Source of the DNA: Arbacia lixula | Lineage: Eukaryota; Echinodermata; Echinoidea; Arbacioida; Arbaciidae | Direction of reading: 5' to 3' | Assembly (NCBI GenBank): GCA_963669155.1 | Contig: OZ022579.1 | Coordinates: 14,948,040-15,012,039 of the forward strand | DNA length: 64,000 nt | Part shown: in pieces, positions 1 to 64,000 of the stretch | How the letters are laid out: every line of letters begins with the position of its first letter | Numbering within the stretch: position 1 is the stretch's first letter | The notes under the pieces: model-generated | Database searches by the model: none | Told to the model about the DNA's origin: nothing | What the model saw: only the letters and a program-made list of their open reading frames with translations | Program-made: the position numbers and the translations under genes

Positions 1-493
1 CAACAATAGAGACCATAAATTACTACAAGAGCTACAAGACAAGAAACACTTTCTATCAATCATTGTAAATGTAAGGTCACTTACATGTAGTTACATCTTT
101 ATGCCATTGTTTAATCACTTGTGTGCATGTACTTGCACTCTAAAAACAAAACAAAATTACATTGTACACACACAAAAAGAAGAAAGTGGTAAGTATATCA
201 TTTACAAATATTCAGCCTACTAAAGGGATCCACCTCCTCAAACTGATATAAGTTAAAATGGAAGAATGCACGCCTCTGATGAAGATTCAATAAACAAAGG
301 AGTTAGATGTGCTTTGGTGTACTAAAGCTATAGGCTGCAACATTCAGTCTCCTGGTACTTGATATCTAACAGGTGGAGTCAAATGTCAAACTGTCATTCA
401 TTTTCATCACTTGTGCAATTTTCTTACTTGGCTCGGTTTCACCTAATGTTTACGGCTATTTAAAAAGCAACAGTACAACTCATTTGTATAGAC

Positions 494-646
494 ATTTGTA
501 TCTGGTCTGTCGGCACAAGACTACACAGCTGTCAGACAGCAAGGAGTAGTCTTGCTTCTAGGACCGGACTGTTTTTAATCTTAGCCCTTGTTTGGACTCC
601 GCATGACCACCAAGCAGGTCATGTGATGTGGCAGAAACATGGCTGA
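494..646 (-). ncRNA. H/ACA snoRNA candidate, U65/snR34-like, copy 1 (EIF3B intron 7)
   Basis: The hairpin 2 upper stem, the H box, the ACA box and both pockets are intact. The outer stem of hairpin 1 carries changes (plus-strand TCTTAGCCCTTG against TCTCAGCCATTG), leaving one mismatch near the base, and the apical loop reads CACAG. It is in intron 7, downstream of exon 7 (1469-1600), so all six consecutive introns 2-7 are occupied. Intron 1 (8987-9722) has no recognisable copy. Confidence 0.83.
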
Positions 647-1087
647 TTAAGTCTGAAAAAAATGACTATCACAACACCCACCCCAATAGCAATCCTGAAC
701 ATGAAACTGTAATAAACATGCACCTCATGAAAATTACAAGAAAAAAACAGGAGGAAAGATTAACACTGTTTAATGGCAGTATGTCACCACATGAATATGA
801 TGGCAGTATGTCACCACATGAATATGAATTTTAATTATTTTGAATTATAATTTCAAAATCTATCCATGGCAGGAAATTCACTTTGTGATTTTGCCCTGGT
901 GAAGGTTGCATCTAGTACATGGATATTTGTGCAGTGTTCATTCATGAAATCAGGAAGGAAAATGCCCAAGGGATTGGGGCAAATTAGGCCCTGAGACAAA
1001 AAGTACATTTTTCTCATGAACAGCATGGTGCAGTGGTTCTCTCTCATGACACCAGACTCCTGTTTTATAAACAATTGTGACTGATCA

Positions 1088-1246
1088 GGGTCCCGTTGCA
1101 TAAAACTAACCATTAATGGTAACTCCGCCATCGATGGTAACAACCATGGTAACATTGCTCGACAGCCAATCAAATTCAAGATTTCCACAGAAGCTGCTAT
1201 TGGTGGCAAAGTTGCCATCAATGGTAAGTTTTATGCAACAGGGCCC
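1088..1246. mobile_element. Short foldback element, family A (GTTGCATAAAACTTACCAT ends)
   Basis: Ends GTTGCATAAAACT and AGTTTTATGCAAC in GGGYCC flanks, about 159 bp, no ORF. It shares ends and the interior GCTCGACAGCCAAT with the copy at 39999-40155. It lies in EIF3B intron 7. Confidence 0.7.
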
Positions 1247-1468
1247 AGAACTTGATTCGCGATTGATAATATCAATTCTAACTTTGTACATTAGAGTTAT
1301 GTGATTGGACATGCAAATTATTTCAGATCAATCGCAAGTCAAGTTGGGACTGATCTGATTTTAATTGTATCTCTGTATATTAAAAGATACAGCATTGGAC
1401 GTGCAATTGACCCAGATTTATCGTAACTCTTTCATAAGACGGGGGTCTTCCGACTGACAAAGACTCAC

Positions 1469-2823
1469 TTGAAGACGGGCCAGTTGGAGGTGTTCTCACA
1501 TGAGAAGCCCCTCTTCTTGACGCCCATCTTGACATCCCAGATGATGATGGCTTGTGTCTCGTCACGGGGGTCGTTGAGGGGGCTGAACGTCACTATGTAC
1601 CTAGAGGAGGAGCAAATTAGGATTTATTCAAATGTTAAGTTGGATATATTTATTCAATCAAATGTGAGGTAAGAGGATATGTTGGTAAAAGGTCAAAGGC
1701 TTGAGACAGATACAAACATATCCCCCCCTCCCCATGATATGTGACATGAGATATCAAGAACCCAAATTTTTCAAGGAAAAGGTTTGCTTGTGTCTCAAGT
1801 CGTGATACACTTAATTGAACCCTCATATGAGATGTATGCTTATTCAATAGTGTATGTTTGAAGTTCATGATGTAAGAATCACCTTCTGTCCACATGAAAC
1901 ATATTTTGTATCATACATGTACCTTATATATCACATTAGATTCTCCTTTACATTCTACTACACAAAAGTACACAGATTGTGTCTGGTCTGTCGGCACAAG
2001 ACTACATGGCTGTCAGACAGCAAAGAGTAGTCTTGCTTCTAGGACCGGACGGGTGTTAATCTCAGCCATTGTTTGGACTCCGCATGACCACCAAGCAGGT
2101 CATGTGATGTGGCAGAAACATGGCTGACTTAGTATGTATAGAGAACCTGCTGAAATTCTACCAACTACAGCCATGAAATTACAGCTTCCTGACATAGCAC
2201 ATACAAAATATTTAGACCCAGAAAGTCGTACTGCAGAGATGCCAACCTCTTGACACAAAAAATCAGACTGAACATCCTCAAAAATCGTATTTTTGAGTGA
2301 AAAATCAGATTTTCACGAAAACTCAACCCAGGAAAATGTTAGGAAAATGTTTTACTGATAACAATGGGAAAGTGAAATGTTTGCTCTTTCATCTGACCTT
2401 CACTCTTTTCATCCCATACCGATTACAGTATTACCAATAATGGGACATCTTCGCTGTAAAGCAAATGTATAAGTGGCAACACATGCTATCACAATAGTAT
2501 GAGAGCATCTATTTGGATCTTAGAATAAAGATCAGCGAAGTCACCTAAACCAGACCTGCCAACTTCTTGAGTTCAAAAACTGTATTCTTTAATCCAAAAT
2601 GTTGTATTTTACCAACAAAAAATGTATTAAAAAAAAAAAAAAAAACGGATCAGTGTCTCTTACAGTTCCTACATCGGGCATTTTTTATGGAGCATTGGTT
2701 GAATATGCATGATTTTGTCATGACTGGTGTGCTAGATGAACCAATGAACATCCCCAAATTGCTAATGTGAGATGCTGGTAGGATACTTTACAAAACGGAA
2801 TGGGCATTTCGCCATTAAAATAA

Positions 2824-2867
<44 letters not shown>

Positions 2868-5800
2868 GTTTTTTTTTTTTTGTGTGTGTGTGAAAATCGT
2901 ATTTTTTTAAAGGAAAATCGTACTGTCGTATTCAGTTCTAAAAATCGTACTAAATACGACAAAATCGTACTGGTTGGCATGTCTGGTACTGCAGTGAACT
3001 AAGTTGTCTTCTTTTTTTTCACCTGGAAAGCTAAATGTGTATCTCTGCAACATTAATTCATAAATTGATATTTTCAACTTCACAACATTCCCAAGAAAAT
3101 AAAACACATTTTAGCCCATGGGCTGAAGATAAGTGAAAATAAGCTAATTGTACCTCCCCCCCCCCCCTTCCTTCAAAAAAAAAATAATATAAAAATAGGA
3201 AAAAGGTGGAAAAATAAGAAGTGCCAGGTTCGAGTTTAAACTTTTGTCTGAACCTGTCGTCCAGGTATTTATCCTACCTCTCACAGGGTGAAACATCTAT
3301 GAGTTGCACCCCCGGATGGGCAAACTTGCGGATCTGCTGAAACTTCTCTCCTCCCCACAATGCAATGCCCTTTTGATGGAACGTGACGAGGTAAGTGCCA
3401 AGAGGTGACCAGTGGACGTACGTCTCCGTCCAACGCTACTCAACAAAAGATGACAGAAAAGGGGTTGTCAAGAGTGAGCAATGCTTGAATTTTCTTGATA
3501 CAAGTTACAAATATCACAGACACACAACCCACTCTTCCGTACGAATACATGTCACAAGATTTAGATTTGCATAGAGTCAAGTTACACACACACAACTCCC
3601 ATCCCTTGCTCTGCCCCATACATGTCAAGAAATATCAAGAGCAAAGCTATACTTTGCGATGGAGTTTGACGACGTGTTCTAAAATCTTTAACTGCAACTG
3701 CAAACTTTAAACTATGTACCTGTTACCCAGTAGCACAAGTTTATAATGCATGCCGTAAGATACATTTTCCCTCTGATTGAAAGCATTTTCTATCAAACTT
3801 CAAACATGAAATAAGACATATCCAAATGATATCTAATGCTCTTTTTGGCTCCTATTTTCCTGTACATTTTGATACTGAGGCATGTTATACAGAAATTGTG
3901 TCTGGTCTGTCGGCACAAGACTACATGGCTGTCAGACAGCAAGGAGTAGACTTGCTTCTAGGACCGGACTGGTGTTAATCTCAGCCATTGTTTGGACTCC
4001 GCATGACCACCAAGCAGGTCATGTGATGTGGCAGAAACATGGCTGATCCAGTCTGAATAGAGAGAGGGCCTAAATCAGACCAATACATGGTCATACCAAG
4101 AACAGCTGCTAAAATAAGCGTGCATTGCTCCTCTCCTTTTTTAACAATTGTTCTCCCGCCATACCTTCCGGATTATTTTCCTGTCCAACAATCACTTACA
4201 ATGAAAGGGACACACTGAAACATGTTATGCAATTTACCCGCTTGAGGAAAAAACATTTTTTACGGAGGCTCTTTCTTTATTTACAGGGGCTTAATAAGCC
4301 AGTTTGAAGTTTCAACATGGTCAGACAATCAACAGAATCAAATACTACTGGACTGCAGCCTGGGAATTGTTTATGAAGCTATGTTGGGTGATGGATGTAA
4401 AGGCATTTTACAGCATGCTCATTACAGCAACACAGGCAGGTGCACGTGGTGGAACATTTTTTCACTACATTGTCAGAGCTGAATAGCTGTTCTCACATGT
4501 GCATGAGAATGGGCATGAACGTGGTCGCTCATCTCATGAATTTCCATTTTACTCTGAGTGGTACGATTGACACAAGGTCATTCAGGGGCCCATTTCATAA
4601 AAAGTTGCTATGATAGCAACTCTTGCTGGAATGTCAACTTCCATTGGAAGAGCCAATCAGGGAGCAGAATTTTCACTGTTATCATAGTAGTTGACATTAC
4701 AGCAAGAGTTGCTATCATAGCAACTTTTTATGAAATGGGCCCCAGAACAGCAATAATCCGCTCATGCGCACATTGCAACTTTGAACTGGCTTATTTTTTT
4801 CCCCTTGCGAATTACGCACCTTCCTCTCCTCGACAACGGTTGCTTCCGTCTTGCCGTTGAGTAGGATGGCAGTGGTCTCTCCTCCATCTGAGATCACGCT
4901 GTACTGGTCGTTGCAGTCCTTGTCGAGCAACCAGCTCCTTAGGTTACCCTGGGGAAGTAGAGGAAGACTTCAAACTTAAACGCTATCTCTGCATAAATAT
5001 ATCTTGACGATAAATGATATGCATGATGAATTATAGAAAGAGATAAAATGACAGACAATGTCACTATCAGGGGATACTTTTCAAGTCTGAACACCATCTC
5101 TGCATAAAAATAGCTCAACTAGATATTATATGCATGATAAATTATAGAAATAGATAAAATGACTGATAATGTCACTGTCAGGGGCTGTTTTAAGTAGGAT
5201 ATCATAAAACAGACACCCTAAAACATGTTGTGCATTGAAGCCAATGAGGAAATCAGGGCCTTGCCTTATAAAGAGTTGGAATTGATCTGAATTGATGGCA
5301 AGCCCAATCCCCTATCTCTAGGGTACAGAGTTACGATTGATAACAAGCGCTAGTCTAGATGCAATCAATCACAATTCTTCAAAAGACAGGGCCCATAACA
5401 CACATGACCAACATCACTATCTTACAAGGCAATTGATGATGAATTGACAACTGCTTTAACAAAAGATATGAATTCAAAGATAACATAAAGCGCAGCAAAC
5501 TGTAGCATATTTGCATAGGAATGTATGAAGGGATCACTCAAATGCTCTTTAAATTCTCATCTCTATAAGTTTGAATTAATTTAGCCAAAAGGCAAATTTT
5601 GGAAAGTTTTTTTCCAGGAACAACTCTGAAGAAAAAGAATTCAAACTATTTTATTACAGATTATGAAACTAAAAACATCCAGCATAAAATTGTGTTGTGA
5701 ATACAAGATTACAGTGCAATACAAACACACACAGAACCATTATGATATACTGAATATGTGGAAAAGCTACAATGATCCCCAAATACAATAATATTATTTG

Positions 5801-8800
5801 ACCTCACCTGGCTTCTGTAGTTCTAAATAAATTTTCACTATTTATAATATTTTTTTAACAGAATGTATCTGGTCTGTCGGCACAAGAGTACATGGCTGTC
5901 AGACAGCAATGAGCAATCTTGCTTCTAGGACCTGACTGGTTTTAATCTCAGCCATTGTTTGGACTCCGCATGACCACCAAGCAGGTCATGTGATGTGGCA
6001 GAAACATGGCTGATCCCGTCTGAATGCAGGGCTATTTCATCATGTGTGGTATCTGGTTCTCATATCAAAAAATGGGTAAAAACTTACATGATCTTTGTAA
6101 GGTTGGGCTTCAGGTGGGGTCCATTTGTCTGGCAAAGTCAAAAACCTGCAAAACAGCAAAAACAAATGTCACATATGAACTTTTAACATTCAATTTACTC
6201 TACTGGTTTATGTTAATGGTTTATGTTAAACCAGTAGAAACCAGTAGACGCTCTCTATTGGTTTCTACTGGTTTCTATGGGAATTTCGACCTGGGTCATC
6301 ATGTCATGATGGCGGTCATCTTGAAAAATTATGAACTTTTAACATTCAATTTATCTTACAACTTTAAATACAGTAGCTGTAGACTACTTAATATACTGGG
6401 AAGTTGATACAATTTTAATTTGCTAAGTATTTCACTGCTTTAATAGCAATATCCCTATTACAATTTCCAGGTATCATACCTCCATTCACAAGCAAAAATT
6501 CATTTTTTAGCAGTGAAGAAGTTATTCATGAATTTATATTGAACAATGCCATCTGGTAACTTCTTTGCAGAGGCATAAAAATGGAAAACAGCCGCAAATG
6601 TCTAGGTCACAAATTGTATCTGGTCTGTCGGCACAAGACTACACGGCTGTCAGACAGCAATGAGTAGTCTTGCTTCTAGGACCGGACTGGTGTTAATCTC
6701 AGCCATTGTTTGGACTCCGCATGACCACCAAGCAGGTCATGTGATGTGGCAGAAACATGGCTGATTGAGTATGACTACATGAATCCTGGTTACCCTTATT
6801 AATAACAATACAAGGTCACTTCATTAACAGCTGCTGCAAGTAGCAAATATATCTCTGCTGACCCTTCATTTTCAATATTTTTCCTTCTTCCTCAGGTCAG
6901 GGGAATGACTAACTATAACAAGTGTTAGTAAAATCCCAACTTCTGCTTTAAATAGGCATACGAAAGGAAAATATATCCAGTAAAATCAAAATATTTACAG
7001 CTACAAAACTTTTTTTTTCAGAATGCTGATGTAAGATGAGCAGAAGGTGTCAACCAAGCTTTCATGACTCTCGCAGTCAGGAGACAGGAGGAGAGTTTCT
7101 GTGACATGCAACAGGTACCGTTGTATTTAGGCTGGATGACATGCGTGCTGGACCCAAAATAGTATAGAAGTGGTGTCGTCACAAGAGCATGTTGTCCAGA
7201 CAACTGATTCCAAACAAAATCACTCCAGTGAGAGGTTTACCTGTCCGACATTGTCTAGCGTGCTAGTGTCGGGCACTCCCAATTTTAGATTCCCCGCTGT
7301 GATCACCGCTACTTGCTCTACCAGCATAGTTTAGAACCAGTTGTCTTGACAATATGCTAAAATGATGTCACACTTGGGAACTCTGTAGCTACTATAATTC
7401 TAGAATTGTTACTTACAGGATGGTCCCCAGTGTAAAAAAAAAATGCAGTTTAAAAAGTGCATCACATCTAGAAAGTCATTGTGGAATTTGCTTTAATTCA
7501 CTGCATCACTTTTCATGACATTATTATTCTTAATATTCTGATTGCTTTTGCTCTCTTTGCACCATGTGTTCCATACTTGCACACCACAGGCTCAGCAAGG
7601 ACATTTTCTTGAACCCACTTGCACAAGACAGAGCAGAATGTTTACAAATGGCAGCCAGCCTTAGAAGGTGACACAAACGCTCTATACGGACAACATCTAC
7701 AGTGCATACTGACGACAAATTTCTGAACTTCAGCTTACTTGTCGAAGTCTGTGATGAGGTTGACTGCGAAGGTGTGCTGTTTGTCTAGTTTGTATCCATT
7801 CAGCTGCTTGGAGGCCTCTATTGCATGCTCAGGGCTGGAGTACTCGACAAAGATGTACCTGGATTAAAAATTAAACAGTCAACCACCCCCTCATCAATCA
7901 TAACTGATTAAAAGGCATATACTGTACTGGGAAGACAAAAAAGCCTTCACAAGAGGTGATCGTGTGCAATCTTCTTGCCAATAGTCTTAAATTCATGTAT
8001 TGTCTATTTTAGAAACTTGCTGAAAGTCATTTACCATCAAATGATCCACGTTTGGAGTAATTAGTGATTAAATTCCAAATCCTCAAAATGTTCTGGCCGA
8101 TAAGTGATTACATGCATGTGACACACAATGGAGCAGCGGGTGCCTGGCATTTAAAGGATTGAATATCCTCAAGTATAATGTTGAATATCTTGTGATGGAT
8201 CATTTTCATTTTTAACGCGAGAAAAGAAATGCAATCTTTAGAAGCATGTATCTGGTCTGTCGGCACAAGACTACATGGCTGTCAGACAGCAAGGAGTAGT
8301 CTTGCTTCTAGGACCGGACTGGTTTTAATCTCAGCCATTGTTTGGACTCCGCATGACCACCAAGCAGGTCATGTGATGTGGCAGAAACATGGCTGATTTA
8401 AGTTTATGTAAAGGGGCTCACACCACTTCACTACAGGTTCTCTTTGGGAATGAAGTTGAATACCTAGAGGTAAATGTTAGTGTAGAGCTCTAGATAACAC
8501 AAAGACCAAAAAAGGGGACCTCTCTCTCGCTCTCTCCAGGAATATATAAACCTGATTTTGCTTTGGTTGAAGTCTTTGTTAGGTGAGCAACTTTAATCTT
8601 AGTTACCATAAATCACCCTTTCATACAATTTCTACCCACCCTTTCCACAACCTTCTTCCTTCCCCATCTCCTTACTTCTTCCAAACCTTGCCCAATCTTC
8701 TTCCCATCCCATCTTCATCTTTTCACCACCCCTTCCCTCATCTTCTTCCGACCCCTCTGCCCCATCTTCTCGTCCCTACAACACCCTTACCCCTTGGTCT

Positions 8801-9876
8801 TTCCATCCTCTCCTTCTGGGTAGTGCTCCGTGCTGATGTCTCCATACTTGCTGCACACCTTCCTGATGACGTTCTTCAACTTGGGCAGCCTCTCCGCCGA
8901 TACCTGGGGCACGTTGTCGATGACGATGACAGAGTCAATGCCGAGAGCCTCCTTGGGTTTTGTCCGCAAGATGTCACCCAGGAGTTCTACGGGCAGAGAA
9001 GAACATGTTGGGACACAATTTGGTGAGCCTCATGCACCTCTGACTGTGAGCGGGTTTCAGTTACGCCTTTCCACATCTTGCCTCCAAGACTAAAACTAAT
9101 TTAGTAATTAAAAATTAAATTTTTGTTTTCACAGACAAAGGCTAGAATCCACAGAAGAGTCTATACATATGCATTGTCAGGGAGATGAAGATGGCCTGGA
9201 GAGTCCTCCCCCCCCCCCCCCCCAAAAAAAAAGAAGAAATATATATCTATATATTTATCATAAAAATAAATAATATTGTAATGTCAGAGGCAGTACTACC
9301 TGGCTGTGCAAAGCGACACATTTTGTTGACGACATCATTTCGCAAATTATATACAAAATACAGGATTAAAGCCAGGACTCAGGAATAAGAAGACAAATTT
9401 GGGGGAGCAATCTTAAAGAACGGTTTTGTTTGAACTTAAAATAATTGGTTCTGAACTCAAACTCACAGCTGTGGGACTGTGAACTTTTTCTTTATGAGAC
9501 TCGGTCCCTGAACCTCGCCCCTACTACACCACGTTCGACCGTATGGCGCGTACACAGGGCGGGCCGCGGGGCCCATGAATGAAATTAAGTATGAATGAAT
9601 GGCAACTATAATGCATGCACGCTAAACCGGCATGAAACAGCCAGTGTAAGTAACTGTGTGTGATAAGACAGCGAGATTAGAGAAAAGGTGAACATATGTT
9701 CACTGAAAATTATTGAACTTACCTTCATCAGTGATGTTGTCAACATAAGTGTCGGGATCGTTGAAATCTGGTTCTTCTTCGTATCCATTTTCCTCCTCTT
9801 CATGTTGTTCATTTTCGTGAACTCGATCCATTTTTGTTCTCCCTCCTGTTCTTTCCCTCTCGCTACCTTCGGCCAT
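1469..9876 (-). CDS. EIF3B: Eukaryotic translation initiation factor 3 subunit B, 5' part (seven coding exons, 3' end outside window)
   Basis: eIF3b is a scaffold subunit of the eIF3 complex, which binds the 40S ribosome during translation initiation in the cytoplasm. Coding exons, in transcript order: 9723-9876, 8791-8986, 7739-7858, 6088-6145, 4820-4948, 3278-3435 and 1469-1600. All junctions are GT-AG and the reading frame stays open for 947 nt (about 315 codons). The start is the ATG at 9876, followed by [12 protein letters not shown] and an acidic N-terminus. Exons 2-3 encode the RRM, with [13 protein letters not shown] and the RNP1-like GKTKGYIFVEY. Exons 5-7 enter the WD40-like propeller ([48 protein letters not shown]). 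The N-terminal extension is shorter than in vertebrates. Intron 7 runs off the left edge, so the rest of the propeller and the C-terminus are not visible. Introns 2-7 each contain one H/ACA snoRNA candidate. Exons 1-3 and 5-7 match family residues closely. Exon 4 (58 nt) was found by splice signals and the phase-matched peptide PPEAQPYKD. Confidence 0.95.
1975..2127 (-). ncRNA. H/ACA snoRNA candidate, U65/snR34-like, copy 2 (EIF3B intron 6)
   Basis: Both upper stems are perfect. Changes from copy 6 are in the apical loop (CAAAG), in the hinge (ACGGGTGTTAATC on the plus strand), and at the base before the ACA box. The H box AGATTA and both pockets are identical. It is alone in intron 6 (1601-3277). 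Confidence 0.86.
2228..2998. repeat. Diverged composite repeat with GCCAACC inverted ends
   Basis: CTGCAGAGATGCCAACCTCTTG at the left against GGTTGGCATGTCTGGTACTGCAG at the right (inverted), with repeated AAAATCGTA-type blocks and poly-A runs of up to 37 bp (2829-2865) inside. A second GACCTGCCAACTTCTTGAG start at 2550 suggests nesting. It lies in EIF3B intron 6. Confidence 0.45.
3894..4046 (-). ncRNA. H/ACA snoRNA candidate, U65/snR34-like, copy 3 (EIF3B intron 5)
   Basis: One base in the hairpin 2 upper stem differs (GTAGACTTG on the plus strand), creating a single mismatch in the 9-bp helix. Hairpin 1, the H box, the ACA box (here preceded by GAC rather than GAT) and both pockets are unchanged. 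It lies alone in intron 5 (3436-4819), which also holds an unrelated foldback element at 4585-4743. Confidence 0.85.
4585..4743. mobile_element. Short foldback element, family B
   Basis: Near-perfect terminal inverted repeats of about 35 bp (CCATTTCATAAAAAGTTGCT and complement) bracketing a small unique core. GGGGCCC and GGGCCCC are at the ends. It lies in EIF3B intron 5. No ORF. Confidence 0.75.
5861..6013 (-). ncRNA. H/ACA snoRNA candidate, U65/snR34-like, copy 4 (EIF3B intron 4), most diverged
   Basis: The H and ACA boxes and both pockets are kept. The hairpin 2 upper stem is altered: in plus-strand reading CAAGAGTAC faces GCAATCTTG, giving one U x C mismatch and one G.U wobble in nine pairs. 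The lower stem has also lost one base (GGACCTG rather than GGACCGG). It lies only 74 nt from the 5' splice site of exon 4 (exon end 6088), the closest of the six. It may be a weakened or decaying copy. Its intron is 4949-6087. Confidence 0.8.
6612..6764 (-). ncRNA. H/ACA snoRNA candidate, U65/snR34-like, copy 5 (EIF3B intron 3)
   Basis: Same length as the 8244-8396 copy. Both upper stems, the H box AGATTA, the ACA box and all pocket bases are intact. Differences are confined to the apical loop of hairpin 2 (CATGG to CACGG, and CAAGG to CAATG, in plus-strand reading) and to one hinge base. It is the only copy in intron 3 (6146-7738). The flanks outside the 153 nt are unrelated to those of the other copies, so the unit itself is what has been duplicated or conserved. 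Confidence 0.87.
7171..7374. mobile_element. Foldback element, family C
   Basis: Inverted ends GTGTCGTCACAAGAGCATGT and TGCTAAAATGATGTCACAC, with GTTGTC...GACAAC further in. A diverged copy is at 28231-28418, sharing the interior GTCGGGCACTC and CCCCGCT blocks. It lies in EIF3B intron 3. Confidence 0.65.
7908..8160. mobile_element. Partial foldback element, family D
   Basis: One arm (GGCATATACTGTACTGGGAAGAC...) and part of the centre of the element seen complete at 52497-52868. The second arm is missing or unrecognisable. It lies in EIF3B intron 2. Confidence 0.6.
8244..8396 (-). ncRNA. H/ACA snoRNA candidate, U65/snR34-like, copy 6 (EIF3B intron 2)
   Basis: Reference copy, numbered in sense (minus) orientation with nt 1 at 8396. 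Hairpin 1 (nt 1-65) has an outer stem TCAGCCA/TGGCTG with GTTT/AAAC, and a perfect 7-bp upper stem CATGACC/GGTCATG. The H box AGATTA (nt 66-71) fits ANANNA. Hairpin 2 has a perfect 9-bp upper stem CAAGACTAC/GTAGTCTTG (nt 93-101 and 123-131). The ACA box is at nt 148-150, three nt before the end. The upper stem of hairpin 2 ends 16 nt before ACA, and the pocket base in hairpin 1 lies 16 nt before the H box, both within the family's 14-16 nt rule. The pocket sequences CTGCCAC (nt 13-19) and GCCGACA (nt 133-139) are complementary to large-subunit rRNA near the peptidyl-transferase centre. H/ACA RNAs guide pseudouridylation with dyskerin, NOP10, NHP2 and GAR1. It sits alone in its intron, in the host's sense orientation. 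Ends are inferred from the box rules, not mapped. Confidence 0.88.
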
Positions 9877-10168
9877 TTTGTGTGAAGCACGTGTAAAGTT
9901 TGTACGAAGAACGATATGCGCGGGACGGGCGCGCGCTACGCACGCACATTTCACGCCGAGCCTCAGCTCAGCAGTTCAAGCGCGCTGGCGCTGTATCCAC
10001 AAATAAGCAAGGTATTTTCGTTGATGATCCAAGATATGTAAAATGTGGCGCTGGATTACCGTATGGTATCTAGACAGGAAGGGGAAAATGAGGAAGTAAA
10101 AAAAAAAAAAAAAGGAGAAAAACAGGGGAAAAATTAAATGAGTTAGATCAACACCATGCAATAGAAAC

Positions 10169-10170
<2 letters not shown>

Positions 10171-10263
<93 letters not shown>
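10171..10263. repeat. (GA)n microsatellite
   Basis: About 90 bp of nearly pure GA, 290 bp upstream of the EIF3B start codon on the opposite reading side. Confidence 0.95.
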
Positions 10264-10264
<1 letters not shown>

Positions 10265-11130
10265 TATTGGGGGAGGGAGAGAGAGAGAGAGCGGGGGGAA
10301 GTTATGTAAAATTAGCTGTAAGAAAGAAAACGGGAAAATCGATCTCCGGGATACCAGCTGGATAATTTGAGAACAAATAACATGATATATAAAAATTGTA
10401 TTTAGTCCACATGTAAAGAGCATGGAAGAGATAACCCGCTCGGTCTTACTTCTCGATCTCCCAGTCTCTCGATTTGTATCATTCCTTCTTTCTCACCTCT
10501 TTCAACATACCCCTCTCTCAGTCTATCATCATCTATTATTATGCACCGACATGTGGAAGAACAGACAGTGGCCGAGGCATATCTTTTTCTAGATCGTAGA
10601 TCTGGATCTGCATATGCTAGGCCTATACGGTATAGTGCAGCGGGAGAGAGGGCGCGATGACTAGAGTAGTCGTAGTGGAGATGGGTATTCCTGGTCCTGA
10701 AGATTTTGATTGATGAATTTATGTCAGGAGGGATGTGATTCCAAGCCAATGGAGTGCTCACACACACACACAAAAATGTTTCAATTGCTCTGTGTTACAA
10801 TGATGAATTTTGAAACCTTTATCGTGATTTATGACTTAATTGTCTTTCTCTAATTATCTTGGGTTTGATTATTGTCTAATTGTTATCTTTCTTTTTGGTC
10901 ATCTTGCTTTTAAGATAAAACTACCAGGGGGTAATCCTGGGACCAGCCCCTCGACTACTTTGAAGAAGGATGACAGTTTGAGTATGCTTCCTTGATGCTA
11001 GGGTGGCAGATTGAGTTGATGAAATGAAATGAAACAAGATATGTCTCCCTATCTCTGTCTTTGTCATTCTTCTGCCTGGCGTTCTTGATGTTTGTTGTTC
11101 AGATCCCCTTTTCTTCTTTTCTAGGTTTTA

Positions 11131-11474
11131 CCCTGAAATTAAGGAAATACAGCTGCACTAGGAAGACAAAAAAAACTTCAAAACGGTGATCGTGAGCAAT
11201 CTTCTTGCCAATGGTCTTGAATTCATGTATTGTCCATGTAAGAAACTTACTGAAAGTAATGTGCCCTCAAATGATCCACAGTTGGAGTAATTAGTGATTA
11301 AAACAGGATTTCTGATTTAATCACTTATTACTCAAAATGTGGATCATTTGAGGGCAAATAATTTTCAGCAAGTTTCTTAAATGGACAATACATATGAATT
11401 CAAGACTATTGGCAAGAAGATTGCTCATGATCACCCTTTTGAAGGTTTTTGTCTTCCCAGCTATATTCCCTTTA
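11131..11474. mobile_element. Foldback element, family D
   Basis: The two arms are inverted copies, for example GCAATCTTCTTGCCAATGGT on one side and its complement on the other, meeting near 11315. It ends CCCTTTAAG and is directly followed by a family E arm. Intergenic. Confidence 0.7.
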
Positions 11475-11921
11475 AGTTGGTTTCAATAAAAACTGAAACA
11501 TGAAAGAAACATAAGTGAAGGTTTAATGGAAATCCATCAAAGGATAAGGAAGTTATGATCTTTTCAAATATTGTGTGACGTCACATGCGAGGTGTTTTCC
11601 CATTAGGTTGTGTACATTTTTCTTTCTAAATGTCCATTTTCTCATATGGGATATTCATAATTTTACCTATGAATTTGATACATCATTAGAAACACGTTTT
11701 TACACACAAACATCCATGAAGAAAAAAAAAATCCTACACCAAAAAACAGAAAAAGAGCAATTTGTGGAATCATATAGCACACAGGAGAGCACCTTACACA
11801 TTACATCACAAAATTAAAATTTCAAAAGAGCACACAACTTCCTTTGACAGATATTCTTCAAAACTTCACTTGTATGTTTCTTTCATATGTCTGCTTTTAC
11901 TGAACCCAACACTGCAACTTC

Positions 11922-11957
<36 letters not shown>

Positions 11958-12393
11958 GGGGGGGGGTTCATGGGAATACACTGAACATACAGCATTTGAT
12001 CCTAATACATGTAGACTATGATGTCACACTGGCAAATATGAGTCACCTGATAAAAAGATATAGTGATATTTTCATTTAATAAAGAACATCATTTAATACC
12101 ACAGGTAGTTAATAATTCTGTATTTACATAGCACTGATATGATAAATTTCAAAGTGCTTCATATAAATAATTTACCATTTTGCAAACAAATTCATCCACG
12201 CAGAAGTAATTACATCAATAAGTTATTCCTGGTGATAAAAATACTGGTAAATGTATTGATAATTGAAAGTCACACAAACCATGTCTTTGATTTAATATCA
12301 ATCTTCTTTTTCACACAAAATGCTGAGTTGTAAGATATTCAATATTCAATATGAGTTGCAGGAGCTCTATGCAGGAAGACATTAACAAACAAG

Positions 12394-12935
12394 GTGGTTC
12401 GCGAACCACGAGTCTCGCCTGATTTCGCAATCGATAACAGTGCTAAGTTTTTTTTTTAATATTTAAAATGCTGAGATGACCTTTGACCTCATCATCCTCA
12501 TCAACGCATGTGGTATTACCCAAGGATCATTTGTACCAAGTGTGATCACAATTGATGCAGAAATAAAGAAATGAGAGCAAGTCAAACAAAAATTTGAGAA
12601 AAATGATGCACATGGCCTCATATCATTTGACCTTTTGACCCCTAGATGACCTTTGACCCCATCAACCTCATGAAGACATATGTGGTATTACCCAAGGATC
12701 ATTTGCACCACGTTTGATCACAATTGATGCAGAAATAAAGAAATGAGAGCAAGTTAAACAAAAACTTTAACATTTTCGTAACAACATGGCCTCATATTAT
12801 TTGACATTTTGACCCATAGATGACCATTGACCCCGTCATCCTTATGACGACACATGTGGTATTACCCAAGGATCATTTGTACCAAGTTTGATCACAATTG
12901 ATGCACAAATAAAGAAATGAGAAATTAAGAAATTA
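12394..12935. repeat. Tandem array of ~170-bp units with DR1-like motifs, next to a 16-bp palindrome
   Basis: Units start near 12475, 12645 and 12819 (GATGACCTTTGACC-type), with a shared body TGTGGTATTACCCAAGGATC. The third is incomplete. The array is preceded by the perfect palindrome GTGGTTCGCGAACCAC (12394-12409) and then GAGTCTCGCCTG, which resembles the terminus of the element at 37751. Probably a remnant of a similar kind of element; the right end is not clear. Confidence 0.6.
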
Positions 12936-14566
12936 TTTGTTATGATCGATATACAACACTATTCTGTATAACACTTATTCATCCTATTAAAACAAAGTAT
13001 TTTGACAAGAATCATAGATCTTATCTTCATTTTGCATCACAAATACAAGATACACACTTTTGTTACATATTAAATTATGGACACATACTAGTTTATTATT
13101 TCACAGATAAAAACTACAGGGACATAATCAATTAGAATAATATTTATTTAAAACTAGAAACCAAATGACATTGCAAATGAAAAAAAAAATGGTTAGAGTT
13201 ATAAAGAAATATACTGTTGGTATTTTTCAATCAAAATTAAATTTCAGTGTACTTTGCTTTTAAGTTCCCTCATTAAAGTTGTCAAACTTTCCTATAATGT
13301 CCGACACACCACACACACATGCATGTACACACACATACAGGCATGCACACAACACCAGTCCAGTGTACATAACTCCCAACTATTTATCCCAATCATCCCC
13401 AACCGTTGAGCCCTTCCCCCCCAATTCCCCAAAACAACACAATTACCTCATTAGTACTTCAAACCAAATATCTTCAGTAGGCATTTAATGCTCAAATTCA
13501 ATCTTTTGAAATATATTTTGGATACATGTATAGCACAGAACTTAACTGGCATATTGATAGGACAACATACTTATATACCAACACACTTTCAGCATAAATA
13601 TACAGCAAAAATAGAACAACTCTGTATAATTAAAAGTCCACAGCTCTGCTTGTGGTCTCCTATTCAAGATGAATACAGAATTATTGCTCCTTTTGTTAAC
13701 CAAAGCCATAAATGTACACATGCATATTCACTCTATAAATATAAGAAAATAAATGCAATTAATTTTCCGGGTACAAAGTCCATATCATATACCTGTACTA
13801 AAAATGTATGTAAGAACATAATACATGGGACACATACATTATGATCTGTGACATAAAAGGCACATCTTGGCACATTGAACATAACTTCACAGACAAGTAG
13901 GATTGCATAACACTATTATATGTCCTCCACAACAATGCACTTCTGCAGGTCTATATAAACATTTACATCACAAGTTATCAAAATAAAAGCACCACAAGAA
14001 ACCTGACATACATATTGCAGGCAGTTTGAGATCTAATAATACATTTTCAGTCATAAGGGCAAAACTTAACATTAAATAAGAAAATAAGATATCAACTTGC
14101 CCCTCAACATCTCAAATATTTAGCTGGCCAGCAGTTTTATAAGCACTCTAATATACAACACACTGACAAATTGCTTTGCACACTTTTTTAAAATGCATAT
14201 TTTGGAAAAACGTAAATTGCAGTAAAAAAAAAATGTGACAGGACATAAACTGCCAACTGCAAGAAAATACAAAGTTTTCCACATACTGGTACAAGATAAT
14301 GTGCATATAGGTAAATATTGCCATACTTGCATCACATGTAGTATATCCACTAGCTTCACCTTACTGAACCATTACATGATGCAATAGATAGCACGTTTGA
14401 TAAAAGAGGCTGCCAGCTTTCTTCAAAGATATATTTCTTAATCTGACAAAAAATATATATTTTTGGAGGAACCAACCAAATTTCTACTGACTGGTATTCA
14501 CCATCTGCTAGCAGAAACATTGAGGGCTGAGGTGTAAAATACTTTCATTTCTCCATTGCCGTCAAC

Positions 14567-14572
14567 TTTATT
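14567..14572 (-). terminator. Candidate polyadenylation signal for SLC25A19
   Basis: TTTATT on the plus strand, that is AATAAA in sense, lies about 300 nt downstream of the SLC25A19 stop codon. It is the first canonical hexamer I see after the stop. The cleavage site is not determined. Confidence 0.45.
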
Positions 14573-14875
14573 CGCAGCACATTCTATGGGGTGACAAAGT
14601 CTTTTGTACCTTTTTTGAAGCACATTGGTACAATTCCTGCTGTATATTATACTTATCTTGTTTATATTCTTTTAATTAAAAAAACTGAAGATGGAAATCT
14701 GATTTAGAAATAGGGTTGCCAGTAAGATGATATCACGAGAACGATTTTTGCTTTCAACTCTTTGTATGCCGCATGCAACTTTTTTAAATATTTTATACAC
14801 AATACCCATAGACCAGCAGTTTATCTGGCATACAAAGGGTTAAAAGGACTTAGTTGCAATTTTAAGTGAAAACTC

Positions 14876-17800
14876 TCATCTCTCAATCTCGGACAGCCCC
14901 TTGCAGCACATCTCATAGGTAGCAAAGTGCAGGCCCGTACTGCAGAAAGCTTTCAGGAGACTCGGCGAGAGACCCTTGAACAGCCCCCTCACGCCTTCCC
15001 GTTCGGCCATGGTGCGGACGCAGTGCAGGAGGCCATCGTACCGAGACACATGACCGAACGGTCTGCGGGCCTCCTCGAACCCCTGCACCTGGAGCCGTTT
15101 CTTGAAGACGTCGAATGGATAGACCAGGGACTTTGAGCACACACCGGCAAGGCCACCACAGATCAATGACTGGAAACCTGTGCGTTCAGAGCAGAGAAAA
15201 TAAAATCATTCATAAGCAATCTTTAGAAATATTTATATTTTTTTTGGAAACATGCAAATGAAAACATTTTCTCCACTCTATTCCATACAGGTATGAGATA
15301 GTAGTGGTGAAGACTAAGGGACCCAGAGACAATGAGTGCTGTTCTGTTATAACTTACAGTCCCACTCTTGTAGGATTTCAGGATACCACACAGGAATCAT
15401 CTCAAAATATTAACAATTACAAAAATATGATTTCAACAAAATCAAACCCATCGATTATCACAGAACAATTCTGCTATAGTTGTAGCCAATAATCAGTACT
15501 ACTTCTACCCCCTTTCCTTAAAATGACACACATTGCTCGACATAAAGCTTTCAACTCATTAAAAAAATGAGTAAGTGCAAACAATCAAAATATATATTAT
15601 GGTCGAAGCACAGTATATCATGATCAAGAATATGAATTTTTTAGTTCAGAATTCATACAATGCAGACCTACCACTGACGTGGACCTTGCTTTTATCCAGT
15701 TTCTTGTTCCACATTTTGGTGAAGAAGGCATAGAAGCCAAAGTTGAGACCAGCCTGGGGGAAGAGCTGAAGCAATGTTGGCGTGAGTCCCTTGTAGAAGG
15801 TTCGCACTCCAGCCTCCTTGTACATGGCCCTCACGGCCGAGGCAATCGACGGGTAGATCTGTATCATCCATCAGAGAAATAGAGCACAATGTCTGTTTGT
15901 CTGTCCAATTATATAGCTTATTAGATTTTAAAGTCATACACAAATGTAACAATCCATACAAAAGATTTCCTACAAGTTTAGAAACATTCAACAATATGAA
16001 AAACAGTGAAGCATTGACAAGAAGGAAATAGAAGGAACTGCACAATATGTTCTTTTGTTGTATGTTTGTATGTAGAAACAATGCAAGAGAAATATGTACA
16101 TAGACGTGTAAGCGCAAATACCAATGGTCTAATAACAAAATATTCCGTCAAGATCCAAAGAATATAATTTATGTATTATCCTACATTGTATGATAAAAAG
16201 ACAATTGATCAAGTACTGTCAATGACTTAACTCCCCATCTATGCCTCACCCCCTCTCCCTCCCCCATCGTCACTTTGGTAGGAAACCATTTTAGGAATTG
16301 GTTCTTAATTTTGGTATTTGCCAGGCCCCTAATTCCCAAGCCTCCACCTCCTTTCCTGTATAAATCAAACCATACCAAGGTGCATTTATAAAATTTGTTT
16401 CTGGACAGAAACACAGTTTTAAAGCACACATTGATTCAAATCTGTGTTTCTAGCCAGAAAAAAAAAAATCATTTTGAAAGCTCCCAGGAATATAAACAGT
16501 GTCTCTGGAATCAAGTTCTGTATCTGACATCGCAACATGTTGCACAGAATACGCCCACTTATGGCCCTTTGCCAAAGAAACAAACAGCGTAGAATGAGTT
16601 GCGCAATGGCACTCTTGGTGAAATCGTGCCTCCAGCTAAAACAAAACTCTTATGAACTCACCTGTGCCGCCCTGGGAATGCAAAATCATGTAAACACAGC
16701 CTTACCCTCTCCCAGCTTGGTGCGGATGATGTCTGTGGGGAGCGATGCTACAGTTGACATCCAACCAAGCCTCCCTTCGGCCCCCCTGCACCCCTTTCCG
16801 CCCCCATGCTTCCCCTTCCACCCCCATGCACCCCCCCCCCCCCCCCACACCCCTTCCCCTCTTCTCACCTTGGGCTCTCCCTGGCAGACCAGCCTGGTGC
16901 GGACGATGTCTATGGGGAGTGAGGCTACAGACGCCACACACCCCGCCACACCCCCGCACACAAAGTGATACACCGGCTTCCAGCTCCCTGTCGTGATGTC
17001 AGTGGGCAGCACTGGGTACACAAAGTAGGTCAGCATCTCAAAGGTCACAAACTGTTGGAAAAGGGGGAAGGATGATTTGTTCATCAGGTTTGTAAGTAAA
17101 GATGAAGAAAAAGTATCAGTACTGTGTGGAACATAGAAATGTAGGAAGAGACTATACAAGTGATGATATATAATGATTGGGAAATTATTAAACCACGTAC
17201 CGGTAAGCTCCAGAAACTTATACTTCTACACTAGTTCTCATCAAGTTTTTATGCACCACAGAGTCATTTTTGAAATGGTAACACATGCCATTTCAAGAGG
17301 GCAGTATGGAGTCTGGCAGAGAATGATTGTTCAGCATCTGCATGAGGAAAAGACATCTAAGAACAAGTTTTTCTAATAAAGTTCCTTTAATCCCCTCATG
17401 AGCTCAACCTTTGAGACAGGACTCTACCCCTGTATAAGTCTTCATGTACCCCGTATTCCTCTGCGCCATGCCAATTCTTCTCTTCAACATTTCCCTTAAC
17501 CCCACTGTTCATTGAAATGCATTTGACACATGATGGTTCTTTCATGCCAGATAATGAACGAATGGGCTCTAGAATTTTTACAGAAAGTGCATAGTTCCTG
17601 TTGGAAGATTAAAAGTATAATTAAGCCCCTTCTATACAGTTGTGCCTAAAAGATAGAAGTCAGCAAACGGAAGACCAAATTTGGGCTAAACACAACAGAT
17701 TTGAAAGGGTTGAAAGGGCGCCTTTGATTGGAACAAAAATAACATTTTAACAAGTTTAACTCAATGCTCTTTGAATGCTTCCATTAAGAGTGTACTAGTA

Positions 17801-18927
17801 AATACTATTTAGAAAAAAACAGTAAAATTTTCAGTAACACTATGTAGAACTTTGTATTCTTTCAGATAATTAACCCACTTATGGAACAAAGATATGAAAA
17901 GAAAGAGTGAAAAGAGGAGAGATTATTTTTTTGTATAATTGATAACACTTACACAATACTATCTTTAGCTTTAGTCTTCAGTGTTTAAACCGAAAACCAA
18001 AATGGAAGTAGAAGAAGAGAGTGGTGATGAGAGTTGTGAACTAGTCACAATGCACAGTTATACAGAGAAAAGAAGAAGAAAAAAATGACTCACTTGTGCA
18101 ACACCATAGACCACAGAGAGTGCCTGTGCAGGGACATGTCCCTTCCATAGAGCACTTGGCCCCTCCTCCCTCAGAATGGAGCCGGCCGCCTGCACTACGG
18201 AGTGGTACTTTGCCGATGATGCTCCCCTCTTTATGGGCTCCTCTTGAAGCTGGGAAAGTAAAAGTAAAATTTTATTTTTTCATTGATCTGAAAGTCTTTT
18301 CTAGATAATCTGTTAAGAAATCTGTGGATATTGTGAATCATGGATTGAATGCACTATTCCATTAAGTTGTGGTTAGTTTGAAAAACCATGAACAAGCCTT
18401 GGAGTTTAATATTATCACAGCGATGTCGCACATATTATTGAGAGGTCGACATCGGTTTGGTTCACTGGTCTAGACTGAGTAAATGTGAAATGTCGTATTG
18501 AAGGAAAATTTCTCAAAAATTCTCTCACTAATCTAGAAATGATAACTAGTTTTCATAAGGCACAATTTTCTTGAGATATGAAATTATGATTGAAATTCCA
18601 TCGTTTTAGATCATCTTGGACAAGACCGAAAATATCAAACCAAAGGATGAAATATTTTTTAAAAATTAAATAAAATAGTTGAAAAAGTAGAATTCCATAT
18701 GGATTAGATATTATTGCAATTCACGATTTATTGAGAAACTTTGATGACTTGTGTTTGTTCAGTGCATACTCCGCGCATAGACCTACCTGAAATCGAATTT
18801 TCAGCACATCGAGTGGTTGCACACAGACACGGGTCATCGCCCCGCTAGCTGCTCCTGCCAACCCGTAGTCGAGCTTGGTCAGCTGCCGCCGCCGACTTTT
18901 CACAACTTCGGGTGAATAACCCACCAT
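14876..18927 (-). CDS. SLC25A19: Mitochondrial thiamine pyrophosphate carrier (SLC25 family), complete, five exons
   Basis: An inner mitochondrial membrane carrier that imports thiamine pyrophosphate in exchange for nucleotides. Exons: 18787-18927, 18094-18249, 16869-17051, 15672-15858 and 14876-15177; total 969 nt, 322 aa, against about 320 aa in vertebrates. The start is the ATG at 18927 (MVGYSPEVVK), matching the conserved MVGY start; the in-frame codon upstream is GTG. All three SLC25 signatures are visible: PLDVLK (about residue 38), PIDIVR, and PFDVFK followed by KRLQVQGFEEARR. Other carrier hallmarks are GHVPAQALS, FYKGLTPTLLQLFP and FKGLSPSLLKA. All introns are GT-AG and the phases agree. 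A partial copy of the exon 3 end lies in intron 3 at 16704-16757. A bare tetranucleotide-free, GC-richer stretch upstream of exon 1 is the likely promoter. SLC25A19 is the best match; another close SLC25 paralogue is possible but less likely. Confidence 0.92.
16704..16757 (-). pseudogene. Decayed duplicate of the 3' end of SLC25A19 exon 3
   Basis: In sense it reads STVASLPTDIIRTKLGEG and then a GTAAGG donor-like site, closely matching exon 3's SVASLPIDIVRTRL. It repeats one PxDxxR carrier signature. The 8 nt encoding part of VCQ are missing before the donor, and no good matching acceptor plus 5' half precedes it. It lies downstream of exon 3 inside intron 3, separated by a C-rich low-complexity stretch (16780-16860). 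Best read as a tandem duplication of a splice junction. Use as an alternative exon cannot be excluded. Confidence 0.6.
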
Positions 18928-19867
18928 TTTGTCCACTTCAGGTCACTTTCACTGCCTGAGATCTAAGTTAATAGTGCAGCGAAAAAAAATCGATGACAAA
19001 CCGACTCGCAACATTTCAAAGTGATCAAGCAAAACTCTTGATGATGATGCAAGCGCCAGGAGGAATCCTGTGGTCTGGGGAATCCCTCGCGCCTGCTGGT
19101 ACATGGTCTGCCAAGACTAGTAAGATTACGAAATGTAGCTATACAGTGTATGTAGCGCTTGCCATGTTGCTTGCTAGCTAGCTAGCGTATAGCATGGACC
19201 CTTAGCTTCGTCGAGCTCCAGTCCCCGCGCCGCGCGCGATGTTGCACGTGCATTCAACGCTATATGAGTATGAGTCCATTCTATGCGCACTGATGAAATA
19301 CATGTTTTAATTTGCCAATCAATGGCGCGACTCTATTTAAATCACGCAAGCTTCACTGCCGGGCTTCACTTCTGTCAAGTTTGCTTTTGAAATAAAGTAG
19401 GTATTATGCTAGCGCCAAGCACTTCATAAGCAAGAAGGGTAAGAGTTTTGTCCTGATTTGTGTTGGCTCATATTTGGCATCATAAAATTAAACAATGGTG
19501 CCATAAGAAACATACAAATGCTAGGTGCGTCGAGAATAGGCCCCATTGGCCCCATACCATCAACATCAACTTGTACCAATATCCATACAACACGCTCTTC
19601 CGATCCGAGGAAGGATTCCATCGTCTGCTTACTGTCTCTGTGTCATATCCGATTCCGATGAGATTAACTCTTTGTGTGCCAGGAGTGATTTCTTTTGTCA
19701 CAATTAATACACATAAATCTCATAGAACATCATTTTTTTCCTGCACAGGAAGGATTAACCAACATGATACAGGATAATTTATAAAGAAAAAAAAATATTG
19801 GTGCGATGCCAATGAAAAAAACCCAAAATAAGCCTAATGTTGAAATCTTGAGCGCGTGATCGATGGG

Positions 19868-20343
19868 TTAAAGGGATAGTTCACCCTGAAATTAGTTTGG
19901 TTTCAATAAAAGAAGACACATGAAAGAAACGTATCAGTGATGGTTTAACGAAAATCGATCAAAGGAAAAGAAAGTTATTTGATTTTAAAGTTTTGATTTT
20001 GTGACGTCACGTGCGAGGTGCCCTCCCATTATACTTATATTTCCATAAATTGGCTTTTTGTGTTCTTCATAGCGATATGTGAGTAAAAACATGTGTCTGA
20101 TGATGTATCAAACGCGTTGGTAAAATGGTGAATCCCTTTGAGAAAATTGACATTTTCAAAATAAAATATAAATACGCCTATAAAATTTTGTGATCTGAGC
20201 ACCTCGCACGTGACGCCGCAAAATCAAAACTTTAAAATCACAGAACTTTCTTTTCCTTTGAACGATTTTCGTCAACCCTAATTCACTGATATGTTTCTTT
20301 CATGTGTCGAACAAACTAATTTCGGGGTGATCTACCCCTTTAA
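19868..20343. mobile_element. Foldback element, family E, complete (476 bp)
   Basis: TTAAAGGGATAGTTCACCCT and AGGGTGAACTATCCC-type complementary ends (right end ATTTCGGGGTGATCTACC). The arms pair almost end to end. Each arm carries a TGACGTCACGTG-like core at its middle. Solo arms or fragments of the same family lie at 11475-11640, 24565-24737, 40690-40822 and 53108-53217. Confidence 0.75.
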
Positions 20344-21679
20344 GTTCATGGCATTGAATATGCGTTCACGAGACGTTCTCGAACTACTGCGTAACTCTAT
20401 CATTGGGGAATCCAGACATAATGTCAGATACATACAACACATTTACTTCGGGTGTGTTTGCACATAGGACTGCATATTACATAATCTTCGGAATTTTGCC
20501 AGGTCGTCTAAAATTATACTCTTTATTTGACAACCCTTGCAATGAGCAAATTATTTTGAACATCACAATCTACGAAACTCAATGATGTAGCCTATTGCCG
20601 TACGCGATAATTATTCTGGTGATATGGAAAAGAAAAATGACCACATGAACAATCCCGACCTCGCTTTACATTTGGAAATGAAACTTAGTCTGAGAGGCGG
20701 ACAAAGTGACAAGAATGTGTTCATGATGTAATCAATGTGCATTCTTCGTCACTGTCAACTTTTATTTCTCCCAAACTGAATATTCATTTCTGATGTATGC
20801 TATATTGTGTATTGTGGTTCATGCAATTATAATTTACAAAATGTTGTCTTCTTGTTTAATATTTTTTTGAAGTGTGTGTAGCTCATAGGCATATATGGCA
20901 CCCAAAAGAAAACCTATGCATATCTTTTATTCATTTTTTTTGTATATAGTGAAGCAAAACAACCGTGTCAATCCGCATAAACCAATAGTAAAAACAAACA
21001 AACAAAAGGACATCAGAAAATGAATCGTTATAATGAGAGAACAATAAGGCGGCATTATACTGAAATTTAAAAAAAAAACATTTCCTTAAATTTTGTCCAA
21101 ATGAGAAAATCTCATATAGTATTCGAAAAAATATTACAAGAAAAGTTATTGAAGGAATGTTTAATATACGTAGCTACATCTAAACTTTTTGACATCTCTT
21201 TAATTTGTGGTGTGTCAATTTCTACTTGATTCGAGTTGTAAGTTATTTGTAAATATTTTTCAACAGTGTCAACAATTTTTTTAAAACGTACATCAAAGAG
21301 CACATGACGAACAAAAGAGTTAAATGTAGTTTTCTGATTGTCAAAACTTTGTATTATGGAGCTTTCATTGTAAGTTCGCATCGCCATATTAGATCCTTAG
21401 TACTTAGTATAATAGTTTCGTATTGTAAGGGGGACCTTTGGGATGGAGGACGGGGGAGGGGGGCAAAATGCATTTACCCCCTCCCCTTCTTCAAATATGT
21501 TGGAAGGGGAGACCCCCCCCCCCCCCCCCCCCCATATACCTCAGTTCTCTTGGTCACTTATGCTTTCTTCGAAATTATTTTCACCTTCTGTGTAAATAGG
21601 CAAAACATTTCTTGCTGATGATTAAATAGTGCTTTCAAATAACTGTCATCTAAAGCTTAATTTAGTGTGGTTCAGATAA

Positions 21680-21869
21680 GACTCACGGCAAGCGAGGACC
21701 CCGGGCGAGGACGCGGTAGGCCCAAAACCTCCTACATCGACACACTAAAGAGGGACACCGGTGCTACCAACACTAGGAGCTTGCGACCCCGATGACAGAT
21801 CGGGAGGTGTGGCGAAGAATAGTGATTGATCGGCAAGTACCGATCAAGTGAGTGAGTGAGTGAGTGAGA
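21680..21869 (+). mobile_element. 3' fragment of a non-LTR retrotransposon (LINE)
   Basis: Translates, with one likely frameshift, to RGRGRPKTSYIDTLKRDTG and then LMTDREVWRR-like sequence. This is the extreme C-terminal motif seen in several LINE reverse-transcriptase proteins. It ends in a (GTGA)n tail at 21850-21868, typical of LINE 3' ends. The rest of the element is absent (5' truncation). Identification rests on the motif only. Confidence 0.6.
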
Positions 21870-23728
21870 TAATTAATGCAGAACAAAACAATGACCATTA
21901 TGTGTCACACCTGTCAATCCACTAGCAGCTGCCATCATAGTGTCATTGATAATGCATGATTCTTCTAAATAAAGTTATAGTTTGGCACGTGTGATGCGAT
22001 TTGCACAATATTGCTATTGTTGTGTTTTGAATAAATCATCTGATACACATGCACTAATGATTAGATCCAAATTAATGTCTGCATATATCAAACATACACA
22101 TTACTTCTTAATGAATCGATACTTTACTCTTAGTTCTTTTAGCAATGCGTGGTACAGCATTCGGTTATGTGTTAACAATGCATGTTAACTGCTAAATTTA
22201 CATACATTATACAAACTAAATTAAATAGGTTTACAATTTTAAAACGATTATTATAACAAAACATTTAAAACGCCACACAATAAAACACAGAAGGGTTCAA
22301 AACCTGATTGTGATGAAGTCTAGTCAAGTCACGAAGCTCCTTCCAGACTGGTTTCAACACTGCACAATATTCACAAAAGAAAAGGAATTAATGTGTCTTA
22401 GCATGTTTCAATGTTTCCTATCACAAAACAAACAGTTGAGGGAATCCCGTCGTCTCAAGTAAAGCAAACACTGAATGCAATTTGAATTATAAAATGATAA
22501 ATGCGTGTGGCTTTGTATATATAAACATAGACTACAAAATACATGTACTTCCTTCCAGATCACGTCCGTGTATGGGGAAATGTTTCTTTTCACAATTCTG
22601 CTCAAAGTCCTCGTTTGTTCAACATTATCATGGTTATGACGGGGTCTGAAACCTTTTTCCACTAACATTTTCTCCTTAGGATCAAAAGTCAAGTGACTAT
22701 GAATGATTATAGTTCTCATTAAAAAAGAAAATATTTCTTCTATCAAATACCCAAATCAAAAACCAATTTATAAACCGGTATCGTTACCAAGGTAACGATG
22801 GGGGTGGGAGAGGGGGCGGGCGAAGGCAGGGAGGAAATTCATTGAGAGTACATGATAAATTATGTTTCTATCTTACAATGTAGAATAATACATAAATGAT
22901 ATTGTTTAGATCTTGACCGAACATTTTTTTTTATCAAACCATCAGTGTTGGCACACAACTGTGTCTGAAAAATTCACACCAGCGACATTAAGAGACATTT
23001 TCTCTCTAAAGACATACTTTGTCCGAATCAGCTGCTTGAGAATACTTTACATTCCATAGATTAACTTCTCAGGAGTGTATGAGTCTCATATACGTATTCA
23101 TATTTTGATAAAAATTGTTGTTAAGCAGTTCTAACTTTCATCACTTTTCACTAACTTAAAACGTTTTTATAAAGCAACTCTGCACCTACAAAATTTTCAG
23201 TGGCGCGAAAGGTTGTTTGCACATACAATTTCTGTGAACTCTATCGTTGCATTGATTCTATATATAAAATGATAACAATGATAATATATCTATATTCTTT
23301 TTGTAAAATATGAAGCAATAATTTAAACTGCCAACCGAAAACAAATAAATAAATTGCGTGAAAAAGAGAAATGTAATCAAATTTTAACCAATCAACGATT
23401 CCACGGCAACATTTTAGAATTTGACAAATTTCTTTTAATTTCTTTTTGCGAGTAATGTAAGGTAATACCCATGCATTACAAGTTAGCAGTTTTCAAAGAT
23501 AGGCCTATATACATTTATGATCTTATTCCTCGTAAGCAATCTTTGTAATACCTAAAGTGATAACTTTACATTTACGTTACATCCAGAACACTTTCCAAAA
23601 AACACATAAGCATTGCTTATCAGAATAAACTTCTCGACCTATCGAAAACACAACCAGAATCAATGGGCGGAAATCGCTCCCCGAAGGTAAGGGGGACATG
23701 GGACATGTTTCTCCTCAAGAAGTATCCG

Positions 23729-23886
23729 CTGAGGGGGGGGGGGGGGGGGTGGGGGGGGGTGGCATTTAGTATGGTGGGGGGGGGGGGGGGAAGAAGGATC
23801 GAAAAAGTGGGTGGGGGGGGGGGGGTTGGGCACTATATCTCATGCCTGTAGAGAAACGAAAATAGTGGAGGGGGGGGGGGGGGGGA
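23729..23886. repeat. Cluster of long poly-G tracts
   Basis: Four G runs of 10 or more with short spacers within 160 bp. Other poly-G runs are at 25380-25393 and 25579-25607, and a poly-C run is at 21513-21533. Confidence 0.9.
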
Positions 23887-24564
23887 GAGAGAGACACGTC
23901 CCCCTCCTCCGGATTTCCACCCATGCCTGAATCGTCTGTAAACAATATTTTTTTTTCAACATTATGAACGACGGGGATGCCTACAATATTTTCTCATTGT
24001 GGCGAGTAGCAAGAATCCCTGTTTCGAATATTTTCTTGGCGTAGTCTCCTCTTACCCTTTCTGCTACCCATTTATTTGATCTTTCTCCTGCATCTTATAA
24101 GCACAATTTCCGTTTTCCATTAGGCCTATAGATTTTGGATAAACTTGAGTTAATTTAAAGCTAGGCTGTTTTGTTCCATTTTGTTATTTTATTGCATGCA
24201 ACCGTCTTAACAGGATAATAAGTTCAGTTTCCGAAAACTGTTTCAAAACTACTTTCTTATTCTAGTTAACCAGAATTAAATTATTAAAAGCTATTTCAAT
24301 CAGTATTGATTTTGGTGCTTTGCTTCATATTATTTAGCACGGTTGCTTTTCTTTTTTTTTTCTCGCGATTTGTCGTTTTAAATGTAGTGTATGGATTATG
24401 AAATGTGTACGAATTGTGTTAGTTTAATTCTTCAATGATAATTACCTCGTATATCATTATGTTATTGTTCTCAATCAACTCTTTTATGCACCATCGATGC
24501 ATTTTTTCACAAGACAGTAATAATAACATGTGTAGATCGCCAGGAGTTGGCCTTACCCACAAAG

Positions 24565-24737
24565 GGTTAAAGGGTCAGTCCACCCTTCAAGTTAAGTTGA
24601 TTTCAAATAAAGCATGTGTCGACACAAAATAAAAAAAAACTTAAAAAGAACGTAATTTTCTTATCCTTTGACGGATTTTCATTAAACCTTCACTAATGTG
24701 TTTCTTTCGTGCTTCTGCTTTTATGCACGACCATCCC
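24565..24737. mobile_element. Reduced foldback element, family E
   Basis: TTAAAGGGTCAGTCCACCCT at the left and GACCATCCCTTTAAA at the right, with CGGATTTTCATTAAACCTTC in between. It abuts the next element at 24738. Confidence 0.6.
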
Positions 24738-25290
24738 TTTAAAGGGTTACTAAATTTAAAAAGTAAGTTCCCACAAATCTATGTAAAATTATCCACCCAA
24801 AACGAATTTCACATTCGTTTGCCGCTATAAAGTCTCATTTTGACGAAAATTAAAAAAAAACCGCACGCCTCCAGTGACGTATGAGAAGTCCAAGCAACAA
24901 CAGACCATTTTCGTAATGTATTCACAACTTTCCCCCCTAACAGCGTAGTAACGCGTTATTGCATTCACCTGTGTCTTGTCATTCTGATTCAATGGATGGA
25001 ATGCACTTTGAATCTATTAGTTGTTGCTACTCGGACAAACTTTGGATAAGCTTTTGGGTTCCCATTGGTAACGTATTGTTTGAAGGGCGTGAATAAAATA
25101 TTTTATTTACGCCGTTGGCATTTATGGCATTTTGACATCTCATGCGTCACTGGAGGCGTGCGTTTTTTTTTTTTTTTTTAATTTTCGTCAAAATGAGACT
25201 TTATTGCGGCAAACGAATATGAAATTCGTTTTTAGAGGTTTTACATACCCTTAGTCGGAACTTATTTTTCTAATTTAGTAACCCTTTAAA
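24738..25290. mobile_element. Foldback element, family F (553 bp)
   Basis: TTTAAAGGGTTACTAAATT and its complement at the ends. The arms share CGCACGCCTCCAGTGACG and AAAATGAGACTTTAT in inverted orientation. The centre (24905-25100) is unique, without ORF. Intergenic. Confidence 0.75.
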
Positions 25291-25428
25291 GTAGAAGTTA
25301 ACCTAGGATGAGAGAAAGGATGAGGGCGCTCATCTCAACCAAGGAAAGAGATTGGATGAGTTTTGTGCCTGCTAATTGCCGGGGGGGGGGGGGGCAGAAA
25401 GAGGGGCGTGTAATGGCCAGAGCACCGA

Positions 25429-25491
<63 letters not shown>

Positions 25492-26435
25492 AGAGAGAGG
25501 GAGACAGACAGACAGAGACAGACAGACAGGCAGACAGACAGATAAAAAGAAAGAGATGGGTAGGAAGGTGTGTGTGCGGGGGGGGGGGGGGGGGGAGGGG
25601 GGGGGGCGAGTGGCGCTGGTGATGTTAGCCTAGCTAACTGATAATTTCCATCACAATCTCTTGCTGCCTCGATCGTTATGCTAGTACTTGGGTTAACATC
25701 TCCCTGGGTAGATTACCAAGTACTTTGATGGTAATGGTAACTGAGATGAGGGCACAATAACCTAGCTAGAGGAGTCTTGCGGGGAAGTGATAAACATAAT
25801 ATGCAATCAAATGAATCAAGGCCATCATCAAACAATTTCAAATTCAGTCAACAACGCCAACACCAAAAACACAATGAAAAGAAATTAACTTCAATAAACA
25901 AAAACAACAACAACAAACAAACAAACAAACAAACAAGAAACAAGCATGAAGCGACAACCTGAATGGGAGTTTTGTGAGACATGCAAGTTCGACATTTTGG
26001 CGGCCAACGAACTTCTTTGGGGGTAAATATTTTCCTCAGGATGGGAAAGCGCATAAGAGGTTAAGGACTCTGATTGGCTACAACTCATGATTTTAGACGT
26101 AATTTTCAGACCTACGTTAAAAAATCAAACCGCTATTCAAAGTCTAAACTTTGATGAAACATTAAGTTTGTTTCCAGAATACTACCCCAAATTATTCTGC
26201 GATATTTGGCTTATTGTTGCAGCTTTTGATCTAAGTTACTTTTCAGAATAACAAAAAGAAAAGTTTTTGACTCTTTAAGAATACCACAAATGTATCTTAG
26301 GTGCTAGACTAACAAAGTCTCAGTGTCTTAGCCATTCTAGATAAAATAAGCCCCTTTCACTCTGTCCTTCGACATGTTTCGATCGCGCAGTTTTTAACTT
26401 TCCATTCATTAATATTTTTTGGCAAAGTCAGAAAT

Positions 26436-29400
26436 ATGGCGGACATTTCATCAGTGACAGAGTTACTAGCGAAGACATCGGTCGATCAAATAATAGAAGT
26501 GTCATTTCTTGGGAAGGGATTAAAGCTGAATACCGCGGAAGATGGTAAGTTCCAATCAAACACGTCTTCTAAGTTCTCATTCATTGTACATGCAAACTTT
26601 AAGTAGTCCCATGCCTTTAGTTTTGTGTGTGATAATCGTAATGGGGACACGGATTGTCTAAATCAATGCAACTCCAAAGTCAATGAAAGTCAAAGTCCAA
26701 CTTCAACACGAGTTCCGTGTTTTACCATCATCTACTTGATAAGATTTGTTAACAAATGATATTTTATTATGACTATATATTAAGGCAATAATTTAAAATT
26801 TCATGGAATCGAAATGACCCAGAAATCACCCTATTTCTTGATATTTGATGATGCAGTGTGGTGTATGTTTATTCATATTCACATACTTTTAAACTTGTCT
26901 TAGAACTGACCAGTCCAGTGGCAGTGCAGTGCATGCAATAAGTGTGTGATGTTAAGTGTATATTGCCATACAATTGATTTCTCATTGTGTCACATCATGC
27001 TTGTTGATTCTTTTTGTTATTTTCCTCAATCATTTCAGCAAAGGAAGTTGTGGAAGCGATACAGGCATGTGAAGGGATGCAGTCCCTCAAACTCAGTGGA
27101 AATACCATTGGAGTTGAGGCAGCAGAAGCAGTTGCTAAGGCACTGGAGACTAAACCAGACTTTGAGGTAATCTCCCCAAATATGCTACAAAGTAGCTCTA
27201 AAAGTATGAGAATAGGAGGATGTGAATAACTAGGTATATAACCAAAGGCTCCAGTCTTACACCAACACTCCATAAATTAATATTTTGTTTTTTAATTGAC
27301 AACTTTCTGTTCAGCTTAATTTTCTGTTATGGAGTTATGAAATTGTGCTTGATGCAGAAAATGGCTCTTATTCTAAGAAAAGAAAAGAAATTAAAGGAAA
27401 TAACAAATAGGAAAGTGTATGAGAGAGAAAGAGAGAGAGAGAGAGATAAGCATACGATGAGGATAAGATTTTTTAAAGCAGAAATGTATCTTTGGCTCAT
27501 CTTTTTCTTGTTCTTGCATGTTTTTAGAGAGCACGGTGGAGTGACATGTTCACAGGAAGATTACGGTCGGAAATCCCTCCTGCACTGGTGAGCAATTCCT
27601 TCATATTTTCTCCCATTTTGGATAAACACAAATTAGAAAATCAATGTGCGATTTGTTTGATTTATTATTAAAGATGTTTTTTGCACGCTTTGTCATACTA
27701 TCTAAAGTAAACAAGTTAAATAAATAAATGAATCTTGTTGCTTTTGCTATTTCAGCTGATTTGCATTTTGTCAGTAACAATTGTGGAGACCTAACTCAGA
27801 TACTGACAGTTTGCATAAATTTCAAGAACAATTCCTTGGCTTTTTATTGATATCCGTTTTACATCACCATTGCCACACATGACAGTTCTGAGTAAATTGT
27901 TTTTAAAGATGAAAAGTACAAGGTGTCATCTTAACTCTTTCTTGCACACAAATCCCATAGAGCATAAGTTTGTTTGGCACTCAAAGGTTTAAAAGTTATC
28001 TAAAAGTCTGTGTTTCTTGCATTTTTCAGAGATCATTGGGGGCTGGGATCATGACGGCTGGGGCCCATCTGGTGGAGATCGACCTGAGTGACAATGCCTT
28101 TGGTCCTGATGGGGTGAAGGGAGTCCGGGAGCTTATCGAGAGCCCGTCCTGCTACACGCTAAGGGAGATGAGGTTCAACAACAACGGCCTTGGGATTGGC
28201 GGAAAGGTAGGTTTGCTATAGAGTACTAAAGTGATGTTGTTATGCCGACTTCTGGTTCTAAACAAAATTACTCTAGTGAGACTTTCTCTGGTCAACATAG
28301 TCTAGCGGGCCAGGGTCGGGCACTCACAAAGAGAGTCCCCGCTATGATCACAGATGTTTGCTCTACACAGATAGTTCAGAACCTCTTGTCTTGACAACAT
28401 GCTCAAATGACGACACCCCTTCGGTGCTCTATACATACTAAGTGTTAAAAACTGTTGACACTTTTGAAAATGATCTAAAAAGACTGACTGCTCAAATCAA
28501 GCTGATATTTATGCATCATAAAGTTAAAGGATATCAATATTTTTAAGAGCAGGTTTTGTGAAATTTCATGATTATTATTCTTGTAATAATCCTTTGAATA
28601 TGTAATGAGATTTTCACTCATGGACAAATTTGGACCTAAAAAATGTGTCTGTATCACATAATTCAGACCACAATGCCATTTGAGCATCACACATGTCAAC
28701 CCAGGGGGTCTTTTCTCCCTGAAAAATTAATTATTTTATTATTAATCATTAATTATTAATGACATTGTGATGGTCATTGCTCCTCCATTAACAGCTTAAG
28801 TCTAAAGTACTGCAATCATTCATTATTATTTTTTTAATAATTTTTTCCTCCAAAGTTACTGGCTGAAGCCCTGATCACGTGTCACAAGAAGAGCTCCAAA
28901 GAAGGCAAGCCGCTGGCTCTCAAAGTCTTTATCGCTGGCAGGAACAGGCTGGAGAACCCCGGGGCAACAGCTCTTGCAGGAGCATTCAAGGTATAAGCAT
29001 TGTGAAGTGGCAAGAGGCATTGGCATTTGACCTAGTATTGCATACTAAATCTAGACTAACTTTATGGGGCACCAAATAGAACAATAAAGCATGTTGAAAT
29101 CACTTTCATTGATTTTGTCCTCAAAATCAGTATCTTAAATAGAGTTTGTCCTCATATTTACAGAGAGTGAGTTAAATCACCCACTTATGTCATTTTGTGA
29201 ACAAAATCAGTGATTCTGTAACATCATCAGATTATATTTTTATGACCAGTCAATTAAATGATTAGATTTTGGGTAAGATAAGTCGAGGGTCATAGGCCAC
29301 GGTCAAATTAAATGTCACTGTGTATTTTCCTTGACTTTCCTTTCCTAGACGATAGGAACCCTTGAGGAGATCGCTTTGCCTCAGAACGGGATCAACCACC

Positions 29401-32400
29401 AAGGAATCGCAGCATTGGCAGATGCTGTTGAACACAACCACAACCTGAAGGTACCGACACTATTCTTTACCTCTTTTTGTCCCATGTGTGCAATTTTTTG
29501 CCAATAAGATGCACACTTTCAAGAGAGCAGCATTTATCTGGCACAGGAAGGGTTGATTAGACTTGTCTGGTCATTTTCTGACAAGTTTTGAAATATGTCT
29601 CTTAGTTGTCATTAAGCTTTGCTTGGATTAATTTCCTTTCCTTTCTTAGTCTAGAAATATGGCATGTTACTTGTGATTTAATCAGTTGTGATTTGATCAT
29701 GTTATATAATTTGAATTATTTTATTTGTATTTTTAAATGAGAAAGGAAAAATTCAATTTGATTCAAATTAACCTTTCATCATTTATGAGTCATAATGACT
29801 CATTGTGGACAAATTGAGATGAGCGCAAGGATTTAGCAGCCAATAAGTGTTTTCATGTTTCTTCAATTCATAGTTCATATCAAATAGCAATATGTGACTT
29901 GATGGCTTGATGAACTGTCCCTTCCAATTACCAATGTACATGTATGCAAACATGATGTGAAGTTTATGAAGACAGAACTATGAAACTACAAGCAACTGGT
30001 ATGTAGTGATATGTATTGCCCGTGTAAATTGCCGTGCTAAGGACGGAATGAAATTTAACAAAAATGAAGGTGATAGTATTACCAGTTATCTACACTTCTG
30101 TGATTATGGACTTAAAATGTGTTCTGTCGCATGTATAAAGCTAACATAAGACATTGGGAATGTGTCTTTCTTGTCTTTCTCACACAGATTTTGAACCTTA
30201 ATGACAACACATTCACAGCGCTGGGAGCGGTGCCTATGGCAAAAGTAAGTATATACAATAAAAACGGAAATCAGTGTGGTTTAAATTTCAGAGTTAATCT
30301 CCAATCTTTCCATATCTCAATTTTTTTTCTTCTTAAGCATACTTCATACTCTTTATTCCTTCCTCAGGGTTTTGTATAATTACTCTTGAGAGATCTTTCA
30401 TTGTTTAACTAACATCATGAAGTAATATTTTGAAGAAAAAAATTGACATAAAAACAAATCTTAACAGATACAGATTTTATCTTTAAATGGCAGTTTATAA
30501 AAAAAAATGCAAAAGAGAAGGGGGCAGTGGGAAAAGGTAAATCATTATGAGGACAAAATCATATGTAAATGTCTTCTTTGTGAATCTTTTCCTGGGTGTT
30601 TTGCATGCTATATTCTTTGTACTGAAACTCAGGATTTCCTACCAACAGTATCACGTATAATATTAGTGGACAGCCTGAATATCACACTTGGTGAAAACAA
30701 CAAAGGACCAAAGAATCTAAACGTTGGATGCATCGTGAGAGGATATTGAACTGAATCAATCATACACATCCAATCCTCTATGGGCGTGTTTATCAACTCT
30801 TTTTTTGGTAGAATTACGGTTTCCAAACGCGTTTAATTTTTTTAAAATGCGTTTAAACGAGTTGATAAACGCAAAGGTTTTTTGTTTATGGGGTTTGGAA
30901 AGCTGTTTTGAAACACGCAAATTTGGACGATCCTAAACGCGTTTAAAGCAGAAACGCATTTGAAGTTGAGAAAAACGCAAAGCTGTTTTGAAACGTGTTT
31001 AAACCATATGTTTTCGGTGACAAGGCCGGTTTTTGACTTGGGCGATCGAGTTGATAAACGCACCGTTTTTTTAAACGCGTTTGGGAACCTGTTTGTAAAG
31101 GCCTTTGGAGTTGATAAACGCACCATTTTTTGAAACGCGTTTGGAAACGCGTCCGTAAAGGCCTTTGGAAACGCGTTTAAATTTCTGAAAAGTTGATAAA
31201 CACGGCCTATGTCTAATGCACAAATTAAAATTGATACCAATCGCTAGTAAAGTTGTGATCAATCGCAAATCTTTACAAGACAGGGGCCTGGAATGACTCC
31301 TTTGCTGGATGCAAAATTGCCCCTGGGCTACCATTGTAGCATTGCTGAATTGCCTTGGTAACAATAACTGCTGGTTGCTATGGTAATTGTGATTGTTTCC
31401 CTGATGTGATTGTTGTCAGGCCATCAGGAATCTGAACAAGCTGGAGGTGATCAACTTTGGTGACTGCCTGGTGAGGTCTGAGGGAGCAGAAGCCTTCGCA
31501 GACAGTCTCAGGGATGGAGTGCCAAGTCTCAAGGTGAGAGGGGTGTAAGGGATTAGAAGGGGATTAAAGGGGGGGGGGGGGACTATGCCTGGTGAGGTCT
31601 GAGGGAGCAGAAGCCTTCGCAGACAGTCTCAGGGATGGAGTGCCAAGTCTCAACATGAGAGAGATAAGAAGGGGAAGGGAGGGTGGGGGTGGGGCAGCTT
31701 CTGGTACTCTGGTAAAAAGACAAGTCACCTTATCAAGTCCATGTTTCAAAATCATGAGGAATATCCTGCAAAATGATATTTACAACTCACTATAATCAAT
31801 TAATTTATCAATTTCAATCATGGAAACACTCCTACCTCACTTAATCTGTTAAGGATGTCAGCGATCTGTGAGGGATGTCTATCTCTATCTAGCAGAATCT
31901 TGTTGTACAGGAATATACCCAAATATGCATTAAAAAGGAAGTGTTGGATTAGATTTATATTCTACATGTACTTCATTGTTACGACTATGGCGGTGTTAAA
32001 GGTTTAATATACATAGATGCATCAAATAACAAGTTTTCACAAAAACTTGTAATCTTCTTATATTGAAAAGAGAACCCTCAATTTTTTTTTACACATTTGA
32101 ATAGAAATGTTCTATAAATACTTCTTTCATTACTTTGATTTTAAACAGGAACTGAACCTGTCATTTGGTGAAATTAAGCGGGAAGCAGCCGTCAGAGTGG
32201 CAGAAAGCATGGAGTCCAAAGCTCACATCCATCTTCTGGATCTCAATGGTATACAGCAACAATTTACAGTCACTTCATCTATCTATCTGCCTACCTACTA
32301 TCTATCTATCTATCTATCTATCTGTCTATCTATCTTTCAATCTATCTATCTATCTATCTATCTATCTGTCTATCTTTCTATCTATCTATCTATCTATCTG

Positions 32401-32451
<51 letters not shown>

Positions 32452-34249
32452 ATCTATATATATCTATTTAACTATCCATCTATCCATCTATCTGCCTATC
32501 TGTCTTTATATATATATCCATCCATTTCTTCCTTCATCTATCCTTCTGTTGTTCTAAATACAGTGTAATAATATATGTTTTTTTCTTATCTATTCATCTA
32601 TCGTTCATATAAAACCTTTCATATTAAATCTATCTATGTGTCGTGTGTTCTAAATTTTTGTATGTATATGTGTATGTATATATACATCCTGTATATATAT
32701 ATATGTAATATGTGGTAATCAATCTTCTATTTATCCAGCCATGCAATCATCTGTTGTATTTATGTAACTATCAATCCATTTATATATCTGTCTATTGTTC
32801 TATCTATCTGTCTATCTGTATGTATATCTTTCAGCTGCAAGTAGAAAAACACTGTTATGTTGCCTTTTGTTCATTGGTCAATAAACCCTTTGCTGATTGT
32901 TTATTTTGGGTCCGTTCTGTTTGAATACCAAAACTAAAGCTAAAGACAGTCTTGTGTGTGTGTTATAAGATAAAGATTGATCTCTCTTTTCACTCTTCCT
33001 TTTCTTTCCTCACCCTAAAAGTGGGTCTAATATCCTGAAAGAATAACGACATGGTGTGACCAAATGCTTTACTATTTTCGAAAGAATATAGAGCCTTTGA
33101 AATGTGGACCTATCGTAGAATGAGCCGTATAACTGTTAATATCAAATTATCAATACAGAAATGCAAACTTTCATATAATGGCCATCAGAAGACATGGATC
33201 TATGCAAAAGAAAATCATGGAGGGTAAAATTGTAGGCCGGAGAGAAAGAGGTCGAAAACAAGAAGGTTGGCTTGGAAATATTGAGGGGATAATAGGCAGG
33301 AAGATAAATGATGTGAGATTGCACTGAACTGGAAATATGGAAAACTGTGACATCCAACCTCTTTAAAATTAAGGAACAGCTATAGATAGATAGGTAGTAT
33401 TTAGTAGTACACTATCACATTGGAAACATTCAAATAAGAGTTGTATGTTTGTGTTACAGGAAACAGCATAGGAGGGGAAGGTGTTGAGCTGATACAAGGC
33501 ATCATGGATGCTAACAACCATTCTGATGCTCTCTGCAGTCTCAGGTAGGAACCAAAACTATTATGAATAAATGATAGTAGTGATGGTGGCATTCCAAATA
33601 CGAATATTGTTATGAAAGTGAAATATTAATTAATAATAGGAGTTGTAATGAAAGTTGTGATGGAAGTGAAATTGGTGGTAGTAGTGATTGTGGTTTTATT
33701 ATTTTTTACGCTCATGTTGAAGTTAGCACTAAATTACTGCAAGGCATGTAAGAGTTAATAACATTGTGTTGTGATTTTCTGTCCATTAGTGATGACGAAG
33801 GATCAGACGAGGAGGAAGACGATGACGATGACGAGTATGAGGATGTCGAAGACGAGGAGGAGACTGGCGGGGAGGAGGTGATGGACCCACATCTGCAGGT
33901 CAGGGGCACATCCATCTCACCACGGAAGGACGAACCCAAGTACATGGTATGTGGTGGAGAGAAGAAGGGAGAGATGGGGGGAGAGATATATAGAGAGAGA
34001 AAGATACGAGAAGGGGAGAGTTAGAGAGTGAGAGAGGGATGGATAAAGATGAAGGTATAGTGAGAGTGGGGGGAGTAGAGGGGGAGAATAGAGGGAGGGA
34101 AAGATCTGTGAAGGGGAGAGTTAGAGAGTGAGAGAGGGATGGATAAAGATAAAGGTATAATGAGAGAGGAAGGGGGGGGGGGAGAAATAGAGGGAGAGAA
34201 AGATATGTGAAGGGGAGAGTGAGAGAGGGATGGTTTAAGATGAAGGTAT

Positions 34250-34304
<55 letters not shown>

Positions 34305-37300
34305 AAGAGAGGGAGGGAGAGAGAAATGAGGAATGAACCCAAATACATTGTGTGTGGAGAGAAGAAGGGGGAGAAAGAGAGGGGGAGAGGGAGGATCTGC
34401 AGGTCAGTGGCACATCCATTTAACCATGGAAGGATGAACCCAAGTATATGGTATGTGGAGAGAAGAAGGAGGAGAGGAAGAAGGAGAAGAAGGGAGAGAG
34501 AGAGAGAGAGAGAGAAAGAGAAAGAGAAAAGTTATATAGTTGTGCTGACTGACTGACATTGAGAGGCTTGTGTGAGTGTATTCTTCGGAAGAAAGGGATG
34601 GAACAGAAACGGAACAGAAAAAAAGAAGGGGAACTCTGAATATAGGCAGTATTAGTTTGACCCAGACCCATAACACTATCAGCTTTGTCCCAGGTTACGA
34701 AACAAGGACAATTCAACCTTTCTAGTTACAGTTTACACTGAAATATTAGGTACACTGTAGGTTGGAAAAACGTCTTGAAGATTCGCTTTCTTAACCCTCT
34801 AATATGCTACTTGTGGTATATATTACCATCAATACACACAAATACCAAAGAGTAGCGCACCCTCTGACACACAGTGGGTTAAAATCACAGCATTCTGTGA
34901 GCATTTCAAAATCAGAACACAATTGCATACATATTATTTATTAGAATGAAAATAGGATTTATTTTTGAAAGACACCTAATACTGACAGAACTCTCTGGCT
35001 CTCTTTTCTGGTTTATTTTTCTAAAATGCAGAATTCGGAAGCCAGTGAGGACCTAGCATCGGTCATGGACAAAATGAAGCTGTGATGCAAAACAGAATTG
35101 AAACGTTTTTTTTTTGTAGAAAAAACAAATTACTGGATATCTGTAATTTTTTCTATTTTCTGGTATGTACATTTGCAGTGTAGAACTGAATGCTCATTAG
35201 AAACCTATCATCTCTTAAAACTGAGGAGGACATAGAAGGGTTACTTATTAAACTTCATACATTCCTGTTTATTTTGTATCCATCAACATAATCCATTTCA
35301 GTTTGTAGATGTAGATATGTGCGGGCTGATGAAAATTTAGGCGCGTGTCTGACCGTAGAGAGAGAAGGTTGTCATATAACAAAGGGTATAATGGCATTTG
35401 TGACTAAAAGGTTGTGAATAATAAACATCCTCATACAGATACATATTTATGACAATAGGAAAGTACCAGCTGAACATTTTGCAGGGAAGGCAAATAAGTG
35501 AGTGCCGCAATTATGAAAGATTCTACCTCAAAAAGCACAGTTACTAGGATGACTTCACCATGTTTCCTCAGATATATAAAAATTGCACTTTCTGTAAATA
35601 TGGAATATGTACATGATGGCAAAATATGATAAGTGGTGAAGATTTGAATTCAACTCATACTCTCAACTTGGTATGCTACTCCAGGCAATGTTCACGGAAC
35701 TGGGTAAAAGTTGACATTCTCGCAACATTTGCAAAATTGTGACTCCAGATGATTATGTATTATACAGCAGTACACAAATCAAAGTGGTTCATTAATTAAA
35801 TCATGTACATGTATGATGTTTTAGCATGAAGAAAAAGAACATTGTTGACTTGTCATCTTACTGTAAATCATATATCTTAAGAGACGAGAATTGATCCCAT
35901 TGTACTTACAATGAACCTTTAAACACAAATTTGTGCAATTTTAAGTGATTTCGGTATTATCCCTCCCACACTGCACCCCCCCCCCCCCCCCTTGCTTACA
36001 CACACAATGAAGGGAACATTCTGCATTACATAAAGTCTGGTTAAAATGAAGAAAAGTACAATTATCGTACAAGCAAGGAGTGATATGATATAGTCAATTG
36101 CTTTGTCTATCCTTTTCTTTGTCAGTATAATTTAGTTGATAAGAGTTGTTTGCTCACTTTCATCAGTGACATGTCAATTTAGCGATAGCACTGCTCAAAT
36201 AGATAAACATAACTATCAAGCGAGGCTGCATCTCATTAAATAAATTAATGTTAGGGTTGTTGTAGTAGTAGGTGAGACAGTGGATTGTATGGTTCAAGAT
36301 ATGTCCAGTAGATGCATATTAAAGATATCGTGCCTTTCACTTTATTTGCTGTTTGAACACCAAAATAGATTCCTAAATATTTTCATGTCGTAACTGTATC
36401 TCTTCTTGATAGCTGCTTCCTGAATTCTGTATATTTTTCTACTGAATCTGCCAAAATGATTAATGATTAGTTGATTGTGCTCATGCTTGGACATTATGTT
36501 ACTCTGGACTTGAAAGTAGAGGCAGAAACTTCACTACATCATTTCCAATACCAGTAGATACAAATTAAATTACTACAAATTTTCTTTTCATATCAAATGG
36601 CGATATTAGGGGGAAATCACTAGTTTCGATCATACTTGCATTGAAGGAAAAGTATTTAAGCTTCAAGAAAAACTGTCGGGGTTTGTGTATTTGTAGTTTT
36701 AGTTTACTAACTAATAGCACATTTTCAACCAATGGAAGAAAAATAGGAAGTGCAGGAAGTGACTTTACTATAAACATTCATGTAGTACTATAGATGTTCA
36801 GAAGACCCTTGTTGCAGTATCTGCTGCAGTTTTAGAATAAATTCAGAACCTTGTCTTTTTGTATATAAAGTATGCACATGTGAATATGTTCTTATTTCCA
36901 GACATTCGTATTTGTGTAGTTGACATACATAGAAACACCTTTTTTTTCTTAAATCTGAAGAATGAACATGCCTGAGCTGGTTTTCTGTAAGAGTGATAAG
37001 ATAGATGAGAGATAGTGATTAAAGAGAGATGAAGAGAATGCTAGAGTAAGCTGAATGTCAAGGTGAGAAAAAGAAACAGGGAGTGTGAACAGAATAAAAA
37101 AATGGAGATGAGATGAGAGAATTAACATTTAAGAAAATGTGAGGGAATAAGGGAGCATTCAAATGATGGAAGAAAGCTGTAGTGGAGTTGAGAGGATGAA
37201 AAGAGGGTAGAACCAGGGAGAAGAGAGACACAGAGGGCTGGGAGGAATGGAGAAGAAGAGGATTTAAAAAAAAAAAAGAAAAGAAAAGGGAAACAAAGTT

Positions 37301-40300
37301 CTAATTAATGTAGGATGGTGTGAAGGGAATGAAGAGAAATACATGTATGAGGGGAAGAGAAGAAAGGTAAAGGGGAGAATGGGAAAGACAGAGAGAGAGA
37401 GAGAGGGGGGGGGGGGGGAGGGGGTGAGGGAGATAGAGAATAAGAGAAGGGAGAGGTTATAAAACAAAGTAGTATGGGCAGAAAATGAGGAAAGAAAAGG
37501 GGAGAAGATTTTAAAAAAGAAAAGAAAAAGGGAAACATTGTTGTAATTAATGTGGTGTGAAGGGAATAAAGAGAAGTACATGTACGAGGGGAAGAGAAGA
37601 AAGGTAAAGGGGAGAGTGTGAAAGACAGAGAGAGAGAGAGAGAGGGGGGAGAGAATGAGGGAGATAGAGAATGATATAGGGAGAGGTTATAAAACAAAGA
37701 AGTATGGACAGAAAATGAGGAAAGAAAAGGGGAGAAGATTAACCCTTTTTGTCTCGCCCACCGGAGGTGAAGGCGAGACTAAGGGATCCAAATGGCGTCC
37801 GTCCGTCGTCCGTCGTCCGTCATCCGTCCGTCGTCCGTCGTCCGTCCGTCGTCCGTCGTCCGTCGTCCATCACAAATGTTAAAGTTTACCTGCAAGACTC
37901 TCTTATGATCCATAACTTCACATGGGTTGCTTGGATTACAACCTAACTTGGGTCATAGATGCACTGGGGGTACCTTCATGTTATGGTGGCGTTGGAGGTC
38001 ACAGGATAAGGTCAAAGGTCATTTGAGGTCATACGTTAAAGTTTACCTGCAAGACTCTCTTTTGACAAATAACTTCACATGGGTTGCTAGGATTACAACC
38101 TAACTTGGGTCATAGATGCACTGGGGGTACCTTCATGTGATGGTGGCGTTGGAGGTCACAGGATAAGGTCAAAGGTCATTTGAGGTCATACGTTAAAGTT
38201 TACCTGCAAGACTCTCTTTTGACAAATAACTTCACATGGGTTGCTTGGATTACAACCTAACTTGGGTCATAGATGCACTGGGGGTACCTTCATGTTATGG
38301 TACCGTTGGAGGTCACAGGATAAGGTCAAAGGTCATTTGAGGTCATACGTTAAAGTTTACCTGCAAGACTCTCTTTTGACAAATAACTTCACATGGGTTG
38401 CTTGGATTACAACCTAACTTGGGTCATAGATGCACTGGGGGTACCTTCATGTGATGGTGGCGTTGGAGGTCACAGGATAAGGTCAAAGGTCATTTGAGGT
38501 CATACGTTAAAGTTTACCTGCAAGACTCTCTTTTGACAAATAACTTCACATGGGTTGCTTGGATTACAACCTAACTTGGGTCATAGATGCACTGGGGGTA
38601 CCTACATGTTATGTTGCTGTTGGAGGTCACAGGATAAGGTCAAAGGTCATTTGAGGTCATACGTTAAAGTTTACCTGCAAGACTCTCTTTTGACAAATAA
38701 CTTCACATAGGTTGCTTGGATTACAACCTAACTTGGGTCATAGATGCACTGGAGGTACCTTCATGTTATGGTACCGTTGGAGGTCACAGGATAAGGTCAA
38801 AGGTCATTTGAGGTCATACGTTAAAGTTTACTTGCAAAACATTCTTATCACACATAACTCATCACATGTTGCTACTATGGCAATCAAACTTGGATGATGG
38901 ATGCACTGGGGGCACCTGCATGTTATTGTGCTGTAAGAGGTCACATGATAAGGTCAAAGGTCATTTGAGGTCATACATTAAAGTTTACTTGCAAGACTCT
39001 TGGTGAAGGCTTCCTAACTTGTGCACAGAATTGTGTGAGCATGTGTGAGCATTACTGATGTAGATTTAGGCAAACATTACTCATGCACATTTATGCAAAT
39101 TTATTCAAAGTCACTATTTTGCACCTGATTTTGATGTTGTCTGTTTAAAGTTGCTTATTTGTTTGTTTCAGTTTTCTTTTGCGTAGCAACGGAGATCGCG
39201 ATATTTCTGGTTATTTTCGCAAGTGGGCGAGACACAATATTGCTAATGCCTTGTTAGTCTTTACCTACTCCCCAATACCTTTAACTTTACAACACTGACA
39301 TTTTCAGAAACACTCTTTCCTGAATTACTGAATTTATTATGATGATTTTATAGCCATCTGAACAATTTGTAATTGCTTAACTCTTCAATAAAGCAGGATG
39401 TGACCGCTCTTCTTTATTTCAATGGTGGTTGCTGATATGAATACTTTTTATTGTGTAATTATTGATTTTCTTCTCCTACCAACATGTATGGAAGGACACT
39501 TAACTGAATCTGTATCTGCGCAAATTTACATGTATGCCACTCTCCAGATCGTGCACATGCAAACGTACAATGTAAAGAGTTCATTTATCCAACTTTGTTT
39601 TGATTTGTTGATTTCCTTCTTGCCGACCCAGATTCCTGTTTTAGCCTCTGACTTCCTGACCTTCCCGACAGCAGCCAAGCTGGTGGCTCTTGGCAGTCAA
39701 CGAGCCGAGAAGTTACTGGAAGAGCTCGGAGTAAGTTGGAGAAGAAGTAGCTTGTGGGTGTCATTCCAAAGTTCCTAACCCAAGTCAATGTTTTGTCTGA
39801 TGAATTGCAGATTATTTCCTAGTATCAGTCTAACTTCCTTTTGATGGGGTAAGAATAGAAGATATTATGTGATACGTTTACCTATTTGATGATCAAGACA
39901 GAGATAAAAAGAAAAGGGAAAGCGATTGGCTCAACATTAAAATCTTGCAAATTATGTGAAATCTCAACCTTACATTGCAAAGGAGAAGAATATGTCCAGG
40001 GGCCCGTTGGTAAAACTTACCATTTATGGTAACTCTGTCATCAATGTTAACTACCATGGTATGACCGCTCGACAGCCAATGAAATTCAAGGCTTCATAGA
40101 AGTTACCATCGATGGCAGAGTCACCATTAATGTTAATTTTTATGCAACAGGGCCCAATACTTCAAGTTTTATCGTTTAAGTCTACCGTAACTCTTTATGA
40201 GCCATTGATGCATTTTCGCACAAGTAATGCATACAAATCTTGTTTAGCAGCCTTTAGGATAAACAAGTAAAACACCATACAAATTGGATGTCAAAACTTT

Positions 40301-43300
40301 TTATTTTTATTTTATTTGTGGAGGTGTTGTGGTGTGGTGGTTGTGTACTGTTACTGAAGATCTCAAGGTCCCAGGTTCAATCCCACCCGTGGCACTTGTG
40401 TCCTTCAGCAAGATACTTAATCCACATTGCTGCTCTCCACCCAGGAGTATAAATGGGTACCTGGTAGGAGGTGGATGATTATGTGAATGATCTTGACCCA
40501 GCGCCGATATCGTGCAGCGGGCAAGGAATACTACCCAGGGAGTGGAGATGGTGCACATATGTGTGCGTGATATGTTCTTGTATCCAGCGACCAGGGCTCA
40601 CATTGTAACATCCCTCTTAATTCAGTCTCCAGACTGCGATGGGAAAGACCCTCTATACCATAAAAAAAAAAAAAAAAAAATATAGCTGAATTAAAACTTC
40701 AAACAATCGCAACTTTCTTGTCCTTTGATGGATTTTCATCAAAACTTCACTAACATGTTTCTTTCATGTTTCTACTTTTATTAAAACCAACATTTTTCAG
40801 GGTGGACTATCCCTTTAAGGGTTCGTTAAAAGGAAGAATCCCTAATATATGCTGACACATTTGCCTCGTGTTATCTGTCTCCAAACAGGATGAGGTGTAT
40901 GAGGAGCAGGTGGCAGTGAAGACGTTTGTCAAGATTGCTTCCGTAATGGACAAGGACAACAATGACATCCAGAATGCCGTCTACCAGTGCTCAGGTACGG
41001 CAACGAGTAGTGCGGTAAAGCGGTTACCCATTCGGGACCAAGCACCACAAATATATGGGCCCAGTTGCATAAAACTTACCATTGATTGTAACTCCGCTTC
41101 CTGTGGCAATTTCTATAGAAATTAATGGTAAATTTTATGCGACGGGGCTATGGTCTGGGACTATAACTTCTGATATTAACTATTCAAAACCACAAAAGAT
41201 GCATCGCATGAAAGAGCATTAATTTCAGCATAATATGAATCCATTTTTGATATTTAATGATATGTATTACCTTCATGATTATTTTTCAGAGCAAGTCAAG
41301 GGTCATATTATCAATAAATCTTCAAACTGGCTAATCTGCTGAAAACGTTGAAATCACACGAGTGGACCAAATTACTACCAAACTATATCCATATGAGACT
41401 AAAATGGATATAGCCCATGTTGCAATCTGGCATTATTTGTATTATTGTATTATTATACAATATATTATTATAGTAATAGTATTATTATACAATCGAGCAG
41501 CTAAACAAAAGTTATGCAACTGTATTCCCCCCCTTTCAACATTTAATTTTTCCTCCCTTCTCAGATGCCATCTTGAAGAAATTGTTCTCGTCTGAGAAGT
41601 GTTTGCCAGAGTCTGTGGTCAACTCTCTTCTGGTTTATATGGGGCTCATCAAGGTCAGTAACAATAGTCAATCGTCTTTTGTTATCATTTCTCATTATTT
41701 TTAAAGAACACAATTCTTCCTTGTCTTTCTTCATGATTGGAGAACTTGAAATAAGCAGGAATCTACATTTGCACTTATTCTCCATGTTAAAATCATCGGT
41801 AATTAAAAGCAATTGTTCATTTTTTTTTTCGTAATTGAACAACTTGAAGTTAGCAGCCGTCTTCATTTTGCACTTATGAATGATTTTTAGGATACATTCC
41901 GTTTCCATCCATTTAAAGAAAAACATCTGTTTTGACTCTAGATAGTTAATTAATGCTATGTTAGTACATGTATTAGTATAGATTCTATCAATTACCGGTA
42001 TTTGTATTATTATTGCTATTGTTACCATGCTTACGAGTTGAAGATAAATTAACTCGGTCAGGAACGTATGTGACAAATGATTATTGGGATACATCTGCTA
42101 TTCATCCATTTAATTTTTAATTATCTCCAATATCTGCTTTGATTCTAGTTAATGCACAGCTAGTAGCCCTGAGTAGAAGTATCAATGTTTTTGGTTATGA
42201 TTGCTTTCATTATCATCATTTGTTGCCATGCCTATACTGAGGATAAATGCATACATGTTGCTGATCCTACCGGGTTGCTAGAGACCCTGTGTCATATGGT
42301 CAACCAACAGTAATTATTATCATTCTAATGACATTATTATCATTATTTGTTACCGTGGCTACAGAGTGAGGATAAATGCAAACCCGTTGGTGATCCTCCT
42401 GGCTTGCTTGAGACCTTGGATCATATGGTCAAACAGCAGTTTATTATTTTCATTCTAATGACATTATTATGATTTGTTACCATGGCTACAGAGTGAGGAT
42501 AAATGCAGACCCGTTGGTGATCCTACTGGCTTGCTGGAGACCTTGGGTCACGTGGTCAAACAGCCGTACTTTCCCAGGAAAACAGTGCAGATGCTCATCA
42601 CCTTCCTCTCAAGGTACGACCCCCATCTAACTCCGGCTTGTCATGAATGTAATTTAACCTGTTCATGACAATTGCCTTTTTAGAGAAAAATCTGATCATT
42701 ATTTGACTTTAAAATTAGCAAAATTTTTTTAAAAAAATGAAATTCTTCTTATGAAACTAAACATGTAATTATGAATTTACATAACATTAAACAAAATGCA
42801 ATCTAGAGCAATAATTGTCGAATTTGAAGAGCGAAAGTGTGATTTTAACCTTTTCAGTTCATTGCCAATTTGACGATTTAGTTATCATATGACCCTGATT
42901 CCGTTTGGAAAAATCATAGTGAAGGTAATACATACCACTAATAACCTAGTAGTAATTTATCTTGTGCAGAAATAAGTGCTCTTCCATGTGATACATATGT
43001 AATTATTTTTTTATATTAAATATCATAAACAGTTGTAGCCCCAAACCACATTTATGTGGTACTTGGTCCTGAGGGATTGTTCACTCTTATAAATCATTAC
43101 TTCCAAAAGAATGACAACACAATAATTGGTAAACTCTATTCTATCTTGATGTATAAAGTTAGGAATGGGTGCCTCTTGAATTATATTTGGAGATAAAGAA
43201 GAGCATAAACTGAGTTAACATGTTTTGTCCTTTTCTTCTCTCTCGCTGCCATACTGATCCAGGCCGAATGCCAAGCTCGACTCCTGTTTTACCGCCAAGC

Positions 43301-43332
43301 ATCACTTAATGCAAGCTCTGTTTCAACTATAG
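26436..43332 (+). CDS. RANGAP1: Ran GTPase-activating protein 1, long form (16 coding exons)
   Basis: RanGAP1 stimulates GTP hydrolysis by Ran and so sustains the nucleocytoplasmic Ran gradient. Exons: 26436-26544, 27039-27166, 27528-27587, 28030-28206, 28856-28990, 29349-29450, 30188-30244, 31420-31533, 32149-32248, 33460-33544, 33790-33946, 39632-39730, 40889-40994, 41565-41653, 42492-42613 and 43263-43332. Total 1710 nt, 569 aa (human 587), with all phases compatible. The start is the ATG in AAATATGGCG ([11 protein letters not shown]). The leucine-rich-repeat GAP domain occupies about residues 20-345. [13 protein letters not shown] carries the conserved catalytic-region arginine at about R90, and [24 protein letters not shown] and [14 protein letters not shown] are typical LRR segments. 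Exon 11 encodes the acidic tract ([16 protein letters not shown]). The C-terminal domain includes GLIKSEDK, a psi-K-x-E SUMO-acceptor site equivalent to the vertebrate one, split across the 41653/42492 junction. In vertebrates SUMOylation tethers RanGAP1 to RanBP2 at the nuclear pore. Confidence 0.95.
28231..28418. mobile_element. Foldback element, family C, second copy
   Basis: Shares TCGGGCACTCAC and CCCCGCTATGATCAC with 7171-7374 and has the same inverted end structure. It lies in RANGAP1 intron 4, starting 25 nt after the donor. Confidence 0.6.
30782..31207. mobile_element. TIR element with internal AAACGCGTTT repeats
   Basis: GGGCGTGTTTATCAACT at the left and AGTTGATAAACACGGCC at the right, flanked by TAT on both sides (possible target duplication). 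The inside repeats AAACGCGTTT-type palindromes and GTTGATAAACGCA many times in both orientations. It lies in RANGAP1 intron 7. Confidence 0.7.
31586..31675 (+). pseudogene. Decayed duplicate of the 3' end of RANGAP1 exon 8 plus donor region
   Basis: About 90 nt nearly identical to 31465-31556, covering the second half of exon 8 (the [21 protein letters not shown] segment) and the start of intron 8. The junction AAGGTGAGAG has become AACATGAGAG, so the donor is destroyed. A poly-G tract separates the two copies. The near-identity suggests a recent event. Confidence 0.85.
32272..32525. repeat. (TCTA)n microsatellite
   Basis: About 250 bp of TATC/TGTC repeats beginning 23 nt after the donor of RANGAP1 exon 9 (32248). 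More diverged TATC/GTAT sequence continues to about 32830. Confidence 0.95.
33960..34530. repeat. GA-rich simple sequence minisatellite
   Basis: GAGAGA and GGGGAGAG blocks with an approximately 120-bp higher-order repeat (GGGGAGAGTTAGAGAGTGAG recurs near 34014, 34115 and, shortened, 34211). It contains the two exon 11 fragments. Confidence 0.85.
34325..34470 (+). pseudogene. Two decayed duplicates of the 3' end of RANGAP1 exon 11
   Basis: 34395-34450 repeats the last 55 nt or so of exon 11, including the LQVRGTSI-like segment, but with an in-frame TAA, and keeps a donor-like GTATGTGG. 34330-34358 is a shorter copy of the GAATGAACCC...GTGTGTGGAG junction. Both lie in GA-rich simple sequence (33960-34530) that starts just after the real donor at 33947. 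Confidence 0.8.
35032..35085 (+). CDS. RANGAP1: Alternative terminal exon of RANGAP1 encoding a short form
   Basis: Preceded by a pyrimidine-rich stretch and TGCAG, this exon joins exon 11 in phase and encodes [17 protein letters not shown] followed by TGA. Using it gives a 425-aa protein with the LRR GAP domain and acidic tract but no SUMO-acceptor C-terminal domain, resembling the organisation of fungal Rna1p. Skipping it joins exon 11 directly to 39632 in the same phase. The peptide is low in complexity but reads as a coherent acidic tail. AATAAA hexamers at 35420-35425 and 36836-36841 could end this form. The splice choice is inferred from phase and signals only. Confidence 0.7.
   Translation, partial: NSEASEDLASVMDKMKL
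35420..35425 (+). terminator. Candidate polyadenylation signal for the short RANGAP1 form
   Basis: AATAAA lies 335 nt after the stop codon at 35085. A second hexamer at 36836-36841 and a third at 39387-39392 could mark longer 3' ends. None is supported beyond the motif. Confidence 0.35.
37000..37745. repeat. GA-rich region with a ~250-bp tandem duplication
   Basis: 37260-37505 and 37515-37745 are near copies of each other (AAAAGAAAAGGGAAACA, GAAGGGAATRAAGAGAARTA, GAGAGAGAGAGGGGGG). It directly abuts the TIR element at 37751. Confidence 0.8.
37751..39233. mobile_element. TIR-bounded element carrying a 157-bp tandem array
   Basis: The ends are GTCTCGCCCAC (37751-37761) and its exact complement GTGGGCGAGAC (39223-39233). 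Just inside the left end is a (GTCCGTC)n stretch (37799-37868). The core (about 37877-38990) is seven consecutive units whose equivalent positions fall at 37877, 38034, 38191, 38348, 38505, 38662, 38819 and 38976, an exact 157-bp period. Each unit has AAGGTCAAAGGTCATTTGAG. No transposase ORF is present, so it is non-autonomous. It lies in the RANGAP1 intron between the alternative terminal exon and exon 39632. Confidence 0.75.
39999..40155. mobile_element. Short foldback element, family A
   Basis: A 157-bp relative of 1088-1246, with GGGCCC at both ends and internal TACCATGGTA-type palindromic pieces. It lies in RANGAP1 intron sequence between exons 39632-39730 and 40889-40994. Confidence 0.7.
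40318..40680 (+). mobile_element. tRNA-derived SINE with poly-A tail
   Basis: The head has a box A-like GTGTGGTGGTTGTG and a canonical box B GGTTCAATCC (40373-40382). The body includes CCTTCAGCAAGATAC and TAAATGGGTACCTGG, and the element ends in an (A)18 run before 40681. About 360 bp. It lies in a RANGAP1 intron, sense to the host. Confidence 0.75.
40690..40822. mobile_element. Solo arm of a family E foldback element
   Basis: Runs from AAAACTTCAAACAATCGC to GGGTGGACTATCCCTTTAAG. It directly follows the poly-A tail of the SINE at 40318-40680, so one inserted next to or into the other. Confidence 0.6.
41057..41148. mobile_element. Internally deleted foldback element, family A
   Basis: Keeps the GGGCCCAGTTGCATAAAACT left end and a GTAAATTTTATGCGAC right end but only about 92 bp in all; the middle is lost. 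It lies 60 bp after the exon ending at 40994. Confidence 0.6.
42245..42443 (+). pseudogene. Two decayed upstream duplicates of RANGAP1 exon 16 (SUMO-site exon)
   Basis: 42367-42443 begins with the same GGCTACAG acceptor as the real exon at 42492 and encodes [18 protein letters not shown], then diverges without a donor. 42249-42311 encodes a more diverged [18 protein letters not shown] and ends in an in-frame TAA. The spacer after each copy (CATTCTAATGACATTATTAT) is shared. The repeat unit therefore spans intron end plus exon 5' half, about 115-130 bp. Confidence 0.8.
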
Positions 43333-43710
43333 ATGTCCCATCTCCACTTCACCATACATTCATCAGTAACCTGGATATATGATGCGTTCATTGAGACCAT
43401 TTACCCTCTGTATGTCAGATAAACTGCTCTATGGAATTAATGTGTATTAATCCTGGAAAAAAGGCACGTGTGGCACAGGAAGAGTTAATGCAAGCTCTGT
43501 TTCAACTATAGATGTCTCATTTCCACTTCACCATACATTAATCAGTAACCTGGATATACGATGCACTTTTTCAGACTGTTAAAAAGACGCCAAGCATCCC
43601 TTAATGCAAGCTCTGTTTCATCTATAGATGCCTCTTCTCCATTTCACTATACATTCATCAGTAACCTGGATACATGATGGGTTCATTCAGACTGTTAAAA
43701 AGATGCCTAG
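43290..43710 (+). repeat. Three tandem copies of the RANGAP1 last-exon end and 3' UTR start
   Basis: The segment running from the final coding codons (ATGCAAGCTCTGTTTCAACT) into the 3' UTR (TCATCAGTAACCTGGATA) recurs starting near 43307, 43487 and 43600. Units are about 115-190 bp. Copies 2 and 3 lie downstream of the real stop codon and so are in the 3' UTR. Confidence 0.75.
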
Positions 43711-44326
43711 AAACTGTTGAAGCCAATATTTCCTTGTACGTACAGATATTATCGAGGGTGACAGTGTTAAAGACTTTTTATTCATGAGTTATTCCATCAG
43801 CACTTGACACCTTGGCTACTTCCATGTACTTTGCACAAGAACACCTTGCGCCGGTAAAGATGTGTAATGATACATATGCGATAAGATATGAAGTGGTACA
43901 GGTATAGGGTTGTCTACTATATTGGTAAAGATGAGACTTTGGGGAGTACATACTTTAGTTTTGTTTCAATGCGAGTGATCACATCAACTATTGTCTCCTT
44001 TCAGTTCCTGATAAAGTTGACATTATTTTAATCTGTATTGCCTGTTTTTGTTTGTTTTGCTTGTTTGTCAGGGAAATGTCATGTAATAAGTTGAATGTTC
44101 TGGGCAAAATATCATGTACTATGAGACGTTACAAAAAATGTTCCTCACACATGTCAAACCAGCAAGTCTTTTCTGCCAGAAGCATCATGAAGCATTAATG
44201 ACATCTGTAATAGCAGTTGCTAATGGATACACAGTTGTGATGCACAATGTGCACTGTGGTGTTCTGAACTAAGTATGTGATACACAGACAAGTTTTCGTC
44301 CTGATTTGTCAAAATGTGAAAATCAA

Positions 44327-44332
44327 AATAAA
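44327..44332 (+). terminator. Candidate polyadenylation signal for long RANGAP1
   Basis: AATAAA about 1 kb after the long-form stop at 43332. Further hexamers occur at 44802-44807 and 45062-45067, so the 3' UTR length is uncertain. The interval contains the triplicated 3' UTR repeat at 43290-43700. Confidence 0.3.
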
Positions 44333-44807
44333 TATTCTGAGGATTATTACAAAAGTATTAGTGTTCTCCCAAAGAAATATACATCATTCCAGTTTTTTTT
44401 TTCAATGTTGTGAAACTTTGGTTATTTACTGGATAATTAAATTTGTCACAGCTACACAATATGCGGAAGTGGAAAGTTGAGTGGTTGGCAAGACGATAGT
44501 TGCGAATATCTGAAGTGTTATTGTTTATAGGATTTTTGATGGTATAATGGGTATATCATCAACAATTTCATATATGAGAGTGTGAATTAAGATACATGTA
44601 TTAAATGAAAACAAACTTCTTCAATGCTCTCCACATTTCCTATGATGATAAAGAAGAAATCAACAGTGACTAATATCACACAGTAGGAGTGTGCGGATCA
44701 CTAATAAGCCGACTGAATATGTATATACACCTGTAGTTGTCCTTAACTCTTTATGTGCCAGATAAACTGCTGCTCTATGGCAATCGTGTGTAGTACTTGT
44801 GAATAAA

Positions 44808-46471
44808 ATTCCATCTGGCACACAGAGAGTGAAATCTGATTGAAAAGCTTCTTGTGTCTTTCTTCAAAAGCATGGGCAGTTCATGTATTTGGTATTGTGG
44901 CACCATAAATACAAACATGTTTATGAATCACACATACACGTATGTGCACACATGCATACTGTAGCCGTTGTCACATTTTTACTAACATTTTCTGACCTCT
45001 CTGCGGTTAAAGGACATGTGCTGAATGAATGTGTGTGATTCAGTTTGTACAGTGAACTCAAAATAAAGAGCACCGATAAACCAAACTCTCATTATGACAA
45101 TTGAATCGATTCGTAAATTTTTAATGTATTATCCAGATTTCAGAAAGAGTGACAAATTTGTGATTTAAGAAGAGTCAATGCACTTTGTTTCAAGTTTTGA
45201 TTGCAGCAGTAATCACTTTCACCATCAACTGTCACAAATGTTGCCCTTTAAAGCATATTTGAGTCCTCATTTTGAAAATGAAATTATTGTACTGTATATA
45301 TGTGCATGTATTTAAGTTCCTTTTGGCAAGTAGCTTTTAAAAATCTGATCTCATGTCATCATGGACCTAGCCTAGGTTCTTGGCTGCAGAGTTCACAAAT
45401 ACTTTCACTCATCACTGCTCCCAAACTAGGTGTCTGGAAACAGACTACTCCAGTAAGCCCTACTCCCGGCATACAGCTCCTTGAAGCTGGGCTTTAGATT
45501 GTTTCCAGACGTAGTTGTGTAGTAGCAGCACTCTCGTGTCCACAGCCTAAAAACCTAGGCCACCACCGATGTACATTCTTGTTATGTCCCCTTTTCTCTG
45601 TAAATTTCAGAATGGGGCATTCAATCTGTGTACTTTGTACTTCTGCCTTATCATGTACGCATAGCCAGCATGCACCTTTCTATGTTATTACATGTATATG
45701 TAATAAATTGTCTGGAATTTTGTATACCTGGAGATATTGTCAATTTGTTGTTTTCAACAGAATGTATTTTGTTTTGTGGAAAGGTAGTGACAGTTGAAAG
45801 AGATATTGTGTAAGTACAGAGCCAGATTATTGAGTTGATCACGAAAATCAGAACAGATCGGCAAAAGTTCATGATTCATTCACCCTACTCACACCCAATT
45901 TATTCACACACACAACCTTGACACACCTACAACACTCTGACCAGTAGTGGTTTTGTGGGTGGTACGAAAAACAAACAAAAATTACTTGTTTTCAGACAAA
46001 GAGCTGTTCTGCACCACTATGGTGTGATATTAGCACAAAATGCCACATCGACCTTTTTTTTTTTTATCATACAAGAAATAAACACAGACCAAAGCACTGT
46101 GCACCAACATATTAAACTGCCCATTTAACTACTGCACAACCAAGTATTTTTCACCAAACACAACTCGAAATAGTGGAAGTGTGTATTGAGAAATTGTATT
46201 GTGAAGGCCACCACAGACGACACACACTCATATAACTCTGCCACTGGCTGAATCCCATGACATTGTCATTGGATTTAGTGCAAGAACGTGAAGCCAATTT
46301 TTCAGCTGAAGGTCGTTCGACTGCAGAATCATAGCTTTGTGTCGGTCTGTGGTGGCCTTCAAAGAACTAGTGGAAATGGCCAAAATTCTAACCTAAACAC
46401 CCTGAGACACTCGAACATGAAACACGTGGTGACACCATCATAATTTTATCTATTTTTTTGTGTGTTTTGCC
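44808..46471. other. Intergenic region between the convergent RANGAP1 and RPS15A 3' ends
   Basis: AT-rich, with several AATAAA motifs and no convincing ORF or RNA. Part may belong to a long RANGAP1 3' UTR. Confidence 0.55.
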
Positions 46472-46477
46472 TTTATT
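46472..46477 (-). terminator. Polyadenylation signal of RPS15A
   Basis: TTTATT on the plus strand (AATAAA in sense), 46 nt past the stop codon. The short 3' UTR is typical of ribosomal protein genes. Confidence 0.7.
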
Positions 46478-46523
46478 TGTCTGCTGGTATCGTACACCCC
46501 CTCTTTGGCTTTCCCCCTCTGTG

Positions 46524-48526
46524 CTAGAAGAAGAAGCCTAAGATCTTGCCACCGACGTGTTTCCTTCTGGCCTCCTCGTGGTCCATGATGCCTCCAGATG
46601 TGGTCAGGACAACGTAGCTGCATGTAAAGAGAGAAATGGACAATACAGGGACACCCCGTTATAACAAGAAGTCGGGACCCACACATTTTCCTCGCTATAG
46701 CCGATTGCTTGCTATACCAGTACATGATCAAAACATACAAAAACATGCATATACAATGTATAGGACTACACAAACAGTAACACATTTACCGTGAGGACTG
46801 TAATATTTAAATGCCTTAGCAAGCATTCTAAACTGAATTAACTTGCTAAAAATTCACTAACATATATGACAGTTGAAAATGTTAAGACAAAAAAGATATT
46901 GACAGGCACTTTGGGGCATTAAGGGGCATTATGGAGGCTAATTTTCCCCAGGCCTTAAAGCATCCTTTTAAGTGTGGGGGCTTTTTCTCATGAATGATAA
47001 AATGAAATAATGACACTAAACCGTGCTGTAGACATGACATATTTTTGACAGGGCTACTATTTGTTGTCTACCGGGCTTCTTGTTTGCATGACATGGCCAT
47101 AATCGCCCTGATTTTCTGTACAAGGTTAATTTTTCCCTGGTAGCTGCATGGGCATAGAGCAAAAACATAAAATATTCACCTTCAATGGTGCATTTTTACT
47201 GTTGTTAGTACAGTATTTGAAAATACACAAAAAATTCATAATATCTTAATTCAAATTGCAGTTTTGAGCAACCGCTGTTTGCATTCACTATGCAAACAGA
47301 ACAAAGTCAGTCTGTTGTGACAGTGAAAAAACAAAACATTGTAGGATTTGCGCTGTGTGACAGCACAAAAGACAATCTTGGTATATCTGACTCATTCTCC
47401 CTCTATTATTTGCACTCTTTAGACATAATACAGAAAGCAAGAGCCTGAAAATTGTCGTAGGATGTAACCAATATCTATCTTTTTAAACCGTTTTAAAAAA
47501 ATCAAACATCTCTTTACACTTAACACTGTAGAGAATTTATGTACAAAGAAAGAAGGAAGATGAATTCTTACCCGAACTGCCTGGATGGGAGCAGGTTGCT
47601 GGTCCACCTCTCCATCTCATTGATGGGCACATCAAAGCGAGGACTGATCACACCACACTGAGGGAAGGAAACAAAATAACAGATAATTAACCATGTTCTG
47701 CAAAAAGATCTCATTACTCACACGATATATAATCAATTAGAAATTGCTAGAAAGAGCACTTTGCAGCTGGTACAGAATGGTCTGTCTTTCATACCAAGTG
47801 ATTTTCACCAACTCCCAAAGGACAAATTTAATAATCTACCCAATATGAATACGAAAAGATGTTTTGTGCTATTCCACAAATTAACATTCAACCATTTCTA
47901 AATATCTACAAAATTTAGTGACTGTGACAGGGTAGATTACTGGCCAATATTAAACACTTTCTCTTTGTCTCACCTTGTTGAGTCTTCCATTCAGGTTGAC
48001 AACAATCTTGCCTCCTCTGTGATCATCCACGATCTCGAAGTCACCAATGTACCCTAGAAGATAAAAAATAAGAATGTAAAGATAAATCCCACTCATACAC
48101 TTTCATTCAGAACATTGTACAAATTACAAATAATTGTTGCATTCATCTTGATTTTGAGAAATTTGAGTAGAATTCATTGTCTTGCAACATGTGAGAATAA
48201 ATGTCTAGTTGCTCTAGCACGATGGCAGATTGATTGAGCATGAGGCATACAAAAAAGCAACTCAACACAATCAAATAATCTTAACTTATTTCTCCTCTTG
48301 AATGAGAAATATGAAGTTCAGAAAGCCAAATGAAGTTCTTGAATCTTGGTATGTTTTATTCTTTAAATAGACTGAAACCAGACTGAGACTTACCATGTTT
48401 CATCATGACCATCAGGAACTTCACAGTGACCTTAGAGCAAGGCCGGATCAGCACTTGGCGCTTGCATCGCTTCTCAGCATTGCAAATGCTCCTAAGAGCA
48501 TCTGCCAGCACGTTCATTCGAACCAT
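46524..48526 (-). CDS. RPS15A: 40S ribosomal protein S15a (uS8), complete, four coding exons
   Basis: A small-subunit ribosomal protein that binds 18S rRNA. Exons: 48394-48526, 47974-48053, 47572-47657 and 46524-46617; 393 nt including the TAG stop, 130 aa, exactly the family length. It begins [13 protein letters not shown] at the ATG in CCACCATGG, a strong initiation context, and ends [11 protein letters not shown]. The conserved core [35 protein letters not shown] and [14 protein letters not shown] is nearly identical to vertebrate uS8. All splice sites are GT-AG and phases fit. The coding region starts 9 nt into its exon: an AG acceptor at 48536-48537 shows that a noncoding 5' exon lies upstream. 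I looked for snoRNA boxes in its introns and found none convincing. Confidence 0.97.
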
Positions 48527-49849
48527 GGTGGCTTGCTACAAAAACACACAAGATAATGAGAACTTCAAATTACAAAAACAGAATTAAATAGCAGACTGAA
48601 ACAGTCTGGGCGGGCAGTCACTTGAACAATGCCATGATTTCCTGGGGTCTAATTTACAACGAAAGTGTTTCTAGATTCTCTTTCATTAAAAATGAGGGAA
48701 TTTTCTAAAATAAAACAGCAATTATCCTCCAGGCTCCAGTCAAATGTTGGTTTCTCTAAATTCACTGCTGAAATATTTTAGTGTTACTGTAAAATTAGAA
48801 TTAGCCTTGTGTTAAAGAAAATTGAAACTGGATTTTGAGGCAATTATTTGTCACAATTTTGTGTCCCCCCAATTTGCCAAAACAAGTTTCAGCTTGGAAT
48901 CGAAATAACCACTGCCCACGACCATGCATAACCCGCCAGGCTGTATGCAACTCTGACAGAGTAAATATCCACACCACATAACTTTCCCCCTCCTCACAAG
49001 TTGCAAATTGTCCGACCTCTCTTCTTGTGGCCTAAAGTGAACATTTAAAATGGACGGTCATCTTTTATCATGTTTATTAGATGCAGACATTCCTTTGAAT
49101 CCCCCCCCCCCCAACACTTCATGCAAAATAAACTGGTAATTACAATACAGAGCTCTACTTCTAACTAAAAATCTGTAAGAATCGTTGATGTTAATTTTAC
49201 ACCGGGGATATACATGTATTGTCATCATACGGCGGCTACATGGGAAGGGAATGGAATTGGCACTGAAGTCAATTAGGGGAAGAACGCATAATTTACGGCC
49301 AATGCGACACATGCATGAACGTTGAAATAAGCGTTCACTGGGCACACTTCCATTGACAACACAGTGCCACCGGTCATGGGTATGTGCAAGATAGTACGAT
49401 TTCTGATGGCCGACCGGGTAAAATTGCCGCTAATACCGTGGTTATCTTAATAGAATTTCATATAAAATGCAAATATATGTAAAGTTACACAAATATTCTT
49501 CTGATTTTAGGAGTTACACGCCATATTCTATGGGAAGAACGTGAGATTTAAAAGGATTTTAAGTAAGGTTTTCATTCACTAACCCTCGGTCAAATCCGCG
49601 ATTGAAAAAGGCCGATATCCACCGAATTGGACGTAGAGTGCGCTTGCAGTCGCTTTGTTAAATTTAACACTTACCGACGGAACATGGAGAGTAGGCATAT
49701 GAAAAGACAATTATGGAAGAAAGCTTTTTTTGCAATAAAAAAAAAGAAGCTGAGCGCCTTTTATGAAAAAGTATGTTTCCGAAGTTGCTGTTTTAGTTTC
49801 ATATGTCATTAACCTGATCTGCTGTTTTGGAGAGTTGATGCATTTTTAT

Positions 49850-49889
49850 TCATTATTATTATTATAATTATTATTATTATTTATTTATC

Positions 49890-49921
<32 letters not shown>

Positions 49922-50015
49922 TATTTTTTTTTTTTTTGGGGGGGGGGGGTTAATTCTTGTTCATTCATTCTTGTTATAATTATTATTATTATTATTATTA
50001 TCATTATTATTATTA

Positions 50016-50056
<41 letters not shown>

Positions 50057-50120
50057 TATTTATCTATTTATTATTATTATTATTTTTTTTTCTTTTCTTT
50101 TTTCTTTTTTTTTTTTTTTT
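49850..50120. repeat. (ATT)n microsatellites with poly-T/poly-G ends
   Basis: Two stretches of ATT/TTA repeats (49850-49938 and 49976-50115), each ending in poly-T then poly-G (for example 49927-49950 and 50100-50136), so the whole unit is duplicated. Confidence 0.9.
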
Positions 50121-51726
50121 TGGGGGGGGGGGGGGGTTAAGTTCACTAGTTTCTGGAAGGGATGCTTACATGCATCAGCGGCCGTGCACGGTGGTGATAG
50201 GGGTATGGTGGCACGCGGCGGGGGGGGGGGGGGGGGGTCTCCCATTTGTGTATTCATAAGTACGAGCAGAGGGTTTATTTTTCGATAGTCACAATAGACA
50301 TGGGCCCCAAAATAAGTTCGGGATTTATGCGGTGACAATCTCTATTTTAGGCCGATTTGCTTTCCTTAGTTTGTTCGCTGTTCTTGCGCAAGCCCATGTA
50401 TAGGCCTACGTTAAGTGCACCTTTATTTTTTTACCTATAATTGGGACAGGGTGTCTTTTACGTGCGGATCTGTTTATAAGAGGCTGGGTCAGCACCGGGG
50501 GTCAGCATTGCATGGTCACTGAGGCACGCCCAAGAAAGTATATAGACGGCTCTATATCTAGAGCGTATTATCGTTCCTGTGGGAATAGATATACAGTATA
50601 TTTACTTCAAAATAGATTGATCATAACATATTCCCGAATGAATGTGCTGAAAAGGGGATCAATTAAAATGGATTTTCAAAATTTCTTTCTGTCAAGAACT
50701 TGTTGATTGGAATCCCTTCACCACAACAATATGCATTGCACAGGATGGGAAATACTATTTAGATTTACAATAAAAACGGCTGATGTGCCTCTAATATACC
50801 TTTTTGATGCTGAAACAAGAACAACAAAATGCCAATTTTGCAATCGATTTATATTGTAATTTTTTAAAGTAGTTTTACCGATTATAACTAATTTTTAGAA
50901 ATTAAAGGAGACAATGGTTACTAAAATATTTTATAAGAAATAAAAAAGAATAAAATATACAAACGAAAACTAAAAATGAATATTTTATTTCCGCCTTTCA
51001 TTTTTTTAAAAATTGGCAATAAGAAATATTGTAGGTTAACTTTTTTTCAAAGAGCCACCTATCAAATCCGCATAAAGTTTGCTGATTATGATCGTATTTT
51101 CACGCTAAATACTCGTGAACGGTAAGTATTTTGTACGTATTTATGTGCTGAAAAATTGTGAGAATATGCAACCAAAAGTACTGTTTTAATCATTGCTGAT
51201 GTTATGGGATACTTTAATGAAATTATGTGATATATCATGGATAGCAACGAGATTACAACCTACCTAACAACACATTCAGTGTGTCCCATATGTTTATATC
51301 TATGTATTGCTGCTTCAGTTCATTGAATTTTAAATGGACACAACTAGATCTAGACTTAACACAACAGTCTAACGTTAGGCCTATCTCAACACATGAATAC
51401 TTAACAAATCTTACCTCATAGTATGTAGGGCCATGTTGATTGCTGTAGGTCCATGATGTAGTCAAGAGTTTAGATAAAAATGCTGGCTTAAAAACACGGA
51501 ACACCTGCGGAAATGCGGATATCCTTGAAAATGAAAACGCTGACAAATTGTTGTTACTGGCAAAGGTAGAGATCAAAAAGGAGTATTTAGATTGTGTTTA
51601 ATACAAGTTTATAGGAGATTACTGATGCTTTGTAATGTGAGCCACAATGTCATGAAGGATGTCGGTTTGTTATCACAGAGACTGGGTGTAAAAGTAATAT
51701 CTTACTGATATTGTGTGGCTTTCTTC

Positions 51727-52076
51727 TGTCTTCTTCTTCTTCTTCTTCTTCTTCTCCTTCTTCTTCTCCTCCTCCTTCTTCGCCTTCTCCTTCTCCTCCT
51801 CCTCCTCCTCCTTCTTCTCCTCCTCCTCCTCCTCCTCCTCCTCCTCCTCCTCCTCCTCCTCCTCCTCCTCCTCCTTCTTCTTCTTCTTCTTCTTCTTCTT
51901 CTTCTTCTTCTTCTTCTTCTTCTTCTTCTTCTTCTTCTTCTTCTTCTTCTTCTTCTTCTTCTTCTTCTTCTTCTTCTTCTTCTTCTTCTTCTTCTTCTTC
52001 TTCTTCTTCTTCTTCTTCTTCTTCTTCTTCTTCTTCTTCTTCTTCTTCTTCTTCTTCTTCTTCTTCTTCTTCTTCT
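51727..52076. repeat. (CTT)n/(CTC)n microsatellite, ~350 bp
   Basis: The first 150 bp is mixed CTT/CTC; about 51875-52075 is pure CTT. It lies 250 bp before the first exon I can see of the unknown gene. Confidence 0.97.
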
Positions 52077-52326
52077 GTGTAGTCTGCTTCCTTCAATCCT
52101 AAATATTCTTGCAGAACTTGATGGAGTGTGTGTCACAAGGATAAGGTGCAAAAAGGAATGAAATAGATCTTGGGCCCCGCCAAAGAATAGTGATTGAACA
52201 CGACTTGTGACTTGATATCAGTCCTAACATACAAAATGAATGGAACTTACAATTAATTTAGATGAAACGCAACTCTTTATAAGATGCCCTGGTTGTCAAT
52301 ACCTGAACATAGTTGTTTCTTAGCAG

Positions 52327-55300
52327 GCAGAAGACAGCATGAGCACCCTGGCAGAGGCCAGTCACATGACGGCTCGGGAGAGGAGCTTCATAGGGAAGCC
52401 TGCCAGGATCTCCAGTGGAGCCCCCCTCACCAGAGTCCGCCGCGTGGCTCATCGCTCAGACATCCTGCTCGATGACCAGGTAAGGCATCTTTCTCCTTAA
52501 AGGGCATATACTGTACTGGGAAAGCAAAAAAAGCCTTCAAAAGGTAATTGTTAGCAATCTTTTTGCCAATGGTCTTAAATTCATGTATTGCCCATTTTAG
52601 AAGCTCGCTGAAAGTCATTTGCTCTCAAATCATCTACATTTTTAGTAATGAGTGATTAACTCACAAATCCTCAAAATGTTCGGGCCGAACATTTTGAGGA
52701 TTTAATTATTAATCATTAATTACTCCAAATGTGGATCATCTGAGGGCAAATAACTTTCAGCAAGCTTCTAAAATGGACAATACATGAATTTAAGACCATT
52801 GAAGAGAAGATTGCTAACAGTTACCTTTTGAAGGCTTTTTTGCCTTCCCAATACAGTATGCCCTTTAATCCCCTACCAATCCAGGAAGAGTCCATTGACT
52901 GATTACACCTATTATTCACCTATGTTTGATGCGCCATTTCTGAAAGTCACCACCAGCAATACACACAAACCCAATGGACATATGTGGGCAACAGAACAGG
53001 TTAAAAGCTATTGTAAATTTTATATATTAGTCCATTACTAAAAAGTCATATTTTGTTTGTCATACATGGCAGATCTATGTGGCAATCAATTGTCTTGTCA
53101 TTACCTTTTAAAGCGATCGTCCACCCTGAAGTCAAACCTACACTGATATGTTTTTTTTTCTTCATATTTCTGCATTTTTCTAAACCAACTTAACTTTAGG
53201 ATGGACTCTCCCTTTAGGACATATTACAAATGGGGCCATATGGGGGGAGCCTACAAAAAGCCAGGCTTATGGGGTTATATGCTCTCCATTACAATACATT
53301 ATCTCATCAAATGTGACCTCAACATTCCCCCTTGGCAGATTTCCCTTGTGAAAGAGACACAAGATGCCCTGGAGAAAGCGATGGCGATGATGTCTGTCGC
53401 TAAGGATCCACGAGAGCAGGCTGGCTGGCTTCAAGAGGTGGAGAGACTCAAGCTGCAATGTGACGAAATGCTCCTCATACTCAAGGTAGGATTTGGAAGA
53501 GAGAGTGGAGGAGGAAGGGGAGGAGGAAGTGGAGGAGGAAGGGGAGGTGGAAGGGAAGGATGAAGGGGAGGTGGAAGGGAAGGATGAGGGGGAGGTGGAG
53601 GGATGGAAGGAACAGAGGAGGGAGTATAGAAAAGGAGAGGATAAACAGATCATGGAGTAGAAGAATAGGAAAAGGATGAGGAAGAGGTGGAAAGAGAAAA
53701 GAAATAGGAGGAGGTGGAGAAGGGAGGGGAGGAGGAAGGGAATGATGAAGGGGAAATGGAAGGGTAGAAGATGAAGAGATTCAAGCTGCATTGATGAGAT
53801 GCTGGTCATACTCAAGGTAGGAGGTGGAGGAGGGAGTGGAGGGCTGAAGGAGGAGGAATGGAAATAGAAAAGGATGGAATATAGAAAAGGAGAATATATA
53901 GACAGATCAGGGAGTAGAAGAAAAGGAAAAAAATGATGATGAGGAGGGAAAGGTTAAGATGATAAGGAGGAGGAGGATGAGCAGGAGGAGGAGGAGGAGT
54001 AGGAGGAAGAAGAAGAAGAAGAAGAAGAAGAAGAAGAAGAAGAAGAAGAAGAAGAAAGAGGAGAAGAAGAAGAAGAAGAAGAAGAAGAAGAAGAAGAAGA
54101 AGAAAGAGGAGAAGAAGAAGAAGAAGAAGAAAAAGAAGAGGGAGAGGAAGAGGAGGAGGAGGAGGAAGAAGAAGAAAAAGAAGAAGAAGAAGAAGAGGAA
54201 GAGGAGGAAAAGATTGAGTAATGAGATGGAAGCGTACATGGAAAATAAGAACAAAAGGTGGGTTAGTTGGAAAAGGAATGTAAGTAGGAATAATGCAAGT
54301 ACAGTCACATACTTTCACAGTGATAATGATAAGAAGGATTGGTTTTTGATTGGATGATGATGCTGGTGATGATTATGAAGGTAATATAGATTATGATAAT
54401 GATGAGAAAGGTAATAATGAGGATTATGAGAACTGTCCTTGAGATGTGGATTTGTAGTGATGGGAGAAATGTATTCAAACACCTACATGTACTAATGATT
54501 ATTCTATTAGGTCAAATAAATGGTATAACCATGAATATTTTCTGATCTCACCCTCCTTTCCTCCCAGGTTGTCAGGAAGCTGAGCGTGGAGCTTCTGTAC
54601 GCCAAGGTGGAGGTAGAGAAGGCAGCTCAATGCCATGGCAACGTGGGCGCAGCCCGGAAGAGGGTAGTCTGGCTTGAGGATAGGATGGAGCACCTTCTCA
54701 GCCGCTACCGCAATGAGTTCAGACTCAACTCGCCACTGGTATGAACACATTATTTCTCTTATACTTACATTACTTTCTTCGACAAATACCTGCTTCATAA
54801 ATTTCCAGTATGTGAACTTCCTGTTCCATTTTCACTCTAAGTTCTATGCAAAATGAACATTATAACTTAATAGTCCTTTCTACCACAATACACATGGTGC
54901 AAGGTGAAACCACATTGTGTATAGAATCTTCATATACTTGTCATCAATTCCGATGATTCTTTAACTTATAGAAAGTAGTGTGTAATTATTTCTTGTCGCA
55001 GACATTTTCTATTCTTTGTAATGCTTGTAAGAAAAAGATTTACTTACATGAAGTGTGTAAGTGTGATGTACATCACTAGGTTATTCTAGTTGACCACACT
55101 AATGCTAAAACAACATCTGATTTTGTCATTAAAATTATTGATATGTAAAGACGAGAAATTTGGGTGCCAAAGTGATGAGTGCACTTAATGCCCCATTGAG
55201 GCATATTTGCACTGGTAATACACACCTCTCCCATCGGGCAGTATAAAGTCTGGCAGAGCAGTTAATTTTACATGTCACTTTGCATTTTGTATAGCCGATC

Positions 55301-58300
55301 CAGCCCAGATTCGTCACTGAGAAGAAGAGCCGCCCAGGTGCAGGGAGAGCAGGCACGAACCAGACCAAACAGAGCGTTGACTCCTCTCGCCCAAAGTCCA
55401 TCCTCAAGGTGCCTGGCAGGAGGATGGTGGTGGATGATGAGGAGGGCGATGAGGGGGAGGAGAGGTCCGGTGGTAGTGGGATGCGCTCCCGGGAGAGAGG
55501 GGGGCAGACACGCCCCAATGCAAGGCGGGAACGGCAGCCGGTTGCTAGGGTGCAGAGGGCGGACCTGAGAGGGTTGGAGACGGATGAGACCCAGAGCACG
55601 GGAGATGAAAGTGGGAAGGGGGATGGAGAATGGGTTGCTAAGCAACGGTTGGCGCTTCGCAGCCGGGGCAGGCCAGGTGGGGCTGGGGAGAGGGGTGCAC
55701 GACAACAGCCTGTCAGAGGGGGTGAAGGAGGAGGAGGAGGAAGAGGAGTGAATGGGGCAAGGGGGCAAAGAGCCAGAGTGTTAAACAGCGGATTGGACAC
55801 CGAGGATGAAGATACCGATGCCTCTGTTGAGAGAAGGCACCACTCCAGGAGAGAGAGGAAACGAAGACCCGGTGGGGCAGGTGAGAGGATCTCTAGAGAG
55901 AGATCAGTTGTCATGGCTATGGGAGGCGGAGAGAGTGAGAGCGCTGTGAATTCAAGTGAAGACACCCGAACCAGGAAGAAACAACCTAACAGGCTGGTGG
56001 TCCAGCAACGAAGCAGAGGGAGAGGAGGGAAAGCTGGAGGACCAACTGAGACAGAAGATGATGAGGGAGAGGAGGAGGAGGGGGAGCTTAGTGCCAGGAG
56101 TGATCTGGAGGATGGAGAGTTTAGAGGGATTGCAGATGGGGTCTTCATGACACAAGAATCTGCACAGTCTGAAGGTGAGTACACTGGAAAGGAACAAATA
56201 GACCACCCCAAGGGAAACTGAAAACGACGTATCTCTCTCAAGGTTTTTTAAAAACGTATCCTGTTACGTTTTACCTTTAAATTTTTATGTTTTTTTTACT
56301 TGACATTTTGTTTATTGAATATCAAATTAAAATTGAATCAATATTATTTTTATTCCTGACTCAGATGAGAGCAATCCTGAGACTTTCTCTGAAAGTCCGG
56401 CCTCCAAGGGAGGTCAGGGAGCTCAGGGCGATGACGAGGAGGTAGACGATGAAGAGGAGGATGAGGCTACCAAGTACTGGAAGTCACCACATCACAAGTA
56501 CGAGTTATAGAAAACAACTGTTCTTTTAAACCATTGTATTCAATAATGCTCTATTTTTTGTATTGCTATAGTTATTTATTATGTTTTTATTTATTTGTTT
56601 TTTTTTATTTATTTTTATTAATTGTACTGATTTATTTTTTGGTTACATTGTATCCCAATCATTGTAACACTAAAACACACATTAAAAAAACTAAAGAATT
56701 ATGTAGCTGCATCAAAACTAGTATTGTATACCTGGATGATCAGATTGCCCCCCCCCCCCCCCAAACTCCTTCTCAACCCCACCCCTCCTAAAAAAACTTA
56801 AAAAAAACACTCAACAACTTTATATGTATGGTTAATCTACATGTAGTTGTCTGTGTTGTGAATGATGCTCAACAGGTTTGAATACAGCGAACACCGTGAA
56901 GCCATCAGTCGAGAGAATCCGATGTCGTACCATAACTTGGGCCTGGCGGTGTGCTCCACATTTATCGAGCCAGGTGGGTGTGGTCAAGTACTACCTAATT
57001 TGTTGTCTCCTCAAACCTTTCAAACCTGGAAAAAAATCAATCGGTGTCCCTGGATGCACCCAGGGATACCCATCAAATTTTGTTGGACTGAAAGCAATTG
57101 CTGACGAGCCAACAGGGAACTGCTGTTGAACATTTTGAGAAAAGTTATCCCCCATCACTCCTATTCAATTCAATAATTAATTAAATGGTGGCTCAACAGA
57201 AATGGGGAAGATGTTAGCAATTGACAGAAAGAAGTTATTTATTGTGTGTGACTTCTTCTATTAAATCATTACAGTGAATTCTTAACATAAAGAGAAATGG
57301 GACAAGGAGTGCGGTCTTAAGTCATGAGCAGGTGGTCTGCATGTACAAGTTACTTTTAATACATTTTTTTCAGTCAGGAACATTTTTTAAGAGAAACAAG
57401 GAATGTTGTCTTTCTATATACAGGTGGTCGCTACATCACCTAGGTTTCACTAAATGATAAAATGAAAGAAAATACGCTTCAAGCCGTGAGCATGTGACTC
57501 TACTTTGCAGATATCATATGTTCAAGCAATATCATACTTATAAGTCTGTGCATAACATTCAAGAAGAGTCAATTTCCTGTGTGAGAGACAATTAAAACTT
57601 AGCAACCAGAATATTTTTGATGTCTGATTTTGATTTTGATTTTGATTTTGACAGCCCCTGAAATGGCCCCTGAACTTCCCTGGAGACCAATGAAAGAGGG
57701 AGAGAAGATTTCTGATGTCCATGTAAGTATTTTCTAATTTACAAGCCCTCGTTTGGATATAAAAACATGATTTCCTTCCATTTCATTATATAAAGTGAAT
57801 ATTCATAACTTACAGTCCAGGGATCTGTTTTTATAAAGCATTGTGACAAGTCCAATCTCCTATCTGTAGTATACAGAGTTACAATTGATATCAATCGTAT
57901 AAAGTAGAGTTGCGATCAATTGCAACTTTTTATAAGACAGAACCCTGGTTTTGTTCTCCCCATACGATGAAGTCCCACTTTCATTCAAAGCCTACAAAAG
58001 TTAAATATAAAAATGTGCTGAACATGCTCATTGTTTCATTCTGTGTTTTGACTTGGAGCGTTTGCATTTTTTTTTTGCCTGTTTGTAGTCATCTGCTTCA
58101 CAGTTGCCACTGCATTACAGGCAGCAGGCTGAATGTCCCAATATGAGAAGGAGTTCCAGTTAGACCCCTTTCAGTAGAAAACCAGAAAGTGCCCATTTAG
58201 TTATGACACATTTCATGGACCCCTGGCACTAATGGGTTAAGACGAGAATTGAGCATGTGCAGCTTGTTCGGTTTGAGGAATGATTTAACAAGAGCATCTC

Positions 58301-60759
58301 AATGAAGCAAACTGCAAAGTGTGTGAGTTATTATTCCATTAGCACATACATTTTTCACATTCATTTTCGCATGTGTTTTGTCATGCACATGTTGTGTTTG
58401 TTATTAAGTTATCTAGCAAGCACTGGTCACCTCATTTTGAAGAAGTTTTCAAACACTACCTTCAACGTACATGAAGAGTTTCATGGCAAAATTCTATGTG
58501 AGATAATACAACTGTTTTTGTGCATATACATTTTGTGCTGTGCAATTGAATTCATGTACTCCTTCCACTGTGTGTATAGTATTTGTTACATCCATGCTTA
58601 AATCAAAGCCATGACATGAACAGGATTTGACACTTGTGGGTGTTTTATGGTGTTTTTATAGTTGGTGTTTCAAGGTTAAGCACAGTGAGTGACTTGGAGT
58701 TTGGTGATGGTGTACGTTGGTCAAATTATCACTCTTCATTTGCTTGGCTGATTTTATGTATTCGGAAAATGTAGTGATTTGCTCTTTAAGCATGGGGAAT
58801 CACTTATGTTTAGGACATGAAGAGTATTGTGCATTTATTTGAAAATTCATACAAGAATAGCAACTTGCTTTACAGAAAAAAAAAAGATTTGGCTCATGAA
58901 CATAAAAAAAAAAATGCCACCAAGTCTAATAACAGTATTGATTAAGAAAAAAAAGGATAAATTTGAGGATGCAAATATTTTGTACTTATAATGTGAGTCA
59001 TGATCTTCCATAAAACTTGTTGCAATACAGGCCCTTCACACTGCTCAACTTGAAATCTTAAGATTTGATAATGTAGCTTAAAGCTTGTCCAGTGGTTTCG
59101 ACTGTAAGGGAGGAGGGAATCAAGCTTGTTTTGCTATTTATGCTTAAAGCTTGTCCAGTGACGTGGCTCTGTAAAGAAGATGTGAAAGCACACTTGTTAT
59201 GCTATCTGTGCTCAAAGCTTTTCTAGTGACTTTGGCTGTATCAGGATGAAGTTAAATCACGCTTGTTATGCTATCTGTGCTTGCACCTTTCTTAACCCCC
59301 AGGTTGCCAAGATTCACCCCCTGCGCCCTGTCACTGCTAAAGGAGAAGAACTTGTTAGTTGGCTAACTCTGCTTGAAAATTGTCTTAGCAACTAAAGCAT
59401 GCTAGTTCCCCTTGCATGTTCTTTGAGCCTAATATATAGTTCTCTCAATTCTCCCTACTCCATATAAGGAAGAGTTATCCCACAATGCACTGTGCAGTGA
59501 CATCCTGGCATTTTCTGCAGTACGTCATACCTACTTCCAGTCTCATACACTAATACATTAGACCGGAAGTGGGTAGACTGCAAAATAAGTTTGAATTTCT
59601 ATTAACCCTAATAGCCACGGGTCGCCCGATTGCCTCAAAATTTTGCACAAGGGTCAAGAATTATATAATCTACAAACTTGTAAAGCTGAATTTGCGAAAA
59701 ATCCTTTCATTTTTTAAATATCAATTTATGCTTATTTATGCGAGAAATCATAGATTTTGGTATTTCTCACTAAATAATGTCTCTGGAATAGCAATATTTG
59801 GTACAAATGTATTTCATAACTCCTTCATCAATTCCTGAAAGAAGAAGATGGGTTGTGGTAATTTTGTCTGATGTATTTTATTGTTTTTCAATTTTCTTAT
59901 GTATTTCTTTGTTTTTCGTGAAGCGTTTTTTGCTATTTGAAACAATGATCCTTACTAGAAAAGTATTTACATAAAATGTAAAAGCTCCTGATTTAGTCCT
60001 TGGGGTAATATACAGTCATATAGAGAAATAGCGAAATTTCATTAAGATGTGTTCGGTAAATGTAATCTGACATCTGCACGGTAGGTCCGATTGCCATAAA
60101 TTTGGTATCAAAATGTGCCGGAAGGATCAGAGAAAAAGAGTCTTGAAATTTTGTTCCCAAATATTCAGGCGTTACGAAGTACTGACAAAAATTTGGCCCC
60201 GGGGGTGTTAGGGTTAACATTGCATCATGGGATGACTGTACCCTACATGTGCAGTATGGAGATTTGTTGAATCTTTCTTACAGTATGGTGATATGAATTA
60301 ATTGGTAATTAATGTGGAAGAGGGATACTACAACTAATAATAATACTTCTACCACCAAAATATTATGACATAAAGAATGGTGAGAGCATAGATAATGATA
60401 ATTATAACTTGCTGCTCAATTACTACTCTAATACTACCAGTTTGCCACCAATACTACAATACTATTAGTATTACTATGCTACGACTATGACTACAAGGAC
60501 TACTATAATACAACTTTTACTACTACTACGATGACAGCTCCTGCCAGTACTACATGTGCTACTACTACTTTAACTGCAAGATATGCTTGTTTATCTATTA
60601 CTATTACTACTACTACTTCAACTTCTACACTTTACTACTACATTTACTTCTTTTACAGTACTACTACTCCTACTAGTACTGCTACTACATGTACTTGTAT
60701 ATGTACTTCTTGTTCGTCTACTTCTATTACTTCTACCACCACTGCTACTACTACTACTG

Positions 60760-60799
<40 letters not shown>

Positions 60800-63664
60800 A
60801 ACTATTGCTACTACTACTTCTCATACCCTTACCTTATTTCAAGGTTGAAATGAAATCTTAAGCAAGTTGAAAAATTTCAAAAAGAAAAAGCAGGACATGA
60901 CAGTGAAAGCATGCATTTTGTAGAAGAGAAATGATGTAATATTTAGCATTTGGTTTGTGTAGATGTGTCTAGTGGGTTAATTGTTTGTTAGTGCATACTT
61001 GCAAGCATTTGTTCATTGTGTTTTTGCTTCCTTTAGAGATTTACTGGAGTATAAAATAAATGTTGTATTGTCACTTATTAGATCTGAGTAAATTGTGACC
61101 TGTTCATGATCCTTGTTTTTTTTCCCTAGTTTTATGACATGTGATTTACTTCAAGTTTACATTCCTTTTCTCTGTTTAATTGACCATCCGTCAATCCTTT
61201 ATATTATGTGCAGTTTCCTTCTTCATCATTTCCTCCTCGGTATCGGCCGTTTGATGTACCTTGTTCTAGTTCTTGTTCAAGGAGACCCGTGTCTGCTTCA
61301 TAGAAATGTCATTAACAAATCTTTGCCCCTAACAGTGAGAGGTTTGAGGATACTAATTTGAATGGATGCGGTCATTAACTACATTGGCTGAATATATTCA
61401 TTTCTAGTATTTAATAGCCAGTGATCTGGTGGGTCCTAACATTGACATGTAGAGTAGTCAAATAGATTCTTTGGGTAACTTTGCTTGAAAGGTAGTGTGG
61501 AATAGTTGAAATCATGGAATTATTTGTTCCAACCATTTGTCAGGCTAAGGTTTAATTGAGATACCGGTAGACATTCTGTAGGGTTTTAGTATTTGTGAAT
61601 GCAACATCAATATGTTTGTCACCCTTCCTTGATATATACACTTGTTTCCAATGAAGACCAGAACAACATTGAATACGGAGCATAATTGTACAACATATTG
61701 ATCAGTCTACTTTTTTTCGGCACAGTTGTTCAATTCATTGTAATTTGTATTCACCTGAGAAGTTCAAGTTTATTTCAGTCACATTGTTTTCATTTTATGT
61801 CATATTTCTTGAGATGTAGAGGATTGGCATGGTAGACAAATTTAAATTAAAAAAAAAATTATTGTAGTAATTGTTTTTATTAAGGGACATGCTACATATG
61901 GCTATATTACTACAGTAACTTTTAAATGATCATTAGCACCATGGCAACTGCTACAATGCCCCTTGTTCATTGGCTGTTTCCATTGTCGTTCCAATCACTC
62001 TACATTACCATAAAGAGTTTAATGCAGCATGGTCTAAATTATTCATATAGATTGCTGATTCATTGCATGTGCATGTTCTCTCTCTCTCTTTCTCCCATTA
62101 TTGTCTCATCTTGCATGCAACTCACATTGACATTAACATGCCGGCAGATTGAAGGAGTAAGTTCACATGATTTTTTTTTCATTCATCTTTCAATAACTGT
62201 CTCTTTACTTTTTTAGGTTGAGGAGGGAATTAATTATGAATTATGTGGATTTCTTAAAAAAAATTGCAAATAATAAACAATAAAGGTTGTTCGCATTATG
62301 ATTGACGATAGGAAATTGTTTACTTTGCCTGTCCATGAACATATACATTTTTTTTTACAATACCTTTATTTATAGCAATCAGGAAAAACTGCATTATATG
62401 AAGAGGAGTTCAGGAGAAAAATTACTAGAGAATTATAAATGATCCCTAAGATGTATATTTTTTTATTTAGCTTCTGTCACAGTTTAGTCAAGTTGATCAA
62501 ACTAATGAACAAAGAAAAATTAACAGAGGATGGGCAAAAACTTACTGTTTGTGTAGATGTATAACGAGGAAAATATAAACCAGCTTCATAGCATTGTTTT
62601 ATTAATTGGTAATTGATGAACATTTGTTTAATATCATTTTTTGTGGTTAAAATTATGTACCTAATGGAAAACTATGCACCTTTTTTTTTTGAAAAACAGT
62701 CTTCAAAGTAGATGTGGGTGTAAGAAGAGATGTTGTGCAAACTATGCAATTCATTATGATAATTCCTTGGAAACGTCCTAGAAAGTTGCTCTGGATAAGA
62801 TAGCGGAGAGGATCCACGTCATCTGGGGCAAGATGGAGGATGCGGCCGCAAGATCAACGGACATCATCTCACCCTTCAAGTCACCTGACAAGGACGGCAT
62901 GTTCCTCAACCTCAGTCAAATTGATGGTAAGTTTTCACCTAGGTTTTTCCCCAAACAACTCCAATTTAGGAGCTGCTTAGAGGTAGAAAATTTGGTATAA
63001 CAGAACGTCCTCCTTAGACACTCCTTATGCAAATTGGGAGGGGAATTGACCACCTCATTGCACATTTTTTAACCAATTTAGGATAATGTTTTTACTGTAA
63101 TACCATACAGTACTTGATGCTTAAAGTTGCCAAACAGAGCTCTTTAGGATTTTCATGGGTAATTGTGATCACTGCTACAATTCTTTGTAATCTCCTTGCT
63201 TAATGTGTTTGTTACACTAGTCGTCTTTCAGGTTTATACAGCAAAGCAACATTATGGGATAGTTTGCAAGCTGAAGAATATGATCTCAATAGTACAGTGA
63301 AACCTGGTTTAGTGACCACCTGTAAAGAAAACCCACCTGCCTACAATGACCGGTCATATTTGTTGTTTTTCTTGAATAATGTTTTAATCAAAACCTGTAT
63401 TAAAGTAATCTGTACAGAAAGATCACCTGCTTGTAACAACCACATTTCTTGGCTTCCTTGAGGGGTCTTAATTCTGTACAAAAATGAAATGAGAAAAAAA
63501 ATGTTTGACTGTACAAAATATTTATTAATGCTCTCCACTTATTGTTATCTTCATTTCGTTACTTTTTCTTTCTGATCTAAAATAGCACCAAAGGAACATT
63601 AACATTTCTTTTTGTTTTTGACTTGGCAGGGTCTACTGGCTCGACAAACTCCTCACCAATACCA
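52327..63664 (+). CDS. Unrecognised coiled-coil and low-complexity protein, internal part of a larger gene
   Basis: Exons: 52327-52479, 53339-53485, 54568-54738, 55295-56174, 56365-56497, 56876-56973, 57655-57722, possibly 59303-59353, 62782-62926 and 63630-63664. Phases agree throughout. The first ATG seen is at 52339 (MSTLAEASHMTARERSF); whether it is the true start is unknown, and the gene runs past the right edge. Exons 1-3 are charged and heptad-like (VKETQDALEKAMAMM, VRKLSVELLYAKVEVEKAA), suggesting a coiled coil. Exon 4 (880 nt) encodes about 290 residues of alternating Arg/Gly-rich and acidic disordered sequence, including KSILKVPGRRM and RSRGRGGK. Exons 6-9 look globular (KFEYSEHREAISRENP, LPWRPMKEGEKISDVH, VALDKIAERIHVIWGKM) and are less biased. 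I do not recognise the family; a nuclear or cytoskeletal scaffold would fit the composition, but that is a guess. Confidence 0.75.
52497..52868. mobile_element. Foldback element, family D, complete
   Basis: TTAAAGGGCATATACTGTA at the left and TACAGTATGCCCTTTAA at the right; the arms pair over nearly the whole 372 bp. No ORF. It sits 17 bp after the donor of exon 52327-52479. Confidence 0.8.
53108..53217. mobile_element. Reduced family E foldback element
   Basis: TTAAAGCGATCGTCCACCCT at one end and GGATGGACTCTCCCTTTAGG at the other, about 110 bp. Intronic in the unknown gene. Confidence 0.55.
53775..53830 (+). pseudogene. Decayed duplicate of the 3' end and donor of the exon at 53339-53485
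   Basis: Repeats the last 40 nt or so of that exon (CAAGCTGCA...CTCATACTCAAG-type sequence) plus GGTAGGA, with a small deletion that shifts frame. It lies at the far end of a GGA-rich minisatellite (53500-53770) that starts immediately after the true donor, the same arrangement as at RANGAP1 exon 11. Confidence 0.75.
53998..54215. repeat. (GAA)n microsatellite, ~215 bp
   Basis: GAA repeats with AGAGGA interruptions, in the intron between exons 53339-53485 and 54568-54738. Complementary in orientation to the CTT tract at 51727-52076. Confidence 0.97.
58950..59292. repeat. Three ~68-bp tandem units in an intron of the unknown gene
   Basis: Units beginning near 59077, 59145 and 59213 share AAAGCTTGTCCAGTG and CTTGTTATGCTATCTGTGCT. 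The third unit ends just before the possible exon at 59303. Confidence 0.7.
59303..59353 (+). CDS. Possible 51-nt cassette or alternative terminal exon of the unknown gene
   Basis: After a pyrimidine tract ending CCCCCAG, this encodes VAKIHPLRPVTAKGEEL in phase with both neighbouring exons (57722 and 62782), ending at a GTTAGT donor. If not spliced there, the frame continues to a TAA shortly downstream (SWLTLLENCLSN), which would make it a terminal exon. Phase compatibility and length divisible by three favour a cassette. The donor is weaker than the gene's others. Confidence 0.45.
59602..60217. mobile_element. TIR element, TTAACCCTAA ends
   Basis: TTAACCCTAATAG at the left and GTGTTAGGGTTAA at the right, about 616 bp. 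Both ends carry similar inward sequence mentioning CCGATTGCC. Short ORFs inside are not convincing. It lies in the last long intron of the unknown gene. Confidence 0.45.
60440..60815. repeat. (ACT)n trinucleotide-rich region
   Basis: Interrupted CTA/ACT repeats over about 375 bp, purest at 60740-60800. Open frames through it are repeat artefacts. Confidence 0.9.
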
Positions 63665-63840
63665 GTAAGTGGGACAACAGTGTGAGAGCGTTGTCAGTAA
63701 GGATGAGATCAAGTTTTGGTAGTTGTTCATGGAATATGATCAGGGCATGTAAAGGGCAGAGGTCTTATGGAGCTTCTTTCACAAAGAGATACGGTTGATT
63801 GTACGATTGATAGATCAATCGTACGACTGATCTATCGATC

Positions 63841-64000
63841 TTAAAGGGCATACATTGTACTGGGAAGACAAAAAACCTTCAAAAGGGTGATCATGAGTAA
63901 TATTCTTAGCAATGGTCTTAAATTCATGTAATGTCCATTTTAGAAACTTGCTGAAAGTTATTTGCCCTCAAACGATCCACATTTTCCACAATTAGTGATT
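63841..64000. mobile_element. Foldback element, family D, cut by the window edge
   Basis: Left arm TTAAAGGGCATACATTGTAC... matches 52497-52868. The element continues past the right edge. Confidence 0.7.

Follow-up and report, generated by a model that had tools for sequence, protein, structure and literature searches.

Fourteen copies of a predicted box H/ACA snoRNA, probably SNORA65/snR34-like, in fourteen of the fifteen EIF3B introns of the sea urchin Arbacia lixula

A unit of about 153 nt, predicted from its sequence to be a box H/ACA snoRNA, is present in 14 full-length copies in the 607-Mb assembly of Arbacia lixula, all of them within EIF3B. We think it quite probable that it is a SNORA65/snR34-like guide that was multiplied intron by intron through DNA duplication, with expression and rRNA modification as predictions of this reading. 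The stretch analysed (the window, 64,000 nt, C4:14948040-15012039) cuts EIF3B: beyond its start lie eight further full-length copies, one each in introns 8-15, and the array therefore comprises 14 copies, with only one of the 15 introns empty. A preliminary description of the window had reported six units of 153 nt, one each in introns 7 to 2. All six are present on the minus strand at exactly that length, and their introns were borne out by GT-AG borders and a continuous reading frame, but six is the count for the window and not the total. The copies (i2 to i15, numbered by intron) and the exons are as follows, in window positions.

494-646, minus strand: predicted H/ACA snoRNA copy i7 (EIF3B intron 7), H box AGATTA, ACA plus 3 nt
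1469-1600, minus strand: EIF3B exon 7 (gene model)
1975-2127, minus strand: predicted H/ACA snoRNA copy i6 (EIF3B intron 6)
3278-3435, minus strand: EIF3B exon 6 (gene model)
3894-4046, minus strand: predicted H/ACA snoRNA copy i5 (EIF3B intron 5)
4820-4948, minus strand: EIF3B exon 5 (gene model)
5861-6013, minus strand: predicted H/ACA snoRNA copy i4 (EIF3B intron 4)
6088-6145, minus strand: EIF3B exon 4 (gene model)
6612-6764, minus strand: predicted H/ACA snoRNA copy i3 (EIF3B intron 3), Rfam SNORA65 27.4 bits
7739-7858, minus strand: EIF3B exon 3 (gene model)
8244-8396, minus strand: predicted H/ACA snoRNA copy i2 (EIF3B intron 2)
8791-8986, minus strand: EIF3B exon 2 (gene model)
9723-9876, minus strand: EIF3B exon 1, from ATG (gene model and protein match)
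Beyond the window start: EIF3B exons 8-16 and copies i8-i15, with introns 8-15 at C4:14937335-14947909

The EIF3B model comprises 16 exons, separated by 15 introns with GT-AG borders, and encodes 704 aa in one uninterrupted frame; intron 7 extends 16 bases past the window start. Exons were located with an eIF3b query and then joined at GT-AG borders, and PDB eIF3b chains (6ybt and others) match the 704-aa product at E = 0. Intron 5 also holds a long near-perfect inverted repeat (window 4584-4744) with sub-threshold miRNA-family scores (MIR8742, 75 of 130 bits), which is probably a small foldback transposon. Two more foldbacks in EIF3B introns (window 1103-1230 and L015 4029-4157) likewise score below threshold for miRNA families. 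Elsewhere in the window, positions 37873-38957 are a tandem repeat with a 157-nt period, in which a 300-nt reference matches six successive starts, the others being 86-97% alike.

Each of introns 2-15 contains exactly one copy, always in host-sense orientation. Random placement weighted by intron length put 14 copies into 14 different introns in only 29 of 1,000,000 trials, and the chance of a single orientation in all copies is 2^-14. Intron 1 showed no copy, not even a decayed one, to a covariance model of the array (E up to 10, default filters). Two genome-wide DNA searches were made, one query per main subtype, each scoring 14 of 14 first-look candidates. Copy i7 matched 14 places, all on the minus strand of C4 between 14937938 and 14956435; the divergent copy i12 matched the same 14 together with one 22-base fragment inside copy i14. 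Over the contiguous stretch, nhmmer recovered every copy at full length or a few bases short. No unit was found outside EIF3B in the 607 Mb by the two DNA searches, which strongly diverged copies may escape. A simple dispersed repeat was rejected on the absence of copies outside EIF3B, the one-per-intron placement and the single orientation, in agreement with the preliminary description, which had considered that reading unlikely.

Box H/ACA snoRNAs are defined, in passages of PMC8096250, by two hairpins with a hinge between them that carries an ANANNA H box. The 14 copies are 73-96% identical in pairwise comparison, and 13 of them have an ANANNA H box: AGATTA stands in ten copies, AGAATA in i9, AGAGTA in i12 and ACATTA in i13, the exception being i10 with AGATTG. 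All 14 end in ACA followed by 3 nt, where conservation stops (a 3′ end predicted from sequence); these last 3 nt differ at 64.5% between copies. In the 14-copy alignment, a 44-pair structure of two hairpins has paired bases in 95.8% of its 614 cells, against 28.7-37.4% for slid control structures, a comparison biased in its favour because the structure was derived from the same sequences. Both-sided changes occur at nine pairs (26 cells), as many as in 0 of 500 shuffles; the copies are related, so this covariation represents a few events and not 26. Seven of the nine pairs lie in the upper stem of hairpin 1, whose two strands have a mean difference of 33-36%. The number of further pair types did not exceed that in shuffles (431 of 500 as high). 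Boxes, hairpins, covariation and placement together uphold what the preliminary description had proposed, a snoRNA of the H/ACA class that is encoded in introns and has expanded inside a single translation-factor host, and the repeated unit is on these features classed as a predicted box H/ACA snoRNA. The 5′ pocket lies 17-18 nt from the H box by hand count on the alignment, slightly farther than the usual H/ACA distance of 14-16 nt. A scaRNA carries a CAB box (UGAG) in a terminal loop; reading the alignment by eye, we found no UGAG in either apical loop, and this class was set aside.

Hairpin 2 is nearly invariant, in 13 of 13 pocket columns and in 18 of 21 columns of its apical part, the palindrome GCUGUCUGACAGC (alignment columns 107-127), which lies outside the guide pocket. 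Conservation past what the pockets need, together with one unit per intron in nearly all introns, would suit repeats that act in cis on EIF3B splicing or intron stability, with a guide role secondary or lost. Such elements would have to work from varying positions, however: copies lie 74-1150 nt from the 5′ and 187-1051 nt from the 3′ splice site, so that fixed spacing was rejected as a placement rule and no fixed distance to either site exists. Intron 1 also does without a copy, and the H/ACA boxes and pockets have been retained. We therefore consider a cis-acting role very unlikely as the main explanation.

The guide reading depends on the pockets. Vertebrate U65 serves the same pair of uridines as yeast snR34, and we take the 5′ pocket of the array to serve the equivalent of yeast U2826 and the 3′ pocket that of U2880. 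The two target uridines were named, on the model of snR34 and U65, before the urchin's own 28S fragment was fetched. This fragment, the last 976 nt of 28S (L023:8382-9357, LSU family positions 2391-3399; 202 U scanned), reads AACUGGC-U-UGUGGCAG and GUCGGC-U-CUUCCUA around the two sites. In ten copies the left guide of the 5′ pocket, CUGCCAC, is the exact complement of GUGGCAG in the urchin's 28S, and in all 14 copies the right guide of the 3′ pocket, GCCGAC, is the exact complement of GUCGGC. By an anchored pairing score, with pocket borders and scoring set by hand after viewing the sequence, the snR34-equivalent U ranked first of 202 for both the 5′ pocket (score 26, shared with one other U) and the 3′ pocket (score 27). 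Shuffled guides reached the site score in 0 of 2,000 and 1 of 2,000 cases, respectively. For the 5′ pocket, the type-A consensus and i8 were scanned (i10 and i11 share the core), and for the 3′ pocket one consensus. Judged by this pairing, the predicted pockets best fit two peptidyl-transferase-centre uridines that are modified in yeast with snR34. According to passages of PMC11121408, snR34 directs Ψ2826 (E. coli 2457) in yeast, and Ψ2826 and Ψ2880 are both lost in a triple snoRNA deletion that includes snR34.

The relationship to SNORA65 was also sought at the level of the RNA family. At the Rfam gathering threshold nothing was found in the window. With cmscan at E up to 10, run on stretches holding 11 copies (i13 and i15 left out), nine copies were listed at 19.7-29.5 bits, and SNORA65 (RF00302) was the best family, no other H/ACA family being listed for them. 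Copy i14 scored 25.5 bits in a genome-wide SNORA65 search (45 of 12,563 first candidates scored), which listed three matches, all of them array members; their E values of 1.6-4.5 make these matches weak by themselves. No scored copy reaches the SNORA65 gathering score of 70 bits, and array members are not classed as Rfam SNORA65. The SNORA65 link raised in the preliminary description thus holds in family rank and in target sites, but not in score. Like SNORA65/U65 and yeast snR34, the array RNA would be an H/ACA RNA with two pockets complementary to the snR34 target positions. The Rfam SNORA65 consensus starts CccGcCaC where the array 5′ pocket has CUGCCAC, and human 28S reads GUGGCGG at the 5′-pocket target. 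The pair CUGCCAC and GUGGCAG could then reflect a guide and a target that changed together, which is suggestive only. The two human 28S position numbers usually associated with U65 do not include 4417. Position 4417 is given as a SNORA65 site in passages of PMC7862062.

The array might instead be an H/ACA array that is not equivalent to SNORA65/snR34, its targets lying elsewhere (another rRNA site, an snRNA or an mRNA) and the 28S match being accidental. The unreached Rfam threshold is in keeping with this, as are the site-blind 28S maxima, which were not significant (shuffles matched them in 8 of 120 cases for the 5′ and 19 of 120 for the 3′ pocket). Both pockets also have an imperfect half: the right guide of the 5′ pocket forms 3-4 pairs only, with 2 of 5 columns invariant, and the left guide of the 3′ pocket requires a 1-nt bulge in the target. 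The scan covered 976 nt of 28S, with 18S, most of 28S and the snRNAs outside it. Against an accidental match stand the first ranks and the 0 and 1 of 2,000 shuffles at sites named beforehand, and SNORA65 as the sole H/ACA family listed over the copies; we judge other targets unlikely. Both strands of the 3′ pocket are invariant (13 of 13 columns), as are 7 of 8 columns in the left strand of the 5′ pocket. The urchin's own 28S was present in the assembly as a 3′ part and a decayed fragment (C9:376181-377156 and C6:3749772), and a sequence on C382 matched at 70%. Nothing in the genome matched an 18S query.

In the SNORA65/snR34-like reading, each unit would be freed as a box H/ACA snoRNA from a spliced EIF3B intron and would bind the H/ACA core proteins dyskerin, NHP2, NOP10 and GAR1. 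The resulting particle would direct the conversion to pseudouridine of two peptidyl-transferase-centre uridines in 28S, with its 5′ pocket acting on the equivalent of yeast U2826 (E. coli 2457) and its 3′ pocket on that of U2880, as yeast snR34 and vertebrate SNORA65/U65 do. An ancestral copy would have been duplicated as DNA among EIF3B introns until 14 of 15 were occupied. The 14 copies may serve dosage, and the array may serve the function of its host.

The copies fall into subtypes that differ in their 5′ pockets. Copies i9, i12, i13 and i15 (type C) form a supported clade (100/99) and carry CUGACAC in the 5′ pocket, which is one mismatch. With type-C 5′ pockets the site ranked sixth (i9) and fifth (i12), and 94 and 58 of 2,000 shuffles scored as high. 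Another 28S target for the type-C pocket of i12 was rejected within the 976-nt fragment, where the best score was 21.5 and 55 of 120 shuffles scored as high. From their guide strands, ten copies seem equipped for both sites, and the type-C copies may guide the 3′ site only.

Alignment columns 1-69 include 31 informative columns, nine of which cleanly separate the four-copy clade; columns 70-155 include seven, of which none separates the clade and five are mixed (columns 156-158 were excluded as flank). Of the 132 site pairs that span the two halves, 94 show four-gamete conflicts, as do 171 of all 378 pairs. The 3′-half pattern would fit either exchange between introns or strong constraint with recurrent change. 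The preliminary description had called the flanks unrelated, which is so for most pairs, at chance level, but six of the 91 pairs on the 5′ side and five of the 91 on the 3′ side exceed the null's 99% level (about one expected each). The null consisted of other intron stretches and itself contains a few very high pairs, the top one scoring 194, more than any of the flank pairs; the probable cause is that introns have further repeats in common. Likeness above the null joins i13 and i15 on both sides and i3, i5 and i6 on the 5′ side. These shared flanks point to duplication at the DNA level with flanks that have since decayed, and not to retroposition.

SnoRNA retroposons exist in mammals, and a short unit present in many copies whose flanks are mostly unrelated could be the work of a snoRNA-derived mobile element inserted repeatedly in EIF3B, most copies being passengers. 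A run of seven A lies shortly 3′ of i4, but i4 alone was noted with one and no A tail common to the copies was found in the 45-nt flanks. The element would also have to be missing from the rest of the 607 Mb, where no copy was found, and to have inserted once per intron, always in sense. Its guide strands have been kept while flanks diverged, and the faint co-duplicated flanks favour DNA duplication; we give a mobile element almost no weight.

Multiplication within a gene is also seen at a second locus. SNORA73/U17 scored above threshold at at least four places in the genome (29 of 16,833 candidates scored). These four copies are near-identical; three lie in an eIF4A-like gene, each in an intron of its own and all sense, and the fourth lies on another contig.

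L025 (C15:4988500-4998499) 3477-3720, plus strand: U17/SNORA73 copy, eIF4A-like gene intron
L025 5277-5520, plus strand: U17/SNORA73 copy, eIF4A-like gene intron
L025 7337-7580, plus strand: U17/SNORA73 copy, eIF4A-like gene intron
L026 4436-4679, minus strand: fourth U17/SNORA73 copy

In-gene multiplication in translation-factor hosts is so not unique to EIF3B, and the EIF3B array of 14 far exceeds the three copies of the eIF4A-like gene.

In mammalian arrays of the SNORD115/116 type, each intron carries one of tens of near-identical copies. The EIF3B array resembles them in this placement; unlike them, it would be H/ACA and not box C/D, in a coding housekeeping host with a product of normal length and not in a non-coding imprinted one. 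Cis-duplication of an intronic snoRNA within one host is a known kind of event, as passages of PMC2653536, PMC1821038 and PMC3412847 describe. In the chicken, six duplicated H/ACA snoRNAs gave 13 paralogues (PMC2653536, in part), and sponge RPL13A has two snoRNA copies in neighbouring introns (PMC3412847, in part). Both resemble the array in occupying neighbouring introns with guide regions kept, and differ from it in that here one H/ACA RNA has 14 copies, as far as the consulted passages of those papers go. The isoforms DmSnR60 a-d of Drosophila mfl also lie one per intron, in a host from the RNA-modification machinery, but in the passages of PMC1821038 they are box C/D, four in number and in 3′ UTR introns, against 14 H/ACA copies across the coding region here. 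In the open-access literature, we found no report of a coding gene in which 14 of the 15 introns each carry a copy of one and the same H/ACA RNA.

A wider reading, which we offer tentatively and which may well go too far, would make EIF3B, in this lineage, a dedicated polycistronic host with a snoRNA from nearly every intron, linking the dosage of a peptidyl-transferase-centre modifier to initiation-factor transcription. Ten copies would be two-site guides and four would be guides of the 3′ site only, sequence would be exchanged between copies chiefly in the 3′ hairpin, which might have a further role, and eIF4A, with its three U17 copies, would be a second case. If confirmed, the array would be a natural copy-number experiment, in a coding host, on an H/ACA guide for two peptidyl-transferase-centre pseudouridines. 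Fourteen distinguishable copies in one gene would let one ask whether snoRNA dose limits modification and how copies travel between introns without exon duplication, and they raise the question of why the one-per-intron rule is so strict. Type-C copies permit a direct test of whether duplicated copies have lost one of their guide functions.

Vertebrate SNORA65 is a single intronic copy in RPL12, and the array is unlike it in having 14 copies in EIF3B as well as in scoring below the gathering score. RPL12 was rejected as an additional host in the urchin, since its locus (L027, C21) gave no match to the array's model. At this locus, the last RPL12 exon occurs three times in a row within 2359-2863 (tblastn 2863, 2695 and 2556), with two of the copies apparently cut short.
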